This document shows positions 1-64,000 of a stretch of 64,000 nt of DNA, in pieces (position 1 is the first letter of the stretch; every line of letters starts with the position of its first letter). Below the pieces are notes generated by a model. That model searched no databases. It saw nothing but the letters and a program-made list of their open reading frames with translations, and was not told the DNA's origin. The stretch spans positions 1 to 64,000 of the forward strand of contig CALITC010000006.1 in NCBI GenBank assembly GCA_938041505.1, in the 5' to 3' direction. The position numbers were made by a program, and so were the translations under genes. Source of the stretch: an uncultured Patescibacteria group bacterium (GTDB lineage: Bacteria; Patescibacteriota; JACMRA01).

Positions 1-182
1 AGCTGACTAAACTGATCCAAAGGAACCGATGCAATCGACTGCGCCCCTCCATCAGCAGCCAAGAGATGATGCTGAGATCGCCATAAAGTAAGCGCCGTTA
101 TTCCAAAAAAAGTATAAAGAGCAACCCTCCTACCTCGGAATTGGTTATCTATAACTTTAGGCAAAAAAATATGAGACAGCAT
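1..182 (-). CDS. 5' part of a hypothetical protein, runs off the window edge
   Basis: Minus-strand ATG at 182 opens MLSHIFLPKVIDNQFRGRRVALYTFFGITALTLW... with no stop before the window edge. Confidence 0.55.
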   Translation of the reverse strand, partial: MLSHIFLPKVIDNQFRGRRVALYTFFGITALTLWRSQHHLLAADGGAQSIASVPLDQFSQ

Positions 183-378
183 ACTATATTTTTACAAAAT
201 AAGGCTAAGTGTGTCAATTCCACACTATTCTAATCAATATCGACACCCTCTTTGCTGTGCTTACTATCGGCAAAGTACAGTTAACTTTATTAGAAGCACC
301 GCCAACAAATACCTTTAGCTTCTCTAGAGGTATATAATTTTGACACTTTTTGGCTTGTATTGCATAGTTAGCCTAATT

Positions 379-3300
379 ATGTCGGATACAGTAAGGAAAT
401 TCACGGAACAAGTTCTCAACAAGCATAACACAGGTGTTGCCAAAGAACACTCATATAGACCAGCAATCGAAGAGCTGTTAGAATCTGTGAATCCAGATAT
501 TGAGGCAGTCAACGAACCCAAACGGACCAAAGTCGGAGCTCCTGATTTTGTTATTCTTAAGAAAGATATCCAGATCGCGTACCTAGAAGCCAAAGATCCA
601 CATATCGACTTAGAGAACGAACTCCAAACCAAAGACCAAATCAAACGCTATCAATCGTTAGGTAATCTCTGCTTCACCAACTGCCTAGATTGGATTTTTT
701 TTCGTGGTGAAGAAAAACTATGTGAAGTTAATATTGGTTATTACACTCCAGACGGGATAGAATTTATACCTGAGAATTTTGCCCTGCTCGAATCTTACCT
801 CCAAGACTTTCTCAAACGCCAAGCGGTCTCCATCCGATCCTCCAAAGACCTAGCCAAACAAATGGCCTCCAAAGCCAGACTTGTAAAACACACCATCTAC
901 AACTCCATCACTAGCGAAGACCCTGACCCAGTCATTCACAATCAATTCACTGCGTTCAAAGAGATCTTGATTCACGATTTAGATGAGCAAGAGTTCGCTG
1001 ATATTTATGCCCAAACCCTGGCGTATGGTTTCTTTTCTGCTAGATTCTACGACCCTACACTTCCCACATTCTCAAGAGACGAGGCAAGAACGTTACTCCC
1101 GCGCTCCAATCCATTCCTGCGCAAATTCTTTGATTCAGTCGCTGGTATTGATGCGAATTCCGAAATCCTCTGGGTTATTGAAGACTTGGTTGAACTCTTT
1201 ATCAGAGTTGATGTAGCTCAGATCATGCACGGATTTGGTAAGGCCACCGAGCAAACTGACGCCATAATTCACTTCTACGAAACTTTCCTTGGAGAGTACG
1301 ACCAGAAGCTGCGCAAAGGCAAAGGAGTCTACTACACCCCTCAACCAGTGGTAGACTTCATCGTGCGAGGAGTAGATGAGATACTCAAAACCGAGTTTGG
1401 CCTCAGCGAAGGGCTCAAAGACACAACTAAGACCAGAGTACCCATCACCATCGCAGAAGCTCAAAGACAAGGCATTCCAGATAACGAATTAATCCAGGGC
1501 AAAGGTACCAAATATATCGAACGTCACAAGGTTCAGATCTTAGATCCTGCCACAGGCACAGGCACGTTCCCACTGGCAGTAATGAAACATATCTACAGCC
1601 AATTTGCCAACATGGAAGGTATGTGGCCAGGCTACGCCAAGAACGAACTCCTCCCAAGACTCCACGGCTTCGAGCTGATGATGAGCAGCTACTCCATGGC
1701 TCACCTCCAACTAGCGATGTTCCTCAAAGAAACAGGAGTCGAACTCACAGAAAAACAACGCCTGGAAATCTACCTAACCAACTCCTTAGAAGAAGCTCAC
1801 AGCGAAACCCACACCCTCTTCTCCGACTTCCTCTCCAAAGAATCTCAAGAAGCAAGTAAAATAAAAACCCAAACCCCAGTCATGGTCGTCCTCGGCAACC
1901 CCCCTTATGCCGTCAGCTCCAGCAACAAAGGCAAGTGGATCAATCACCTCATTGGTGATTACAAAAAAGATTTGAACGAGCGAAAAATTAATCTTGACGA
2001 CGACTATATCAAGTTCATTCGCTATGCCGAGCATTATATTGAGAAAAACGGAGAAGGTATCGTCGCCTACATTTCAAATAATTCGTTCCTGGATGGAGTA
2101 ACTCATCGGCAAATGCGAAAAAAGTTACTTACGACCTTTGATAAGATATACATTGTTGACTTACATGGTAACGCCAAGAAAAAAGAAACTACACCAGAGG
2201 GAGCAGTAGACCAAAATGTATTTGATATTCAGCAAGGAGTAGCAATTTATTTCTTCGTAAAAACCAAAAAAGAAAGCGGCGAGGAGGCTCAAGTATTTCA
2301 CCTTGATCTCTACGGTAAGCGTCAAACTAAATACGAGTTTTTAGAAAGCAATTCCATAGACTCCATAAGCTGGCACCAACTTGAACCAGATCCTAAATAT
2401 CACTTCTTTGTACCTAAAGATTTTGCACTGCAAGGTGAGTATGAAAAAGGGTTAATATTATCAAGTCTATTTAAATTATATAATAGTGGTATACAAACTA
2501 AAAACGACAAAGTATGTGTATCTTTTGACGATGCAAGCATTAGAGCAATTGTTAACGATTTCAATACAATGAGTTCAAATTCTTTGAAACAAAAATACGA
2601 TTTAATTGATACATCAGGTTGGACTGTAGATAGAGCAAAGAATAGTATAATAGACAGCAGCCATACTTTTTGCAAAATATTATATAGACCGTTTGATATT
2701 AGATATACGTGTTATACCACAAATTCAGGTGGATTTATTGGTCGGCCAAGACATTCAACTTCTAGACATTTCGTGGATAAAAAAAACTATGGTCTACTGA
2801 CTGTTAAACAGCAAAGCACTTTTGATTTTCAGCATATTTTTATCTCAGATCTAATTGTTGAGAGTGGTATGATTTCTTTACAAACCAAAGAGTGGGGCTA
2901 TCAAATCCCTTTATATACATATGAAAAAGAAGTAGTACCAAATTTAGATACTGAGCAGGTTGAGCTTATTGAATCTCAGTTAAAGATGAAATTATATTGG
3001 GAGGCTGGGATTGATGTTTCTTATTTGAAGGAGCGAGAGAGTCGGTTTTGTCCTGTGGATTTGCTTGATTATATCTACGCCTTTCTACACTCACCCAACT
3101 ACCGAGATAAATACAAAGAATTTCTTAAGATTGATTTCCCGCGCGTACCGTTTGATGTAGACCAATCAGAATTTTGGCGACTTGTTGAACTTGGGTCGCA
3201 GCTTCGCAAACTTCACCTAATGGAGGATATAGAAGACTCCCAGCTGACAGTAACCTACCCGCAAGCTGGCACCAACATTGTCGACAAGCCAACCAAGACC

Positions 3301-3510
3301 GGCGACAAAGTCTGGATCAACCAAACACAATACTTCGAAGGAGTCAGCAACCTAGCCTGGAACTTCTACATAGGCGGTTACCAACCAGCTCGTAAATGGC
3401 TCAAAGACCGCAAAGGTAGACAGCTAGACTACAACGACATCCAACACTACACAAAAATCTGCCACATATTAGAACAAACCCACCACCTAATGCAAAAAAT
3501 AGATCAGTAA
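379..3510 (+). CDS. Type ISP/IIG restriction-modification enzyme (fused nuclease-N6 adenine methyltransferase-specificity domain)
   Basis: PD-(D/E)xK-like GAPDFVILKKDIQIAYLEAKD; MTase motif I LDPATGTGTFPLAVM; motif IV NPPY; C-terminal WNFYIGGYQPARKWLKDRKGRQLDYNDIQHY typical of Type ISP enzymes; likely start at 379 (MSDTVRKF). Confidence 0.88.
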   Translation: MSDTVRKFTEQVLNKHNTGVAKEHSYRPAIEELLESVNPDIEAVNEPKRTKVGAPDFVILKKDIQIAYLEAKDPHIDLENELQTKDQIKRYQSLGNLCFTNCLDWIFFRGEEKLCEVNIGYYTPDGIEFIPENFALLESYLQDFLKRQAVSIRSSKDLAKQMASKARLVKHTIYNSITSEDPDPVIHNQFTAFKEILIHDLDEQEFADIYAQTLAYGFFSARFYDPTLPTFSRDEARTLLPRSNPFLRKFFDSVAGIDANSEILWVIEDLVELFIRVDVAQIMHGFGKATEQTDAIIHFYETFLGEYDQKLRKGKGVYYTPQPVVDFIVRGVDEILKTEFGLSEGLKDTTKTRVPITIAEAQRQGIPDNELIQGKGTKYIERHKVQILDPATGTGTFPLAVMKHIYSQFANMEGMWPGYAKNELLPRLHGFELMMSSYSMAHLQLAMFLKETGVELTEKQRLEIYLTNSLEEAHSETHTLFSDFLSKESQEASKIKTQTPVMVVLGNPPYAVSSSNKGKWINHLIGDYKKDLNERKINLDDDYIKFIRYAEHYIEKNGEGIVAYISNNSFLDGVTHRQMRKKLLTTFDKIYIVDLHGNAKKKETTPEGAVDQNVFDIQQGVAIYFFVKTKKESGEEAQVFHLDLYGKRQTKYEFLESNSIDSISWHQLEPDPKYHFFVPKDFALQGEYEKGLILSSLFKLYNSGIQTKNDKVCVSFDDASIRAIVNDFNTMSSNSLKQKYDLIDTSGWTVDRAKNSIIDSSHTFCKILYRPFDIRYTCYTTNSGGFIGRPRHSTSRHFVDKKNYGLLTVKQQSTFDFQHIFISDLIVESGMISLQTKEWGYQIPLYTYEKEVVPNLDTEQVELIESQLKMKLYWEAGIDVSYLKERESRFCPVDLLDYIYAFLHSPNYRDKYKEFLKIDFPRVPFDVDQSEFWRLVELGSQLRKLHLMEDIEDSQLTVTYPQAGTNIVDKPTKTGDKVWINQTQYFEGVSNLAWNFYIGGYQPARKWLKDRKGRQLDYNDIQHYTKICHILEQTHHLMQKIDQ

Positions 3511-3512
3511 CC

Positions 3513-4346
3513 ATGTACAAATTAGAAAATGAAAAAATAGATAATGAGAAAAACCAAGAAAAGATACAATTTAGTTTATTTTCAAACAAGGATCTACGAC
3601 TTACTTTTAATATGGTAAATGACCATAGAGGTGAGCATATTTATATTGAAGACAGAGATAACAGCCAATTATTTGTAAACAAACAAGAAGTAACAATTAA
3701 CCATAGCTTAATCGAAGGAATGGCATCTAAAGCAGAAATTCATTCAAAAATAGATCATGTATCTTTGCATGCTAATTTTAATAATGATGAGAATTTCCGA
3801 AGAATCCACACCAAGTTCCAAGATAATACAGAACCAATTATCATAAAGTCAGCAGGTATCAAAGCTAATAGAATAAATTTATTTGGGGTAATAAGAAAGT
3901 ATAAAGGAAATAATGAAGGAATCTTTATCATGCAAAAGTACACTTTAAAAATGCGTAAAGAAATGGTCAAAACTCAGAATAGAAAAATCAGAAAGTCCTT
4001 TCGTAAAGAGAGTGAACTACACGGCACAAAGAAAGAGCAAAAAGCGATACAAAAACTGTCACTTTTAGCTGACCCCATATACAATCCAGGATCATACTTG
4101 CAATGCCAGGAAGAAATCTATAAAAAGACTGGTTTTAGATACAATCCAGATTACGGAATAAAAATCATAGATATAAGTGATAAGCATTCTATAGTTATTT
4201 ATAATAATATCTCTGAATCAACTTATCAAAGTTACATAGGAAATCTTAAATTAATACACCCCAAAATAGAAAACGGCATATACATGATCGGGTGTAGATA
4301 TTTCTATAGAGAAAATATGTCGACAACTGTAATAGGAAGGTATTAA
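3513..4346 (+). CDS. hypothetical protein, probably co-transcribed with the R-M gene
   Basis: 277-aa ORF starting 2 nt after the R-M stop codon. Confidence 0.7.
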   Translation: MYKLENEKIDNEKNQEKIQFSLFSNKDLRLTFNMVNDHRGEHIYIEDRDNSQLFVNKQEVTINHSLIEGMASKAEIHSKIDHVSLHANFNNDENFRRIHTKFQDNTEPIIIKSAGIKANRINLFGVIRKYKGNNEGIFIMQKYTLKMRKEMVKTQNRKIRKSFRKESELHGTKKEQKAIQKLSLLADPIYNPGSYLQCQEEIYKKTGFRYNPDYGIKIIDISDKHSIVIYNNISESTYQSYIGNLKLIHPKIENGIYMIGCRYFYRENMSTTVIGRY

Positions 4347-4392
4347 TTAATCTCATTATAAAACTAGCATTGAATTGCCGAAGATTTATTTA

Positions 4393-4521
4393 TTATTCTT
4401 GTAGTTCGGCTGCCTCAATAGCAATCATGGTCGCTAAATTCTTAGGTTTATGGAACTGCCTCCAATCTCTATCATCTCGAAATTTGTTTACTTCACAGAT
4501 CAAACTTTGCAAAGAAAACAT
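4393..4521 (-). pseudogene. N-terminal fragment of a MazG-like nucleotide pyrophosphohydrolase
   Basis: Minus-strand MFSLQSLICEVNKFRDDRDWRQFHKPKNLATMIAIEAAELQE* resembles the N-terminal motif of MazG-like NTP-PPases (RDWxQFHxPKNLAxxxxIEAAEL), then stops. Confidence 0.6.
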
Positions 4522-4554
4522 ATCCACTACTATTAGAAAGATAATAGACCACTG

Positions 4555-4713
4555 TCAATCTACACCATTTTTCTTCCTCACTACTAGACCAGCCTTGAAC
4601 TTTTCAAAACTACAGCTCAAATGTTTTTTTACCTTCTTATGCGTAGAAGGATCAGTAGCTTCTACCTCCAAAGCTAAATCATAAAAAATATAATTTTTAT
4701 TTCTTTTTATCAT
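4555..4713 (-). CDS. 52-aa ORF overlapping an antitoxin-like gene; possible toxin remnant
   Basis: MIKRNKNYIFYDLALEVEATDPSTHKKVKKHLSCSFEKFKAGLVVRKKNGVD*; starts inside the antitoxin 3' end, like the doc/antitoxin pair at 6135-6918. Confidence 0.4.
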   Translation of the reverse strand: MIKRNKNYIFYDLALEVEATDPSTHKKVKKHLSCSFEKFKAGLVVRKKNGVD

Positions 4714-4909
4714 AATCCGCCAGCTTCTTTATAGTCGGTTGAAGATTGAGCAACAGTTCATCAACTGACTTATTATTGATTTTTTTGGAATAATCAGATT
4801 TAACGTTATGCAACAATTTCTTGTCGCTCTTATTGGGGCATACTAGATTTTGATCGGAGCTGGTTTGTTGGTGGTTTTGATTTTTTTTGTCGTTCATAAT
4901 TCGCCGCAA
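4697..4909 (-). CDS. antitoxin-like protein paralogous to 6634..6918
   Basis: C-terminus LLLNLQPTIKKLADYDKKK resembles LLQDLKPSIHKLAEHDKK of the doc-associated protein. Confidence 0.55.
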   Translation of the reverse strand: MRRIMNDKKNQNHQQTSSDQNLVCPNKSDKKLLHNVKSDYSKKINNKSVDELLLNLQPTIKKLADYDKKK

Positions 4910-5051
4910 TTAGTTTAACAATATCCCTAATCTACCAGCTTATGCAGCATCCTGTCAATCTATAGCACAAAACTCACTTATTACTTGGCATTAGTATACA
5001 ATTATGGTATAATTTTACTAAATTAGTTATCGAAAAAAAGGAGTTACACTA

Positions 5052-5480
5052 ATGCTAATTGATAATAACAACGGTAGTCTTCGTTTCGAGTCTTTCAAAG
5101 GTGAAAAATTGAAGAATAATGAGCTTGGAAGAGTTCTTGTTGGAGGCGAATACAGACCCGACGTAATCGCTAAAAAAATCTTTGATGTAATTGCCAAAGT
5201 TAATGGCAATTACGAAGAAGATGATTACAGATCATCTGTTCTAGATGAGACGCTTATAAGCGTCTCAACGGAACCCATCATATCGTGGCGCGGTACAGAC
5301 GAGAATGCAACACCCCATGACTCTTATTACACAATAATAATAGTCTTAGAAATTAGTGAAGGTATGAAAAAGCCAAAAGCCGAAGATTTTGCAGGTGTGT
5401 ATTTAGACAATGACTACACCACTCACAGTTTTGGTATCAAAGATACCTTTGTTGGTTATGAGTTAACCAAAATTTGGTAA
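5052..5480 (+). CDS. hypothetical protein
   Basis: 142-aa ORF; upstream TTGGCA-N17-TATAAT and AAGGAG ribosome-binding site. Confidence 0.65.
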   Translation: MLIDNNNGSLRFESFKGEKLKNNELGRVLVGGEYRPDVIAKKIFDVIAKVNGNYEEDDYRSSVLDETLISVSTEPIISWRGTDENATPHDSYYTIIIVLEISEGMKKPKAEDFAGVYLDNDYTTHSFGIKDTFVGYELTKIW

Positions 5481-5599
5481 TAGTAATAAGACTATCCTAC
5501 CAACTATTGAATTGAAGTTCTAAGATTATTTCTTGGGGCTTTTTTGTGGCAAAAAATTTAGTGCATATTTTCTCTCTCACAGAGAGAGCTTGACGATAC

Positions 5600-6064
5600 G
5601 TGTTTTTTGAGCTTCTATATAAGCTACCAAATTATGTGGAGTATGCTCAAATGAGTGACAACCTTACAACCCAAAACCGAAAACTGCTTGCACTTCTCAA
5701 AACCGACCAGGTCCAACCAGTTACCACACTCGCAATCAAAGCATTTGGTTCGGTCAGTAGTTTTACCTGCAAAAATAAAAACGATTTTCTGTATGATAAC
5801 TGGAGACAAATTGCTAAAGTAAACCGCAAGAAAATGCTCGAGAAATTACTTGATAACCTGCAAGTGGTAATACTACTCTCTTTCTTAGTTGGGCTAGTTA
5901 CATCGGCAATACGAAATAACTGGGGATACGTTCCGTTGGTTATGTTAGCCTGCTTAGTAATATTTTCGATAGTTTGGGTAGCAATAACCTACCTCATTCT
6001 CTATCGAGAAGAAAAAAAGTTCAGCATGATTCTGAACCTGGCACTTAACGATTTCATAAAATAA
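5600..6064 (+). CDS. hypothetical membrane protein
   Basis: 154-aa ORF with two hydrophobic segments (VVILLSFLVGLVTSAI; VPLVMLACLVIFSIVWVAITYLIL). Confidence 0.6.
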   Translation: MFFELLYKLPNYVEYAQMSDNLTTQNRKLLALLKTDQVQPVTTLAIKAFGSVSSFTCKNKNDFLYDNWRQIAKVNRKKMLEKLLDNLQVVILLSFLVGLVTSAIRNNWGYVPLVMLACLVIFSIVWVAITYLILYREEKKFSMILNLALNDFIK

Positions 6065-6134
6065 GGGGTTGAAAGTTATAATTTTACGATGGTTCTAAGA
6101 CAATGTCTTGGAGCTTTTTTGTTGTAAGACATAT

Positions 6135-6647
6135 CTACCGCGGACTTATATCCAAACTAGAATAATAATTTCTGAATTCTTTCTCCAAGAAGGTTAGAGC
6201 ATCTTTATAATCTACACCCTCTTCTCTTTCAATCTTTTCGGTCTTCAAAGCCAGCTTATAAAAATACAAGTGATCTATGCGATTAGAAAGAATTCTATAT
6301 TCCTTGCCTTTGGAATACTGCGGGTCATTCTGTGTATAATTAATACTCAAAAATACGGTCGTTGCAATAACTGCAGTTCTTTTATTTCCATTATGTAATG
6401 GATGGTTTTTGATTATCGAATAAAAAATATAAGCAGCTTTAGAAAAAAGATCTGGATAGTTTTCTTGTCCATACATTTGTGCATTGCTTAATTCGAGTAT
6501 AGAAGCAATTTTATCCTTATTTACCTGATCCATATCAGGAATATCTTCCACAATATCCTCTTCATTGACATACACCTCTTTAGCATACTGTATCAAAAAC
6601 TCAACAATCTCCACAGTTAGATAAAAACTGACTTTACTTTTTGTCAT
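6135..6647 (-). CDS. doc: Fic/Doc family toxin
   Basis: Fic/Doc motif HPLHNGNKRTAVIATTVFL; start overlaps the upstream antitoxin-like gene by 14 nt. Confidence 0.8.
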   Translation of the reverse strand: MTKSKVSFYLTVEIVEFLIQYAKEVYVNEEDIVEDIPDMDQVNKDKIASILELSNAQMYGQENYPDLFSKAAYIFYSIIKNHPLHNGNKRTAVIATTVFLSINYTQNDPQYSKGKEYRILSNRIDHLYFYKLALKTEKIEREEGVDYKDALTFLEKEFRNYYSSLDISPR

Positions 6648-6918
6648 GTTCAGCTAGTTTGTGAATAGATGGTTTAAGATCTTGAAGCAAGTTATCGATT
6701 AGCTTTTTGTTTTGTTTCGAATCTATAGAGGGTGGGAAAGCTTTTACGTTACCCATAGGTGTTGTTTTTTTGGAGGGTTGAGGTTGGTTTTGTGGGTTAG
6801 ACTTAAGAATCTTGGAGGTCATAGACAGATTTAAAATAGGATTTTGATATGGTATATACCATACACTATTCTTATCAATTTTGCAAACGCTACTAAGAGG
6901 TTGACTATTGATATTCAA
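6634..6918 (-). CDS. putative antitoxin of the Doc toxin
   Basis: Small ORF directly upstream of and overlapping doc. Confidence 0.6.
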   Translation of the reverse strand: MNINSQPLSSVCKIDKNSVWYIPYQNPILNLSMTSKILKSNPQNQPQPSKKTTPMGNVKAFPPSIDSKQNKKLIDNLLQDLKPSIHKLAEHDKK

Positions 6919-7049
6919 TTATCAAATATTCAAATTTCTAATCAAACAAATAATTGCCATGTAAAAAAATTCCTTTTTCTAAAGAGCTATATTTCCAGAA
7001 TCTTTTGACTATTTATGAACCGTTAGCTAGCTTATGAAGAATTCAATCT

Positions 7050-7376
7050 ATGTCCACTTACTCCTACCACCTACCGCAACCATACCAATTCTACTTAGAA
7101 AAAGACCTCGTCAATACTGTCGTGGAGCTGGACACTTCCGAATGGGCTGCAGTTGAGCCGGGTGATATACTCCAGACTTCATCCGGGTTATTAGCCATCA
7201 CTTCGGTGGTTAGATTTGGCTCTCTTGAGGAATTGCTCAATAGCGTTGGAGTCAGGGGCATCTTCCCCGACAAAGCCAACTATTCAGAAGCTCAAGAGTA
7301 TTTCTCTACTCTCCATTCCCCTCAAGAGGTATCCACTTTCGGACTAATCGCCCTCGGTATAGAGAAAAAGAATTAA
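7050..7376 (+). CDS. hypothetical protein
   Basis: 108-aa ORF MSTYSYHLPQPYQFYLEKDLVNTV... Confidence 0.55.
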   Translation: MSTYSYHLPQPYQFYLEKDLVNTVVELDTSEWAAVEPGDILQTSSGLLAITSVVRFGSLEELLNSVGVRGIFPDKANYSEAQEYFSTLHSPQEVSTFGLIALGIEKKN

Positions 7377-7822
7377 GTTTTGCGATGAGTATCAGACAAA
7401 ATCTTGGAACTTTGATATTGACAAATTATGTATAGTAACATACGATATAGGAGTTGTATTCTAATATTGTATAATTACAGTTATTAGACGCCATTTCAGA
7501 TAGGACTAGCCTACAGGTGATTCATACAGCTCGCAACCAGTGTTGCTATTTATAGATTTAATTTTTTTTCATTGAGAATACGGCCTCAACTTCACAGCCG
7601 TCATACAAATTCAGTGAACAAATATCGGCCACTCGTCGATCTTCCCTAATTCCTTGCATTATATAATGTGAGGATTTTACTTTGAGCAAAATACATTGAC
7701 CAATCACCAAGAATCGGCTTAGCTAAATACGAACCATAGAGTAGGAGCAAATCTTTGACCAAACCAGATAACCCACAAGAATACTCTCTAGCACACCAGT
7801 TGATATCTCTAATCGGGCCCAC

Positions 7823-8104
7823 ATGGTCTACAGTCACTATAACGAAGGTGCGCAATCAGTAGCCAGCTGCAAATTCACAGTGACGACCATCAACTTAACA
7901 ACTTCTATTCCAAATATTCTAAGCCTGTATATCGCCTTCAAGGTATTCTGGGATCAAAGCCCCAATAATAATTTTGGTAACCAGCAGGTCGAGAAAACAT
8001 TCAATAATCTGGTAGAGCATATAACTCTATACCACCAAGGTGCGCGCGGATCAGTACCCTGGCAAGTCTTTATAGACCAAGTCAAAGACGAAGTCTCCGC
8101 TTAA
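7823..8104 (+). CDS. hypothetical protein
   Basis: 93-aa ORF followed by a hairpin at about 8110. Confidence 0.35.
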   Translation: MVYSHYNEGAQSVASCKFTVTTINLTTSIPNILSLYIAFKVFWDQSPNNNFGNQQVEKTFNNLVEHITLYHQGARGSVPWQVFIDQVKDEVSA

Positions 8105-8531
8105 CATAATAGTGGCAGCTTATGCCACCTCCGCCCTCCTTCTACAATGTTGTGGGGGATTTTTTGTAAATTACTTATACTTGATCAGCCGAAACAATCC
8201 TTTAGCCGGCTTTACACACGATCTGGATATTTTTGAATCAGCTTCCAGACGCAACCATTCACAGTCATAGGGTGTAGAGATGGGTCTGTTTGCTCAACCA
8301 TTTTGTTAAGCTGAGTCCATTGTAACCCTGAGGGTTCTACTCGAGCAGGTCAAAAATTATCGCATGAGTTTGGTCAGGGATTCTAGGTTTCATAAACCTA
8401 ATTCATATCAACAGCAAAAATTTAAAGCGCTCGTGTGCAGAATCAAGGCAACAAAAAGCCCCTTCGTAATTACGTTGGGGTTGTTATCTGTTTTTACTTT
8501 ATCTGACAAGTCTCTAGCAAACATTCAGCCG

Positions 8532-9071
8532 TTACAATTCCGTAAGCACTCCTTCAATAATATGATAATTATCAATTGGAACAAAAGATCTGCCTGGCAT
8601 AAGAGTAATAACCAAATGGTTCTTGTACGTACCTTGTTCAAGTTTGTTGACTCGAAAGTCTTTCAACTCTTTAGTATGAAAAAGTCGCTGAGCGAGTTCA
8701 CCCAAAGCATAGACATTATCTAGAGTGTAATCGTAAGTAAGCAAAACAAAGGTAACATACCTGAATTCAAAATCAAAAAACTTCTTGACTTCAATACCAG
8801 AAAATAAAAGTATTTTCTCATACTGTTGCCAAGCCATAACTTGGTTGGTGACAATATTTCCCGTTCCAGTGTCCACCCATCGCAATATATTAGATTTGCT
8901 TTGTTGTGAGTAATCTACCCTACCAATTACAGTAACACCGCTGGTAAGAAATAATAAATAATCCACTCCTTGATACTCATTGGGGAATTCGTTATGCGTT
9001 ATTCTGTCAGAGTTTTCTGGGTTCCAGGAACTCATCATGTCGTTCCAATTTTGACTTCGCTGTGCCATCAA
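8532..9071 (-). CDS. hypothetical protein
   Basis: 179-aa ORF followed on the minus strand by hairpin CCCCAACGTAATTACGAAGGGG and a T tract (about 8459-8480). Confidence 0.65.
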   Translation of the reverse strand: MMAQRSQNWNDMMSSWNPENSDRITHNEFPNEYQGVDYLLFLTSGVTVIGRVDYSQQSKSNILRWVDTGTGNIVTNQVMAWQQYEKILLFSGIEVKKFFDFEFRYVTFVLLTYDYTLDNVYALGELAQRLFHTKELKDFRVNKLEQGTYKNHLVITLMPGRSFVPIDNYHIIEGVLTEL

Positions 9072-9623
9072 TCACCTCAAATATGTTTTCTTACTTATCT
9101 ATATAACATACAAAATATAATAAGTCAAATATCATTAGGTAGCCTTACATAAAATTTTAATAGGAACTATCTTAACCCCGAAAACCTTTCTATAACAAAA
9201 TTAACTAAAGCATGTTTTAATATCTTCAACCGTTAGTTTATCTTGCTCGTTCAATTGTGCATTTGTATCCATCTCTCCATTCTCAAAATATATAGCAATA
9301 ATTGCCTGAATCTCTAGGAGTCCTTTGGTGCTTATACCAACAAAACAGAATGATTCAATCAGTTGATGCTTCGTCACTGATACTCTCTGAAGCAAATTGA
9401 GCAATAGCCTCTTCTTCAAACTCACCTGGATAATATTGTGTAAGTCTTCGCCGGTTTGAGGATGTCTCTCGTTGATACTTCGAAGTAAGTCAAAATTATC
9501 GCATAAGCTCGCCCTGTCTTCGTTGATTGATTAGCATTAAGACACATACATATAAAAGAAAAATAAAAAACCCCTGTCAAAATCTCGACAAGGGCAGGTA
9601 TACCGACCAAGTGGTCTGATAAA

Positions 9624-10193
9624 TTATTCTTTGGTAAGCATATACTTCTCCATATTGTCTTGAGTACCGCATAAGCCCATACCCAACCAAGTCAGAAGCC
9701 GCTTACTCCGAAAATTATCTGGTTTCACAAGTGCGTAGATATTAGTAAAGCCAATTGTTTGTAGCTCACCAACAAACGCAGTCAAAGCATTCGTCATATA
9801 TCCCTTATGATAAGGATTAGACCAGTATCCGAGCTCAGCTGAATACTCGCTTTGCTGGCGAACCTCAACTGCCCCCACTAATCTCTCACCTTCCAGCATT
9901 AGAAACACAATATTTTGCCCTCTCGACTGCCACTGAGCTACAAAATGATCAAGCCATTCTTGCGCATCTTGGCGAGTATATTTGGGCTCTTGTCCAGTCC
10001 GCTCAGCAATAAACGGAAGGTCTTTGAACATCACCGAGTAATTCGGCTCACTCCGGCATATATGGGTAACCTGGTCGGCAAGATTCACAAAGTAATTAAG
10101 TGTATTCAGCGGAACAATTTCACACTTCTTGTCAGAAGGGTAATGTCGAAACACAATTGAATTCAGCTCAAAGAGCCGATGGTTAATATTCAT
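9624..10193 (-). CDS. GNAT family N-acetyltransferase (RimJ/RimL-like)
   Basis: GNAT-like SAELGYWSNPYHKGYMTNALTAFVGELQTIGFTNIYALVKPDNFRSKRLLTWLGM. Confidence 0.8.
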   Translation of the reverse strand: MNINHRLFELNSIVFRHYPSDKKCEIVPLNTLNYFVNLADQVTHICRSEPNYSVMFKDLPFIAERTGQEPKYTRQDAQEWLDHFVAQWQSRGQNIVFLMLEGERLVGAVEVRQQSEYSAELGYWSNPYHKGYMTNALTAFVGELQTIGFTNIYALVKPDNFRSKRLLTWLGMGLCGTQDNMEKYMLTKE

Positions 10194-10319
10194 AAAATGA
10201 TCACCTTAAGCAAAAATATAATAATTCGAATAGCAATAAGTGCTAATCCAGCCTACCACAAATTCCATTAATTGGCAATATTTTAAATAACAAGTTTTAC
10301 CATCAATACCGCAAAAGGC

Positions 10320-10348
10320 TTGACATATTTAAAAAGAGAGGCTTAATT
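10320..10348 (+). promoter_or_regulatory. sigma70-like promoter upstream of the PRTase-HAD operon
   Basis: TTGACA - 17 nt - TTAATT, about 30 nt before the TTG start codon. Confidence 0.55.
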
Positions 10349-10379
10349 TATCTTAAATAAGAGGATAGGAGTTCGTATT

Positions 10380-12287
10380 TTGAACAAATTACCATCAGCA
10401 AACTTGAACAAAACTCAGTACATTATCGACTCAGGGACAACCGAAAATGATCTTTGGGGCGAGTTTAAAATGTCAAATCTGCACGACCCACTATTTAATA
10501 TAGTAGAGCATAATGAATTTTTACAAACCCAAGATGATTGCGGCGCACCATGTATTCCTTTGGTAAAATATGAAGAACTAAAGTCAAAACTACTCAATAG
10601 CTGCAAAGGTTACGAACAATTTTTACAGACATACTTAGAAGAGAGGGTTAGTCAGTATGAATCGCCTCGCAAAGTCGCAAGTCAAATCGCGCTTCGAGGT
10701 AGCGCCTACTATGAAAGCTTTGTCATTGGAAATGTGTCAAGTGACAAAAAAATAGATGTTCTTAAAAACTTAAAGGTCGATATTGATTTCTATAACATTT
10801 GCCAACAAAGTCGCAAAGATATACCCAAAGAATTTGTTCTAATGGTCATCGACCATATTAAGAACATTTTATTTAAAGTAATGTACGGTCTAGTAACAGA
10901 AGGTATAGAATTCAAAAACTTCAACATCAATGATTGGTATTACCTAGACAGCTTAGCTAAATCTTTATGGGAAGGGTATGCACGGGTATTATTTGAAGCA
11001 AATGGAAAAATTACAGGCTCATTAGATTTTACTAGATTGATTAGTTTATTTAGCGAATTAAAAATCACTGGAAAAATTAAAGAACTAGACAGTCCAAAAA
11101 ACCTGCTGAGGTTTGCCAGATCAGCTGAGCTAGCAAACATCGACTATACTTGCTGCGCCTCACTTCTGTACGGAGGAATAGAAATTCCATATGCACTACA
11201 TGGATATAATTCTGCGTTTAATCTAAAAATAAACGCTAAGACGCTACCGGTAGTATTTTCAACAAATCGAGTTCACAAAGGTATTATTGATAGTAAGATT
11301 ATTGATTGCAACGGTGTTATAAACAAAAACCAGTTACACAATATCATACCTTCAGAGTTAATAAATAAAATATCTAATGAAGACCAAATCTTAATTGTAG
11401 ATAACAACATCACCACAGGTTATTCTGTGAAAATTGTCCGGAATACTTTGGAACAAATTTTTTCCAAAGTGTATATCGGCGTACCTGAAATATATTTTGG
11501 AGAAATAAAGAAAATTTCTGAAAGAAATCCTGGTTTTGAGGACAAAGATATTTTCGTATCTGGGGAAGATTTAGCCATTAGACCTATTGATAAATACGTA
11601 ACGTGTTTTGGGGTAAAAGATAGCAGTAAGGTTGTAAATCGCATAATGTTTCTGCTAAAAAATAAAAACTATCAACAAATTGTTGGTTATGATTTTGACG
11701 ATACCATTGCAGAAACAGGTTATCTTCACGGAGAAGCCTGGGATTATTCTCTCAAAAAAGTTGGCTTTAATCACCTAAGTGTTAGTGACCTACCCAGCAA
11801 CTCTGGAATGACCAATTACAACGCCGGATTAAACATTTACAATTGGCTAATAGAAAATAAATGCGAACTTAGCATGCCTGCAGATAATTTTGCGAAACAA
11901 CTTGTGAAGTTAAAATTTGAGTATCTTATGGCTTATGACATGAATAAAATCCCTATTATTGCATCAACTGTTAATAAAATAATAGCAGATTCTGTTATCG
12001 ACACCCAAATAATTGTCACAAATAATAACTTAGAATTTATTGTATACTTCCTCAAGCAAAGGAACTTGTTACAATATTTTTCTTACATAATATGTGCAGA
12101 TTATGGACTCAGAGTCAATGGTGGAGAGAAAATCAAGCTTACTGGCAACGCTAAACCTAGTATAGACGCTTATACCGAAGCTCGTAAGTACTTTAAATTG
12201 CCTCCCATTAGAGAGTTTTACGGAGACAGCAAACTCACAGATAAAGTATTTGCCGAAAGGATAGGTGCAAAATTCCACTTGGTTTAA
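10380..12287 (+). CDS. fusion protein: phosphoribosyltransferase-like domain plus HAD hydrolase domain
   Basis: PRPP-loop-like ILIVDNNITTGYS; HAD motif I VGYDFDDTIAET; later motif FYGDSKLTDKVFAERIGAKFHLV; TTG start. Confidence 0.72.
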   Translation: MNKLPSANLNKTQYIIDSGTTENDLWGEFKMSNLHDPLFNIVEHNEFLQTQDDCGAPCIPLVKYEELKSKLLNSCKGYEQFLQTYLEERVSQYESPRKVASQIALRGSAYYESFVIGNVSSDKKIDVLKNLKVDIDFYNICQQSRKDIPKEFVLMVIDHIKNILFKVMYGLVTEGIEFKNFNINDWYYLDSLAKSLWEGYARVLFEANGKITGSLDFTRLISLFSELKITGKIKELDSPKNLLRFARSAELANIDYTCCASLLYGGIEIPYALHGYNSAFNLKINAKTLPVVFSTNRVHKGIIDSKIIDCNGVINKNQLHNIIPSELINKISNEDQILIVDNNITTGYSVKIVRNTLEQIFSKVYIGVPEIYFGEIKKISERNPGFEDKDIFVSGEDLAIRPIDKYVTCFGVKDSSKVVNRIMFLLKNKNYQQIVGYDFDDTIAETGYLHGEAWDYSLKKVGFNHLSVSDLPSNSGMTNYNAGLNIYNWLIENKCELSMPADNFAKQLVKLKFEYLMAYDMNKIPIIASTVNKIIADSVIDTQIIVTNNNLEFIVYFLKQRNLLQYFSYIICADYGLRVNGGEKIKLTGNAKPSIDAYTEARKYFKLPPIREFYGDSKLTDKVFAERIGAKFHLV

Positions 12288-12300
12288 AACTCTTATTTTT

Positions 12301-12322
12301 GCCTGTATACAAATATACAGGC
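12301..12322. repeat. perfect 9-bp intercistronic hairpin
   Basis: GCCTGTATA-CAAA-TATACAGGC between the PRTase-HAD and PfkB genes. Confidence 0.8.
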
Positions 12323-12364
12323 AATATTCTTGCAAAATAATAATTTTTGAAGTAGTAATCTCTT

Positions 12365-13246
12365 ATGAATCATAAAATACTTGTCGTCGGACCCACTTTT
12401 TTGGATATTCAAGTGTTTCTCAAAAATATTCATAAGGGCTCTATCAAAAATAGCTTTAGCATCGGAGGAAAAGGTTATAATATTGCCAGAAATCTTACTG
12501 CTTTCAACATCCAAGTTGACCTCGCCACAATGTACGGAAGTGATGATACTGGAGAATACATTGCTAAACAACTAGCAACTTCTGGAATAGGCTTACTACC
12601 TGAGAACAAATTAGAGGCCTCTGGTGGGGTTTTTGTTGGTGTGCATGACTCGTCTGGCAATAGTATCCTTGATAAAGCAGACACCTCGATGTTTCCACTT
12701 CAAAAACTATCCACCTCTTTGGAAAGCTATACCGAAATAATTGTACTTAGCTCCACCAATACGAAGATACTAAACTACATCAAAAGTCAAAAATCAAAGT
12801 TCAGCTTCACTCTATGCCTAGAATTTTCAGGAAAAAAAACTATCAACCATATCATGCCTTATTTAGACATGTTTGATTTTATCATAGCTAACAAAGAAGA
12901 AACTGAGGCACTTCTACAAATCTCCACAGAACAAACCAGCCTCACAGCTTCTATCAACGCTTTTAGTCAGCTAAACAAATGTATATTGATTACCACAATA
13001 GATAAAGATGGAATAATAGTAAGTAAGAATGGCGAATCATTTACACACCCTATTCATAAACTACAAGAATCTCTTGTCTCAACAGTTGGCGCCGGGGACT
13101 CAGTAACAGCGTCGATAGTTGCTCTTCACTATCACCTCAACTACACACTCGATAATGCAAGCCAAAAAGCTATGGAGATGGCAGCCTACATGGTGCGTCA
13201 ACCAGAACCTTATTTTACCTCCCTACCAACCCAAGTAACTTTTTAA
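12365..13246 (+). CDS. PfkB family sugar/nucleoside kinase
   Basis: N-terminal GGKGYNIARNLTAF; C-terminal signature STVGAGDSVTASIVA. Confidence 0.85.
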   Translation: MNHKILVVGPTFLDIQVFLKNIHKGSIKNSFSIGGKGYNIARNLTAFNIQVDLATMYGSDDTGEYIAKQLATSGIGLLPENKLEASGGVFVGVHDSSGNSILDKADTSMFPLQKLSTSLESYTEIIVLSSTNTKILNYIKSQKSKFSFTLCLEFSGKKTINHIMPYLDMFDFIIANKEETEALLQISTEQTSLTASINAFSQLNKCILITTIDKDGIIVSKNGESFTHPIHKLQESLVSTVGAGDSVTASIVALHYHLNYTLDNASQKAMEMAAYMVRQPEPYFTSLPTQVTF

Positions 13247-13253
13247 TACCAAC

Positions 13254-14210
13254 ATGACTTTCGCCAAACACACCACAACCTCCCTTCAGGCGGTACAAGA
13301 TACATTCAACCACACTCATAATTTTGCACCTCTTACATCAGATATTAACAGAATTTACTTTGTAGGTAGTGGATCCTCGTACTCACAATCTATATATGGA
13401 GCACAATTAACTAGGAAATTTTTAGGCATAGAGGCTATTTACACTAATCCTTACTCTTTTGTTAAATACGATAATATCACATCGCATGATTTAGTTATTC
13501 ACCTATCACAAGAAGCAAAACGTAACGACAACAGGTGCCCGTTACTGCACGCAAAAAGGAAAGGGGCACGCACAATACTTTTCACTTCCAAAACAACAGA
13601 TCTATATAACATTACCGATGAGGTGTATTGGTTTGCTCCTGAAATAGAAAAAATTCTTGTTGCCTCCATGAGTTATGCATCTGGTTATGCGGCCCTGCTA
13701 AAATGGATAACTTTCCAATGCACACATAAAGACAACCCTGTGCCTCATATAGATTACAAAGTAATATCCGATGTAATGAGCACAAGACTGAGTCAGAAGT
13801 TCCAAGTAACACCAGAATTCACTTGTTTTCTATATGCTGGTTTTGCTCAATCTGTCGCAGTTGAAGGAGCTCTTAAAATCAACGAATGTTTACTTATAGA
13901 TAGCGAATCATATGAACTCAAACATTACTCACATGGAAAACATTTTGTAAGCTACAATAAGCCTCGATCCTACGTTGTTCTAGAGCATATTACAGATTCT
14001 GAGCTAGTCGACCTCTACAAAGATACTATTTTCGAACCTCACCACAACATCACCAGAATAGCAAGTTCTTTATCCCCAGAGCTCGCAGTATTCGAATGGC
14101 TAAGTGGTATGCTCAAATACACAGTAGATGGAATGCAGTCCGTACATCTAACACTAGACAAAATCCCAGTGAGAGATTCTATACGCAGACCTCATCAATA
14201 CAAATACTAA
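13254..14210 (+). CDS. SIS domain protein (sugar isomerase/deglycase-like)
   Basis: IYFVGSGSSYSQSIYGAQLTRKF...VIHLSQEAKRNDN...FTSKTTD pattern; 7 nt after the PfkB stop. Confidence 0.75.
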   Translation: MTFAKHTTTSLQAVQDTFNHTHNFAPLTSDINRIYFVGSGSSYSQSIYGAQLTRKFLGIEAIYTNPYSFVKYDNITSHDLVIHLSQEAKRNDNRCPLLHAKRKGARTILFTSKTTDLYNITDEVYWFAPEIEKILVASMSYASGYAALLKWITFQCTHKDNPVPHIDYKVISDVMSTRLSQKFQVTPEFTCFLYAGFAQSVAVEGALKINECLLIDSESYELKHYSHGKHFVSYNKPRSYVVLEHITDSELVDLYKDTIFEPHHNITRIASSLSPELAVFEWLSGMLKYTVDGMQSVHLTLDKIPVRDSIRRPHQYKY

Positions 14211-14218
14211 AACCAGAT

Positions 14219-14641
14219 CTATTTTACTCGTCTTTTGATCACCACCTCCACCTCATTGTCCTCCAAGTTAGTCAAGCTAAAACACCATGGAGATCTTGTG
14301 TCTCCAGCGGCACAATTAGACTCATCCATACCCAACACTTCGTTGGCACCTACCGCCCCCGCGATATTGATAATGATCTCACTCTCCATATCCGAACCTC
14401 CAAGCAGCTTAGCAAACTCCGTCCCTAAATCTTGAGCTGTGTGAATGTCTCGCCTATAATTAATAGTGTAGATATCCTCAGAATACTGAGCTTCAAAACC
14501 TTCCATATTCGATTCGTAAACTACCATATTATTTTCTGATGCAGATACTTGTTGCTCTGAAGCACTACTATTGGCAAAGTAACCAACTACCCCAATAGTA
14601 AATAGTCCTAGCGAAATTGCTGCTGATACTTGTTTGATCAT
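14219..14641 (-). CDS. hypothetical secreted or membrane-anchored protein
   Basis: 140-aa ORF with N-terminal hydrophobic segment. Confidence 0.6.
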   Translation of the reverse strand: MIKQVSAAISLGLFTIGVVGYFANSSASEQQVSASENNMVVYESNMEGFEAQYSEDIYTINYRRDIHTAQDLGTEFAKLLGGSDMESEIIINIAGAVGANEVLGMDESNCAAGDTRSPWCFSLTNLEDNEVEVVIKRRVK

Positions 14642-14971
14642 ATTTTTTTGTTTTTGTTATTCCGTTATTCAAAGTATACACCAGTTACACGAAATTGACA
14701 AAACATCAGTGGTGCTAAAGTAATTTTGCAAAAAAAATAACCACCTTGAGCAAGTAAAGTGGCTAAATAAGTAAAAAGCAGAATGTTAAAATCAAGATTG
14801 ATAAAGCACAACGACAGTAGCAAAAGTGAGCACACACGACACCGCCGCCAATGCAAAACCTATAAGTAAGTGTTTGTTATAATGTACACCAAAAAATTCG
14901 AGCATTAATTTTTTAATAATATCCATTCATCTATAAATATCAATATAGCGTATTTGAAGAATTTTCACAAG

Positions 14972-16603
14972 TTAGATATCCAGGATGAGTTCAGACACCC
15001 ACTGCTTTATCTTATCTAGCCAAGTATCTTGCAGCGGATCTACTGTTGCAGCTGGTACCGTAATTGCTTCACTCTCTCCACACCTTACACGCCCATCTGC
15101 ACCAGTGATATACTCGCCGCACAATCTCAACCTATTACCCTCAATCTCTTGACCGTTCTGGCTGTAGCTAAATGGCTCAGCAACCTCTCGAAGTATACGC
15201 AGATTATCATCTACATCATTTTCGGGGAAACGGGCACTAAGGATAGCTAATGCGCCACTCACAGCCGGGGCAGACATAGAGGTACCCGTCATAAGAGCAT
15301 ACTGATTATCAGGAGCGCTCGAACCGATACGCGAACCAGGGGCGTAGATATCTACAGTTGCGTGACGATTCGAACCAGGGTGCAGCCTACCATCATCCAG
15401 AACGTTTCCCACACTCACCGCACTCGTGATACATGCTGGCATTGCCACCCCATAGAGACCACTATTTCCGGCAGCCACCACCGAAGCCACGCCAAGATCT
15501 TTGAGATTAGTAATAGCCGCTGTCATATCTCGGAAGAACCTATCGCACTCCCCAGCCGTGGCCTGAACCGAACCAACGCTCAAATTAATCGCAGCTAAGT
15601 TAGACGGAGCCTGGCCACGCTGCTGCATAACTTTAACAAGTGCCAAATAGCTCATTGCTTCCAGCTGATCCGACTGAAAACTCACAATACACGGAGCTGG
15701 TCTCTCACCGCACCCTTGAGCCCCAGGAGCGTCGACTCGGCTAAACACCTGAATAGCGAGCAAATCCGCACCACGCGCAACACCGTTGAACTGAGGGCTC
15801 TGCAAAACCGGCGAACGCGAAGCTATCTCCTCATTACTCCCTGCGGCAATTCCAGCCACATGAGTGCCATGGCCACACCCAGGAAGATCGCAAGGCTCTG
15901 CTGCCCCCACTCCTTGCTGCACTTCTGCCTCATCGGGGCACAAACTAGTAGCAAAACGGCTATTAGTCGAAAAACAGGCCTCCATCACCACCCGGCCTTG
16001 CAAAAACTCATGATCCCTATCAACACCGGTATCCAAAATCGCGATCATTTGATCAGCACCTGTTCCACTTGCACCACTATTCCAGCTCGTTGTGGCGCCG
16101 ATTATCGGGTTACTCGAATCAAGTGAGGGAGTCATCAAGCCATCTATCTCAATGCTAAACTCAGGTGGGGTTTTTTGAAAAATAGCGCTCAGCTCAGACT
16201 CGCTCTCAACCTCAACAGTCAGCAGCGGTGAAAGCTGGCTCATCTCAACTTGTTCTCTACTCAAGCCAAGTAGCTCCATAAGCTGCCTCTGCTCAGTCTC
16301 ATACAGGTACGGTAGCTCAAACCCCTCACCCATCATTGCATCTTCTCCAGAACTGCTTTGGGCAAATTCTTGTAGCTTACTTACCTGCCCCTCTCCACTG
16401 GGATCAAGGTTAATCAGCATTCTTAAACTTCCATTATCTTGAAGATTATGCAGTATCTGCTCGTAAGTAATCACACTCTGGGGAGGCGGTGCTGTCTCTT
16501 GACCAAAAACCGGCATCGAGGCGAGCACAGAAACAAAAAGACCAATTAGTGAAAACAGGGCGACAAAGCGCGTAAAATAAATATGTAATATAGTTGCAAA
16601 CAA
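14972..16603 (-). CDS. subtilisin-like serine protease (S8), secreted
   Basis: Catalytic motifs AILDTGVD, GHGTHVAGIAAG, GTSMSAPAVSG; N-terminal signal-like segment. Confidence 0.95.
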   Translation of the reverse strand: MFATILHIYFTRFVALFSLIGLFVSVLASMPVFGQETAPPPQSVITYEQILHNLQDNGSLRMLINLDPSGEGQVSKLQEFAQSSSGEDAMMGEGFELPYLYETEQRQLMELLGLSREQVEMSQLSPLLTVEVESESELSAIFQKTPPEFSIEIDGLMTPSLDSSNPIIGATTSWNSGASGTGADQMIAILDTGVDRDHEFLQGRVVMEACFSTNSRFATSLCPDEAEVQQGVGAAEPCDLPGCGHGTHVAGIAAGSNEEIASRSPVLQSPQFNGVARGADLLAIQVFSRVDAPGAQGCGERPAPCIVSFQSDQLEAMSYLALVKVMQQRGQAPSNLAAINLSVGSVQATAGECDRFFRDMTAAITNLKDLGVASVVAAGNSGLYGVAMPACITSAVSVGNVLDDGRLHPGSNRHATVDIYAPGSRIGSSAPDNQYALMTGTSMSAPAVSGALAILSARFPENDVDDNLRILREVAEPFSYSQNGQEIEGNRLRLCGEYITGADGRVRCGESEAITVPAATVDPLQDTWLDKIKQWVSELILDI

Positions 16604-16965
16604 AATAGTTAGACCTCAATTACAGTTGTATTAAACCACAAAAAATTACCCTCTAACCATAGCGTATCAATTATCGAGCAGATAAAAATACACACAAACA
16701 CAACTCGGGTTGTGAATGATAAATTGGGCAAAAATGCGGTAAACTAAAGAAAGTAATCCAGGTTAATGTATAAAGTATCGGTAACCTAAAGTTTAAGTAG
16801 ATTCTTGTCAAGGGAATGTCGAAGAAGCAGGGTACTAGATCAATATTATCGACCGAACCATACGGGTCTTTCCTGTTTCAGTTGAATCTCTCGGCGCGCA
16901 GACAACAAAAAAGCCCATTTACAAATTATAAATAGACTTGAAGACCAACTCACAAAAGTAAATTG

Positions 16966-17316
16966 TTAGGTAGCTACTGGTAGCTTGGGAGCATTAATTC
17001 GCTCCCCGTCACCACACACACTAAAAACAATTGATTCTTCATCAACGAACAATGCCGGGTAAAGACCTTCAACGTCTTCACAAGATACCCTTATATCTTC
17101 AATCGATTCCAACTCTCTACGCAGTGATTTGTAGTATAGATCTGTAACCATAACTACAACAATTAAATTTTGATCTTGCCTTGCCTGTTCACAAGCTTGA
17201 ACCCAATCATTCGCTATAATAGTGCCACCATTACGTTGAACAGTTCCATATCTAACTTCTGATGTACTTGGAATAGCGGCTATTGCAGACTGAATCTTTA
17301 CGTGAATACTTTTCAT
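16966..17316 (-). CDS. hypothetical protein
   Basis: 116-aa ORF. Confidence 0.55.
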   Translation of the reverse strand: MKSIHVKIQSAIAAIPSTSEVRYGTVQRNGGTIIANDWVQACEQARQDQNLIVVVMVTDLYYKSLRRELESIEDIRVSCEDVEGLYPALFVDEESIVFSVCGDGERINAPKLPVAT

Positions 17317-17445
17317 TATTGTCCTCTATTACTTGACCAGCTCGTATTTTGCCATAAAAAATAGTAATTGTCAAATAAACTATCAAGGCGACAAAAAAAG
17401 TCGCTTTATTATTAAAAAGCAACTCATAATTATGTTTTTACAGAA

Positions 17446-17814
17446 CTAGATTTCTTCAAAATTAGCCATCTTATCGAGAGACTTTCTCTTCGAAGATCGA
17501 CAATAAGGCAACCAACAAAAAACTATAAAGCCTGTCATAAGTAAAAACTGTACAATAATTTTCGCTTGCGCACCATATCGGAACAACAAAAGTACCAAGT
17601 GAATATCTACGACTAAGAGAATCCCCAGGTTAACAAGCGAAAGAAAATAGGACTTAATACTCTGGAGATAATTCATTATATTCTCAATGAATCTCCGTTG
17701 TTTAACTAGCCGAATCTCAACATGTTTTACAACGATCTTTACAGTAATGAGTACGGATTTTAGTAATATTAACTTCTGTTTCTTTGGCTTAATTTTTCCT
17801 GATATATTAGCCAT
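17446..17814 (-). CDS. hypothetical membrane protein
   Basis: 122-aa ORF with hydrophobic stretches. Confidence 0.5.
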   Translation of the reverse strand: MANISGKIKPKKQKLILLKSVLITVKIVVKHVEIRLVKQRRFIENIMNYLQSIKSYFLSLVNLGILLVVDIHLVLLLFRYGAQAKIIVQFLLMTGFIVFCWLPYCRSSKRKSLDKMANFEEI

Positions 17815-17971
17815 TTTAAGACGCCTCTTGTATCTTAACTATGACACTCTAATTATCTTTAAGCAATCTGTCAAAGCAGATTATTAAGGCAAACAAAACA
17901 AAAAACAAAATATTTCACATACCAAACAATAGTCAACTTGTACATGGCTTAAATAAAGCAAATGAAGGTGT

Positions 17972-18000
17972 TTGACATATTTCGCTCCAAAGCCTATTAT
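17972..18000 (+). promoter_or_regulatory. sigma70-like promoter reading into a gene-free structured region
   Basis: TTGACA (17972) - 17 nt - TATTAT (17995-18000). Confidence 0.65.
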
Positions 18001-18006
18001 TACTAA

Positions 18007-18440
18007 TAGATTATTTTCAACAAGAGGAATTAGAAATTGATAGAATTAATATTTTATCAACAAAAATATCCGTTTCTGTGACATTTGTTCCAAACAAAAT
18101 GCCAAGAAACTGCCCAAATTAATCTAGAAACTAGGAACTGATATGTTATTATCGCGACCGCTTAACTTTACAAATTTAGCTGAAATCCAAACTAAAAAAA
18201 TCGCTACTGGAATTCTTGCAAATCCTTGGTGTTAGCAAACTGAAATACGCTAATACACCTTTTAATCTCGCAAGAGATATTTGAAAAAACGGAGGTATTC
18301 CTTCACACCCCCACTCAGCTTTGCTTTGTGGGGATATTACTTATTTAAGAATTTTTTGCAAAAGAAAATACCTCGGTTAACGTGCGCGAGGTAGAATTGC
18401 TTTACCTTCGAACTTGGATAGATACGAAAACTAAAACAAT
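18007..18440 (+). ncRNA. candidate structured non-coding RNA
   Basis: Promoter upstream; ATCTC-GCAA-GAGAT; CCCCAC...GTGGGG nested in GAGGTATT...AATACCTC; CCTCG...CGAGG; GGTGTTAGC...GCTAATACACC. Confidence 0.45.
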
Positions 18441-18593
18441 TTTTAGAGGAGAATTCAACTCACAACCTATTTAATAAATTTTTTAAGAGTAATTTATTTA
18501 ATAGAATTTATAAGAAGAATCTTATTATTATAGAGTCATTTTTGTTTGATTGTCAAGCTAACCTTTATAACTAAAAAAAATACCCTTTACAAA

Positions 18594-18609
18594 ATACCCC
18601 CAGGGGTAT
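18594..18609. promoter_or_regulatory. CsoR/CstR-family-type operator within a promoter spacer
   Basis: ATACCCC-CA-GGGGTAT inverted repeat between TTTACA (18586) and TATACT (18609). Confidence 0.6.
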
Positions 18610-18623
18610 ATACTGTACTACAT

Positions 18624-19319
18624 ATGGACTTCCTTCGCAAATATAAAAGTTACATTATTTTAGCACTCATCTTAGCCGGTGTATTTACCGCTTACCAAGC
18701 AGGTCTCAAAGACATCTTGACCCTCGAAAACCTCAAAGACAATCAGGAGAGTTTATCCAATATTCGAGACGACAATTACCTATTGTTTGTATTAGGATAT
18801 ATCCTGATCTATATCGTTAGTGTTGCCTTCTCCCTCCCAGGAGCCACTATCCTCACTCTAGCAGGAGGGTTATTATTTGGGCTTGTTGGAACTATATTTG
18901 TAATCATCGGGGCTACAATTGGGGCCACTCTAACCTCTATTCTGACAAGATCACTGTTTCGCACCTCTCTAGAGAAAAAATTCTCAAAGCAACTCACTCA
19001 ATTCAATGAAAAACTCCAAGCCAACGAAACTGGATATTTACTCACACTTAGATTACTGCCAATATTCCCATTTTTCTTGATTAATATCTTAGCAGGGCTA
19101 TCTAGAACTAAGCTTACAACTTTTGCTTGGACTACAGCACTCGGGATTATCCCAGGGACATTTGCCTACATCAATGCAGGAACACAATTATCAAGCATAG
19201 AGAAAACCAGTGACATCCTCTCCCCTGGCCTCATTGGCGCCTTCGTATTACTAGCCGTCATCAGCCTAGCACCAGGGTACATCAAGAAATTCTTAGATAA
19301 ACGCCAAAAATCCGCCTAA
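18624..19319 (+). CDS. TVP38/TMEM64 (SNARE-associated/DedA-like) membrane protein
   Basis: Core VAFSLPGATILTLAGGLLFGLVGTIFVIIGATIGATLTSILTRSLFR; start taken as 18624 (MDFLRKYK), downstream of the promoter. Confidence 0.85.
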   Translation: MDFLRKYKSYIILALILAGVFTAYQAGLKDILTLENLKDNQESLSNIRDDNYLLFVLGYILIYIVSVAFSLPGATILTLAGGLLFGLVGTIFVIIGATIGATLTSILTRSLFRTSLEKKFSKQLTQFNEKLQANETGYLLTLRLLPIFPFFLINILAGLSRTKLTTFAWTTALGIIPGTFAYINAGTQLSSIEKTSDILSPGLIGAFVLLAVISLAPGYIKKFLDKRQKSA

Positions 19320-19375
19320 AAAAATACCGCTCATACATGATAAGCAGTATTATTGCAGTTGAGAAATATCGCAAT

Positions 19376-19861
19376 TTATCCATAAAAGTTCTTTGCGAAA
19401 TCTTGAATCAAAGATAAGTCATTAATTGGCTTACAACTTATCATTCTACTACGATCTGCAAAGATATCAATAACCTCAGCATCCTGTGAAGAAATTGAGT
19501 TAAATTCAGTCGTAGAGAATCTTGACAAGGCATCAATCAACCCGTCTTTATTGTTTGGCAAAACAAATTGCCCACCTATAGATCTCGTATTCAACCACAT
19601 AACAATACGGCGTAGTACCTTTTGGGAATCAAAGTACGATTGATTCTTATTATCAAAACCAAGAGTAAGATTAAGGCAAGTCTCACTATACAATTTTAAA
19701 TGGTTAAGATAGCATATTAACCCTCGAAAAATCGTCTTTTGAGGCTCAACATCATCAAACATAAGATGGCAATATTGAATTTCATTTTCGGTTTCGAATT
19801 TCAATATTGATAGCTTTGAACCTTCTTCTATAGTAACAGTATAAGTTAAGTCTAATATCAT
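19376..19861 (-). CDS. hypothetical protein
   Basis: 161-aa ORF. Confidence 0.55.
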   Translation of the reverse strand: MILDLTYTVTIEEGSKLSILKFETENEIQYCHLMFDDVEPQKTIFRGLICYLNHLKLYSETCLNLTLGFDNKNQSYFDSQKVLRRIVMWLNTRSIGGQFVLPNNKDGLIDALSRFSTTEFNSISSQDAEVIDIFADRSRMISCKPINDLSLIQDFAKNFYG

Positions 19862-19931
19862 TTATAAAACATTTCATATAGACAACTTATATAGTATAAC
19901 ACATATTAAATATATTGTCAATAGTAATTTT

Positions 19932-20432
19932 CTAGAGAACTGCATTCGTAAACTGTACTCCAAAAGCTTTACACCAGATCACCACCGCATAGTCATGTTT
20001 TGCAAATTCGGCAGCTGTCACTTCGAACGCTTGTTTACCTTCGAATTGATTCAACGGACCTAATTCCAAAAATGTATCTTCATTTGTGTCCACACCCCCA
20101 ATTGAGCCACCCAGCTCCTGCTCGCTAACAAGCCACACAAACAAGTCCGGCCCACTATCAACTCGAAAATCATCTTGCAACTCCACAATAACATTATCCC
20201 CGTCTTTGAAGACTGCCACCTCTCCATCGCCGCTATGAAGCCTATCAAGTTCCACAAAACTACCCCTTGTGATTTCAAGAAGGGTGCTCGTACTTTGAGT
20301 TAATTCAACCTGTCTTGTCTCAGCAGAATTACGCTCTTGCTTCGCAGTATTAAGAGTGCCAAAATACCACCAACTCCCTAAAAGAGCAATAATTACGAGC
20401 CCAACCAAACCGTACAATACTTTTTTTGACAT
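19932..20432 (-). CDS. membrane-anchored DM13 domain protein
   Basis: GSFVELDRLHSGDGEVAVFKDGDNVIVELQDDFRVDSGPDLFVWL...VIWCKAFG, DM13-like; N-terminal TM segment. Confidence 0.75.
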   Translation of the reverse strand: MSKKVLYGLVGLVIIALLGSWWYFGTLNTAKQERNSAETRQVELTQSTSTLLEITRGSFVELDRLHSGDGEVAVFKDGDNVIVELQDDFRVDSGPDLFVWLVSEQELGGSIGGVDTNEDTFLELGPLNQFEGKQAFEVTAAEFAKHDYAVVIWCKAFGVQFTNAVL

Positions 20433-20514
20433 ATGATTATATTCTATGCATCAAAATCATTTCTAGCAACAAAAAAGTGTAGTCGTATCACAACCACACT
20501 TATAAATCATGTTT

Positions 20515-21456
20515 TTAAGATAGAATTGTACAACATTGCTGTAACAAATCCATCATCGACTTTCTTTTGAAGTTACGCAGGTCTTCTGAGTCACCATCCA
20601 AGGTATTCATACGAAGGTCATCCCAACCAAAAATCCCAATCATTCTAAAATAGACCAGTGCTGCCCGCCGCTTTTTGTCATACTTTTTAAGTTCATCGCA
20701 GACTCTCTTATTATTACAAGGGTAATCTCCAGCGAGGATAGTTTTGAGAGCGTCTCTTGCAGCCTCCACGTCCTCAATAGTATTTCCTTTTACTAATCTC
20801 CAATCCTCACCACGCACCAAGTCGTAGAGTAGGCCACCTGGGCGAGTTTTCAGATCTAGTTTTGTGAGATACAACACGCCATTATCTCCATACCGTATAT
20901 ATCTCGGAATAATATTCCCATGACAAATGTTATTACTACCGGCTATCTCAAAAAGAATATTTTTAACCTCATCGAGATTACGCAGCTCATTTGGATAGAG
21001 ATTGAGCAAACTCTCCGACCAAGAAGTTAGAGACTTCTCAATCCATTGCTGACAAGCCTCTGCAGGAGATTCTGCATAGAGAATACCAGCAACCTCAGTC
21101 TCTGCAATCAAAAAATCCAAAAATTCGTGATAGTCACAAATAAAATCAAGAATCTTACTCTTTAACTCTGAAAAATTATTTTTAGTCGAGTGTGGTAAAT
21201 ACTTAGTCAAAAGCAAACCTTCTTGATTTAGCTCAACTCTCGAAAAATCAGATTTGATATGAGCTGAAAATTCTTCTATATGTTGGTACAAGATCGCTTC
21301 CAGTTTAGTAAAATTGTCATACTTACAAAAGAATTCGTGCCCATCAGGATCGATTATTTTAGTAATATGCTTATAATCCCGAATGCTCTCGATTTTATAT
21401 CCTTGTGGAAATCGAGCAGAAAGAGAATTAATTATCGTCGAAGGAAGAGTAACCAT
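20515..21456 (-). CDS. aminoglycoside phosphotransferase/kinase-like protein
   Basis: NNICHGNIIPRYIRYGDNGVLYLTKLDLKTRPGGLLYDLVR resembles the APH catalytic and metal-binding segments. Confidence 0.5.
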   Translation of the reverse strand: MVTLPSTIINSLSARFPQGYKIESIRDYKHITKIIDPDGHEFFCKYDNFTKLEAILYQHIEEFSAHIKSDFSRVELNQEGLLLTKYLPHSTKNNFSELKSKILDFICDYHEFLDFLIAETEVAGILYAESPAEACQQWIEKSLTSWSESLLNLYPNELRNLDEVKNILFEIAGSNNICHGNIIPRYIRYGDNGVLYLTKLDLKTRPGGLLYDLVRGEDWRLVKGNTIEDVEAARDALKTILAGDYPCNNKRVCDELKKYDKKRRAALVYFRMIGIFGWDDLRMNTLDGDSEDLRNFKRKSMMDLLQQCCTILS

Positions 21457-21575
21457 AGCTATTCTATATAATACAACTCTTAAAACATATCAGAATAGCA
21501 CACTAATGTCAAAAAAATAGCAGCTCAAGAGAATCAAGCTGCATATAACACGAATTCGATACTAATCAACAATGG

Positions 21576-22379
21576 TTACGGTATATTTGGTATTTCTTTG
21601 AGATCTGAAACCAGATCAAGCTTAGAGAGTATCCATATCAAATACCAAGTAAAATCAATCTCATGAAGTCTAAGACCGTGCCGAGGACTGCTCTGGTGAG
21701 CATGATGGTTATTATGCCACCCTTCACCAAAAGCTAAAGCTGCTACCAACCAGTTGTTACAGCTATTATCGTCAGTCTGAAAGGTTCGATAACCCCACAT
21801 ATGGGTTGCAGAATTTACTAGCCAAGTAATGTGATACACGACCACAACTCTTGCAAACAAACCCCAACACACCATGCTCCAACCACCGATAGCCAAGAAA
21901 ATCAATCCCAGAACAACCTGCATGAGAATATAGATATAGTCATTAGATAAAAACGCAAGCAGTTTATCTTTTTTCAAATTAGCAATAACTCTTTTTTCTA
22001 GATCCAGAAGATCAAACTTTTTGAAAAGCCAGCCCATATGAGACCACCAAAAACCCAAATTACTATTATGCATATCAGAATCTTGATCGGAGTATTGGTG
22101 ATGCCTTTTATGCCCAGACACCCAAGCGGTAACAGGTCCTTGAATTGCCAGAGAACCACCTATGAGAGCAATAGTGCGCACAGTTGGGTGAGCTTCGAAG
22201 GCTTTGTGAGTCTCCATCCGGTGATAACCAAAGGTAATCCCAAGTATTGTATAAACACAGAAGAAGGCAAATACAACTAGATTCAACCAAGAAAAATTCC
22301 TTGGAAGAAGCACCGGCAAGCTAAACACGTGCAACAGTAAGATCGCAATAAGCGTGCCCCACTTAACATTATCAAACAT
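21576..22379 (-). CDS. acyl-CoA (delta-9-type) fatty acid desaturase
   Basis: Histidine boxes HRMETHKAF, GHKRHHQYSD, WHNNHHAH. Confidence 0.9.
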   Translation of the reverse strand: MFDNVKWGTLIAILLLHVFSLPVLLPRNFSWLNLVVFAFFCVYTILGITFGYHRMETHKAFEAHPTVRTIALIGGSLAIQGPVTAWVSGHKRHHQYSDQDSDMHNSNLGFWWSHMGWLFKKFDLLDLEKRVIANLKKDKLLAFLSNDYIYILMQVVLGLIFLAIGGWSMVCWGLFARVVVVYHITWLVNSATHMWGYRTFQTDDNSCNNWLVAALAFGEGWHNNHHAHQSSPRHGLRLHEIDFTWYLIWILSKLDLVSDLKEIPNIP

Positions 22380-22504
22380 TTTATTATTCTATTGTAAGAG
22401 TATTATAATTTTAGGCGAATAGAACTAGGAAGTCAAAAAGAAAATAATTGACATATTGTAATTATCGTGTTCTAATTTGCCAGTCTTATACTACAGTAAA
22501 ATAA

Positions 22505-22993
22505 ATGGGTTTAAAGAACACGATATGTGCTTTGCTATTGTCATTGGTGATGACACCCCTCACACCTACTCCAGTGAAAGCACAGTCAGTGCATATAGCT
22601 ATATGCAAAGGAGTATACAAAACCTTCCAATTAGAAGATCTACCCCCAGTCTACAATAGAAAAGATTATTTGGATCTTTCGTATTTAATAACTGATGTGG
22701 ACTTAGAAAACTCGAAAGCCATAGTCTTTATCAAAGCCGAAAGTAAAGTTTATTTATTGGGCTACAGTGAGACTATAAATACAATAGAAACCAACCCCAA
22801 CAAAGCATTTTTTGAGTATATATTACCGATCGAGGAATATGTTGGAGGCTTACAAATAGGTGGCCATAATGATCCAGATTATAGTAAGTGCTTCCCTCAA
22901 GAAAAGTATTTTCTCAATATTAAAGCGGGAGAATTTACCAAAAAAATTACAATTATTCTAATGAATAACAATCATAGCTACTTCAAACAATAA
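22505..22993 (+). CDS. hypothetical secreted protein
   Basis: 162-aa ORF with signal-peptide-like N-terminus. Confidence 0.6.
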   Translation: MGLKNTICALLLSLVMTPLTPTPVKAQSVHIAICKGVYKTFQLEDLPPVYNRKDYLDLSYLITDVDLENSKAIVFIKAESKVYLLGYSETINTIETNPNKAFFEYILPIEEYVGGLQIGGHNDPDYSKCFPQEKYFLNIKAGEFTKKITIILMNNNHSYFKQ

Positions 22994-23149
22994 GAATCTC
23001 AAAATAAAATTGTAAGAGCAATTAACAAGCACGAAAACAAAACGTGCTTTTTTATTTTCTAAAAAATAAAGCAATGCTTGCCCATCAGCAAAACTGAAAC
23101 GAAATAAAAAGATCTCAGCACTTACTAGTGGAGATCATAATTTGGCACC

Positions 23150-23548
23150 CTAACTATAACTCGCAATATTAGTTATATTTTTGGAAGCAAACTTCTGCCA
23201 ACCAAACTCAGGATTAGCTTGATAAACAGAGCCGTTATGCCCAACAATTAGTTGCGATCCTTCAGTTCTAGATTCTTCACTAATGCGTTCAGTGAGTGAA
23301 GTTAAGAACTTAATTTGATTTTGAAAAACATTATTTAGATCAACAACCACTCTTTCACCCTCTTTATTTCGTGCTGAAATATTTAGCCGAACGTCTATAA
23401 CCAAAGATCCATCACCCTTAAGCGCTGTCTGTATAATCGTAATTGGGTACTTGGATTGCCTGTTTAAAACAAGTACTTGATTATTATTGTGAGAAACTCC
23501 TGTTAAAAAAATCAAAGCTAAATAAATATCTGCTACTAAGCCACCCAC
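23150..23548 (-). CDS. hypothetical protein
   Basis: 132-aa ORF. Confidence 0.55.
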   Translation of the reverse strand: MGGLVADIYLALIFLTGVSHNNNQVLVLNRQSKYPITIIQTALKGDGSLVIDVRLNISARNKEGERVVVDLNNVFQNQIKFLTSLTERISEESRTEGSQLIVGHNGSVYQANPEFGWQKFASKNITNIASYS

Positions 23549-23765
23549 GTTACCACCTATATATTCTAGAACTTACACTATATAAGAAACATAGAAAACT
23601 CATAATGTCAAAATAATATAAGAATCGGTCTAGTAATTATTCCATAGATCTATCTATACTCATTCTACACAAGAATAGCGTAATATTCTGTAATGTCCTT
23701 TTTATCTGTTTTTTTTGGATACTAACCCTCTACTATCACTATAGTAGGCTAATTGAATCGAGACA

Positions 23766-23788
23766 ACAGAAAAACCCCTTTCGGGGTC
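23766..23788 (-). terminator. Rho-independent terminator of tuf
   Basis: ACCCC-GAAA-GGGGT followed by TTTT on the minus strand. Confidence 0.8.
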
Positions 23789-23816
23789 AAGCTTTTAGAA
23801 CAATGTTTCAACTAGA

Positions 23817-25001
23817 TTATTTTACGATCTTAGTCACAACACCAGCTCCAATTGTGCGTCCACCTTCGCGAACCGCAAACTTCATTCCATCTTCCATTGC
23901 GATAGGCTTCTCAAGAACAACTTTGATGTTAATATCAGAGTCTCCAGGAAGAGCCATTTGCTTTCCAGCATCAGCAAATTGTACGGTTCCAGTTACATCA
24001 GTAGTACGAATGTAGAACTGAGGCTTGTAACCTGGAAGTACTGGAGTGTGACGTCCACCTTCTTCCTTGGTTAGTACGTATAGAGTTGCTTCAAACTCAG
24101 TGTGAGGTTTGATTGATCCTGGTTTTGCAAGGACTTGTCCACGCTCAACTTGATCTTTGTTGATACCACGGATAAGAACACCTGCGTTATCTCCAGCCAT
24201 ACCCTTGTCGAGCTGCTTGTTGAACATTTCAATTCCAGTAACAACAGTAGTCTGAGTGTCAGTAAGACCAACAATCTCTACTTCGTCATTAAGATTAAGA
24301 GTTCCACGCTCGATACGACCAGTAGTTACTGTTCCACGACCTGTGATTGTGAATACATCTTCAATCGCCATCAAGAAAGGCTTATCTGCTTCGCGAACTG
24401 GGTCTTCGATGTAAGTGTCTAGAGTGTTAAGAAGCTCATCAATCTTTGCAGAATAATCAGCATCACCTTCTAGAGCCTTCAATGCTGAACCATGTACGAT
24501 TGGAGTAGATGCTCCATCAAAACCGTACTTAGTAAGCAAATCTTTGATCTCCTCTTCAACTAGCATCAACATTTCTTCGTCATCTACCATGTCGCACTTG
24601 TTCAAAAATACAACAATCTTTGGTACTCCAACTTGGCGAGCTAACAAAATGTGCTCACGAGTCTGAGGCATAGGACCATCAGTGGCTGCTACTACTAAGA
24701 TTGCAGCATCCATCTGGGCAGCACCGGTAATCATGTTCTTAACGTAATCAGCGTGACCTGGGCAGTCAACGTGAGCGTAGTGTCGCCCAGCAGTCTCATA
24801 CTCAACGTGCGCTGTGTTAATAGTGATTCCACGAGCCTTTTCCTCAGGAGCTGAATCAATATCTTCAAACTTTCTTTCTTTTGCATTTCCAGACTTTGCA
24901 CTGTGATCAACGATCGCAGCAGTCAAGGTCGTCTTACCATGGTCAACGTGTCCGATGGTACCAATATTCATGTGTACTTTACTTCTATCAAAATCAGCCA
25001 T
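23817..25001 (-). CDS. tuf: elongation factor Tu
   Basis: [48 protein letters not shown]. Confidence 0.98.
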
Positions 25002-25178
25002 ATATATAATTATTTACAATATTTTTAACTACTCTAGTAAAAATCAAAAAGGAGATTATGTCAAATAAACCTAGAAAAGTACTACTAGATGTAGTAACAA
25101 CAAAAAAAACTTCACTTACTCGTAAGTGAAGTTTGATAGGAAAAGACAATGCTTACTTTGCAAGCAGGTATTAAAGTA

Positions 25179-25634
25179 TTATATACTAATTATGGAATAG
25201 TAATCTTTAAGAGCTTTACTAATTGCTATGGTTTCTTGTAAAAAAATACCAAAGTCATCTCCATAATAAGCTTTAGCATACTCTTCCACATTAGTGACAA
25301 GTAAAGCACGTGCCTCTTGGAAATAAGTAGAACACTCATAACAAATTAGAGTGCGCTCTAATGACTTATTTTCATAAAGAGAGTCCAGGTCAAGCAGGTC
25401 TTTTACCAAAATCCCGATGGCCATGATAAGCAGTAAGATTGCTTTATCTTTTTTGGTACAAGTATTCTTAGAGATAACTTTATAATCGTATTCCAGAAAT
25501 TCATCCAACGAAACGATTAATCTAGTTATACACACTTGAAACCGTTGCCTCTTTTGAAGGGTAATAACCCTGCTTTCTTTCTTTGAGAAAGGTAACTCTG
25601 CAAGAACAGAATCAATTAATCCTTTTGGTCTCAT
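25179..25634 (-). CDS. hypothetical protein
   Basis: 151-aa ORF. Confidence 0.55.
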   Translation of the reverse strand: MRPKGLIDSVLAELPFSKKESRVITLQKRQRFQVCITRLIVSLDEFLEYDYKVISKNTCTKKDKAILLLIMAIGILVKDLLDLDSLYENKSLERTLICYECSTYFQEARALLVTNVEEYAKAYYGDDFGIFLQETIAISKALKDYYSIISI

Positions 25635-25745
25635 TGCGCTTTATATAGAACCTCAACAATTTAGTTTGATTATAAATCAAAAGTATGTTATTGTCAATAA
25701 TATTGACAGCAATTATTAATACACCCATTTAAGTAGTATTAATCT

Positions 25746-26057
25746 ATGAAAAAAATTGGAAGTATTCTCACCTCACGGCCTCAGAACAAAACCTTGCAAA
25801 CAATCTACTTCCAGCACTTGTGCAACAAGGCTTTTATAGAATCCCTTGCAGAGCTACATTTACCCTCCGATATGCTAGAGATATTACCTAAACAAAAAGA
25901 TACTCAAATTACTATTCATCTTCAATCTACGAACAAGCTGCTCCTGACCCACCTTCGAACCAATGCTATGGAACTCCAAGAGATGACTTTGACTAAAGTT
26001 CAAGAAATTGTTTCCACCAAAATCAAAAACGTCGAACTTAAGTTTCGTATCGTATAA
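25746..26057 (+). CDS. hypothetical protein, possibly DciA/DUF721-like
   Basis: Segment TIHLQSTNKLLLTHLRTNAMELQEM loosely resembles the DUF721 core; weak. Confidence 0.5.
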   Translation: MKKIGSILTSRPQNKTLQTIYFQHLCNKAFIESLAELHLPSDMLEILPKQKDTQITIHLQSTNKLLLTHLRTNAMELQEMTLTKVQEIVSTKIKNVELKFRIV

Positions 26058-26067
26058 CCACCTTCCC

Positions 26068-26865
26068 ATGTTCACTAAACACAATATCAATCAACTAACG
26101 TTAGCTACTTCAATCCTTAGCTTCATCACTGCCTTCGTAATCGCTGGCCAGGTAACATCTTGGGAAGTTCGTATAGTATGCTTTGCACTTGTGGTGATCT
26201 CACTTCATTATGTACTCAATTTAGTTCACATTGGCACCCATAATCTACTCTCAAAAAACCGACGAATCAATTCCATCTTAAGTAATGTGGCAGCGTTTTT
26301 TGGTGGTATAACCTTTGCTGCTTTCCGTACAACTCACCTTCTTCATCACAGATTTACCTCCGAAGAGGATAAAGATCCAGACTTATATATTACCAAAAGC
26401 GGCCCAATCTGGAGTATACCATTCAAAATACTCTATCACGACGTCTTTTTTTGGAGGCAAGGATTATGGAAACAAAACAGTGGTTGGCAAAGTTACTTAA
26501 TAACAAGAATTTTACAAATTACACTAATTAGCACTTTATTCTTCTCTTCATATAGACTGATTTGGGTCTATTATTGGCTTGTTCCGATGCTGATACTTGG
26601 CCTTCTCAACGGAATGTTTTTGTTTTATTTCCCTCACTATTCTACCAAGTTAGAACGCAAATGGAGAGCCAAACCAACTCCATATAATTATATCCCCAGA
26701 ACCTTGATTGATATTTCAAGAATCTACCACGAAAGACACCATGACAAAATCAACAACAACCAAAACTATTACCCAATAATTGCAAGCTTGAACCACTTCA
26801 TAATTAACAAGAATTTCAACTACTCCCTCCATCTGAAATACACCGATATTTCAAAAAATAGTTAA
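26068..26865 (+). CDS. fatty acid desaturase/hydroxylase-like membrane protein
   Basis: Histidine clusters HIGTH, HLLHHRF, YHERHHDK; likely start MFTKHNINQ at 26068. Confidence 0.75.
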   Translation: MFTKHNINQLTLATSILSFITAFVIAGQVTSWEVRIVCFALVVISLHYVLNLVHIGTHNLLSKNRRINSILSNVAAFFGGITFAAFRTTHLLHHRFTSEEDKDPDLYITKSGPIWSIPFKILYHDVFFWRQGLWKQNSGWQSYLITRILQITLISTLFFSSYRLIWVYYWLVPMLILGLLNGMFLFYFPHYSTKLERKWRAKPTPYNYIPRTLIDISRIYHERHHDKINNNQNYYPIIASLNHFIINKNFNYSLHLKYTDISKNS

Positions 26866-27008
26866 CAACCTCTCCTCTCTCGAGAGTATTTTTTTTGATA
26901 AAATAAGTATTTTATAGCTAGCAATGTCCAAAATAATACTATAAAAATATTTGACAACGCAGCTGTTTGTGTTTACGATAAGCGTATTATGGAAGGAGGT
27001 GGTATGAC

Positions 27009-27314
27009 GTGAAAAAAGACAAAATCAATCGTACAGAAATCATCGAAAACTTGGCAGTCAAGTTAGGTATTTCTAAAGTACAGGCAGAACGGTTCTTATT
27101 AACTTTTGTAGATCTTGTAGCAGAAAACCTTAAGAAAGGAAAAGAAGTAAATGTAACCGGGTTTGGTAACTTCCGAGTGGTCAAACGCAAACCTCGAATG
27201 GGTGTAAATCCTAAAACTGGTGCGCGAATGCAAATCGGACAATCCACCAGTGTAGCTTACAGAGTTGGTAAAACTTTGAAAGAAGATGTACGCGAATATA
27301 TTGACAAGAAGTAA
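27009..27314 (+). CDS. HU/IHF family DNA-binding protein
   Basis: GFGNFRVVKRKPRMGVNPKTGARMQIGQSTSVAYRVGKTLK; GTG start after GGAAGGAGG. Confidence 0.93.
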   Translation: MKKDKINRTEIIENLAVKLGISKVQAERFLLTFVDLVAENLKKGKEVNVTGFGNFRVVKRKPRMGVNPKTGARMQIGQSTSVAYRVGKTLKEDVREYIDKK

Positions 27315-27425
27315 TTACAAGCATTTTTATTTTTGAGGAATAAGAGACTTATATGAAATAATAAACACGCCCATAAGGGCGCTTGTGCTGTTACAAAAAA
27401 CTAAAAGTTAGAAAAATTCTTATTA

Positions 27426-27502
27426 TGGTGGTCCCCGCGGGAGTCGAACCCACAACCTCTTCCTTAGGACGGAATTGCTCTATCCAATTGAGCTAGGGAA
27501 CC
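27426..27502 (-). tRNA. tRNA-Arg (CCT), CCA encoded
   Basis: Cloverleaf GGTTCCC...GGGGACC-A-CCA; anticodon loop GTCCTAA. Confidence 0.85.
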
Positions 27503-27576
27503 AAGTCTAAACACTCCTTATAAGCTAGGATCTTTTCGCAAGATAGTCAATAGCTACCCTTTACAACTACAGAATA

Positions 27577-29826
27577 TTACACATCCAAATCATCCAAGCC
27601 TTGCAGATTGAGAATATCTTTAGGGTTGGTGGTTACAATCTTATGCTCTGTAGGGAAGGCCAGGATTTCTATAGCCACGTGTCTCGGCCCAGCAAAAAAT
27701 ATTCCTTGCCCCACACTTGACTGCAACAACACCTGCTTCTCTCCCCCGGTCAAATTAAAAGTTTCCCCAACCGTATCAATGGCCGCACTAGACTGCTTGA
27801 GGAGTAGCTTCATCGCCGCGTTCGTGACAATCGGCTTACCATACTTAGAGCTCATAAAATCTTGCACATCTTGGGTAATCGTGGTGACACCCAAGTAGTA
27901 CTTACGCGCTCGTTTTGCCAAACCAAACAAAAACTTCGCACTATCTTCATACTGCATCATGATCCAGGCCTCATCAATCGCCAAAATACGCTTACGGAGC
28001 TCAGAACGAATCTCAGCCCAGACAAACTTCAACAAAATATACATGGCAATCGGGCGCAGCTGATCCTGCAAATCTCGAATATTAAAGACGATAAATTCTT
28101 TACGGATATTAACGTTGGTATGCTCGTTAAAAATTCCACTGAATGTCCCTTGGGTATACTTGTAAAGTCTTTGAGCTAAACTCTCCCCACCTACAATTCC
28201 TTCTAAAATCTCCACAAGATCTTGCATTGTTGGCACAACTTTATCTGTAAGATCAGCATTTGGAGTTATATCTCTCTTAGCGTATGTCTCTTGGATTGCT
28301 CGCTCCATAAGACCCTCTTCAGTTGGATTCATTTTACCAACCATCAAATTCATCAGACCCATGAGATCAACAATCGCTGTGCGCAAAATATCTGCCGTGC
28401 TTTCCCCTGGAAGTGCTTTCGGTAAATCAAAAGGATTAATACGATTAGGGGAATTCAAACTAAGGTTCACATAAGCTCCACCAAGTGTATCGGCTAGTGT
28501 CTTATACTCATTCTCAGGGTCAATCACAATTACGTTAACCCCTACCATAAGTGAGCGCAGGATCTCAAGCTTAACAGCGTATGATTTACCTGCACCCGAG
28601 GTGGCAAACACGAGAGAGTTGGCATTTTCTAATTCGAATCGATCAAAAATTACAAGTGATGTGTTATGCCTGTTAATTCCGTACAAAATACCGTCATCTG
28701 ATGATAACTCCGACGACACAAAAGGGAAACTTGCCGACAACGGACCCGTGTTCATATTGGATAAAACGTTGAGATTATCTTTAAGTATCGGTAACGTTGC
28801 ATTAAATCCATCACCCATCTGCAAAGCAGCTTTTTTCATGACAATGTTTTGTTGAGAAAGCAAACCTTCAACCGCTTCACAATACTTATCGAGCTGCTCC
28901 ATAGTTTGACCATACACCGTAACATACACCCCTACCCTGTAGAACTTTTCGACGCCTTGTTGAATGGCATCACGAAGCGACTCCACATCTCGATACGCAG
29001 TCTCCAGTTGTGGATCACGCGCTTGACCACGCTCACTGTTAATCTGCAAAGAGGCTTGAATCTTACCGACCTTATTCTTAAGTTCACGTAGAATCTCCGA
29101 AGAATCCTTGGGGTAAACGAAAATAGACAGGTCGAGAGGTATATCGGCATTTACAATACCCTCAAGCCATCCTGAGCTAATAACACGCGGGTAAGCCAAA
29201 ACAAAAAATGTCCGCACAAACTTAGTTCCCACCTCCATAACCGCAGACGTAATCTTGATACTACTAGGTGCGATCAAATCTCGAACAGTAGACACCCCTT
29301 CCCGATAACTCTTCTCCGACTCGATGAGTGTGCGTTGAATCTCAATCTCAGTTTTGAGAACTTCTTTGCGCAGTTGCTGAGGAGATAGTTGATTAAGGTT
29401 AGGTAGCTTCTTACCATTTGGTGCTTGTTGTGGCTGATTAGCTGGAGGGCGGCCTGATTGCTGCGGAGGTCTCTGCTGAGGTGGTCTTTGTTGTTGGTAG
29501 CCTTGCGGCGGTCGTTGCTGCTGGACTCGAGGACCTTGTGGACGAATTTGTTGCTGATTACCCCGGCGCTGCTGCTCGGCTATACCAGCCGAAGAAGCAT
29601 TCACTCGCGGCAACTGATTTGCCACAGGTCTCTGCTGACCCTGAGGAGCAGAATAATTCCCATACGCACCTCGCACTTGATTATTTTGCTGAAGTTGCTG
29701 GCCAAGATCTGGGGTTTTGTAAACACTCCCTCCTTGAGCAGAGTTGATAGGTACACCCTGATTAGAACCACTTATCGGCCTTGGCTGATTTTGTTGACCG
29801 CCTGGAGCAATACCGTTGTTAGACAT
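27577..29826 (-). CDS. VirB4/TraC-like type IV secretion ATPase with Q/P/R-rich N-terminal extension
   Basis: Walker A ATSGAGKSYAVK; Walker B-like RILAIDEAWIMM; VIDPENEYKTLADTLGG; likely start MSNNGIAPGG. Confidence 0.85.
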   Translation of the reverse strand: MSNNGIAPGGQQNQPRPISGSNQGVPINSAQGGSVYKTPDLGQQLQQNNQVRGAYGNYSAPQGQQRPVANQLPRVNASSAGIAEQQRRGNQQQIRPQGPRVQQQRPPQGYQQQRPPQQRPPQQSGRPPANQPQQAPNGKKLPNLNQLSPQQLRKEVLKTEIEIQRTLIESEKSYREGVSTVRDLIAPSSIKITSAVMEVGTKFVRTFFVLAYPRVISSGWLEGIVNADIPLDLSIFVYPKDSSEILRELKNKVGKIQASLQINSERGQARDPQLETAYRDVESLRDAIQQGVEKFYRVGVYVTVYGQTMEQLDKYCEAVEGLLSQQNIVMKKAALQMGDGFNATLPILKDNLNVLSNMNTGPLSASFPFVSSELSSDDGILYGINRHNTSLVIFDRFELENANSLVFATSGAGKSYAVKLEILRSLMVGVNVIVIDPENEYKTLADTLGGAYVNLSLNSPNRINPFDLPKALPGESTADILRTAIVDLMGLMNLMVGKMNPTEEGLMERAIQETYAKRDITPNADLTDKVVPTMQDLVEILEGIVGGESLAQRLYKYTQGTFSGIFNEHTNVNIRKEFIVFNIRDLQDQLRPIAMYILLKFVWAEIRSELRKRILAIDEAWIMMQYEDSAKFLFGLAKRARKYYLGVTTITQDVQDFMSSKYGKPIVTNAAMKLLLKQSSAAIDTVGETFNLTGGEKQVLLQSSVGQGIFFAGPRHVAIEILAFPTEHKIVTTNPKDILNLQGLDDLDV

Positions 29827-30080
29827 TTCCCATAGTATAATCAACCAGGTATATTTTGTCTAGGATTGTAAAAATTTGATAACCAAAACATCCTACATTC
29901 AGCATTGCTAAGTAAATAAAATTTGAATAAGCTAATTAACAACCATATCTTTGATCAAACCTTTTGTGCACTTGTAGAATAATAAAATTTCGTATTAAGA
30001 AGAATTCAATTTTACGAACACTACCGGATTGACAAAAGAGCTATTTCAAGGAACCATATCTCATATAATACCCTCTTCAT

Positions 30081-30701
30081 ATGAAACTCTCCAAGGATCT
30101 CCAGGATCTCTTCAGCAATGAGCAAAGTGTAACCTTTCAAGAATTTGTGACATCCATCAGCCATAAAAGCTTTGGCCTGTTCTTAGTGATTTTTTCATTA
30201 CCTGCAGCACTGCCGGTACCTGCCCCTGGTTATGGAACACCCTTTGGTATAGTCCTACTTGGACTTGGACTCCAAATTATCGTCAAACGTACCCACTTAT
30301 GGTTTCCTAAGTTCATCCAAGACAAAGAACTACCAATCACCAAAGACTCCAAGATACTCAAAGCTATGATTAAGTTCACTTCTTTCTTTGAAGTATTTTT
30401 AAAGCCTCGCCTCAAATTTTTAACCAGGGGAATCTTCTATAGACTACTAGGTATATTAATTGCTATTTGTGGTCTATCAATGATAATCCCACTGCCACTC
30501 ACTAACACAGCGCCAGCTTTTGGGATATTTGTCATCGGCTTAAGCTTATTAGAAGAAGATGGAATAGCGGCTATTGTCGGAGCCCTAGCCGCACTCACTG
30601 GGATCACCCTCACAACAACCCTGCTATATTTCACGTGGAAATTTGGACTAGAAGGCGCTGAAATTCTCAAAGAAGCAATCAAAGGACTCCTGCCCGGGTA
30701 A
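30081..30701 (+). CDS. ExoD family membrane protein
   Basis: FGLFLVIFSLPAALPVPAPGYGTPFGIVLLGLGLQI and PLPLTNTAPAFGIFVIGLSLLEEDG, ExoD-like. Confidence 0.8.
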   Translation: MKLSKDLQDLFSNEQSVTFQEFVTSISHKSFGLFLVIFSLPAALPVPAPGYGTPFGIVLLGLGLQIIVKRTHLWFPKFIQDKELPITKDSKILKAMIKFTSFFEVFLKPRLKFLTRGIFYRLLGILIAICGLSMIIPLPLTNTAPAFGIFVIGLSLLEEDGIAAIVGALAALTGITLTTTLLYFTWKFGLEGAEILKEAIKGLLPG

Positions 30702-30716
30702 GAGACTCTCAGCAGA

Positions 30717-31451
30717 TCAAATTTCTTCTTTATACCCAGCAAAGCTATCGAGAATTATCCGCTCATTCGACACACCCATCAATTGCAATATTCGGCGTAC
30801 ACCAACCACAAAACGTGGCGATCCTGATATATAAAGGTAAGCTCTGCTTTCAACAAGCTCTATTTTTTTCTCCTCAAGCTTTTCGGCCATAAGGGCAAAA
30901 GGCACTCTTTCTTGCTCAATTGGCAACTCGCAAAGTTCACGATCAAACAAAAACAACTCCTTAGCAACATGATAGAACTTCACTCTTTGTAAGCGCACTC
31001 TATCTCGTTCTACCAAATCTACAAACATACTTCTAAAAGGTGTAACTCCAATCCCGCCGGCGATACAATACACTTCTGATTCCTGGTTTTCTGGAAGCAC
31101 GAAGGGCCCAGCTGGTTCTGATATCCAAATCGAGTCACCTGGTTTGAGGGATTCCATATACTTCTTGAACTCACTATCGGATAAACTCATAGAAAATTGC
31201 AACCAAGGCTCTTGTGGGCTAGATGCAATTGACATCGACCTGCAACTTATACGATCTCGAGGATCTTGATTTTCTTTTATAAAGATCTTCACATACTGCC
31301 CAGCTTGAAAATCAAATCCATCTGGCTTCGCAAACCAAAAACTCATAATACCAGGACTTTCAATTTTAGAATACAGTAACGAAACCTGTGTGTAATTATT
31401 CGACATCATAGCCATAGTATACACCAAAGTTAGCCAAATTACAAGCACCAT
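30717..31451 (-). CDS. FAD/NAD(P)-binding oxidoreductase (ferredoxin reductase-like)
   Basis: RSMSIASSP FAD motif; VYCIAGGIGVTPFRSMFVDL NAD(P) motif. Confidence 0.85.
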   Translation of the reverse strand: MVLVIWLTLVYTMAMMSNNYTQVSLLYSKIESPGIMSFWFAKPDGFDFQAGQYVKIFIKENQDPRDRISCRSMSIASSPQEPWLQFSMSLSDSEFKKYMESLKPGDSIWISEPAGPFVLPENQESEVYCIAGGIGVTPFRSMFVDLVERDRVRLQRVKFYHVAKELFLFDRELCELPIEQERVPFALMAEKLEEKKIELVESRAYLYISGSPRFVVGVRRILQLMGVSNERIILDSFAGYKEEI

Positions 31452-31519
31452 TAAAATATGCCCTGATCAGAAGTCAGAGCAATATTTTGCATAATCCTCA
31501 CTGAGCTTGACCCCTTCTA

Positions 31520-31774
31520 TTATAACGCTATTTTTTGTTTTGCCTCTTCTAGATTGAGCAAGCATTGTTGATTTTGCTGATAATACAACAGCGCCATCTG
31601 GAACATTGCCATTGGAAATGGCGATTTATGTTGCCACTCCCTGAACTGTTTCAAAAAACAATTCTTATCAACACCATCAGGCATCGAGTTAATTTGCTTC
31701 AAAATATTATTCATCTTGATAACCATCCTATCATTAGATCTCTTAACCAAAGGATGAAATAAATATATACACAC
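31520..31774 (-). CDS. hypothetical small protein
   Basis: 84-aa ORF upstream of lepB. Confidence 0.4.
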   Translation of the reverse strand: MCIYLFHPLVKRSNDRMVIKMNNILKQINSMPDGVDKNCFLKQFREWQHKSPFPMAMFQMALLYYQQNQQCLLNLEEAKQKIAL

Positions 31775-31788
31775 GTCAATATTATATA

Positions 31789-32511
31789 TTAATTATTAAT
31801 ATTGTACTCTGGCAACTCAAAAAAACCAGATTGATTATCGTGGTCAAGCACAAAAAAAACTTTACCTAGAATTCGACCTTTTTCCACCTCTTCAAAAGTG
31901 CGCGAATCTATACTCTGAGTGCGATTATCGCCCATAACGTAATACTCTTCACTATCCAGTTTATCTTCTATGTGGCCTGCCCCTGCAACCTGTACTTTCT
32001 TGTACGTGGAAACGGTATCTTCTAAGTACGATTCCTCAAGCTCAATACCGTCCGGATAACTTTCGTTATACACATACACCTCACCTTCGTCAAAACCAAT
32101 ACTCTCGCCAGGTAGTCCGATGACTCTCTTAATATATAATTTTCCGTCCTCTTCATAAATATCTTGTGGGGGTTTAACAACAACTATATCACCACGCTTA
32201 TAGTCACTAAACCGAGGAGTGAGCAAATCTAAATACACCACTTCTTGATCTTTCAAACTTGGGTACATCGATTGACCCTCGATGCCAATTGTCACGAAAA
32301 CAAAAGTACGGATCAAGGTAAAAAAAATCGAAACAACCAAGAAAACCCTCAAAAAATAATAGAGGTATTCTAAAAGCTCATGGCGAAAAGAAGGTCGCAC
32401 CGCATTTTTAATATCACGGTCGGAATAATTCCGTTCAAATTTTACACCGGTGGTCATTTGATACAAATCGTAACCACCATAGTAAGTCTTGTCAAAATAA
32501 TGAATATACAT
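31789..32511 (-). CDS. lepB: signal peptidase I
   Basis: GQSMYPSLKDQEVVYL, YIKRVIGLPGE, VMGDNRTQSIDSR. Confidence 0.93.
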   Translation of the reverse strand: MYIHYFDKTYYGGYDLYQMTTGVKFERNYSDRDIKNAVRPSFRHELLEYLYYFLRVFLVVSIFFTLIRTFVFVTIGIEGQSMYPSLKDQEVVYLDLLTPRFSDYKRGDIVVVKPPQDIYEEDGKLYIKRVIGLPGESIGFDEGEVYVYNESYPDGIELEESYLEDTVSTYKKVQVAGAGHIEDKLDSEEYYVMGDNRTQSIDSRTFEEVEKGRILGKVFFVLDHDNQSGFFELPEYNINN

Positions 32512-32680
32512 CCCTCCGCAGAGCAGCCGGGTATCTAAATTTTCCTTCGTAATTGGAGTTATTTCACCTCAAGTGACGGAAAATTAGACCTTAACCAATT
32601 ATTAAACCCACCCTCACCAACCCACTATTTTTGACCTCTACAGGAAGGTTTGGTATACTTACTAAGGTAAATACTATTAT

Positions 32681-33109
32681 ATGTACGAATTAAAAACAAA
32701 AGTAAATGATGCGAGTGTCTTAAAATTTTTGAACTCGGTAGAAGATCCTCAACGGAGAGCAGATTCTCTGGAGATGCTCGATATCATGTCTAAGATAACT
32801 GGCGAAGAGCCGAAGATGTGGGGTAAAAGCATCATTGGATTTGGATCTTATACATACAAGAACTCTGCAGGGAAAGCCTTCACTTGGATGAAAATAGCTT
32901 TCTCACCTCGCAAACAAAATCTCACACTTTATATAATGCCAGGATTCAAAATCTATCCCGAACTTATGAATAAACTTGGGCCACACAAAACAGGAAAGGG
33001 ATGCCTTTATTTGAAAAAATTATCAGACGCTAATCCCAAGGTTCTCGCGAGGCTTATCAAAGAATCCTATGAAGAAATGGGTAAAAAGTACCCAAAAGCT
33101 GTTTTCTAG
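32681..33109 (+). CDS. DUF1801 domain protein
   Basis: LEMLDIMSKITGEEPKMWGKSIIGFGSYTYK...FSPRKQNLTLYIMPGF. Confidence 0.8.
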   Translation: MYELKTKVNDASVLKFLNSVEDPQRRADSLEMLDIMSKITGEEPKMWGKSIIGFGSYTYKNSAGKAFTWMKIAFSPRKQNLTLYIMPGFKIYPELMNKLGPHKTGKGCLYLKKLSDANPKVLARLIKESYEEMGKKYPKAVF

Positions 33110-33122
33110 CACAACTAATTAG

Positions 33123-34577
33123 CTAAGCTTTCACAAGCATTGTCCTAATAATATCCAACTTCTCCTTCATCTTTTCATCGGTTTTGTAGAGTTTGGAGAT
33201 CTTGTTTGCCGCGTGCATAACCGTAGTGTGATCACGATTACCAAAAAGCCGACCAATAGCTGGATAACTAAGGTCAAGATCATACTTGTAGAACCACATA
33301 ATTACTTGCCTTGCAGTAGAAATATCACGCTGCCTACTAACACCTAATACATCAGCTTTATCTAAGCCAAAATACCTACAAACTGCATGCATTATTCTCT
33401 CAGTAGCTGCTGCAGGATTCTTAGCAAGCGAAAAAGCTGGATTGGGCTTAACGGCACTAGTCAAAATTCCATCCAAATCTTCATCCGAAAAATTTTTCCC
33501 TGGAGTGAATTTAATTTTTGCACAGACTTTGTTCAAAACCCCTTCCAACTCTCTCACATTCGTGTCCATTTTTATGGCAATTGATTGGACCTGCGTATCC
33601 GATAATGGCAATTGCATTCGCTCTATTTTATCGTTCAAAATTGCCACACGAGACTCGAGGTCTGGCTTAGAAATATCAACTGTAACACCCGAATTAAAAC
33701 GACTAATGAGCCTATCAGCAACCCCATTCAGCTCACTAGGATGCCTATCTGAAGTAAGGATAATTTGTTTATTAGCTTGAATAAGAGAATTAAATGTATG
33801 GAAGAATTCATTTTGCGTGCTTTCCTTACCAGAAATAAATTGCACATCATCAATAAGCAATAGATCTATAGTACGATAGTAATTCTTAAATCCTTGCATC
33901 TCTCCTTTTCTTACAGCAATCTGGAACTGAGACACAAAAGTTTCCATTGGAATATATTTGATATTATAACTTGGGTTATTTTCCAGCATTTTGTGACCAA
34001 TAGCTTGAATTAAGTGGGTTTTACCAAGCCCAACACCTGAGTGTAAGAAAACTGGATTATAAATTTGCCCTGGTTGATCAATAACCGCTTTGGCTACATT
34101 TGCAGCAAATTCATTGTTATCGGTTACAACAAATTTTTCAAAGGTATATTTAGGATTAAGATTATTAATATTTTTCTTAGGAAGATAAGACGCTCCAACG
34201 TCTTGAGATACATCAAACGATTTGAAGGTATCTTTTGGAGATTTTTGGGTTTTCTCCTGTCTTTGAGGCTTGGATATCTCCTGTGGAGTTAAAGTTTGTT
34301 GAGTATAAACAGGCTCTTCTTCAGCTTGATCAACACTAAAATCAACATGAATAACTTGAGGATAATATTTGTTTATACTATCAAGCAAACCCTGTTTGTA
34401 TTTGGACTCAATATACTTTTTTGAAAAAGAGTTTGGCACAGACAATACTATCTTCCGACCATGGTTACTGGTCTTCACAAATTCTACCCTACTAAACCAT
34501 GCTTTGTAAGCACTGTCCTTGAGAGATCCGCGAATGTTTTCTAGCACTAATGGCCAATAGTCTTCTGTTGCGGGCAT
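33123..34577 (-). CDS. dnaA: chromosomal replication initiator DnaA
   Basis: Walker A HSGVGLGKTHLIQAIG; LLIDDVQFISGKE; C-terminal IGRLFGNRDHTTVMHA. Confidence 0.98.
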   Translation of the reverse strand: MPATEDYWPLVLENIRGSLKDSAYKAWFSRVEFVKTSNHGRKIVLSVPNSFSKKYIESKYKQGLLDSINKYYPQVIHVDFSVDQAEEEPVYTQQTLTPQEISKPQRQEKTQKSPKDTFKSFDVSQDVGASYLPKKNINNLNPKYTFEKFVVTDNNEFAANVAKAVIDQPGQIYNPVFLHSGVGLGKTHLIQAIGHKMLENNPSYNIKYIPMETFVSQFQIAVRKGEMQGFKNYYRTIDLLLIDDVQFISGKESTQNEFFHTFNSLIQANKQIILTSDRHPSELNGVADRLISRFNSGVTVDISKPDLESRVAILNDKIERMQLPLSDTQVQSIAIKMDTNVRELEGVLNKVCAKIKFTPGKNFSDEDLDGILTSAVKPNPAFSLAKNPAAATERIMHAVCRYFGLDKADVLGVSRQRDISTARQVIMWFYKYDLDLSYPAIGRLFGNRDHTTVMHAANKISKLYKTDEKMKEKLDIIRTMLVKA

Positions 34578-34858
34578 TTATAGAGATTGAGATATAAAAA
34601 AGAGTCTAAACCAAACCCATTACTGGGTTTAGAATTCGAAATTGATGGGTTTAAATTTTCTAAAAAAGAGCGGTTAAGTTCTCGTTTCTCTAGGCTTTTT
34701 CTACTATAATTAACTATGAAAAATAAACATGTAGCTGTCAAGCAAATGGATCAAAAATCGACCAACGAAATAGTCCACAATAACAAAGCAAAAAACTACT
34801 CAATATATTTAATTCTTAACGTTGACTATATTCTAAAAAAACTGAAATATAAGGAATT

Positions 34859-35371
34859 ATGATCGAAATATACACAGATGGAGGGTGCTCTAAGAACGGA
34901 GAAAAAGATGCAATTGGAGCTACAGGAGTAGTGGCCATCCAAAATAACAAAATTATTTTTAAACATAGCCAAACCTACCTTGGCACCACGAATAATCGTA
35001 TGGAATACAGAGCAATGATAATGGCCATGAACCTTTGCATTAAAAACAATCTTACAGAAGTGAACTTCTTTACTGACTCGAACCTACTAGTACAGACGCT
35101 CACTACCTGGATGCACGGTTGGAAGAATAATGGTTGGAAGAAAAAAAGCAATCCTAAAAAAATTAAGAATTTAGATTTAGTGCTCACTCTTTGGGAACTA
35201 AAAAAACAATTACCGACAGCCACATTCTCTTGGGTAAAAGCTCACGCAGGAAACACTTACAATGAGATTGCAGACGAACTGGCCACAAGTTTTGATATGG
35301 AACATGCTCAAGAAGACACCATTAACGTACAAATTCTTAAGAAGCATGGTGTAGAGCAAAATTTAGGTTAA
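34859..35371 (+). CDS. rnhA: ribonuclease HI-like protein
   Basis: IYTDGGCSKNG...TNNRMEYRAMIMAM...FTDSNLLV...WVKAHAGNTYNEIADELA. Confidence 0.9.
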   Translation: MIEIYTDGGCSKNGEKDAIGATGVVAIQNNKIIFKHSQTYLGTTNNRMEYRAMIMAMNLCIKNNLTEVNFFTDSNLLVQTLTTWMHGWKNNGWKKKSNPKKIKNLDLVLTLWELKKQLPTATFSWVKAHAGNTYNEIADELATSFDMEHAQEDTINVQILKKHGVEQNLG

Positions 35372-35516
35372 GCGAATTTAATGAATTTCCTAGGTTCGTG
35401 TGTGGTGTCAACAACTTATATGAACAAAATAGAGACAACCCCTATAAGGGGTATTTGTGGGCATAAAAGTTTATAGGACAAATCATAGTGTCCTAAAGCG
35501 AATAGAAAGATGGTTA

Positions 35517-36020
35517 CTAATTACTGATTTTAGATTGTCGCGCATTGTAGCGGCTAACAAACTTAGTTAAACCAGAATGAGAAATACCAATCTCTTCAGC
35601 AATCTTGGACTTAAGATCAGCCTTAGAATTGAATCGCTCAATAATATCAGTGATCTCTGCTTGAGTATATGGAAGATCTCCAACAATTACATATCCTTCT
35701 TTCCTCTTTACGTCACGAATTATATTCTTCAAAACAGAAGTATTCACGTGAGCAAGTTGCATCTTAATATCAGATATCTTTGTCTTCGTCTTAAGAAGTT
35801 CGATAACTGTATTTCGAGCTTTAACTTTTTCTTCCGGAGTGAGTCTCTTGTAGTTGAGAACCGTGCTGTACTTAACCCCTTTGCGCCGAAGGAAGTATCG
35901 GAGCTGATTAGGATCAAAGTCGAATTTATCTGCAGTTGTGAAGACGTTACCAGATTTCTTGAACTCTTCAAGCAAAGCAGTATAGAATTCTTTAGTTCTT
36001 CTATTACGCATTTTAGCCAT
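35517..36020 (-). CDS. hypothetical HTH-rich DNA-binding-like protein
   Basis: 167-aa basic protein with repeated HTH-like segments. Confidence 0.5.
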   Translation of the reverse strand: MAKMRNRRTKEFYTALLEEFKKSGNVFTTADKFDFDPNQLRYFLRRKGVKYSTVLNYKRLTPEEKVKARNTVIELLKTKTKISDIKMQLAHVNTSVLKNIIRDVKRKEGYVIVGDLPYTQAEITDIIERFNSKADLKSKIAEEIGISHSGLTKFVSRYNARQSKISN

Positions 36021-36221
36021 AGTTAATAATATATATTACATAAAATAAAAATTCTGTCAACGATTTTTTTTGAGGATATATACTTTTCCTGATATATATG
36101 CCTATCTATGGCGAATTACATATTCATTCCATAAGTCAACATATTTTGCTCACGCCTTACAGAGGAGGTATATGGCATTTCTCAATAATTTTAGCACAAT
36201 TATGAATATAAATACAAAACA

Positions 36222-36249
36222 AAAAAGCAAGCCTTTAAGGCTTACTTGC
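36222..36249 (-). terminator. Rho-independent terminator downstream of rnj
   Basis: AAGCCTTAAAGGCTT hairpin followed by TTTTTT on the minus strand. Confidence 0.7.
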
Positions 36250-36269
36250 AATTATCACTAAATCTCAAG

Positions 36270-38351
36270 TTAAACCTGTATTACTACTGGGATAACTATT
36301 GGATCTTTTTCTGTCTTGTTGTAAACAAAATCTCGAGTAGTGTGTCTTATTTTAGACCGGAGTTCACTCCAATACGTAGACGATGTTGGATCTACTTTGT
36401 AAGTAGCGAATTCTTCTTTGATCTTTTTCTTCATATCCTCAAACAAATCAGAGTTGGCCTTCATATACACAAAGCCACGTGCAATTATCTCAGGACCACC
36501 AACAAGCTTCTTTTGTTTGTTTACCAACATTACCACAACGAGCGAACCTTGTGTCGACATCTGACGACGTTCTTCAAGCACCACATCAGAAACAGAGCCC
36601 ACACCAGTACCATCGACTAGTACTACTTTTTCCCCTGCAAGATCATCGGTAACAACAATATCTTTCGTACGTAATTCTACAATACGGTTATTCTCCACAA
36701 TTAAGTTGTGTTCAAATGGAATACCTACTTGCATACCAAGCTCTGCCATCTTACGTAGCAAGAAGTGATTACCATGAATCGGCATGAGGTAATCTGGTCG
36801 AGTGAGATTAATAAGCAGCTTGAGATCTTCCACAGAAGCGTGACCTGATACGTATAGATCAAAATCAGAATTCAAAAAGATATCTACACCCTTACGACTA
36901 AGCTTAGCGATAAGATCTTGCACGCTATCTTCATTACCTGGGATAGGGCGACTTGAGAAGATAATAGCGTCCCCTCCTTGAAGCCTAATCAAATCGTGTT
37001 CGTCACGAGCCATTCGAGAAAGTGCAGCCCTATCTTCTCCTTGTGACCCAGTAGAGAGCACACACACCTTTTCAGGTGGCATATTACCAGCCTCCTGGAT
37101 ATCAATCACCATTCCTTTTGGTACTTTGATATAACCAAGTTGGAAACAAACATTGAAGTTATTCACAATACTACGCCCAACAAGAGCAAGTTTTCGATTA
37201 GACTGTTCGCAGGCGTTAACTACCTGTTGAATACGACCGATTGTAGTGGAGAATGTCGTGAAAATAATACGACCGTTAATCTGTTTGAAGAGATTTTTGA
37301 TCGTCCCTTCAATAACCTTCTCACTAATTGCATACCCTGGCTTAAGTACACCCAGAGAGTCGGTGAGTAGTAATCTTACACCTTCGTCTCCAAGATGAGC
37401 TAATTTACCATAGTCACTCGGCTTACCGTCAAATGGAGAGTTATCAAACTTCCAATCAGTGGTATACACAATTCGCCCCATTGCTGTATCAATTGCAAGT
37501 CCAACAACATCAGGAATTGAATGAGCGAGTCTAAAGAACTGCAAACTAAACCCTCCAAGCTTAAGAGGCTTGGTAATATCTAAGATATTAAATGAAAAAG
37601 CCTTATTAAGATTAAATTCCTCAAGACGGTTCTTAAGCAAAGCTAATGTCAAAGGCATTCCATATACTGGTACATTCTTGAACTTTGGCAATACGTACGG
37701 AGCACCACCAATGTGATCCAAGTGTCCATGAGTATAAACAACTCCTCTAACCTTGTGGGCATTTTGCTCCAAGTATGTAGAATCCGGTATTAGATAATCT
37801 ACACCAGGGAATCGTTCACCTCCTCCAAAACCGAATCCAGTGTCCACGACTATAATATCATCACCACACTCAATGGCGGTCATGTTCATACCTACTTCAT
37901 TCACACCTCCAAGAGGTATAATTTTGACAGAAGGTCCTTCAGGAAATTCTTTTGGTGAGTTAGATTGCAAAACCGTCCCTGTAAGGAGTTGTGGATTTAA
38001 ATGAGTAACTGCCAAATTCCCTTTCTTAACGGATGTACTCCGAATATTCTTTACCTGTCGCACATTATTAAGTGCGCTCTCTAAAGATTTTAGCGTTTTC
38101 TCAGGATCTTGTCGCTCAACAAAATATGGTTTTTTGGAAGCTTGAGCAGCTATACTGGAAGATCCAGTATAGTCATTGCCCCGGCGAAAATTTCTTCGTC
38201 CTCCACCGGATCTGTTATTTCTTCGATTATATGAAGAGGCGCCAGATGACCGCCTATTGTTATTCGATGATGATCTTCCTCGATTATTGTTCCCAGTGTT
38301 AAACTGAGGTCTATTACCTGGGCGAGTTGATCCATTAGAATTATTTTGCAT
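36270..38351 (-). CDS. rnj: ribonuclease J with N/R/G-rich N-terminal extension
   Basis: IIPLGGVNEVGMNMTAIECGDDIIVVDTGFGF, THGHLDHIGGAPYVLP, PIHGNHF. Confidence 0.95.
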   Translation of the reverse strand: MQNNSNGSTRPGNRPQFNTGNNNRGRSSSNNNRRSSGASSYNRRNNRSGGGRRNFRRGNDYTGSSSIAAQASKKPYFVERQDPEKTLKSLESALNNVRQVKNIRSTSVKKGNLAVTHLNPQLLTGTVLQSNSPKEFPEGPSVKIIPLGGVNEVGMNMTAIECGDDIIVVDTGFGFGGGERFPGVDYLIPDSTYLEQNAHKVRGVVYTHGHLDHIGGAPYVLPKFKNVPVYGMPLTLALLKNRLEEFNLNKAFSFNILDITKPLKLGGFSLQFFRLAHSIPDVVGLAIDTAMGRIVYTTDWKFDNSPFDGKPSDYGKLAHLGDEGVRLLLTDSLGVLKPGYAISEKVIEGTIKNLFKQINGRIIFTTFSTTIGRIQQVVNACEQSNRKLALVGRSIVNNFNVCFQLGYIKVPKGMVIDIQEAGNMPPEKVCVLSTGSQGEDRAALSRMARDEHDLIRLQGGDAIIFSSRPIPGNEDSVQDLIAKLSRKGVDIFLNSDFDLYVSGHASVEDLKLLINLTRPDYLMPIHGNHFLLRKMAELGMQVGIPFEHNLIVENNRIVELRTKDIVVTDDLAGEKVVLVDGTGVGSVSDVVLEERRQMSTQGSLVVVMLVNKQKKLVGGPEIIARGFVYMKANSDLFEDMKKKIKEEFATYKVDPTSSTYWSELRSKIRHTTRDFVYNKTEKDPIVIPVVIQV

Positions 38352-38683
38352 AAATTAATATTTTTTTATAATGTAAAAAATTTGAAAAGCTGCATAACTA
38401 AAATATACATGTATTTTTAGACAATGTATAGAACGTATACAGAATCCATATGTTAGCGATAAATCCTCCGTTTAAGGTACTACCTCATCAGGAGTATAGT
38501 TATATCATCAAAACCTCTCCATTTATACCAGCAACTACACACATAATTTAATATGTGTCTAAAGCATTTCCTTGAATGGTACCACTAACAAAGAAAAAGG
38601 TAGTTGATTGAACATAGGGTCGGTACTGTTGAAGATCTTTAGGATCTGAAACAATATATAGATTAGGATTCAATCTTGTGTGA

Positions 38684-38758
38684 TGGTGCCGAAGGACAGA
38701 ATTGAACTGTCGACACGAGGCTCTTCAGGCCACTGCTCTACCACTGAGCTACTTCGGC
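38684..38758 (-). tRNA. tRNA-Phe-like (GAA), CCA encoded
   Basis: GCCGAAG/CTTCGGC acceptor; anticodon loop CTGAAGA; T-arm GACAG-TTCAATT-CTGTC. Confidence 0.75.
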
Positions 38759-38772
38759 GTATTATATACAAA

Positions 38773-39198
38773 TTACTTAGATAGAGAACGTTTGTTCCTT
38801 GTTTTCGATGATTTGTTGATATAAGTAAAATATAATTTTGCAACTCCGTCAAGCAAATCTTTCTCCATTTCATAGTGATTCGCTGGAATAAGATCTTTAC
38901 TGTACACTTGTACTATCATATTAACATTGTGGGGAAGCTTACCTTCCGATTTCATATGTTCAAATACAGCGTGCACCCTACGTCGCAATTTATTTCTAAC
39001 TACAGACCTTTTAGATATTTTTTTTGATACTATAACTAGCAGCTTAAAATGTTCCTGTGAGGGAGTTATCTTAATGTAAAAATATTTTGTTTTGGACTGG
39101 TGTCTAGCACGTAGAGATTGAAGTATTTCCTTCGAGTGAACAATTCGATAGGCTTTAGGAAGCACAAACCATGAGGTAAGATAGTAAGACCTAAGCAA
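38773..39198 (-). CDS. rnpA: ribonuclease P protein component
   Basis: LLVIVSKKISKRSVVRNKLRRRVHAVFE; adjacent to rpmH. Confidence 0.9.
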   Translation of the reverse strand: MLRSYYLTSWFVLPKAYRIVHSKEILQSLRARHQSKTKYFYIKITPSQEHFKLLVIVSKKISKRSVVRNKLRRRVHAVFEHMKSEGKLPHNVNMIVQVYSKDLIPANHYEMEKDLLDGVAKLYFTYINKSSKTRNKRSLSK

Positions 39199-39322
39199 CA
39201 GCTAGCTTTTGCCTCTTTTTGTTTCTACGATTTTTCAAAACATGAGGTGCTTTTCTCATACGCACTCTAAATCCACATTTTCGAGCTCTTTGTCGGGTTT
39301 TCGGTTGGTAAGTACGTTTCAT
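39191..39322 (-). CDS. rpmH: 50S ribosomal protein L34
   Basis: MKRTYQPKTRQRARKCGFRVRMRKAPHVLKNRRNKKRQKLAVA; true start inside the longer listed ORF. Confidence 0.93.
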   Translation of the reverse strand: MKRTYQPKTRQRARKCGFRVRMRKAPHVLKNRRNKKRQKLAVA

Positions 39323-39489
39323 AGCCTTGATTAGATTGTTTATTGCCTGTATATTAACAAAATTAAACTTTCCTGTCAAGAGTCCTACAAGGAATACCAG
39401 GCTATGAAGCTTATATATGAGAATCAAAAAACGAAGTATTATATTGAAAATTTGACCACTACATATAATTCAGCTATGTTAGTTAATAT

Positions 39490-40140
39490 ATGAGTAAAAA
39501 AGTTTATATTATTATACTAACAGCTATTATCATCCTTCTTGGTGTAAGCGGATTCGCCTGGAACATGCTCCAAGAAGACAAAATCGCAGACAGTAAAGCT
39601 GAGGTTGCTTCCCTTGAAGACCGGTCTCTGCCAACACCAAATAGTGATCTAGGAGAAAACAAAACCCTGCCTGAAGAACCTTCAGTACAAGTCTCAACTC
39701 CAGAAGAAACAACCCCGGTTGTAAACAATGACAACCCTACCCCAATTGAAGCTGTAACTGAACCTGCACCAGAACCTCTCCCTGCACCAGAACCTGTAAC
39801 AGAAGAACCAATAGCGAACGAACCTCAGGTGTTGGCTTCAAATAATTTTACAAGCGTAGGAAGTTATCAAACCAGTGGAACAACTACAGTTTTGAACACC
39901 AACGGACAGCTTAGTCTTAACTTTGGAAATGACTTTAGCTTTAGCGGTGCACCAGATCCAGTAATTTACATGTGCAAAGATAAAGCGCCAAACTCAGTAA
40001 ACAACTGTATAATTATCAGCGCTCTTAACCAAAACTCAGGAGCTCAATCATTTGCTATTACTCAAGATGAATATGATCAGTATAGCAACCCAATAATTTG
40101 GTGCAAAGCTTTCGGTCTACTAATGGGCCACACATTGTAA
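39490..40140 (+). CDS. membrane-anchored protein with P/E-rich stalk and C-terminal DM13 domain
   Basis: N-terminal TM, PEPAPEP linker, then FTSVGSYQTSGTTTVLN...IIWCKAFGLLMGHTL. Confidence 0.75.
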   Translation: MSKKVYIIILTAIIILLGVSGFAWNMLQEDKIADSKAEVASLEDRSLPTPNSDLGENKTLPEEPSVQVSTPEETTPVVNNDNPTPIEAVTEPAPEPLPAPEPVTEEPIANEPQVLASNNFTSVGSYQTSGTTTVLNTNGQLSLNFGNDFSFSGAPDPVIYMCKDKAPNSVNNCIIISALNQNSGAQSFAITQDEYDQYSNPIIWCKAFGLLMGHTL

Positions 40141-40385
40141 AAAACTTTACAATAAAATCCAAACTAACCCTTATTCCATATAAGGGGTATTTTTTACACA
40201 AAAACAAAGCACTTATTGGCAATTTGGCACCGTAACACTCGAGCAAGCAAGACAAAGCACTAAGGGAAAAAGGGCTTGTTACCCTGATAGAGAAAACAGA
40301 AACAAGCACAAGTTGAACAAGGGGGCTCTTGACATCATACCTTAGGTTGCTTTTAATAGGAAGTATAATTACTAGGATATTTGGT

Positions 40386-40931
40386 ATGAGAAACATTAAA
40401 CCCACTCGCTTATTTATAACCTCTTTTTACGTTTCCTCTCTGGTTTCGTTCTATATATTTCAACTGATACCAGACTTACTTTTTACCTGGACTCAGTGGA
40501 TACTCAGCGTGTTTGCAACTAACATTCAGTTTGAAGCAATTGGTGAAACAACCGTATGGTGGGCACTTCTTTGTGTCTGCATGGCAATCACATTCATGAT
40601 ACGCAAGTTCATCATCCAACCGTTAGGATTCTATGTCAACGGCAATGCAAGTTCTGACGGCGAGCTTGTTATCCTATCTATTCTTTGTCTTGGATTCTAT
40701 TTATACTCTTTCAACACCCTGTTTCCTGAGTATACGATGCCAGCAACCTTCAACTTAATCAATATCTTACTGGGAGATTCTAGAAACTTCCTCACTGTCG
40801 AAGAACGCGACATCTGGACTATAGTGCCTTGGATTTGGTATATCGGGCCAATCGCTTATATGTTCTCCATGTATCTACGATCAGAAATGCACTTCGCTAA
40901 AAGTGCTAGAGATGGTAAAGATGATAAATAA
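40386..40931 (+). CDS. hypothetical multi-pass membrane protein
   Basis: Several hydrophobic segments; likely start MRNIKPTRLF. Confidence 0.6.
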   Translation: MRNIKPTRLFITSFYVSSLVSFYIFQLIPDLLFTWTQWILSVFATNIQFEAIGETTVWWALLCVCMAITFMIRKFIIQPLGFYVNGNASSDGELVILSILCLGFYLYSFNTLFPEYTMPATFNLINILLGDSRNFLTVEERDIWTIVPWIWYIGPIAYMFSMYLRSEMHFAKSARDGKDDK

Positions 40932-40956
40932 ATTCCCTGTAAATCATTAAAATTAC

Positions 40957-40985
40957 TTGCAGATAATTGATAAGTGTGATATAAT
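40957..40985 (+). promoter_or_regulatory. sigma70-like promoter of the sortase-like gene
   Basis: TTGCAG - 17 nt - TATAAT ending 6 nt before the ATG at 40992. Confidence 0.6.
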
Positions 40986-40991
40986 TATCAT

Positions 40992-41978
40992 ATGAAACAG
41001 AGTGTACCCGAGCGTAAACACAGAGTATCAACCAAGCCAAAACAACCTCGTCACAGTATAGGTTCAGAATTTAGTCATTTTTTTAAGGGATTATGGCGAT
41101 TAAGATACCGAATATATGCTATAATAGTACTGATAGCCTTGGTTCCTGTACTCTATGCCGGATCACTTAACATCCCTCAAGAAGCAAAACTAGCTTTTGG
41201 CTTTACTACTCTACACAGCAATGCGATTTTTTCTACTGTAGAACGATCCAATAGCTCTCCTTTTACATTTGGAGATAATGTTGTAGCAATAAGTGAAAAA
41301 TTCAACTATTTTCAAAATGGAGAAAATATTCAAGATGAAAACATTGAATATCTATTTGGACAACTCAATCTCTCTGCTAATGAACAGATAAGGCTTTCCA
41401 AAGCAGCCCCCTTAGATCAACTAATAAGCTGCCCTAAAAATCCTCAATTGGTTAACACTCTTCGTTACCCTCAGTACAACATCACAACCCCAGTTATTTA
41501 CTCTGAATTAACAGATCTTTTTCAATCTAATGACGATGGAAGTATCAACTACCAAGCCCCTATCGAGGAAGACTTAGATCAAGGCCCTCTCTCGAATCCA
41601 ATTCAGCGTTTGTTAGTGGATGGTATTGTGCACATCGCCTTCACCGCCCAACCAGGAGAAATAGGAAATTCTTACATCGTAGGACATTCCTCCAACTTCT
41701 CCTCTGTTCAATCAGATTACAACTTCATATTTAAACCAATCGAGCGAGTAAGCCAACCAGGAGAAGAATTCTTCGTTTGGGACAAGTGTGGAAGAGAACT
41801 TAAGTTCAGTGTATTCGAAACCAAGTCTATTCTAGAAGATGATGTGCAAGAAGCATACAAGATCTTCCCAGATAAGCGTGTTGTGACCCTGCAAACCTCT
41901 ATCTTAGAGTGGGTTCCAGGCATTGGCTTCTACCCAACCAAAAGATGGCTTACTCGAGGTGAGCTAGTGCTAGATTAA
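40992..41978 (+). CDS. sortase-family-like protein with Ser in place of the catalytic Cys
   Basis: HIAFTAQPGEIGNSYIVGHSSNFS; RVVTLQTS where sortases have TLxTC; downstream KRWLTRGEL arginine retained. Confidence 0.8.
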   Translation: MKQSVPERKHRVSTKPKQPRHSIGSEFSHFFKGLWRLRYRIYAIIVLIALVPVLYAGSLNIPQEAKLAFGFTTLHSNAIFSTVERSNSSPFTFGDNVVAISEKFNYFQNGENIQDENIEYLFGQLNLSANEQIRLSKAAPLDQLISCPKNPQLVNTLRYPQYNITTPVIYSELTDLFQSNDDGSINYQAPIEEDLDQGPLSNPIQRLLVDGIVHIAFTAQPGEIGNSYIVGHSSNFSSVQSDYNFIFKPIERVSQPGEEFFVWDKCGRELKFSVFETKSILEDDVQEAYKIFPDKRVVTLQTSILEWVPGIGFYPTKRWLTRGELVLD

Positions 41979-42026
41979 AATATCGATAATATTGACATTA
42001 TCGCCTGAATCAGCGAGCATGCTTGC

Positions 42027-42506
42027 ATGTTATCTGATGAATTAGTTCAAATTATCAAATTTGGAATGGTGGGAGTGTGGAATACAGTATTTTCGTTAAG
42101 TCTTTTCTGGATATTTTATAAAATCTTCAAAAAATCATTTAAAACCAACATATTACCATTGATACCCATCAAGATTGAGGCGATTTCGCAAGCGTTATCA
42201 TTCATAATTGCAAACATAGTTTCGTATTGGCTTAACTCAAGGTTTACTTTTGGCAATACCAGCGACAGTGGAAGCAGTTTCGCCCTGTATGTGCTTATTT
42301 CGCTAATTTCCATGGTTATTTCGAGCGGCATCATGCAACTCTTCTCAACTAAACACAACTTCAAGAAGTTCTCTACTCTTGCGATCAAAAAACTACCTTC
42401 GTACACACCCAAGTACGATCATTTTGTCTTCTTAGTCAATATTTGCAGTATTGTAGCGGTGATGATCATCAACTACCTAGGCTATAAATACCTAGTTTTC
42501 AACTAA
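42027..42506 (+). CDS. GtrA family membrane protein
   Basis: IIKFGMVGVWNTVFSLSLFWIF...ANIVSYWLNSRFTF. Confidence 0.85.
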   Translation: MLSDELVQIIKFGMVGVWNTVFSLSLFWIFYKIFKKSFKTNILPLIPIKIEAISQALSFIIANIVSYWLNSRFTFGNTSDSGSSFALYVLISLISMVISSGIMQLFSTKHNFKKFSTLAIKKLPSYTPKYDHFVFLVNICSIVAVMIINYLGYKYLVFN

Positions 42507-42552
42507 AAAAAACTATCGATAGATAGGTGAGTAATTATAATATTACAAACTA

Positions 42553-43944
42553 TTAAAACTCTTCGATATCTCCATTCCAACCGCCGGTGTACAAACCCTC
42601 AACATCTACACGCGCATAACCATGAGCACCAAAGTGATCACGCTGTGCCTGGATAAGATTTGTTGGTAAGTGCTCAGAAAACATTGATTGAAGATAGTTG
42701 TAAGTAGAGTGAATAACAGGTTTTGGCGTAATACCTTTGTACATAATCAAGCGTAGATTGTCCATATCTGCATGAATCTCCTTAAATAGTTTTTCTTTCC
42801 AGTTCTTATCTTCTTCCCAGAACAAATTCAACATACCAAGCATTTGAGATCGAATAATGCACCCGCCTTCCCAGATCCTTATCACTTCTTTCATATCGAC
42901 ACCCCAGTTCTCTTCTTGATTAGCTTGGTAGATCAGATCCAACCCTTGCAAATAGGAAGTAAGGAACATCAGCTCCATGGTACGATACAGAGGAGTTTTG
43001 AGATTCTCGTGGGGTTTCTTAGGAACCTGCTGCTCATCCATAATATCTAAACCTTTTAGAAAAGACATATTCCGAGACGACTGTGTACGCGCGATCACTG
43101 CAGCTGCGATGTTAGGCACTGCAACTCCGTATTTGAGAGCTGCTTCTACAGTCCACCCTCCTGTACCTTTTGCTTTGGCAACATCTTTGATTCTATCGAC
43201 CAAATACCCAGTACCTTTGGTATCCTTTTTACCTAGAATATCTAGAGTAATATCCATTAAGAAACTCTGTGTATTCCCATAGTTAAGACCACGAAAAACT
43301 TCTTGGATCTCTAAAGCACTGTGACCAAACGAGCGAAGCATATCATAAATCTCTCCAAGACCTTGCATCATAGCGTACTCAATACCGTTATGCACCATCT
43401 TCACAAAGTGACCGCTTGGCCCAGATCCAACGGGAGTTACGCAAGGGTGTCCTTGAAAATCTTTAGCTGCCACCTTTTCCAAATACGGCATAATCTTCTG
43501 AAGCGTTTCTGAATCCCCGCCTGGCATAATACTAGGTCCATGGAGAGCTCCATCGGCGCCCCCACTAATTCCACACCCTACAAAGCCTACTTTACCAGCC
43601 AGCTCCTCTTGCCGGCGAACAGTATCATGCCAATTAGAGTTACCGCAATCAATTATCACGTCTTCCTCGCTAAGCATCGGTAAAAGTTCTTTAATTACTG
43701 CATCTACGGGATATCCACTCTTTACGAGTAGCATGATTTTCTTAGGAGACTCTAGACTTTCCACAAACTCTGCTGTAGTCTTGTATCCATGAACTCGATC
43801 CGCACCTTTATCCAAGACATGTTGCGTCTTTTCCCAACTGCGATTATAGATTGCTGTATCATACCCTTTTGATGCAAAATTGAGAGCAAAATTACCTCCC
43901 ATTGTACTCATCCCAATTATGCCGACGTGATTAGTTGATGTCAT
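42553..43944 (-). CDS. gnd: 6-phosphogluconate dehydrogenase, decarboxylating
   Basis: VGIIGMSTMGGNFALNFASKGY; GCGISGGADGALHGPSIMPGG; FVKMVHNGIEYAMMQ. Confidence 0.96.
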   Translation of the reverse strand: MTSTNHVGIIGMSTMGGNFALNFASKGYDTAIYNRSWEKTQHVLDKGADRVHGYKTTAEFVESLESPKKIMLLVKSGYPVDAVIKELLPMLSEEDVIIDCGNSNWHDTVRRQEELAGKVGFVGCGISGGADGALHGPSIMPGGDSETLQKIMPYLEKVAAKDFQGHPCVTPVGSGPSGHFVKMVHNGIEYAMMQGLGEIYDMLRSFGHSALEIQEVFRGLNYGNTQSFLMDITLDILGKKDTKGTGYLVDRIKDVAKAKGTGGWTVEAALKYGVAVPNIAAAVIARTQSSRNMSFLKGLDIMDEQQVPKKPHENLKTPLYRTMELMFLTSYLQGLDLIYQANQEENWGVDMKEVIRIWEGGCIIRSQMLGMLNLFWEEDKNWKEKLFKEIHADMDNLRLIMYKGITPKPVIHSTYNYLQSMFSEHLPTNLIQAQRDHFGAHGYARVDVEGLYTGGWNGDIEEF

Positions 43945-44056
43945 ATATATGTTACCTAAGCTAGTAGCTAATCTTTGTCAACGAATCCAAAGCAAATTTA
44001 TAGAGTATGACAAAAAAAATAAGAGCTTTCATTGAAAAAACTCTCTTACTATTATA

Positions 44057-44128
44057 TGCCACGGCCTGGATTTGAACCAGGGACCTTTAGATTTTCAATC
44101 TAACACTCTACCACTGAGCTACCGGGGC
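44057..44128 (-). tRNA. tRNA-Phe (GAA)
   Basis: Cloverleaf with anticodon arm TTAGA-TTGAAAA-TCTAA; T-arm CCTGG-TTCAAAT-CCAGG. Confidence 0.85.
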
Positions 44129-44148
44129 GGGCTTAATGTTAAGCCAAC

Positions 44149-44255
44149 GTGGATGAAAGGAGTTGAACCTTTGACACCTGGGGGCAATACTAAAGAGGTA
44201 AGTATTAAGGTTTTCCTCCTTGTAAGTCCCAGTGCTCTACCAACTGAGCTACATC
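44149..44255 (-). tRNA. tRNA-like gene with a 45-nt anticodon loop; possibly Val(TAC)
   Basis: GTGGATG/CATCCAC acceptor; D-arm GCTC-AGTTGGTA-GAGC; CTGGG/CCCAG anticodon stem; T-arm AAAGG-TTCAACT-CCTTT. Confidence 0.6.
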
Positions 44256-44404
44256 CACAGGGCGAGAGTCAACGTGTACATAAATAAATTTAATTTGATC
44301 GGAATGTAACAAAATCAAGTTATTTTCATAATGTTGACTCTCATATTATAAAAAAATTTTATAACGTTTCTCAAGCTAAAATAATTTTTGAAAACTGTCA
44401 AGAT

Positions 44405-44515
44405 TCAACTTACAATACTGAACTCAATTACATCTCCATCTTGCATCATATAGTCTTTTTCCTCCATATTCTCTGACCATTTCCTTTCTCCAAGAAAGAG
44501 AAGATGTTTATTAAA
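44405..44515 (-). pseudogene. C-terminal remnant of a YchF-like GTPase
   Basis: Minus-strand LGERKWSENMEEKDYMMQDGDVIEFSIVS* parallels LGGRKQAMEKGKMNMEGKDYLMQDGDVVEFKIAG* of intact ychF. Confidence 0.75.
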
Positions 44516-44668
44516 CAAAAAAAACCCCATCTAAATATTTTGACGGAGTAGGAGAAAAATTAGTGCGAGAAATAGTGGATAAAGTTTGCATTTTAAGGTA
44601 ATTGAATGCAAACCAATTAACATTCCAATAGATTTATCGCACAGGCTCACAGTGATGATAGAGCCAAA

Positions 44669-44742
44669 GCACCTGGATGGACTTGAACCATCGTCACGTT
44701 GATTAAATAAGTCAACGACTCTACCAACTGAGTTACAGGTGC
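44669..44742 (-). tRNA. tRNA-Lys-like gene with 9-nt anticodon loop
   Basis: GCACCTG/CAGGTGC acceptor; GTTGA-CTTATTTAA-TCAAC anticodon arm; T-arm GATGG-TTCAAGT-CCATC. Confidence 0.65.
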
Positions 44743-44957
44743 AAACAAGCTGATTTGAAGAGTTGCATGCATCAGCTTGTAAACATAAATAATTCTGAAG
44801 ATATCTCACAATTCCTGCCGAATGCTCTTATCGATAAAGAGGAATTGGAGTTGGAAAGATTTATGTGTTTCTAATAAAACAAAACATGTTCATTTTGTCA
44901 ACACAAAGGAGTATTGATTGTGGTTACGACCTCTCTACCGCCTAACCCTACAAGTAG

Positions 44958-46013
44958 CTACCCAGCTATCTTAAACTCTACCACGTCCCCGTCTTGCATT
45001 AGGTAGTCTTTGCCCTCCATATTCATCTTACCTTTTTCCATAGCTTGCTTGCGACCACCGAGTTCTACAAAATCAGCATATTTGATAACCTCAGCTTTCA
45101 CAAAATTCTTTTCAAAGTCAGTATGGATCACCCCGGCACACTGCGGAGCACTCATCCCCTGCTTGAATGTCCACGCTCTTGCTTCAACTTCTCCAGCAGT
45201 TAGGTAAGTGGCTAAATTAAGGGTAGAGTAACACTCTTGTATCATCTTATCCAAACCAGTCTCCGCAGGCACTCCAAGCTCTACCCGCTCCTCTGAAGAC
45301 ATGTCTTGCAATTCTGACTCCAACTTCACATCCATTGCAAAATCACTTGTAAAATCAATATTTTCTCCATCAGTAATAATGTTAGCTAGCTTCAGGATCG
45401 GCTTATCTGTGAGTAAGTTAAGACTCTTACGGAAAATCTTAAGTTCTTTGTCAGCCTCCTCATCTCGGGGCACGGTATTGGCTGGATTACTGCTCTGCAG
45501 CTGCTGCAATATTTCTTGAGCAAGTACTATCTTCTGATCTGCCAGCTTGTCTTTGCCGCCCTTAAGCTCCTTCTCAAGACGCGGCAAAGCTTTCTCAAGA
45601 GTAGCTTGATCTGCCAAAGTTAATTCCAAAATCAGAATATCAAAATCTTCTTGCGGATCTACCCGATTCTCGACGTGCACAACATCATCATTCTTAAAGG
45701 CCCGAATCACCATCATAATCATATCCACTTCACGAATATGTGACAGGAATTTATTCCCTAGGCCAGCTCCAGAGTGTGCATCTTTGACCAGCCCCGCAAT
45801 ATCACGAAATTCAATCGCCGCATGTACCAGCTTCTGCGCATTGACTAGTTTACCCAAAGTATCCACCCGCTGATCAGGTACAGAAACAATCCCATCACTT
45901 GGCTCAATAGTGCAAAACGGGAAATTCTCCGCTGGCACAGAGCGCTTGGTTAGTAAATTAAAAAGTGTAGATTTTCCTGCATTAGGCAGGCCAACAAGTC
46001 CAACTGAAAGCAT
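44958..46013 (-). CDS. ychF: redox-regulated/ribosome-associated GTPase YchF
   Basis: VGLVGLPNAGKSTLFNLLTK; FRDIAGLVKDAHSGAGLGNKFLSHIREVD; TGS-type C-terminus. Confidence 0.97.
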   Translation of the reverse strand: MLSVGLVGLPNAGKSTLFNLLTKRSVPAENFPFCTIEPSDGIVSVPDQRVDTLGKLVNAQKLVHAAIEFRDIAGLVKDAHSGAGLGNKFLSHIREVDMIMMVIRAFKNDDVVHVENRVDPQEDFDILILELTLADQATLEKALPRLEKELKGGKDKLADQKIVLAQEILQQLQSSNPANTVPRDEEADKELKIFRKSLNLLTDKPILKLANIITDGENIDFTSDFAMDVKLESELQDMSSEERVELGVPAETGLDKMIQECYSTLNLATYLTAGEVEARAWTFKQGMSAPQCAGVIHTDFEKNFVKAEVIKYADFVELGGRKQAMEKGKMNMEGKDYLMQDGDVVEFKIAG

Positions 46014-46146
46014 ATAAATATAGGTTGTTAATATGGCATAAGCTAAGGGTATAATTTGGTTTTAGTCAAAGCAAAATCAAGAATTACTTGCAATCAATAT
46101 TTTTGTGTGCTAACTAATATATGAACTCACACACAGGTTTACAGCG

Positions 46147-46368
46147 ATGTTACCAACTGTAGAAATTACATGCGATGACCCAAATATAAATATCAGTGGA
46201 TTAACCAAAAGCAAAGATATAAGAATAATTTACTATTATATATCCAAAGGCTGTAAGGTATATATTAATATATTTGGAAGATACGCTGGACACATCTCAC
46301 AATACGAAGCACCGCACACTCCAGAATATCTAAAAGAAAGATATTTACAACTAGTTTACGCAAAATAA
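46147..46368 (+). CDS. hypothetical small protein
   Basis: 73-aa ORF. Confidence 0.4.
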   Translation: MLPTVEITCDDPNINISGLTKSKDIRIIYYYISKGCKVYINIFGRYAGHISQYEAPHTPEYLKERYLQLVYAK

Positions 46369-46498
46369 ATTTTGCAAATATTGGAGATTCTAACTGCAGC
46401 GACTATACTATGTAGGCGCTCTTTTTTATCAATTCCATAAGGAGTATTGACAAAAATATCAAAACGAGGTCTTATTCAATGTGAAATTACCTAAAAAT

Positions 46499-46575
46499 GG
46501 CGAAGTAGCTCAGTTGGTTAGAGCGCAGGACTCATAAGCCTGAGGTCGAGGGTTCAATTCCCTCCTTCGCTACCA
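46499..46575 (+). tRNA. tRNA with CAT anticodon (Met or lysidine-type Ile), CCA encoded
   Basis: Acceptor GGCGAAG/CTTCGCT; loop CTCATAA; T-arm GAGGG-TTCAATT-CCCTC; ACCA end. Confidence 0.88.
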
Positions 46576-46913
46576 TCGGTCAAAGACTTTCATGATTATG
46601 TTTTGAGCTTATAGCTCAAAAGCGTCATCATTACAGTCTTTGCCCTCACACCCCTCTCGATCTTAGATCGCCGGGGACCCCTACTTAGGTTAGCTCAAAA
46701 GCACAACTACACTAGTTCTTGCCCTCGTTACCCCACAAATTATCCCCAATCTGTGGGGCTCTCTTTATAGCTGCAATATTTCATCGGTTAATCTCTTTAC
46801 CCTTCTCGATCAATAATCGCCATAGACCACCTTAACTATAATTCAGATTTCGCAAAAAAGAAGCCTGAACTATAATGGTACAGGCTCTCGAAGTAGCTCT
46901 TTAAGTTAGAAAA

Positions 46914-47537
46914 TTAGCAGCAGAAATTGTATATTTCTTCTAACTCTTTTTCACCTATGTTTGTCGGCCAACCAGAAGTAACTTGTTGTTCAATCAGGCC
47001 AATTTCTGACAGAGCTTGGAATAATACTTCCAGATTTCTGTACATTAAATACACCATAATATATTTGGGTGGACATACCAGGGTTGAATACTCCTTTGCC
47101 TTGGTATAAAAACCTGAAGGTAAGTCGATTACAGCTACTTTATTCGCCGTTTCTCTAACACCTACATGATTATACTTTATGCTTTTTCTGAAAACGAAGG
47201 TGTAAGGCTGATGCATAACTGGTGACAAAACCTTTTCATCTACATTAGACCCTATTTCATTAATCAAATCAGGTCTCCCTAGTAGTTTGTAACAACGCCG
47301 CCAGCTACTTGTCTCCCAGTCTTGCCAACACAAAGCGCGGAGATTCACTACACCCTTGCCCATGCAAAGCCGGTATGGACTCAAGGCATAATCGGGATTA
47401 TAAAAATCCAGACTAATTTTTGAGTTGTAATCGTGATCTAGAAAGCAATCGCTAGGAACAATCTTTCGCTCAATATAGTTGTATTCTACTTTATCAGCAA
47501 AAATATATGGTTTTATTTTTTTAATCGCAGTTTTCAT
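46914..47537 (-). CDS. hypothetical protein
   Basis: 207-aa ORF. Confidence 0.6.
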   Translation of the reverse strand: MKTAIKKIKPYIFADKVEYNYIERKIVPSDCFLDHDYNSKISLDFYNPDYALSPYRLCMGKGVVNLRALCWQDWETSSWRRCYKLLGRPDLINEIGSNVDEKVLSPVMHQPYTFVFRKSIKYNHVGVRETANKVAVIDLPSGFYTKAKEYSTLVCPPKYIMVYLMYRNLEVLFQALSEIGLIEQQVTSGWPTNIGEKELEEIYNFCC

Positions 47538-47628
47538 TATTTAATTCAAAAAAAACAATTCTTTGAATATTACATATTAATACTATATTGTCAAACTAAT
47601 ATATTACCAGTCAATCAGCGATAATCAA

Positions 47629-48306
47629 CTATTTCTTATCAATCACTACCACAAATTCTCCTTTTTCAGTTATAGATTCGGTATCGATAGAACCTAATTC
47701 ACTCGAAATATATTCCTCGAATTGCTTAGATAATTCTCGTGCTATGAATATTTTCCTGGTAGGTTCCATAAGATCCTGGAGCTGAATCAAGGTTTTGCGA
47801 ATTCGGTGGACAGATTCGTAAAAAACTATCGGAATTTCGGATTCACTTATTTTGTGCAAAAGTGTTTGTCGGCCTTTTTTGAGTGGTAAGAATCCGTGGA
47901 ATGTAAAATCTTTACCCACTAAGCCACTGGCAACCACAGCTGGGACAAGTGCGTTCGCTCCTGGTAAAACAGAATACTCCAAACCTTTCTCTTGGAGCAT
48001 CCGAACAATCTCGAACCCAGGATCACTCAGCCCAGGCGTACCGGCATCACTGACCACAAGCACAGTCAGCTTGCCAGCGTTTCGCTCGTATAGATTCACA
48101 GCTTCTTCTATTTGGCGAAGATTAGTGCTTTGATTTCGTATAATATTAATAAATCGCGGCTCATTCTTAATGAGCAGTTTATCAAACAACTTAGAAGTAA
48201 ACCTTCCGTCCTCTACAAGCACAACATCAGCTTCTTCAAAAAGCCGAATTGCCCGTAACGTAATATCCTCCATATTCCCAATCGGCACTGGCACAAAATA
48301 AAACAT
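47629..48306 (-). CDS. rsmI: 16S rRNA 2'-O-ribose C1402 methyltransferase RsmI
   Basis: VPVPIGNMEDITLRA; VVSDAGTPGLSDPGFEIVR; LPGANALVPAVVASGL; FYESVHRIRKTL. Confidence 0.93.
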   Translation of the reverse strand: MFYFVPVPIGNMEDITLRAIRLFEEADVVLVEDGRFTSKLFDKLLIKNEPRFINIIRNQSTNLRQIEEAVNLYERNAGKLTVLVVSDAGTPGLSDPGFEIVRMLQEKGLEYSVLPGANALVPAVVASGLVGKDFTFHGFLPLKKGRQTLLHKISESEIPIVFYESVHRIRKTLIQLQDLMEPTRKIFIARELSKQFEEYISSELGSIDTESITEKGEFVVVIDKK

Positions 48307-48455
48307 GATTACCTATTAGCATCAATGCAATTTTTTGTAAAAAGAATACTCATCAGATATAAATCAATAGCAAAAACTATTCTACAATATTTGACATTTA
48401 TAAAAAAATGATATAATTATAGTAATAAATACTAGGTGTAATTATAATAAGAATC

Positions 48456-48780
48456 ATGAAAAATAGAGCTGTCAATGAAAAAACAAAACCTAATAAAATT
48501 CTATTATATATGGGAGGAATATGTATTGTAGGGGTATCAGTCTTCACCATCTTTTTAATTATAGCACCATCTTTTGTTTCCGATAATAAGTTAATATCTG
48601 AAATAGAAAAGTTTGGTTACAGTAACATAGCCATTCAACACAAAAGTCTAGCAGGAGCTCTTCTAGATTGTTACGGAGCTGGAGTATTTTAAAGGAAGTC
48701 TGCGTGGACAAGAGGTTAACTTGACTGCCTGTAAAGATATACTACCAGGTGACAAAACCATGTCTATTGGATCAAGATAG
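48456..48780 (+). CDS. small membrane-anchored hypothetical protein, probable +1 frameshift at 48687-48692
   Basis: Frame 0 ends ...CYGAGVF* at TTT TAA; the +1 frame continues KGSLRGQEVNLTACKDILPGDKTMSIGSR* up to a terminator. Confidence 0.5.
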
Positions 48781-48820
48781 GTCATTTACTTTTATAAAAA
48801 ATATCTAAAAATCACTAATC

Positions 48821-48855
48821 AAGCATCTTGCTCATATGCAAGATGCTTTTTTTAA
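48821..48855 (+). terminator. Rho-independent terminator
   Basis: AGCATCTTGC-tcatat-GCAAGATGCT followed by T7. Confidence 0.85.
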
Positions 48856-48931
48856 GCAATATTCACTAAAGGAATCTTTGACAACCCATAAAATATCTGA
48901 TAGCTTATGCCCACTACGTACTTCGTTATAA

Positions 48932-49480
48932 ATGATGAGAAAAATTGAATTCACTAATCTCAAAACTTCCGAACATTTATTGCTGTGGAATGTGTTACTA
49001 CAAAAATATCACCTCCCCAAGCCAAGGTACAGCCTCAATAACCATTCGCAAGTGTTGTTAAGATCGCTATACCAAGAATTTGACCTCTGGGATAGGTACA
49101 AATCAACCAGTACTCACCTGCAAAAGATAAACAACGCTATCTGCACAAAAGAAAAGAGAAAGGGTAAGACTACCTGCCTTATCGAAATTCCGAATATTTT
49201 TCGGATCACTCTGATTGCAAAAAGAAGAGATACAACTCTCTCAATAGAACTAGGAAACAATCTTGTTTTGGACGCAGAGAACGCAGGATTCATTAATAGC
49301 CTACGTCTATCAGCTTATCAATCTGAATATATAGACGAGGTAACAAAGCTTACAATACAAAAACTAATAAGTGGAGAAAAGATTATAAGCATGGATACTA
49401 ATCCAATCGCAAGCAACGAGTCAATTAACGCCTCTGATCCAAATCAATATACATATAATGCAACATGGGATTACGAATAA
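48932..49480 (+). CDS. hypothetical protein
   Basis: 182-aa ORF. Confidence 0.55.
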   Translation: MMRKIEFTNLKTSEHLLLWNVLLQKYHLPKPRYSLNNHSQVLLRSLYQEFDLWDRYKSTSTHLQKINNAICTKEKRKGKTTCLIEIPNIFRITLIAKRRDTTLSIELGNNLVLDAENAGFINSLRLSAYQSEYIDEVTKLTIQKLISGEKIISMDTNPIASNESINASDPNQYTYNATWDYE

Positions 49481-49549
49481 GTAACCTAATCAAAAAACAC
49501 AAGTCTCTTCAATTTTATAAGGAAGAGCTTTATTTTTTCCGATTTACAC

Positions 49550-50710
49550 CTAAGTTACACTCACCCACTCTCCAGCTTCGTTGTAATTCATGGAACGCGG
49601 CCAACCGGCGGCATTCCACACAGCATAGAAAGCTGGTTTCAGCATTTGTTTCAGGTTAAGACCATAATCTTCGAGCAGCACCTCAGGGACGATTAAGCCC
49701 GAGCGATCGATTGGCTGACTGTCATACCAATGAAAATCTGAAACCTTGCCCATATAAGCCCCTTTGACGTCGAGCATACTCAACATAATCAAGAACGGAG
49801 GTTCAATCTGGTGATGCCTCATAAAGCTAAACATATCCTCAATCTGCTCCACAACTTCGCGCTCATATTCAGGATTAATAAACGCTTTTCCTTTCTTGAA
49901 ACTTAAAAAATTACTTTCCACAATTTCCACAGCACCACTCCGAAAAACTTGAGCGTATGCAGAATCCGAATACATTAAGAACCCATCAAAATTAAACCGT
50001 TGATGTAACACCGAATCCCCAAAAACTTGACTCGGCAAAAATTCTGAATTTTGAAACTGTGAAATATCTACCTGTAGCGCTGGGTTATTGATCGACAGCG
50101 GCGTGATATGAATTACAAGCTTAGAAGATTCTTTCATCTCGGCCGGAACTTCTCCTGAGACCAAAGCCCCAAGTCTTTGCAGTCGAAAATCCCGAATATA
50201 GTCAAAATTCTGCTGCGATAAAGAAAACGCCACTCGGATCTCAGAAGCATCTAGTGGGTGCTTACCATAACTATTCCGCGAGAAGAACTTCCCATAGCTT
50301 TGGTAGCCAACCATGTGCGGCGAAGACCAGCTCCGGGGTACCCGGACAATCACCACATACCGATCTTTTTTGACTTCGATCGCCCGAATCTGTACCCCAT
50401 ATATTCGCGGGTCAATCCCATCTCTGATCATGTGTTCGTATTTGAGCAAATGAGTCTCAACATCTTTGATCTTCATCCCCACGATTCTGGATGGAACCCC
50501 GCGATTCTCTACCACACCATAGATCAGATCTCCCCCAGAAGCATTGGCAAACGAAGAAACATCAGCGAGAAATTCTTTCTTACTTCGATCGTTATCCTCC
50601 GGTAAACACCGCTTGTAATCGATATTTTTACTTTCACGGACTTGATTGGCCACCAACTCATTAATATCTTTGATACTAATCAAATCCAAACTTTTTTGAT
50701 ATAATGCCAT
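49550..50710 (-). CDS. AlbA_2/Schlafen-type ATP-binding domain protein
   Basis: ESKNIDYKRCLPEDNDRSKKEFLADVSSFANASGGDLIYGV. Confidence 0.75.
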   Translation of the reverse strand: MALYQKSLDLISIKDINELVANQVRESKNIDYKRCLPEDNDRSKKEFLADVSSFANASGGDLIYGVVENRGVPSRIVGMKIKDVETHLLKYEHMIRDGIDPRIYGVQIRAIEVKKDRYVVIVRVPRSWSSPHMVGYQSYGKFFSRNSYGKHPLDASEIRVAFSLSQQNFDYIRDFRLQRLGALVSGEVPAEMKESSKLVIHITPLSINNPALQVDISQFQNSEFLPSQVFGDSVLHQRFNFDGFLMYSDSAYAQVFRSGAVEIVESNFLSFKKGKAFINPEYEREVVEQIEDMFSFMRHHQIEPPFLIMLSMLDVKGAYMGKVSDFHWYDSQPIDRSGLIVPEVLLEDYGLNLKQMLKPAFYAVWNAAGWPRSMNYNEAGEWVSVT

Positions 50711-50715
50711 ATAAT

Positions 50716-52389
50716 TTAGGTATTTACTTCCAGTGTACCATCATAAAACGACAGTTGCAAATTACCAGGACTCACCACATCTTTTTTACGAGTGATTACC
50801 TTACCGTTAGCTTCTACCATAGCATACCCATTCTTAAGGATATTCCTAGGGTGAATCGATTGAATGGTCGTAATATTAAGTAGAAATTCTTGCTTTTTTT
50901 GAGCCAAATTCTGCTGTATAAGCTGATAGATTGTGTGGGTCAGGTTAGAATTCTGAATAAGTAAGTTATCCACACCACGCTGGTATATTGGATATAGATA
51001 TTTGATCTCTTCTAGTGATCGTTTGGATAGCTCTATGTCTTGTATCACAAGCCTATAACACTGCTGTGCCAAATCCTGAGTCTGATGCTTCGCTGAGCCA
51101 ATCAAAGCATAAACACTTTGGTTAACCGACTGAATGGTCTGCCGAGCCTGCAACACCCTCTGCGCAAAATATTCCCGAATAACAGCCACCATTCGCTCAT
51201 TATACACCCGGTACTGCTGAACTTTTTCTAGCAGTCGAGCGTGAATTGCCGAAACCGTTCGATCCTTTTGTGCTGCAACATCACTACTACTATAAGACAC
51301 AAGCTCAGCGGCCTGACTCGGCGTAGAAGCCCGCATATCGGCTACCAATTCTGCCAGTGTCACATCTCGCTCATGACCAATTGCCACAATCACTGGACGC
51401 GAAATCCCGTGCACCGCGCGAACCACCGGCTCAGAATTAAACACGATCAGATCCTCTTTGCTTCCACCACCGCGAGTAATGACCACGGTATCAATAGCAT
51501 GATCGACAATTACCTCCTCAGCCTGCTTGAGACGAGCCAAAATCTCCGACTCCGCCCCAACCCCTTGCGTCTTGATCGGTAAGTGATACACCGTCATTCC
51601 GCCGCGCCGGCGCCCAAGCACCTTCGTAAAATCTGTAATCGCCGCACTTGAAGAACTTGCGAGCAGCAATATATTATTCGGTAACATTGCCGGCTTCCGC
51701 TTACGTGACTCATCAAGCAAACCTTCTTTGTCCAGCTTCTCCTGTAATAATTTGAGATTCCGGAGCAACTCCCCTTCACCAGTCAGTTGGATCGACTTCA
51801 CATCAAAAAGCAACCTCGAATACTTATCGAGCACAAACTTCCCAGAAATCCGGACCTGCAACCCTTCATTCAAAGGAAATCCGGACCGAAAAATCACATT
51901 CTGGAACGCCCGGCAATTGAGCGTCGCCTCGCTCTCCGCATCCTTCACCGTGAAGTAATACATCTGATAATAATTCTTAGCCTCCGAGATTTCCGCCTCA
52001 ATCACATACTCCTTCTCACCCAGCACATGCTTGATCTGCACTAGAGCTTCCTTAACGGTAAATACCTGCGAGCTAAAATCTGTAAAATCCCCGGACTTGC
52101 GCCGCTCAATCGCATCCATCGCCGACTCAATCGCCACAAACGCCTTCCTATCTCCTTCCTTAGATTTCCACTGCTCCAAAAATGCCAAATCTGACTCCGT
52201 CCCCAGCATCCGAAAAGCCTCCACAACCTTCCGCCGCACCGCGACCGACTTATGTGTAGAGAGCGCCCGAAGCTCCGACAAACTATCCGATTTCTTCTGA
52301 GTAATCACCCATGAGACAACATTCGAGACCTCCCCGGCTTTCATATCGGGAGTAAACAAAGATTGAGATTCTTCAAGTAAAGATTGCAT
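50716..52389 (-). CDS. xseA: exodeoxyribonuclease VII large subunit with N-terminal HEAT-like extension
   Basis: RRGGMTVYHLPIKTQGVGAESEI; VVITRGGGSKEDLIVFNSEPVVRA; GHERDVTLAELVADMRASTPSQAAEL. Confidence 0.92.
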   Translation of the reverse strand: MQSLLEESQSLFTPDMKAGEVSNVVSWVITQKKSDSLSELRALSTHKSVAVRRKVVEAFRMLGTESDLAFLEQWKSKEGDRKAFVAIESAMDAIERRKSGDFTDFSSQVFTVKEALVQIKHVLGEKEYVIEAEISEAKNYYQMYYFTVKDAESEATLNCRAFQNVIFRSGFPLNEGLQVRISGKFVLDKYSRLLFDVKSIQLTGEGELLRNLKLLQEKLDKEGLLDESRKRKPAMLPNNILLLASSSSAAITDFTKVLGRRRGGMTVYHLPIKTQGVGAESEILARLKQAEEVIVDHAIDTVVITRGGGSKEDLIVFNSEPVVRAVHGISRPVIVAIGHERDVTLAELVADMRASTPSQAAELVSYSSSDVAAQKDRTVSAIHARLLEKVQQYRVYNERMVAVIREYFAQRVLQARQTIQSVNQSVYALIGSAKHQTQDLAQQCYRLVIQDIELSKRSLEEIKYLYPIYQRGVDNLLIQNSNLTHTIYQLIQQNLAQKKQEFLLNITTIQSIHPRNILKNGYAMVEANGKVITRKKDVVSPGNLQLSFYDGTLEVNT

Positions 52390-52440
52390 AAGCTAAAGGC
52401 TGCCCAAAAAAATATATTTTGTCTATTTATTGAATAACAC

Positions 52441-53352
52441 TTATATAAAATCAATCCACTGCTTCTGTGAGTCGATATAGTGAGTATAAACCTTTGGAAT
52501 TATAGAATTTGGAAAAATTCCTGGCCAATGGCGATTTGTGATTGTTGTATAGTTATCAGATAAAGTTGCAGTGAAATACTTTGATACCGACTTCAATCTA
52601 CTATCATGAATCGGTAAGAATTTACATATCCTACTTAAAGATGAGCCCAACGGGCTAAAAGGCAGTGCATCCAAATGCTGAATACCATAACCGGTCAAAG
52701 GTTGGGGAATGAGTGAGTGATTTTTACTTGATTTATCATAATTAAAAGTGAAGGGCAGCTTAAAACTAAACCAGGAAGGAAGATCATTGACGCCCAAAAT
52801 ATCGATATATTCAAAAGGGTGCTCTATTAGACTTTCAACATTTTTTAATGCGTTATTGATATTCAAAATGGGTTTAGATTTAGCTTTTTTCCATGAATGA
52901 GTATGGCACAATACGCCAAAGATGATTGGGTGAAAAATATACTCTAAAAGATCCACAGGAACTGGTTTATACATACTTCTAATTTCCTTGGCAGTTACTG
53001 CTGACTTCGTTAAATGTTCTGATTTTAAAGAATTCTTGCATTCAAACACTGCAAAAACACCTTCTAGAAAATATAATTTTTTATTTATTAGATAATTCGG
53101 ATAATAAGGTTTCAGAACTAAAATATCCAATTGAGGACTTGTATCACCTTTGTCATTGATAAGTCGACCTTTTGTTACTATTTTATAATCCGATGGTAAC
53201 CAATTCCTTAGTATTTCTGCCCAGTTTTCCTCCCCTTGGTCACCTGCTGTTGCTGGATCTTCAATAGTTCTTTGTTTAATCCTAGCATATTCACTTACCA
53301 GGAAATTAGTTTGCTGGCTCATAAATACATGCATATCGTTGTTATTGTTCAT
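52441..53352 (-). CDS. DUF6602-like putative nuclease-fold protein
   Basis: QLDILVLKPYYPNYLINKKLYFLEGVFAVFECKNSL; likely start MNNNNDMHVF at 53352. Confidence 0.6.
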   Translation of the reverse strand: MNNNNDMHVFMSQQTNFLVSEYARIKQRTIEDPATAGDQGEENWAEILRNWLPSDYKIVTKGRLINDKGDTSPQLDILVLKPYYPNYLINKKLYFLEGVFAVFECKNSLKSEHLTKSAVTAKEIRSMYKPVPVDLLEYIFHPIIFGVLCHTHSWKKAKSKPILNINNALKNVESLIEHPFEYIDILGVNDLPSWFSFKLPFTFNYDKSSKNHSLIPQPLTGYGIQHLDALPFSPLGSSLSRICKFLPIHDSRLKSVSKYFTATLSDNYTTITNRHWPGIFPNSIIPKVYTHYIDSQKQWIDFI

Positions 53353-53446
53353 TCCATAATTTAGTATGGTAATACTACTTGTACAAATCAACCAAGTCAA
53401 TAAAACATTACACTTATTGCGCAATAGCTTAATGAGACTAAATATT

Positions 53447-53944
53447 ATGACCGCAGCTAAAAATATCCACACCAATAGAACAATTCTGAGACCTGTAAAC
53501 ACATCTGATACTAACTTCATTCTCCAAGCCAATACTGGAAATGTCCGAAAATACTTCATACCGTTTGACAATGCGACCTCTGTAAAAGACTGGATAGCAG
53601 AGAATATTTGCAAAATGAAAAAGAGGGAGAAATTAGAGATGATAATTGAGAACGAGCGAACCAAAGAAAAAATAGGTATGGTCGCCTTGGATAGTCTTCA
53701 AGATAAAGGAAAAATAATACCTCGCATTTGGATTGCTCAACCACACCAAGGCAAAGGTTATGCCAAAGAATGCCTGGCAGAATTCATAGCTTACTTGCAA
53801 TCCCTGCCCGGATTCGAGAACAAAAGAATAGAATACGAAGTGGACATAGATAATCTAGCCAGTATTCAGCTCGCAAAATCTCTAGGATTAACCAAGATAT
53901 GCACCAAAGAAGATAATGCTGGGCAATACTATGTATATAGTTGA
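53447..53944 (+). CDS. GNAT family N-acetyltransferase
   Basis: PRIWIAQPHQGKGYAKECLAEFIAYLQ...YEVDIDNLASIQLAKSLGL. Confidence 0.8.
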   Translation: MTAAKNIHTNRTILRPVNTSDTNFILQANTGNVRKYFIPFDNATSVKDWIAENICKMKKREKLEMIIENERTKEKIGMVALDSLQDKGKIIPRIWIAQPHQGKGYAKECLAEFIAYLQSLPGFENKRIEYEVDIDNLASIQLAKSLGLTKICTKEDNAGQYYVYS

Positions 53945-54026
53945 AACACATTCAGAAAAATTCACACTGAATGTTGTTACCTAATAATTTTTGCTTGTTG
54001 TAAATTGTGCTAGAATAATATATAAC

Positions 54027-54749
54027 TCACCAGACAAGCTCTTGCAGGAAGGAAAAGATAAGTGTAATGAAGAATTTCTCATTATACTCGTACACTAGAT
54101 TTTTCTGTAAATTCCAAAATATTATTTTATCTTCAAAAACATGAAGAAAATTATCGGTATTTATTTCTAAAAACCGAGTCTTTCTGAAATTTGCGCCATC
54201 AGTTATCTGGAGCTTATTTACGTATTCCAGATTATTAGCAAATAAGTGTAAAAATAAGTGATTCTTTATACGATTTTGAACCCAGAACGCTTCAATCTCA
54301 ACCCCAATCAAAGACTCAAAATTTAAGGTATTTCCTATCGCAAAATATTCCTGGGGCTTTTTGATCGAAGCTAAGGTTTTAGAATGTTCAACAACAGCCT
54401 CATACCCCTTGGAAATGCTGTATATTTGCATATTTTTATCATCTGCAATCACCTGTTTTTCTAAGTTCTTAAAAGCATTGTTTACATCAAAAACCGCAAT
54501 CTGGGCATTTTGTAGTAACATGTCTTTTGGCTTTGGATACCATTTTGAATCTTCGCTATAAGCCAACTTCTGACTCACCAAAATATTTAGGTGATGATAC
54601 ACAGACTTTTTGCTAAGTTTGGACTCAGAAATCAAAGAAGTAACGCTACAACCTGGGTTAGTAATTATAAGATCCAAGAATAACGCGGTTTTAGGTTTTA
54701 ATTGAAAAAGTGATTGAAGATCTTTTTGCTTCATATACATTGTATACAC
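54027..54749 (-). CDS. TrmB-like HTH transcriptional regulator
   Basis: N-terminal winged-HTH-like SVTSLISESKLSKKSVYHHLNILVSQKLAY; C-terminal region resembles TrmB-type regulators. Confidence 0.6.
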   Translation of the reverse strand: MYTMYMKQKDLQSLFQLKPKTALFLDLIITNPGCSVTSLISESKLSKKSVYHHLNILVSQKLAYSEDSKWYPKPKDMLLQNAQIAVFDVNNAFKNLEKQVIADDKNMQIYSISKGYEAVVEHSKTLASIKKPQEYFAIGNTLNFESLIGVEIEAFWVQNRIKNHLFLHLFANNLEYVNKLQITDGANFRKTRFLEINTDNFLHVFEDKIIFWNLQKNLVYEYNEKFFITLIFSFLQELVW

Positions 54750-54843
54750 TTAATATACTTTATAAACAAGTATAATCATATTTAGTTTACATAGAATAAA
54801 CATATTTATGGACCAATACTCAAGTTTATCATAGTAATAGCAC

Positions 54844-55206
54844 ATGTCTAAATTACATCATATAGTATTAAAAATTCAGAAGGAAGACTTACAATTTCAC
54901 AACGAATTATTCAAATCATTAGGACTCAAAGAAATATACAGGCTCAACTATTATGCTCATTACGAAAATGACAATATGAGTGTTGGCTTATGGTTTGATA
55001 AATTTGAGGAAAGAAACGATAAAGCTTGCGGGTTAGGTCACATAGCTTTTGAAGTAGACAAAGAAACAATACATTCAATTAAAAGAGTGTGTTCTAATTT
55101 TAAAACCAACTTGATCAACCTTGGATTGAAAAAACACCACGGAATCCCTAAAAATACTTTTGAGGTTTGCTACACCAAAAATGTAAGGATTGAAATACTG
55201 TACTAG
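54844..55206 (+). CDS. VOC (glyoxalase/bleomycin resistance) superfamily protein
   Basis: LHHIVLKIQKEDLQFHNELFKSLGLKEIYR...GLGHIAFEVD. Confidence 0.7.
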   Translation: MSKLHHIVLKIQKEDLQFHNELFKSLGLKEIYRLNYYAHYENDNMSVGLWFDKFEERNDKACGLGHIAFEVDKETIHSIKRVCSNFKTNLINLGLKKHHGIPKNTFEVCYTKNVRIEILY

Positions 55207-55317
55207 ACTATCATCTTACAAATCAGTTGATACGATCTTCAAACAAACCAAATAAACTGTAATCTCTTACGAGCTACGCACTTACAATTTTCTATACAGA
55301 CCGTAAGCTTATAAGAC

Positions 55318-56763
55318 CTACGGGTTTCCGATATTCCGAACACCATTCGGGTCGATAATCTTATAGTTCCCGTTATTCGCTGCGACAGCATTGCGGTCTA
55401 TAGCAATCAGAGTGCCAGTCATACCCCCAATATCGTTCAAATCCATTCTATTTTGATCGTCTGTGAGAGCTACAGTACCTGATATTTTGAGCTTGGCAGG
55501 ATTATCACAAAATTCTGGTGTAAGGTTTTGTCCGTGAACGTGGTCCACACTAATATTGGCATTGTGTATCTGCAACTCTGTAATGTTAGTATCGATACTT
55601 ATACACGTTAAGGCGTGCATCGCGTGCTCCACAAATTTAAAATTGCGCAGTACGTAAGGCCTGCTTAAACCCGAGCTATCAACAAACCGTAGCCCAGCCT
55701 GAACCCCTGGAGGGGTAACGATAGATTCGATATGTCCGTCGATTGTCAAAGACCGGCATGGTACAGAGTTTTGATCGATTACGAAACCATAGGCATCTTG
55801 CGAGACAACAAAAGTCTGGAAAAACTTGGCAATATTAGACCTATTTAAGTATATCGCACTACCTGTGGTATATTTTTTGAATTTGGTTCCTACACAAAAC
55901 AGCTCGTTAAAACTTGAATCACCTGAGAGGATCGGATCAACGTATTCACTGGTAATTCCAAATACATTGCTACCATCAAAAATAGCAGCATAGGCAGCCG
56001 GGTCATTATAGTTATTCCAAATATCGGAGCTGATAATTGTTAGGTTCTCAGAACCAATATTATACATTCCAGCCTTTGTGTAAGAGCCTGCAATCACAAT
56101 ATTCTCTATAGTATGCAAATCTGCATTAGGTCCAGGCCCGGGTACCCCTTGAGCAGTCAAGCCTTCCCTCCCCATCAAAATGGCCGAAGAAGGAGTTACT
56201 GTCTCATCGCCGATCAAATACCCTCCAATCCAGTGACAAGACCTCGTATCGATCAAATCAAACATGGTTTTGTCTGCCACTTTGCCAACCACGGTAGCAC
56301 CGAGCATATTCACCACCCACTTCACATTCCGCCGATTAATACCGGTCATGTTAATAGACTTATTTATGCTGTAGACTCTATCTTTGAAGTTCAAAGTAAA
56401 CGAATATGATCCAGTCCTAGGAATAGACGTGTTCCCAACATTAAGATAAGTTGTTTTCAAAAAATCTACAGCAGCCTGAATTCCATTGGCATCTGCATCC
56501 TCTGGAGTATCATTTGGGTCAATAAAATCATCTACATAGATAACACTGCTACCGATTTCAACATAGTTACTACCATCAAAGCGATAAAATGTTTTGGTAT
56601 CAATGTCTACGTAACAGTGACCCTCATCATCCGCAACTGGTGTCGTCAGCGGTGTTGTATTAACGCCTCCTGTTGAGGGGTTAGAAAGTTGGGCGATGTG
56701 GGTATTTAGTGGCTGCGCCCAATTTTGGTCTCCTTGTGTAGGTATACTTTTATTCATATCCAA
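55318..56763 (-). CDS. tailspike/right-handed beta-helix-like protein
   Basis: IYVDDFIDPNDTPEDADANGIQAAVDFLKTTY start typical of pectate-lyase-fold tailspikes, then irregular strand repeats. Confidence 0.5.
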   Translation of the reverse strand: MDMNKSIPTQGDQNWAQPLNTHIAQLSNPSTGGVNTTPLTTPVADDEGHCYVDIDTKTFYRFDGSNYVEIGSSVIYVDDFIDPNDTPEDADANGIQAAVDFLKTTYLNVGNTSIPRTGSYSFTLNFKDRVYSINKSINMTGINRRNVKWVVNMLGATVVGKVADKTMFDLIDTRSCHWIGGYLIGDETVTPSSAILMGREGLTAQGVPGPGPNADLHTIENIVIAGSYTKAGMYNIGSENLTIISSDIWNNYNDPAAYAAIFDGSNVFGITSEYVDPILSGDSSFNELFCVGTKFKKYTTGSAIYLNRSNIAKFFQTFVVSQDAYGFVIDQNSVPCRSLTIDGHIESIVTPPGVQAGLRFVDSSGLSRPYVLRNFKFVEHAMHALTCISIDTNITELQIHNANISVDHVHGQNLTPEFCDNPAKLKISGTVALTDDQNRMDLNDIGGMTGTLIAIDRNAVAANNGNYKIIDPNGVRNIGNP

Positions 56764-56876
56764 TATTATTTTAATCTTATAACTTACCTGTGATATCCCT
56801 AAGTTAATATTCTTCTAACTTACCTAGAAAAGAATAAACATGTCCAATACTAAATAAAACCCTTAAGAATCTTACC

Positions 56877-57578
56877 TTATTTTCGCTTATACAACCCCGG
56901 CTGTTTGTTGATGTCTTTGAGAGCTTTATAGAAAAATTGCTGGAACGGATAAAGTTGTTCAAAATAGCCAATGATCTTATCTGGTAGCTTACGGGACACC
57001 ACATCTTTGTCACTCAAGTCCACCCCAAGCGTGAAGGATTTATGCTTGATATATTCCAAAGCTGGGTCATCTTTGGCAAAGCCTTTGGGAGCTGTTTTGA
57101 GAACACCCATGTATTCGCCCATCGTAAAATTCTTGGTAATACTAGCTGAGTTCATAAGTGTATCAAATTCTTGGTGATGATCACTAATATACTTACGCAC
57201 AGCATATAAAAGCTGCGAATCGCCGGTGAACCAGCCACCACCAACAAACGATCGGTTGCCTGGTTGTAGATGAATGTAATATGCAGGATTAATCGACTTC
57301 TTGCCACCGTGAGTTATCGTGGCCCCAAAATTCTCTTTATAAGGGGTTTTATTTTTTGAGAAACGAATGTCTCGGTAAATACGAAACATCTTGATAAAAT
57401 CAGGTTCTGCATACACCCCTTTATCAAACAAACTGACCCGACTTGCCAGTTCAAAAACAAATTCTTTAAAATAACTACTAAGCTCTTTATATTCTGACTT
57501 ATGCTCATCAAACCAGGCTCGGTTATTATTCTTAGATAGGCTACTTAAGTAATATAAAATATCTTGATTGGTCTTCAT
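56877..57578 (-). CDS. DUF2461 family protein
   Basis: LSKNNNRAWFDEHKSEYKEL...FRIYRDIRFSKNKTPYKENFGATITHGGKK. Confidence 0.88.
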   Translation of the reverse strand: MKTNQDILYYLSSLSKNNNRAWFDEHKSEYKELSSYFKEFVFELASRVSLFDKGVYAEPDFIKMFRIYRDIRFSKNKTPYKENFGATITHGGKKSINPAYYIHLQPGNRSFVGGGWFTGDSQLLYAVRKYISDHHQEFDTLMNSASITKNFTMGEYMGVLKTAPKGFAKDDPALEYIKHKSFTLGVDLSDKDVVSRKLPDKIIGYFEQLYPFQQFFYKALKDINKQPGLYKRK

Positions 57579-57673
57579 GATATAATTATACTCTAATTGT
57601 ACTTCTTAGTAAAACAAAAAACCCAGTATAATACTACCAGGTTATGTTTTAGTATAAACCGTTTCCTAATCGT

Positions 57674-57970
57674 TTAATTATGCAATATGAAAAACTGATC
57701 AGCCTCAAGCCTTCTAGCACTGAATAATCCGTACGCCGGATTAAGTTTGCACAGGGCGGGCATGATATAAGTCCTGCCGAAAACAATCAATTTTTTACCA
57801 GCAACCGGACACTCAGAAGGTATGAGCCATCTTATTACTGCACAGGAAAAATCATTTATCGGCAACACGAAGAGATAGAGGATAGTTAATGTAAAGAAAA
57901 GTGAGCATACAGCGCTCAGCAATCTATAATCCATATTCGAAACATCCATTATTTTCCTTCTGTTTTTCAA
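57674..57970 (-). CDS. hypothetical membrane protein
   Basis: 98-aa ORF with hydrophobic segment. Confidence 0.4.
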   Translation of the reverse strand: MKNRRKIMDVSNMDYRLLSAVCSLFFTLTILYLFVLPINDFSCAVIRWLIPSECPVAGKKLIVFGRTYIMPALCKLNPAYGLFSARRLEADQFFILHN

Positions 57971-58043
57971 GGTTTTCCATCACTCAAAATAAAAAAAATA
58001 ACCCCTATTGTCAATGACTATTTATTTTTGGCAGGGGGTATTT

Positions 58044-58574
58044 TTATTTCTTATGATCTACGAGCCATTTACGGAACATTTCGATTACCTGTCCTTGTCC
58101 GATCGCTAAGTAATCATGAGGCTTATTCACAGGCACACACCAACACTCTAGATGCTGCTTGGAGTAGTCCTCATCTATATGTGTCCACTTCTTAAACACA
58201 TCCACCGGGAAGACAGGACGCACAATGTAATAGATCTGGAGATTAGAATAGTTATCCATTGGATTCTCGAAGTATACAAAACCTAGAGGACAAATAATAC
58301 GGGTCTCAATGCCCGTCTCTTCTTTTACCTCTCTGATAATCGCTTCGGCTACGTTTTCGTTACGTTCGACCCTACCTCCAGGAAGCTGCGTACCACGCCC
58401 TGGCCTCGAGAGGGATTTGAAGGCCACGTAGAAGTCTTTGCCTTTGTGCTTACACCATACTACTGCTCCTGCTCGGAACACATGTCTGAGAGAGAATTGC
58501 TTATTGATGGCAAACGCCTGATTAGTTATGTCAGAATGGAGATTTTTTACTTCCAAGTTTCTGGATGATTTCAT
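58044..58574 (-). CDS. NUDIX hydrolase
   Basis: Nudix box GGRVERNENVAEAIIREVKEETGIE. Confidence 0.93.
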   Translation of the reverse strand: MKSSRNLEVKNLHSDITNQAFAINKQFSLRHVFRAGAVVWCKHKGKDFYVAFKSLSRPGRGTQLPGGRVERNENVAEAIIREVKEETGIETRIICPLGFVYFENPMDNYSNLQIYYIVRPVFPVDVFKKWTHIDEDYSKQHLECWCVPVNKPHDYLAIGQGQVIEMFRKWLVDHKK

Positions 58575-58655
58575 ACATTTTGTTTTAAATATCTGCTTAT
58601 TAATACAGATAGGATAGTTTAATCTAATCTAAATACAATTAACATTAATGTCAAG

Positions 58656-59079
58656 AGCCCGTCGGCGATTGAGACGCCCATGCTAGATTCACAAAGTGAA
58701 TCGAACCGAAGGGGCTGGTAAAAGTCGGACTTGTTCCGACCCCCCTTTCCTCCCAACAGACGTCGATCCGTTCCGTCTTGCTTATCACAAAAGCTACACC
58801 CCTCTACGTCTGAGCTTCGCCTCCTCCTTTCAATCATTGATCGCAAGGCACCTCATTATTATAACCACAAACCCAAAAATCGAATAATCCTGATTTATAA
58901 CTATTAACACAATACCTATACACTATAGTTACATCCAAGCAACTACTACCTTTTCAGGGGCCCCCGCAAAAGGTGGGTGCGTACCCGGATTCCTTTTGCG
59001 GGGAAGACGAAGTGCCGACGTAAGGGAATGGAGCTTATGCGAAAAGCATAACGGAATGGACTGAAGTTGCGCAGGAGGA
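58656..59079. other. GC-rich gene-free segment with strong hairpins between divergent promoters
   Basis: CCCCGCAAAAGG...CCTTTTGCGGGG enclosing GGGT-GCGT-ACCC; GTCGGAC...GTTCCGAC; TTATGC-GAAAA-GCATAA. Confidence 0.5.
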
Positions 59080-59081
59080 CT

Positions 59082-59110
59082 TGACATTAACGGTAAAATA
59101 ATTCTAAATA
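59082..59110 (+). promoter_or_regulatory. probable rplS promoter
   Basis: TTGACA - 17 nt - CTAAAT, upstream of the rplS ATG at 59132. Confidence 0.5.
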
Positions 59111-59131
59111 CTGAGTGAAAATCAGGAAATT

Positions 59132-59512
59132 ATGACACATCAATTATTACGCAAAAGTAAAGTTGTGACCGCACAACTTCGCAGCGACATTCCAGATTTC
59201 AAAGTCGGAACAGTCGTTAGTGTACACTACAAGATCAAGGAGGGTAACAAAGAACGTATACAAGTGTTTGCTGGTATGGTAACTGTTCGTCACGGTGGTA
59301 ACTCTCTAGACGCAACATTTACAGTGCTTAAGAATGCAACTGCCGGAGTCAAAGTAACTCGTACTTTTCCAGTTCACTCACCACTCATCGAAAAAATCGA
59401 GCTCAACTCACCACTTCAGAGGACCAAGCAGGCAACTTTGCACTATCTTAGCGATATCAAAGACCCTATCAAATCCGCACGAACAAAACCAATTAAAGCA
59501 AAGACTAAATAA
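59132..59512 (+). CDS. rplS: 50S ribosomal protein L19
   Basis: IPDFKVGTVVSVHYKIKEGNKERIQVFAGMVTVRHGG...RTFPVHSPLIEKIEL. Confidence 0.93.
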   Translation: MTHQLLRKSKVVTAQLRSDIPDFKVGTVVSVHYKIKEGNKERIQVFAGMVTVRHGGNSLDATFTVLKNATAGVKVTRTFPVHSPLIEKIELNSPLQRTKQATLHYLSDIKDPIKSARTKPIKAKTK

Positions 59513-59524
59513 TATACAACTTAT

Positions 59525-59869
59525 ATGTTTCCAGTATCGGTAAAGAATCTCAACCTTGTTAATATAGTAATCTCGATAGCTCTTGTTGGCCTATCTTTTA
59601 CATTAAGAGATGGTAATTCTCTTACAGGACTTGACATATTAGGCATAATCGTATTTATTTTCTCTATAGCAAACATGGTAATTGTCAAGCAGATTAGTGA
59701 TAACATTAGTAAGTATATTTTACTAATTACGTTCCTATCTGCTATCTTAGCAAGTTTTATGCCATTTATTGGTGGCTTCTCTGACAATACCAATTTATTT
59801 ATTGCTGCCAACAGTATTTCAGCACTTTGGCTAATAATATTATTTTTCACTAATTATAAAAACAATTAA
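59525..59869 (+). CDS. hypothetical membrane protein
   Basis: 114-aa hydrophobic ORF. Confidence 0.5.
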   Translation: MFPVSVKNLNLVNIVISIALVGLSFTLRDGNSLTGLDILGIIVFIFSIANMVIVKQISDNISKYILLITFLSAILASFMPFIGGFSDNTNLFIAANSISALWLIILFFTNYKNN

Positions 59870-59879
59870 CCTCCCCATT

Positions 59880-60098
59880 ATGATTCTAGTTAAACGACGC
59901 CCAGGAGATTCCAATCTAAAGGTTTATACAGTATTCAACCAACGTACTCGCAAAGCAAATACCAAAACCCGGTACACCAAGATCCAAACTCAGACAAAGC
60001 CATTATCACATCACAAGAAAAAGCAGAAGGCTATCAAGAAAGCAGCCTACTTGCAACAAAAAGAAATTACAGATAGACTTGATCGTAACAAGTTCTAG
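59880..60098 (+). CDS. small basic protein, possibly divergent ribosomal protein bS21
   Basis: MILVKRRPGDSNLKVYTVFNQRTRKAN...KKKQKAIKKAAYLQQKEITDRL resembles S21 layout. Confidence 0.45.
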   Translation: MILVKRRPGDSNLKVYTVFNQRTRKANTKTRYTKIQTQTKPLSHHKKKQKAIKKAAYLQQKEITDRLDRNKF

Positions 60099-60165
60099 TG
60101 GTTAGATTTGAGTAGAATAGAATACAGTAGACTTACTTTTTTAAAAGTTAAAAAAATATATTTTT

Positions 60166-61458
60166 GTGGCTAGGGATCCTTATTTAGTAGCAATTGACTT
60201 CGGTTCGAATTCAGTTAAGTTGGCAGTAGCAAAAGACTCTCTTGACGAGCAAGACAAGATTCAAATTCTTGCTCTCGTTGAGAGAACATCAAGCGGTATT
60301 CGCAAAGGTATTGTTACGAATATGAGCGAAGCAACGGAAGCGCTCATAGACGTAGTTAACCAGGCTGAAAGTATAATTGGCCTCCCTATCAGAAAAGCTG
60401 TTGTAGGTATTAGTGGTCTTGGGGTAACTTTCACCAATTCGGATGGTCTTATTGTTATCTCTAGGCCAGACAACGAAATTCTTGAAGGAGATGTCGACAG
60501 AGTAATTCAAGATAGCCTTACCAAAGCATTTGGATTGGCCAACAACGAGATAATTCACGTAATTCCGAAGAATTTTGTCATAGACAACCAGCAAGGCATT
60601 CGCTACCCGGTAGGCATGATCGGTTCCAAGCTAGAAGCCAAAACACTTATTGTAAGCGTAGAGAGTAGCTATCTAAGAAATTTTGCAAAAGTGTTCAACC
60701 AAGCAAGCATTGACATTACTAATCAATTCTTCACCCCTCTCGCTTCGAGTGATTTCTTGCTCTCGCTAAGACAGAAAAAGGCTGGAACCATACTGGTAGA
60801 TATTGGTAACTCCACAACCTCCTATATTATCTGGGAAAATGAAGAAATTTTTCACTCTGACGTAATCCCTATCGGCTCTGACCACATCACTGCAGATCTT
60901 GCTGTTGGCCTCCAGACCACCATCGAAATGGCTGAAGAAATCAAGAAACAACACTTAGATCTCACCGATGACTTCGAAGGAGAAATAGAAGAAGTGGAGA
61001 TCTTTAATCCTGATCTACAGATCAACGAGACTTTCAAACTCAATGAAATTCGCAACATCGCCAAAGCCAGAGCCGAAGAAATCTTCTTCTACCTCAACAA
61101 AGAACTACGTCGTCTCAACAAGAACGCTCAACTACCTGGAGGTGTAATTCTCGCTGGAGGAGGTGCTAATCTCAAAGGTATAGATGATGTGGCCAAGAAC
61201 ATGCTACACTTACCTATCTTCAAGTATGCGTTTGATCGCAACCAAGTGGAGTTTGTCCCAGATTACAACGACGACCCTACTTTCGTCAACGTAATTGCTC
61301 TTGCTGCCTACTCTCTCTACCACGCAGAAGATATCAACTTCGGAGGCAAACCAAGCAACCCAAACAACACAAGCCGTAACAAGGACGGCAAAGAAGGAGG
61401 CGGTAATCCTTTAGGAGGCATGATGGGCAAACTAGGAAAATTCTTACCTTGGTCGTAA
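60166..61458 (+). CDS. ftsA: cell division protein FtsA
   Basis: LVAIDFGSNSVKLAVAK; RKAVVGISGLGV; GTILVDIGNSTTSYIIWE; PGGVILAGGGANLKGI; GTG start. Confidence 0.9.
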   Translation: MARDPYLVAIDFGSNSVKLAVAKDSLDEQDKIQILALVERTSSGIRKGIVTNMSEATEALIDVVNQAESIIGLPIRKAVVGISGLGVTFTNSDGLIVISRPDNEILEGDVDRVIQDSLTKAFGLANNEIIHVIPKNFVIDNQQGIRYPVGMIGSKLEAKTLIVSVESSYLRNFAKVFNQASIDITNQFFTPLASSDFLLSLRQKKAGTILVDIGNSTTSYIIWENEEIFHSDVIPIGSDHITADLAVGLQTTIEMAEEIKKQHLDLTDDFEGEIEEVEIFNPDLQINETFKLNEIRNIAKARAEEIFFYLNKELRRLNKNAQLPGGVILAGGGANLKGIDDVAKNMLHLPIFKYAFDRNQVEFVPDYNDDPTFVNVIALAAYSLYHAEDINFGGKPSNPNNTSRNKDGKEGGGNPLGGMMGKLGKFLPWS

Positions 61459-61763
61459 TTGAATTTTCAAAAGTTTTGTAAGAATATAGGCGGTTATTGA
61501 ATCAAATTCAAAAATTTTATAATTAGACTTCTTCCTTGATTCCTTCAAGGATTCACTTGTCTCTCCTCTCGATTTACTTGTTTATGATTAATTTGTTCAG
61601 CAACGATCGACTAGAACAATCTCTATTTCTTCTTTCAATAACTACAGATCTCACCAGCTATTATCAGATATTGTGTTGCGGAGACATCATACTCCTGTTG
61701 ACGCATTTGTATTAACTAAGCAATGTTAAATCACACTCTTTATAAAATTACGGAGATAAAGAT

Positions 61764-62315
61764 ATGTGCGAGCAAGGCATATGTTGTGAACAAATTAAAA
61801 TTGAATCAATTTCCAATGTCTCTAAGTTGCTAGATCAGCAAATCATAACGTTAGAAAACAAAAATCAAGCCACAAAAAATATAAGTTTGTTCAAAAAAAC
61901 ACTAGCTGTTTGTGGACTAGCTTGCTTAATGGCTAGTATTTTTCTAATAGGAAGTTTAACCTCTAATATTATACTATTTTTAATAGCTGGAGCTGCGTCA
62001 GCACTAGTAATAGGTCTAGTAAACTTCGGTATTTTTTTGATAGGCTACATTTTTATAGGGATAGACAACCTCGACAACTCTGCGATAGTTGCAGAATTTA
62101 TGGATAATGAAATAGCAATCAACAAGTTCTTATCACAAGGGGCACAAATCACAGAAACAGATCATTCCAACTTGGAAAAAAAATATAGAAAATTGCGAGG
62201 ACTCTCTCAAAAGCTATACGCTGACTTCAATGATCTAGAAAAAGCACATGTATGCAATAGAGATTGGATAGCGAATCTTGCGAGTAACAAGGCTGTGTTA
62301 CAAGCTGTAAGTTAG
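61764..62315 (+). CDS. hypothetical membrane protein
   Basis: 183-aa ORF with two TM segments. Confidence 0.5.
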   Translation: MCEQGICCEQIKIESISNVSKLLDQQIITLENKNQATKNISLFKKTLAVCGLACLMASIFLIGSLTSNIILFLIAGAASALVIGLVNFGIFLIGYIFIGIDNLDNSAIVAEFMDNEIAINKFLSQGAQITETDHSNLEKKYRKLRGLSQKLYADFNDLEKAHVCNRDWIANLASNKAVLQAVS

Positions 62316-62564
62316 CTAAAAACGGTGGATAAATAAATATAAGTCTAGGAGTAATTTTATATACTCCTATTTTTTTTGTATTTCTCAAAAACAGAGCTTA
62401 CCTTCACTAAGAAATTAACTTAAAAATTTTCTAAAATTCACCATACTCTATGGAGCCTTCATCAAATAGTTTAATGTAATCTATTAACTTAGATAGCAAC
62501 TTTTCATACGCTATTAAAAAAATATATTGATAATTTTTTCTCTCTTAATTTCTACTAATTGAAA

Positions 62565-63413
62565 TTACTTAAACACTGATTCACTCAAGAACTTCTTGAT
62601 CTCTTGATATTCTGCCGACTCAACTCTTTGTTCTTCTGTAATATTTGTGCGAACACTCATCTGAAAGTGCACCTCTTCTGGGTGTCCTTCGTAGTATTCT
62701 GTTTGGGCTAAGTAATCTTCTGATTCGTTCCGGTTAATATTGGTCTTGAGGATGAATCCACTATCACAACCCTGGAAGTTACCAAAATATACACCACCGC
62801 TCTCGCTAGAGAATTCTCGAATACCATCACCAAATTCACCTAACAACTTACTTGGACCTCCAAAACCACTATATCCGCACCTATCAGGATTGAGAACTGG
62901 GTTTAGCTCCAATGTTAAGACAGCCTCACCTTTGGTCAAAGTGATATTTCGAGTTACTAGACTATCATAACTTGAAGGTCTTGTCTGAGTTCGAAAATTC
63001 CAACCTGAATCATATGCGAGCTTAAACGAAGGGTAAAACTGATTTGTATACACTTGCGCTTCAAATATCTCTTCAGGAAGAAGAACTTCAGCTGGTTCTG
63101 TGACTGTTTCAATTTTTTCGACCATTTCTTTTTCATCTTCTGACACCTCAGCTGCGACTATCTCCATATCTTCAGCCGGCTTATTGGATACTTCTTCATT
63201 ATCAGTCTGGTCTTCATTACTACGAGAACTAGTTGTAAAAGTGCTTCTGAGACCCTCACTTTGCGAACCAAGGTAATAAAAACCTCCAAAAACCAAACCT
63301 ATCAAAACGCATGCCATCACTATTAGAATAACATACAAACCCTTATTGAAGGTCTTTTCCACTAATTCATCTGGTGCATACTGAACCGAATGATTCTTTT
63401 TTGATTTTGACAT
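62565..63413 (-). CDS. hypothetical membrane-anchored protein
   Basis: N-terminal TM (GLYVILIVMACVLIGLVFGGFYYLG), acidic linker, C-terminal domain. Confidence 0.6.
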   Translation of the reverse strand: MSKSKKNHSVQYAPDELVEKTFNKGLYVILIVMACVLIGLVFGGFYYLGSQSEGLRSTFTTSSRSNEDQTDNEEVSNKPAEDMEIVAAEVSEDEKEMVEKIETVTEPAEVLLPEEIFEAQVYTNQFYPSFKLAYDSGWNFRTQTRPSSYDSLVTRNITLTKGEAVLTLELNPVLNPDRCGYSGFGGPSKLLGEFGDGIREFSSESGGVYFGNFQGCDSGFILKTNINRNESEDYLAQTEYYEGHPEEVHFQMSVRTNITEEQRVESAEYQEIKKFLSESVFK

Positions 63414-63560
63414 AGTATAATTATATCATATATATAACAAATAATCAAATATATTATTACCCAAAATTACAAGAAAATTAACCCCCTAAGCGGATTTGTT
63501 GACAAAAATTCATAAATTACCTGCAATTAGAAGGACAAAAAATCAACCAATACTCTATAC

Positions 63561-64000
63561 ATGGACCAGGAAAAAACTAAGACTCTCAATAAGTACAATA
63601 CGGCAGAATATTTGGAAATCAATACCAACACCCCCAATCCTCACAACTTCATTACTGTGCGTGGAGCCAGAGAACATAATCTGCAGAATGTATCCATGGT
63701 AATCCCCAAAGACCAGCTAGTAGTCTTCACCGGTCTCTCGGGATCAGGAAAGTCTTCACTTGTATTCGATACTATCTATGCCGAAGGTCAAAGACGTTAC
63801 GTAGAGAGCTTATCTTCCTATGCCCGTCAATTCCTAGGTCTCAAAGAAAAACCTGATGTAGACTCCATAGACGGCCTCTCACCAGCTATCTCAATCGATC
63901 AAAAATCAACTTCTCAAAACCCACGCTCAACCGTAGGTACTACCACAGAGATCTACGACTACCTCCGCCTACTATTTGCCAAAATTGGTGTCCAGCACTG
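63561..64000 (+). CDS. uvrA: excinuclease ABC subunit A, 5' part (continues beyond the window)
   Basis: From ATG 63561: [63 protein letters not shown]. Confidence 0.95.

What the first reader, a model, noticed from the sequence alone, without database searches (positions are those of the whole stretch)
10380..14210. PRTase-HAD fusion + PfkB kinase + SIS isomerase operon: candidate undescribed nucleotide/sugar-phosphate pathway
Three co-directional genes follow one promoter: a 635-aa protein joining a PRPP-loop-like domain (ILIVDNNITTGYS, first acidic residue kept, second is Asn) to a HAD domain (YDFDDTIAET), a PfkB kinase (GAGDS) and a SIS protein 7 nt later. Transfer, dephosphorylation, phosphorylation and sugar isomerization activities together suggest synthesis or salvage of a ribosyl-linked metabolite. 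PRTase plus HAD combinations have been proposed for nucleoside-like metabolite pathways (e.g. Ter-associated operons), but I do not recognise this gene set. The pathway is inference.
Basis: partly seen in the sequence, partly recalled or inferred. Interest (0 to 1): 0.75.

Follow-up and report, generated by a model that had tools for sequence, protein, structure and literature searches.

The report
Rare sugar-phosphate enzyme gene cassette
Three neighbouring genes in an uncultured, small-genome bacterium encode a set of sugar-phosphate enzymes that is kept together in only one other known genome; it probably makes or recycles an unknown ribose-linked compound, but nothing yet shows which one.

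Summary
The three genes are real and correctly described. Gene 1 (635 aa) has a complete HAD phosphatase domain (Pfam HAD_2 above cut-off, all four motifs). Its middle carries a PRPP-loop-like motif, VDNNITTGYS, which resembles phosphoribosyltransferases (PRTs) locally but is in no Pfam PRT family; AlphaFold could not model it, so the PRT fold is likely but unproven. Genes 2 and 3 are a ribokinase-like PfkB kinase and a GlmS/FraB-type SIS protein with an unusual phosphate loop (SQSGET becomes SQEAKR). The same three genes in the same order occur once more, in Ca. Gracilibacteria RU_4_5 (same family, other genus), at 45-61% identity with near-saturated synonymous change, so all three were under purifying selection. 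There the cassette lies between 144-bp direct repeats of the relA/spoT 3' end, suggesting it moved as a unit, and two of its genes are now broken. None of about 390 genomes searched in the phylum, and no phage, plasmid or viral contig, has another copy. The kinase-SIS pair is tightly coupled; a hairpin separates gene 1 from it in both genomes. Best reading: a kinase plus isomerase/deglycase pair, as in fraD/fraB, combined with a PRT-HAD protein, acting on a ribosyl or sugar conjugate. The substrate is unknown. Ter membership is not supported.

The parts
10380..12287 (+). Gene 1: 635-aa protein; N-terminal region of unknown kind (about 1-225), PRT-like region (about 225-432), HAD phosphatase domain (437-634)
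   Evidence: homologue in L004 at 45-53% identity
11163..11189 (+). Candidate PPi loop LLYGGIEIP (residues 262-270), in the order and spacing of a type I PRT; assigned by eye
   Evidence: sequence, conserved in L004 as LLFGGVEIP; inference
11388..11426 (+). PRPP-loop-like motif ILIVDNNITTGYS (residues 337-349)
   Evidence: hhalign score 31.8 against 7 PRTs, best of 20 shuffles 16.2; NCBIfam HPT/APT E 0.0015-0.01; ShosT E 5e-4
11688..12281 (+). HAD phosphatase domain with D438, D440, T547, K592, D616/D621; insert of about 100 aa between motifs I and II fits a C1 cap
   Evidence: Pfam HAD_2 E 3.6e-7, over cut-off; residues invariant in L004
12299..12324 (+). 11-bp stem hairpin TTGCCTGTATA-CAAA-TATACAGGCAA between genes 1 and 2; terminator or attenuator candidate
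   Evidence: z -4.8; a different hairpin with a T run lies at the same place in L004
12365..13246 (+). Gene 2: PfkB/ribokinase-like kinase; D14, GGKG (34-37), N39, NKEE (176-179) and GAGD with D245 kept
   Evidence: Pfam PfkB 1.3e-22, NCBIfam ribokinase 2.9e-15 (below cut-off)
13254..14210 (+). Gene 3: GlmS/FraB-type SIS protein without glutaminase domain; E204, K208, E211, H227, R311 kept; phosphate loop SQSGET replaced by SQEAKR

Best explanation
It is a conserved, probably mobile three-gene metabolic cassette of one Patescibacteria-type family. SHOWN: three intact genes; the same order and purifying selection in two genera; a complete HAD phosphatase domain; a PfkB kinase with catalytic residues; a GlmS-type SIS protein with the isomerase Glu and His kept. 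INFERRED: the closely coupled PfkB and SIS proteins act in sequence, as kinase and isomerase or deglycase, on a ketose or amino-sugar conjugate, as in FraD/FraB and FrlD/FrlB. The PRT-like region of gene 1 uses PRPP to put a phosphoribosyl group on (or take it off) an acceptor, and the fused HAD domain removes the phosphate. Together they would make or salvage a ribose-linked metabolite. The acceptor, the direction and the order of steps are not known.
For: Family profiles. Same gene order in L004/JAAUSE010000035.1 with other flanking genes. pS 0.71-0.85 against pN 0.26-0.38, about like the RNase J control. PfkB and SIS separated by 7 nt in the window and overlapping (ATGA) in L004. SIS closest to GlmS, NagB-II and FraB, with E488 and H504 equivalents kept. 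FraD kinase plus FraB deglycase is an established pair (PMC4941530). PRPP-loop similarity well above shuffles.
Against: PRT fold unproven: no Pfam PRT hit, AlphaFold pLDDT 42.5; the second acidic residue of the PRPP loop is Asn and the candidate PPi loop lacks the usual Arg/Lys. The phosphate loop of the SIS protein is rewritten, so a standard sugar-6-phosphate may not be the substrate. The hairpin between genes 1 and 2 allows separate transcription. Only two genomes carry the set, and in one of them two of the three genes are broken.
Confidence: 0.4

Rival explanations
1. The PRT-like region is a non-catalytic PRPP or nucleotide sensor (as in PurR-type regulators) that controls the HAD phosphatase; only the HAD, the kinase and the SIS protein are enzymes.
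For: VDNN instead of VDD/VED, no basic residue in the candidate PPi loop.
Against: The motif and the candidate PPi loop are strictly conserved at 53% overall identity, but sensor PRTs can keep the PRPP loop too, so conservation does not decide.
Confidence: 0.2
2. An activated-sugar module like ADP-heptose synthesis (SIS isomerase, PfkB kinase, HAD phosphatase), with the usual nucleotidyltransferase replaced by a PRT-like enzyme.
For: The same three enzyme classes as GmhA, HldA/HldE and GmhB (established pathway knowledge); HldE is among the weak kinase hits.
Against: The SIS protein is GlmS-like, with no blastp hit to GmhA and none to SIS_2; the kinase is closer to ribokinase than to HldE; no nucleotidyltransferase in the set.
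Confidence: 0.1
3. A conflict or defence system in which the PRT-HAD protein is an effector or signal maker, like ShosT or the Ter nucleoside pathway.
For: PADLOC ShosT hit E 5e-4 at the PRPP loop; a type IIG restriction enzyme and a Fic protein lie 3.7-10 kb upstream; sporadic presence and apparent mobility.
Against: The hit covers about 50 residues around the motif only; no antitoxin-like or DprA-like gene found next to it; kinase and SIS genes do not belong to ShosTA; no TerD in either genome.
Confidence: 0.1
4. Genes 2-3 are a separate sugar-conjugate catabolic pair, and gene 1 is only a travelling companion.
For: Terminator-like hairpin between genes 1 and 2 in both genomes; genes 2 and 3 are the coupled ones.
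Against: All three genes lie together at unrelated chromosomal sites in two genera, with the repeats enclosing all three.
Confidence: 0.15

Closest known systems
FraD/FraB (fructose-asparagine) and FrlD/FrlB (fructoselysine) kinase-deglycase pairs
   Same: Kinase and GlmS-fold SIS protein encoded together; Glu and His of the active site kept (E211, H227); FraB is the top structural match of the weak SIS model
   Different: Phosphate loop SQEAKR; only 21-27% identity to FrlD and FrlB over partial alignments; no transporter, epimerase or asparaginase next to it; an extra PRT-HAD gene
GlmS sugar-isomerase domain
   Same: Best sequence match of gene 3; E481, K485, E488, H504 and R599 equivalents kept
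   Different: No glutaminase domain; S349 and T352 replaced by Glu and Arg; K603 absent
Ter-associated PRT plus HAD pathway (PMC7824862, section 22)
   Same: PRT-like and HAD domains in one gene set
   Different: No Ter PRT family hit, no TerD in the genomes, fusion instead of separate genes, kinase and SIS instead
ADP-heptose module GmhA/HldE/GmhB
   Same: SIS, PfkB and HAD classes together
   Different: Different SIS and kinase subfamilies; no nucleotidyltransferase; PRT-like domain

Membership tests
Type I phosphoribosyltransferase | PRPP loop (four hydrophobic residues, two acidic residues, then TTG-x-T/S) | tested here: inconclusive
   VDNNITTGYS: first acidic residue and TTGxS kept, second acidic is Asn; hhalign 31.8 against shuffles of at most 16.2
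Type I phosphoribosyltransferase | Whole-domain similarity or PRT fold | tested here: inconclusive
   No Pfam hit, not found by PF00156; model pLDDT 42.5
HAD phosphatase | DxDxT, S/T, K and DD motifs in order | tested here: met
   D438/D440, T547, K592, D616/D621, invariant in both copies; HAD_2 over cut-off
PfkB kinase | Pfam score, GG-x-x-N site and GAGD catalytic Asp | tested here: met
   81 bits against 25.8; GGKGYN, GAGDS
Ribokinase (equivalog) | NCBIfam equivalog cut-off; ribose-contact Glu (E143) | tested here: not met
   56.4 bits against 299.65; the E143 position aligns to Ser/Thr residues
SIS sugar isomerase, GlmS/FraB type | SIS profile; catalytic Glu and His | tested here: met
   SIS 28.8 against 25.0 bits; E211, H227
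SIS sugar isomerase, GlmS/FraB type | Ser/Thr phosphate loop SxSGxT | tested here: not met
   SQEAKRND in the window, TQEAKRND in L004
FraB/FrlB deglycase | Cleaves ketosamine 6-phosphate | not testable with these tools
   needs an enzyme assay
Ter nucleoside pathway | Ter PRT families and TerD in the genome | tested here: not met
   No Ter PRT Pfam hit; no TerD in G000 or G001 (genomes 69% and 80% complete)
ShosTA | ShosT homology over the protein plus ShosA (DprA-like) partner | tested here: not met
   50-residue motif hit only; no such neighbour among the proteins scanned
ADP-heptose module | GmhA-type SIS and nucleotidyltransferase | tested here: not met

The most novel reading that the evidence does not exclude
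A mobile cassette in small-genome bacteria that makes a new ribose-linked small molecule: a bifunctional PRT-HAD enzyme builds a nucleoside-like conjugate from PRPP, a coupled kinase and an SIS isomerase with a new phosphate-binding loop convert its sugar, and the product serves as a nutrient, signal or weapon in the community.
Probability: 0.15. Interest if true: 0.7.

Novelty: new variant of a known kind. Interest (0 to 1): 0.42.

Why it matters
Bacteria of this kind have tiny genomes with little biosynthesis, so a sporadic, selected sugar-phosphate cassette points to a metabolite worth keeping. The PRT-HAD fusion is not covered by the family libraries searched here, and the SIS phosphate loop SQEAKRND is an active-site variant that is easy to test. 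The cassette also gives a case of likely gene-set movement in this group, between direct repeats of a relA/spoT end and without its own recombinase.

Tried and rejected
AlphaFold of gene 1 and of the SIS protein from only two homologues gave pLDDT 42.5 and 51. Fold search with the gene 1 model gave nothing usable; with the SIS model it gave GFAT, FraB and NagB-II, read with caution. Scans of GTDB contigs found only the one relative; those scans need short exact peptide patterns, so distant relatives outside the phylum could be missed. Phages, plasmids and viral contigs gave none for gene 1, and only one weak phage hit each for the SIS protein and the kinase. A profile search of 389 genomes of the phylum found one extra hit at E 0.005 over 81 residues, not followed. 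Searching another phylum was not possible. An empty-site test failed because synteny around relA and around the window's flanks is not kept in the family. Reading the stops in L004 as a changed code (TGA=Gly is known in some Gracilibacteria) was rejected: the TGA falls at an Arg position, there is also a TAG, and neighbouring genes are open under table 11. Full-text searches found no paper on this gene set.

Full report
OBSERVATION. Gene 1 starts at a TTG (10380) with AGGAG upstream. Gene 2 starts 77 nt after gene 1 ends; gene 3 starts 7 nt after gene 2. Pfam finds HAD_2, PfkB and SIS above their cut-offs. The middle of gene 1 is hit only locally, at the PRPP loop, by archaeal HPT and by APT models (E 0.006-0.01 for the whole protein, 0.0015-0.0024 for the middle part) and by PADLOC ShosT (E 5e-4). 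Aligned with seven known or predicted PRTs, the region scores 31.8, against at most 16.2 for 20 column shuffles, over 32 columns around the motif. So the motif is not chance, but the fold is not proven. By eye, LLYGGIEIP about 75 residues before the motif sits where a PPi loop belongs.

HOST AND RELATIVES. The window lies in a 1.12 Mb, 69% complete genome. A tblastn search of 389 genomes of its phylum found gene 1 in one other genome, of the same family but another genus; a profile search of the same set added only one weak 81-residue hit. The GTDB record is JAAUSE010000035.1, Candidatus Gracilibacteria bacterium RU_4_5. It carries the same three genes in the same order: gene 1 at 45-53%, PfkB at 51%, SIS at 54-61% identity. 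The flanks differ: relA/spoT before and pgi after, instead of a GNAT gene and an unknown 140-aa gene. Four other genomes of the family lack gene 1, though they are only 78-85% complete. Phage, plasmid and viral collections gave no relative of gene 1.

SELECTION AND DECAY. Synonymous differences are near saturation (pS 0.71-0.85) while pN is 0.26-0.38 in all three genes; RNase J from the same contigs gives 0.74 and 0.25. All three genes were therefore under protein-level selection for most of their history. In RU_4_5, gene 1 now has a TAG, a frameshift and a TGA, and the SIS gene has a frameshift, while PfkB and the neighbours relA, pgi, rnpA and RNase J are open. The contig has about 4-fold coverage by its title, so some lesions could be assembly errors, but the neighbours show none.

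MOVEMENT. In RU_4_5 the cassette lies between two 144-bp direct repeats, 96% identical, that are copies of the 3' end of the relA/spoT gene. This is what an insertion that duplicates or carries a gene end would leave. No recombinase gene lies between the repeats. In the window no such repeat was found, and synteny in the family is too poor for an empty-site test.

EXPRESSION. PfkB and SIS are 7 nt apart in the window and overlap by ATGA in RU_4_5, so they are probably coupled. Between genes 1 and 2 both genomes have a stable hairpin of unrelated sequence: z -4.8 for the spacer in the window, -3.3 in RU_4_5, there followed by a T run. A terminator or attenuator after gene 1 is likely, so 'one promoter for three genes' is not shown. 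A TTGACA near 10320 lacks a good -10, and promoter-like sites are at chance level.

ENZYME DETAIL. HAD: D438, D440, T547, K592, D616 and D621 are all present and invariant. PfkB: ribokinase-like, with D14, GGKG, N39 and D245 kept but the ribose-contact E143 position changed. SIS: GlmS numbering E481, K485, E488, H504 and R599 correspond to E204, K208, E211, H227 and R311; the phosphate loop S347-Q-S-G-E-T352 reads S-Q-E-A-K-R, and K603 is absent. The roles of these residues are taken from established knowledge of GlmS and ribokinase. The low-confidence SIS model still finds FraB deglycase and GFAT first, with NagB-II further down the list, in line with the sequence profiles.

MECHANISM. The kinase-SIS pair is most like FraD/FraB and FrlD/FrlB, where a kinase phosphorylates a ketosamine and the SIS enzyme splits it (PMC4941530). 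The PRT-HAD protein adds a likely PRPP-dependent step and a phosphatase step. I therefore favour a pathway that makes or salvages a ribose- or sugar-linked metabolite. Which step follows which, and on what substrate, is inference.

COMPARISON AND VERDICT. It does not meet the tests for the Ter pathway (no Ter PRT hit; no TerD), ShosTA, or the ADP-heptose module. It works most like a kinase-deglycase pair but is not shown to be one. I rate it as a new variant of a known kind: known superfamilies in a combination and with a fusion that no library used here names. Interest is moderate, because the set is real and selected, but rare and of unknown substrate.

Noticed in passing
L004 (JAAUSE010000035.1) 823-966 and 5266-5409: 144-bp direct repeats (96%) of the relA/spoT 3' end enclose the three-gene cassette, with no recombinase gene inside: a possible mobile cassette in this group.
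   Followed up: partly
window 44148-44258 (-): Rfam calls a tRNA of 111 nt whose anticodon loop holds a 45-nt stretch, missed by ARAGORN; it looks like a tRNA with a short intron or insertion. The tRNA at 44668-44742 (-) gets the odd anticodon ATT from ARAGORN.
   Followed up: partly
window 340-3510 (+) and 6135-6647 (-): Type IIG restriction-modification enzyme (PADLOC E 3.5e-295) and a Fic/Doc protein upstream of the cassette; the first 10 kb may be a defence or mobile region.
   Followed up: partly
window 14972-16603 (-): Subtilase (S8) gene with higher G+C (0.50) than its surroundings; a 39-41% relative in only one other genome of the family.
   Followed up: no
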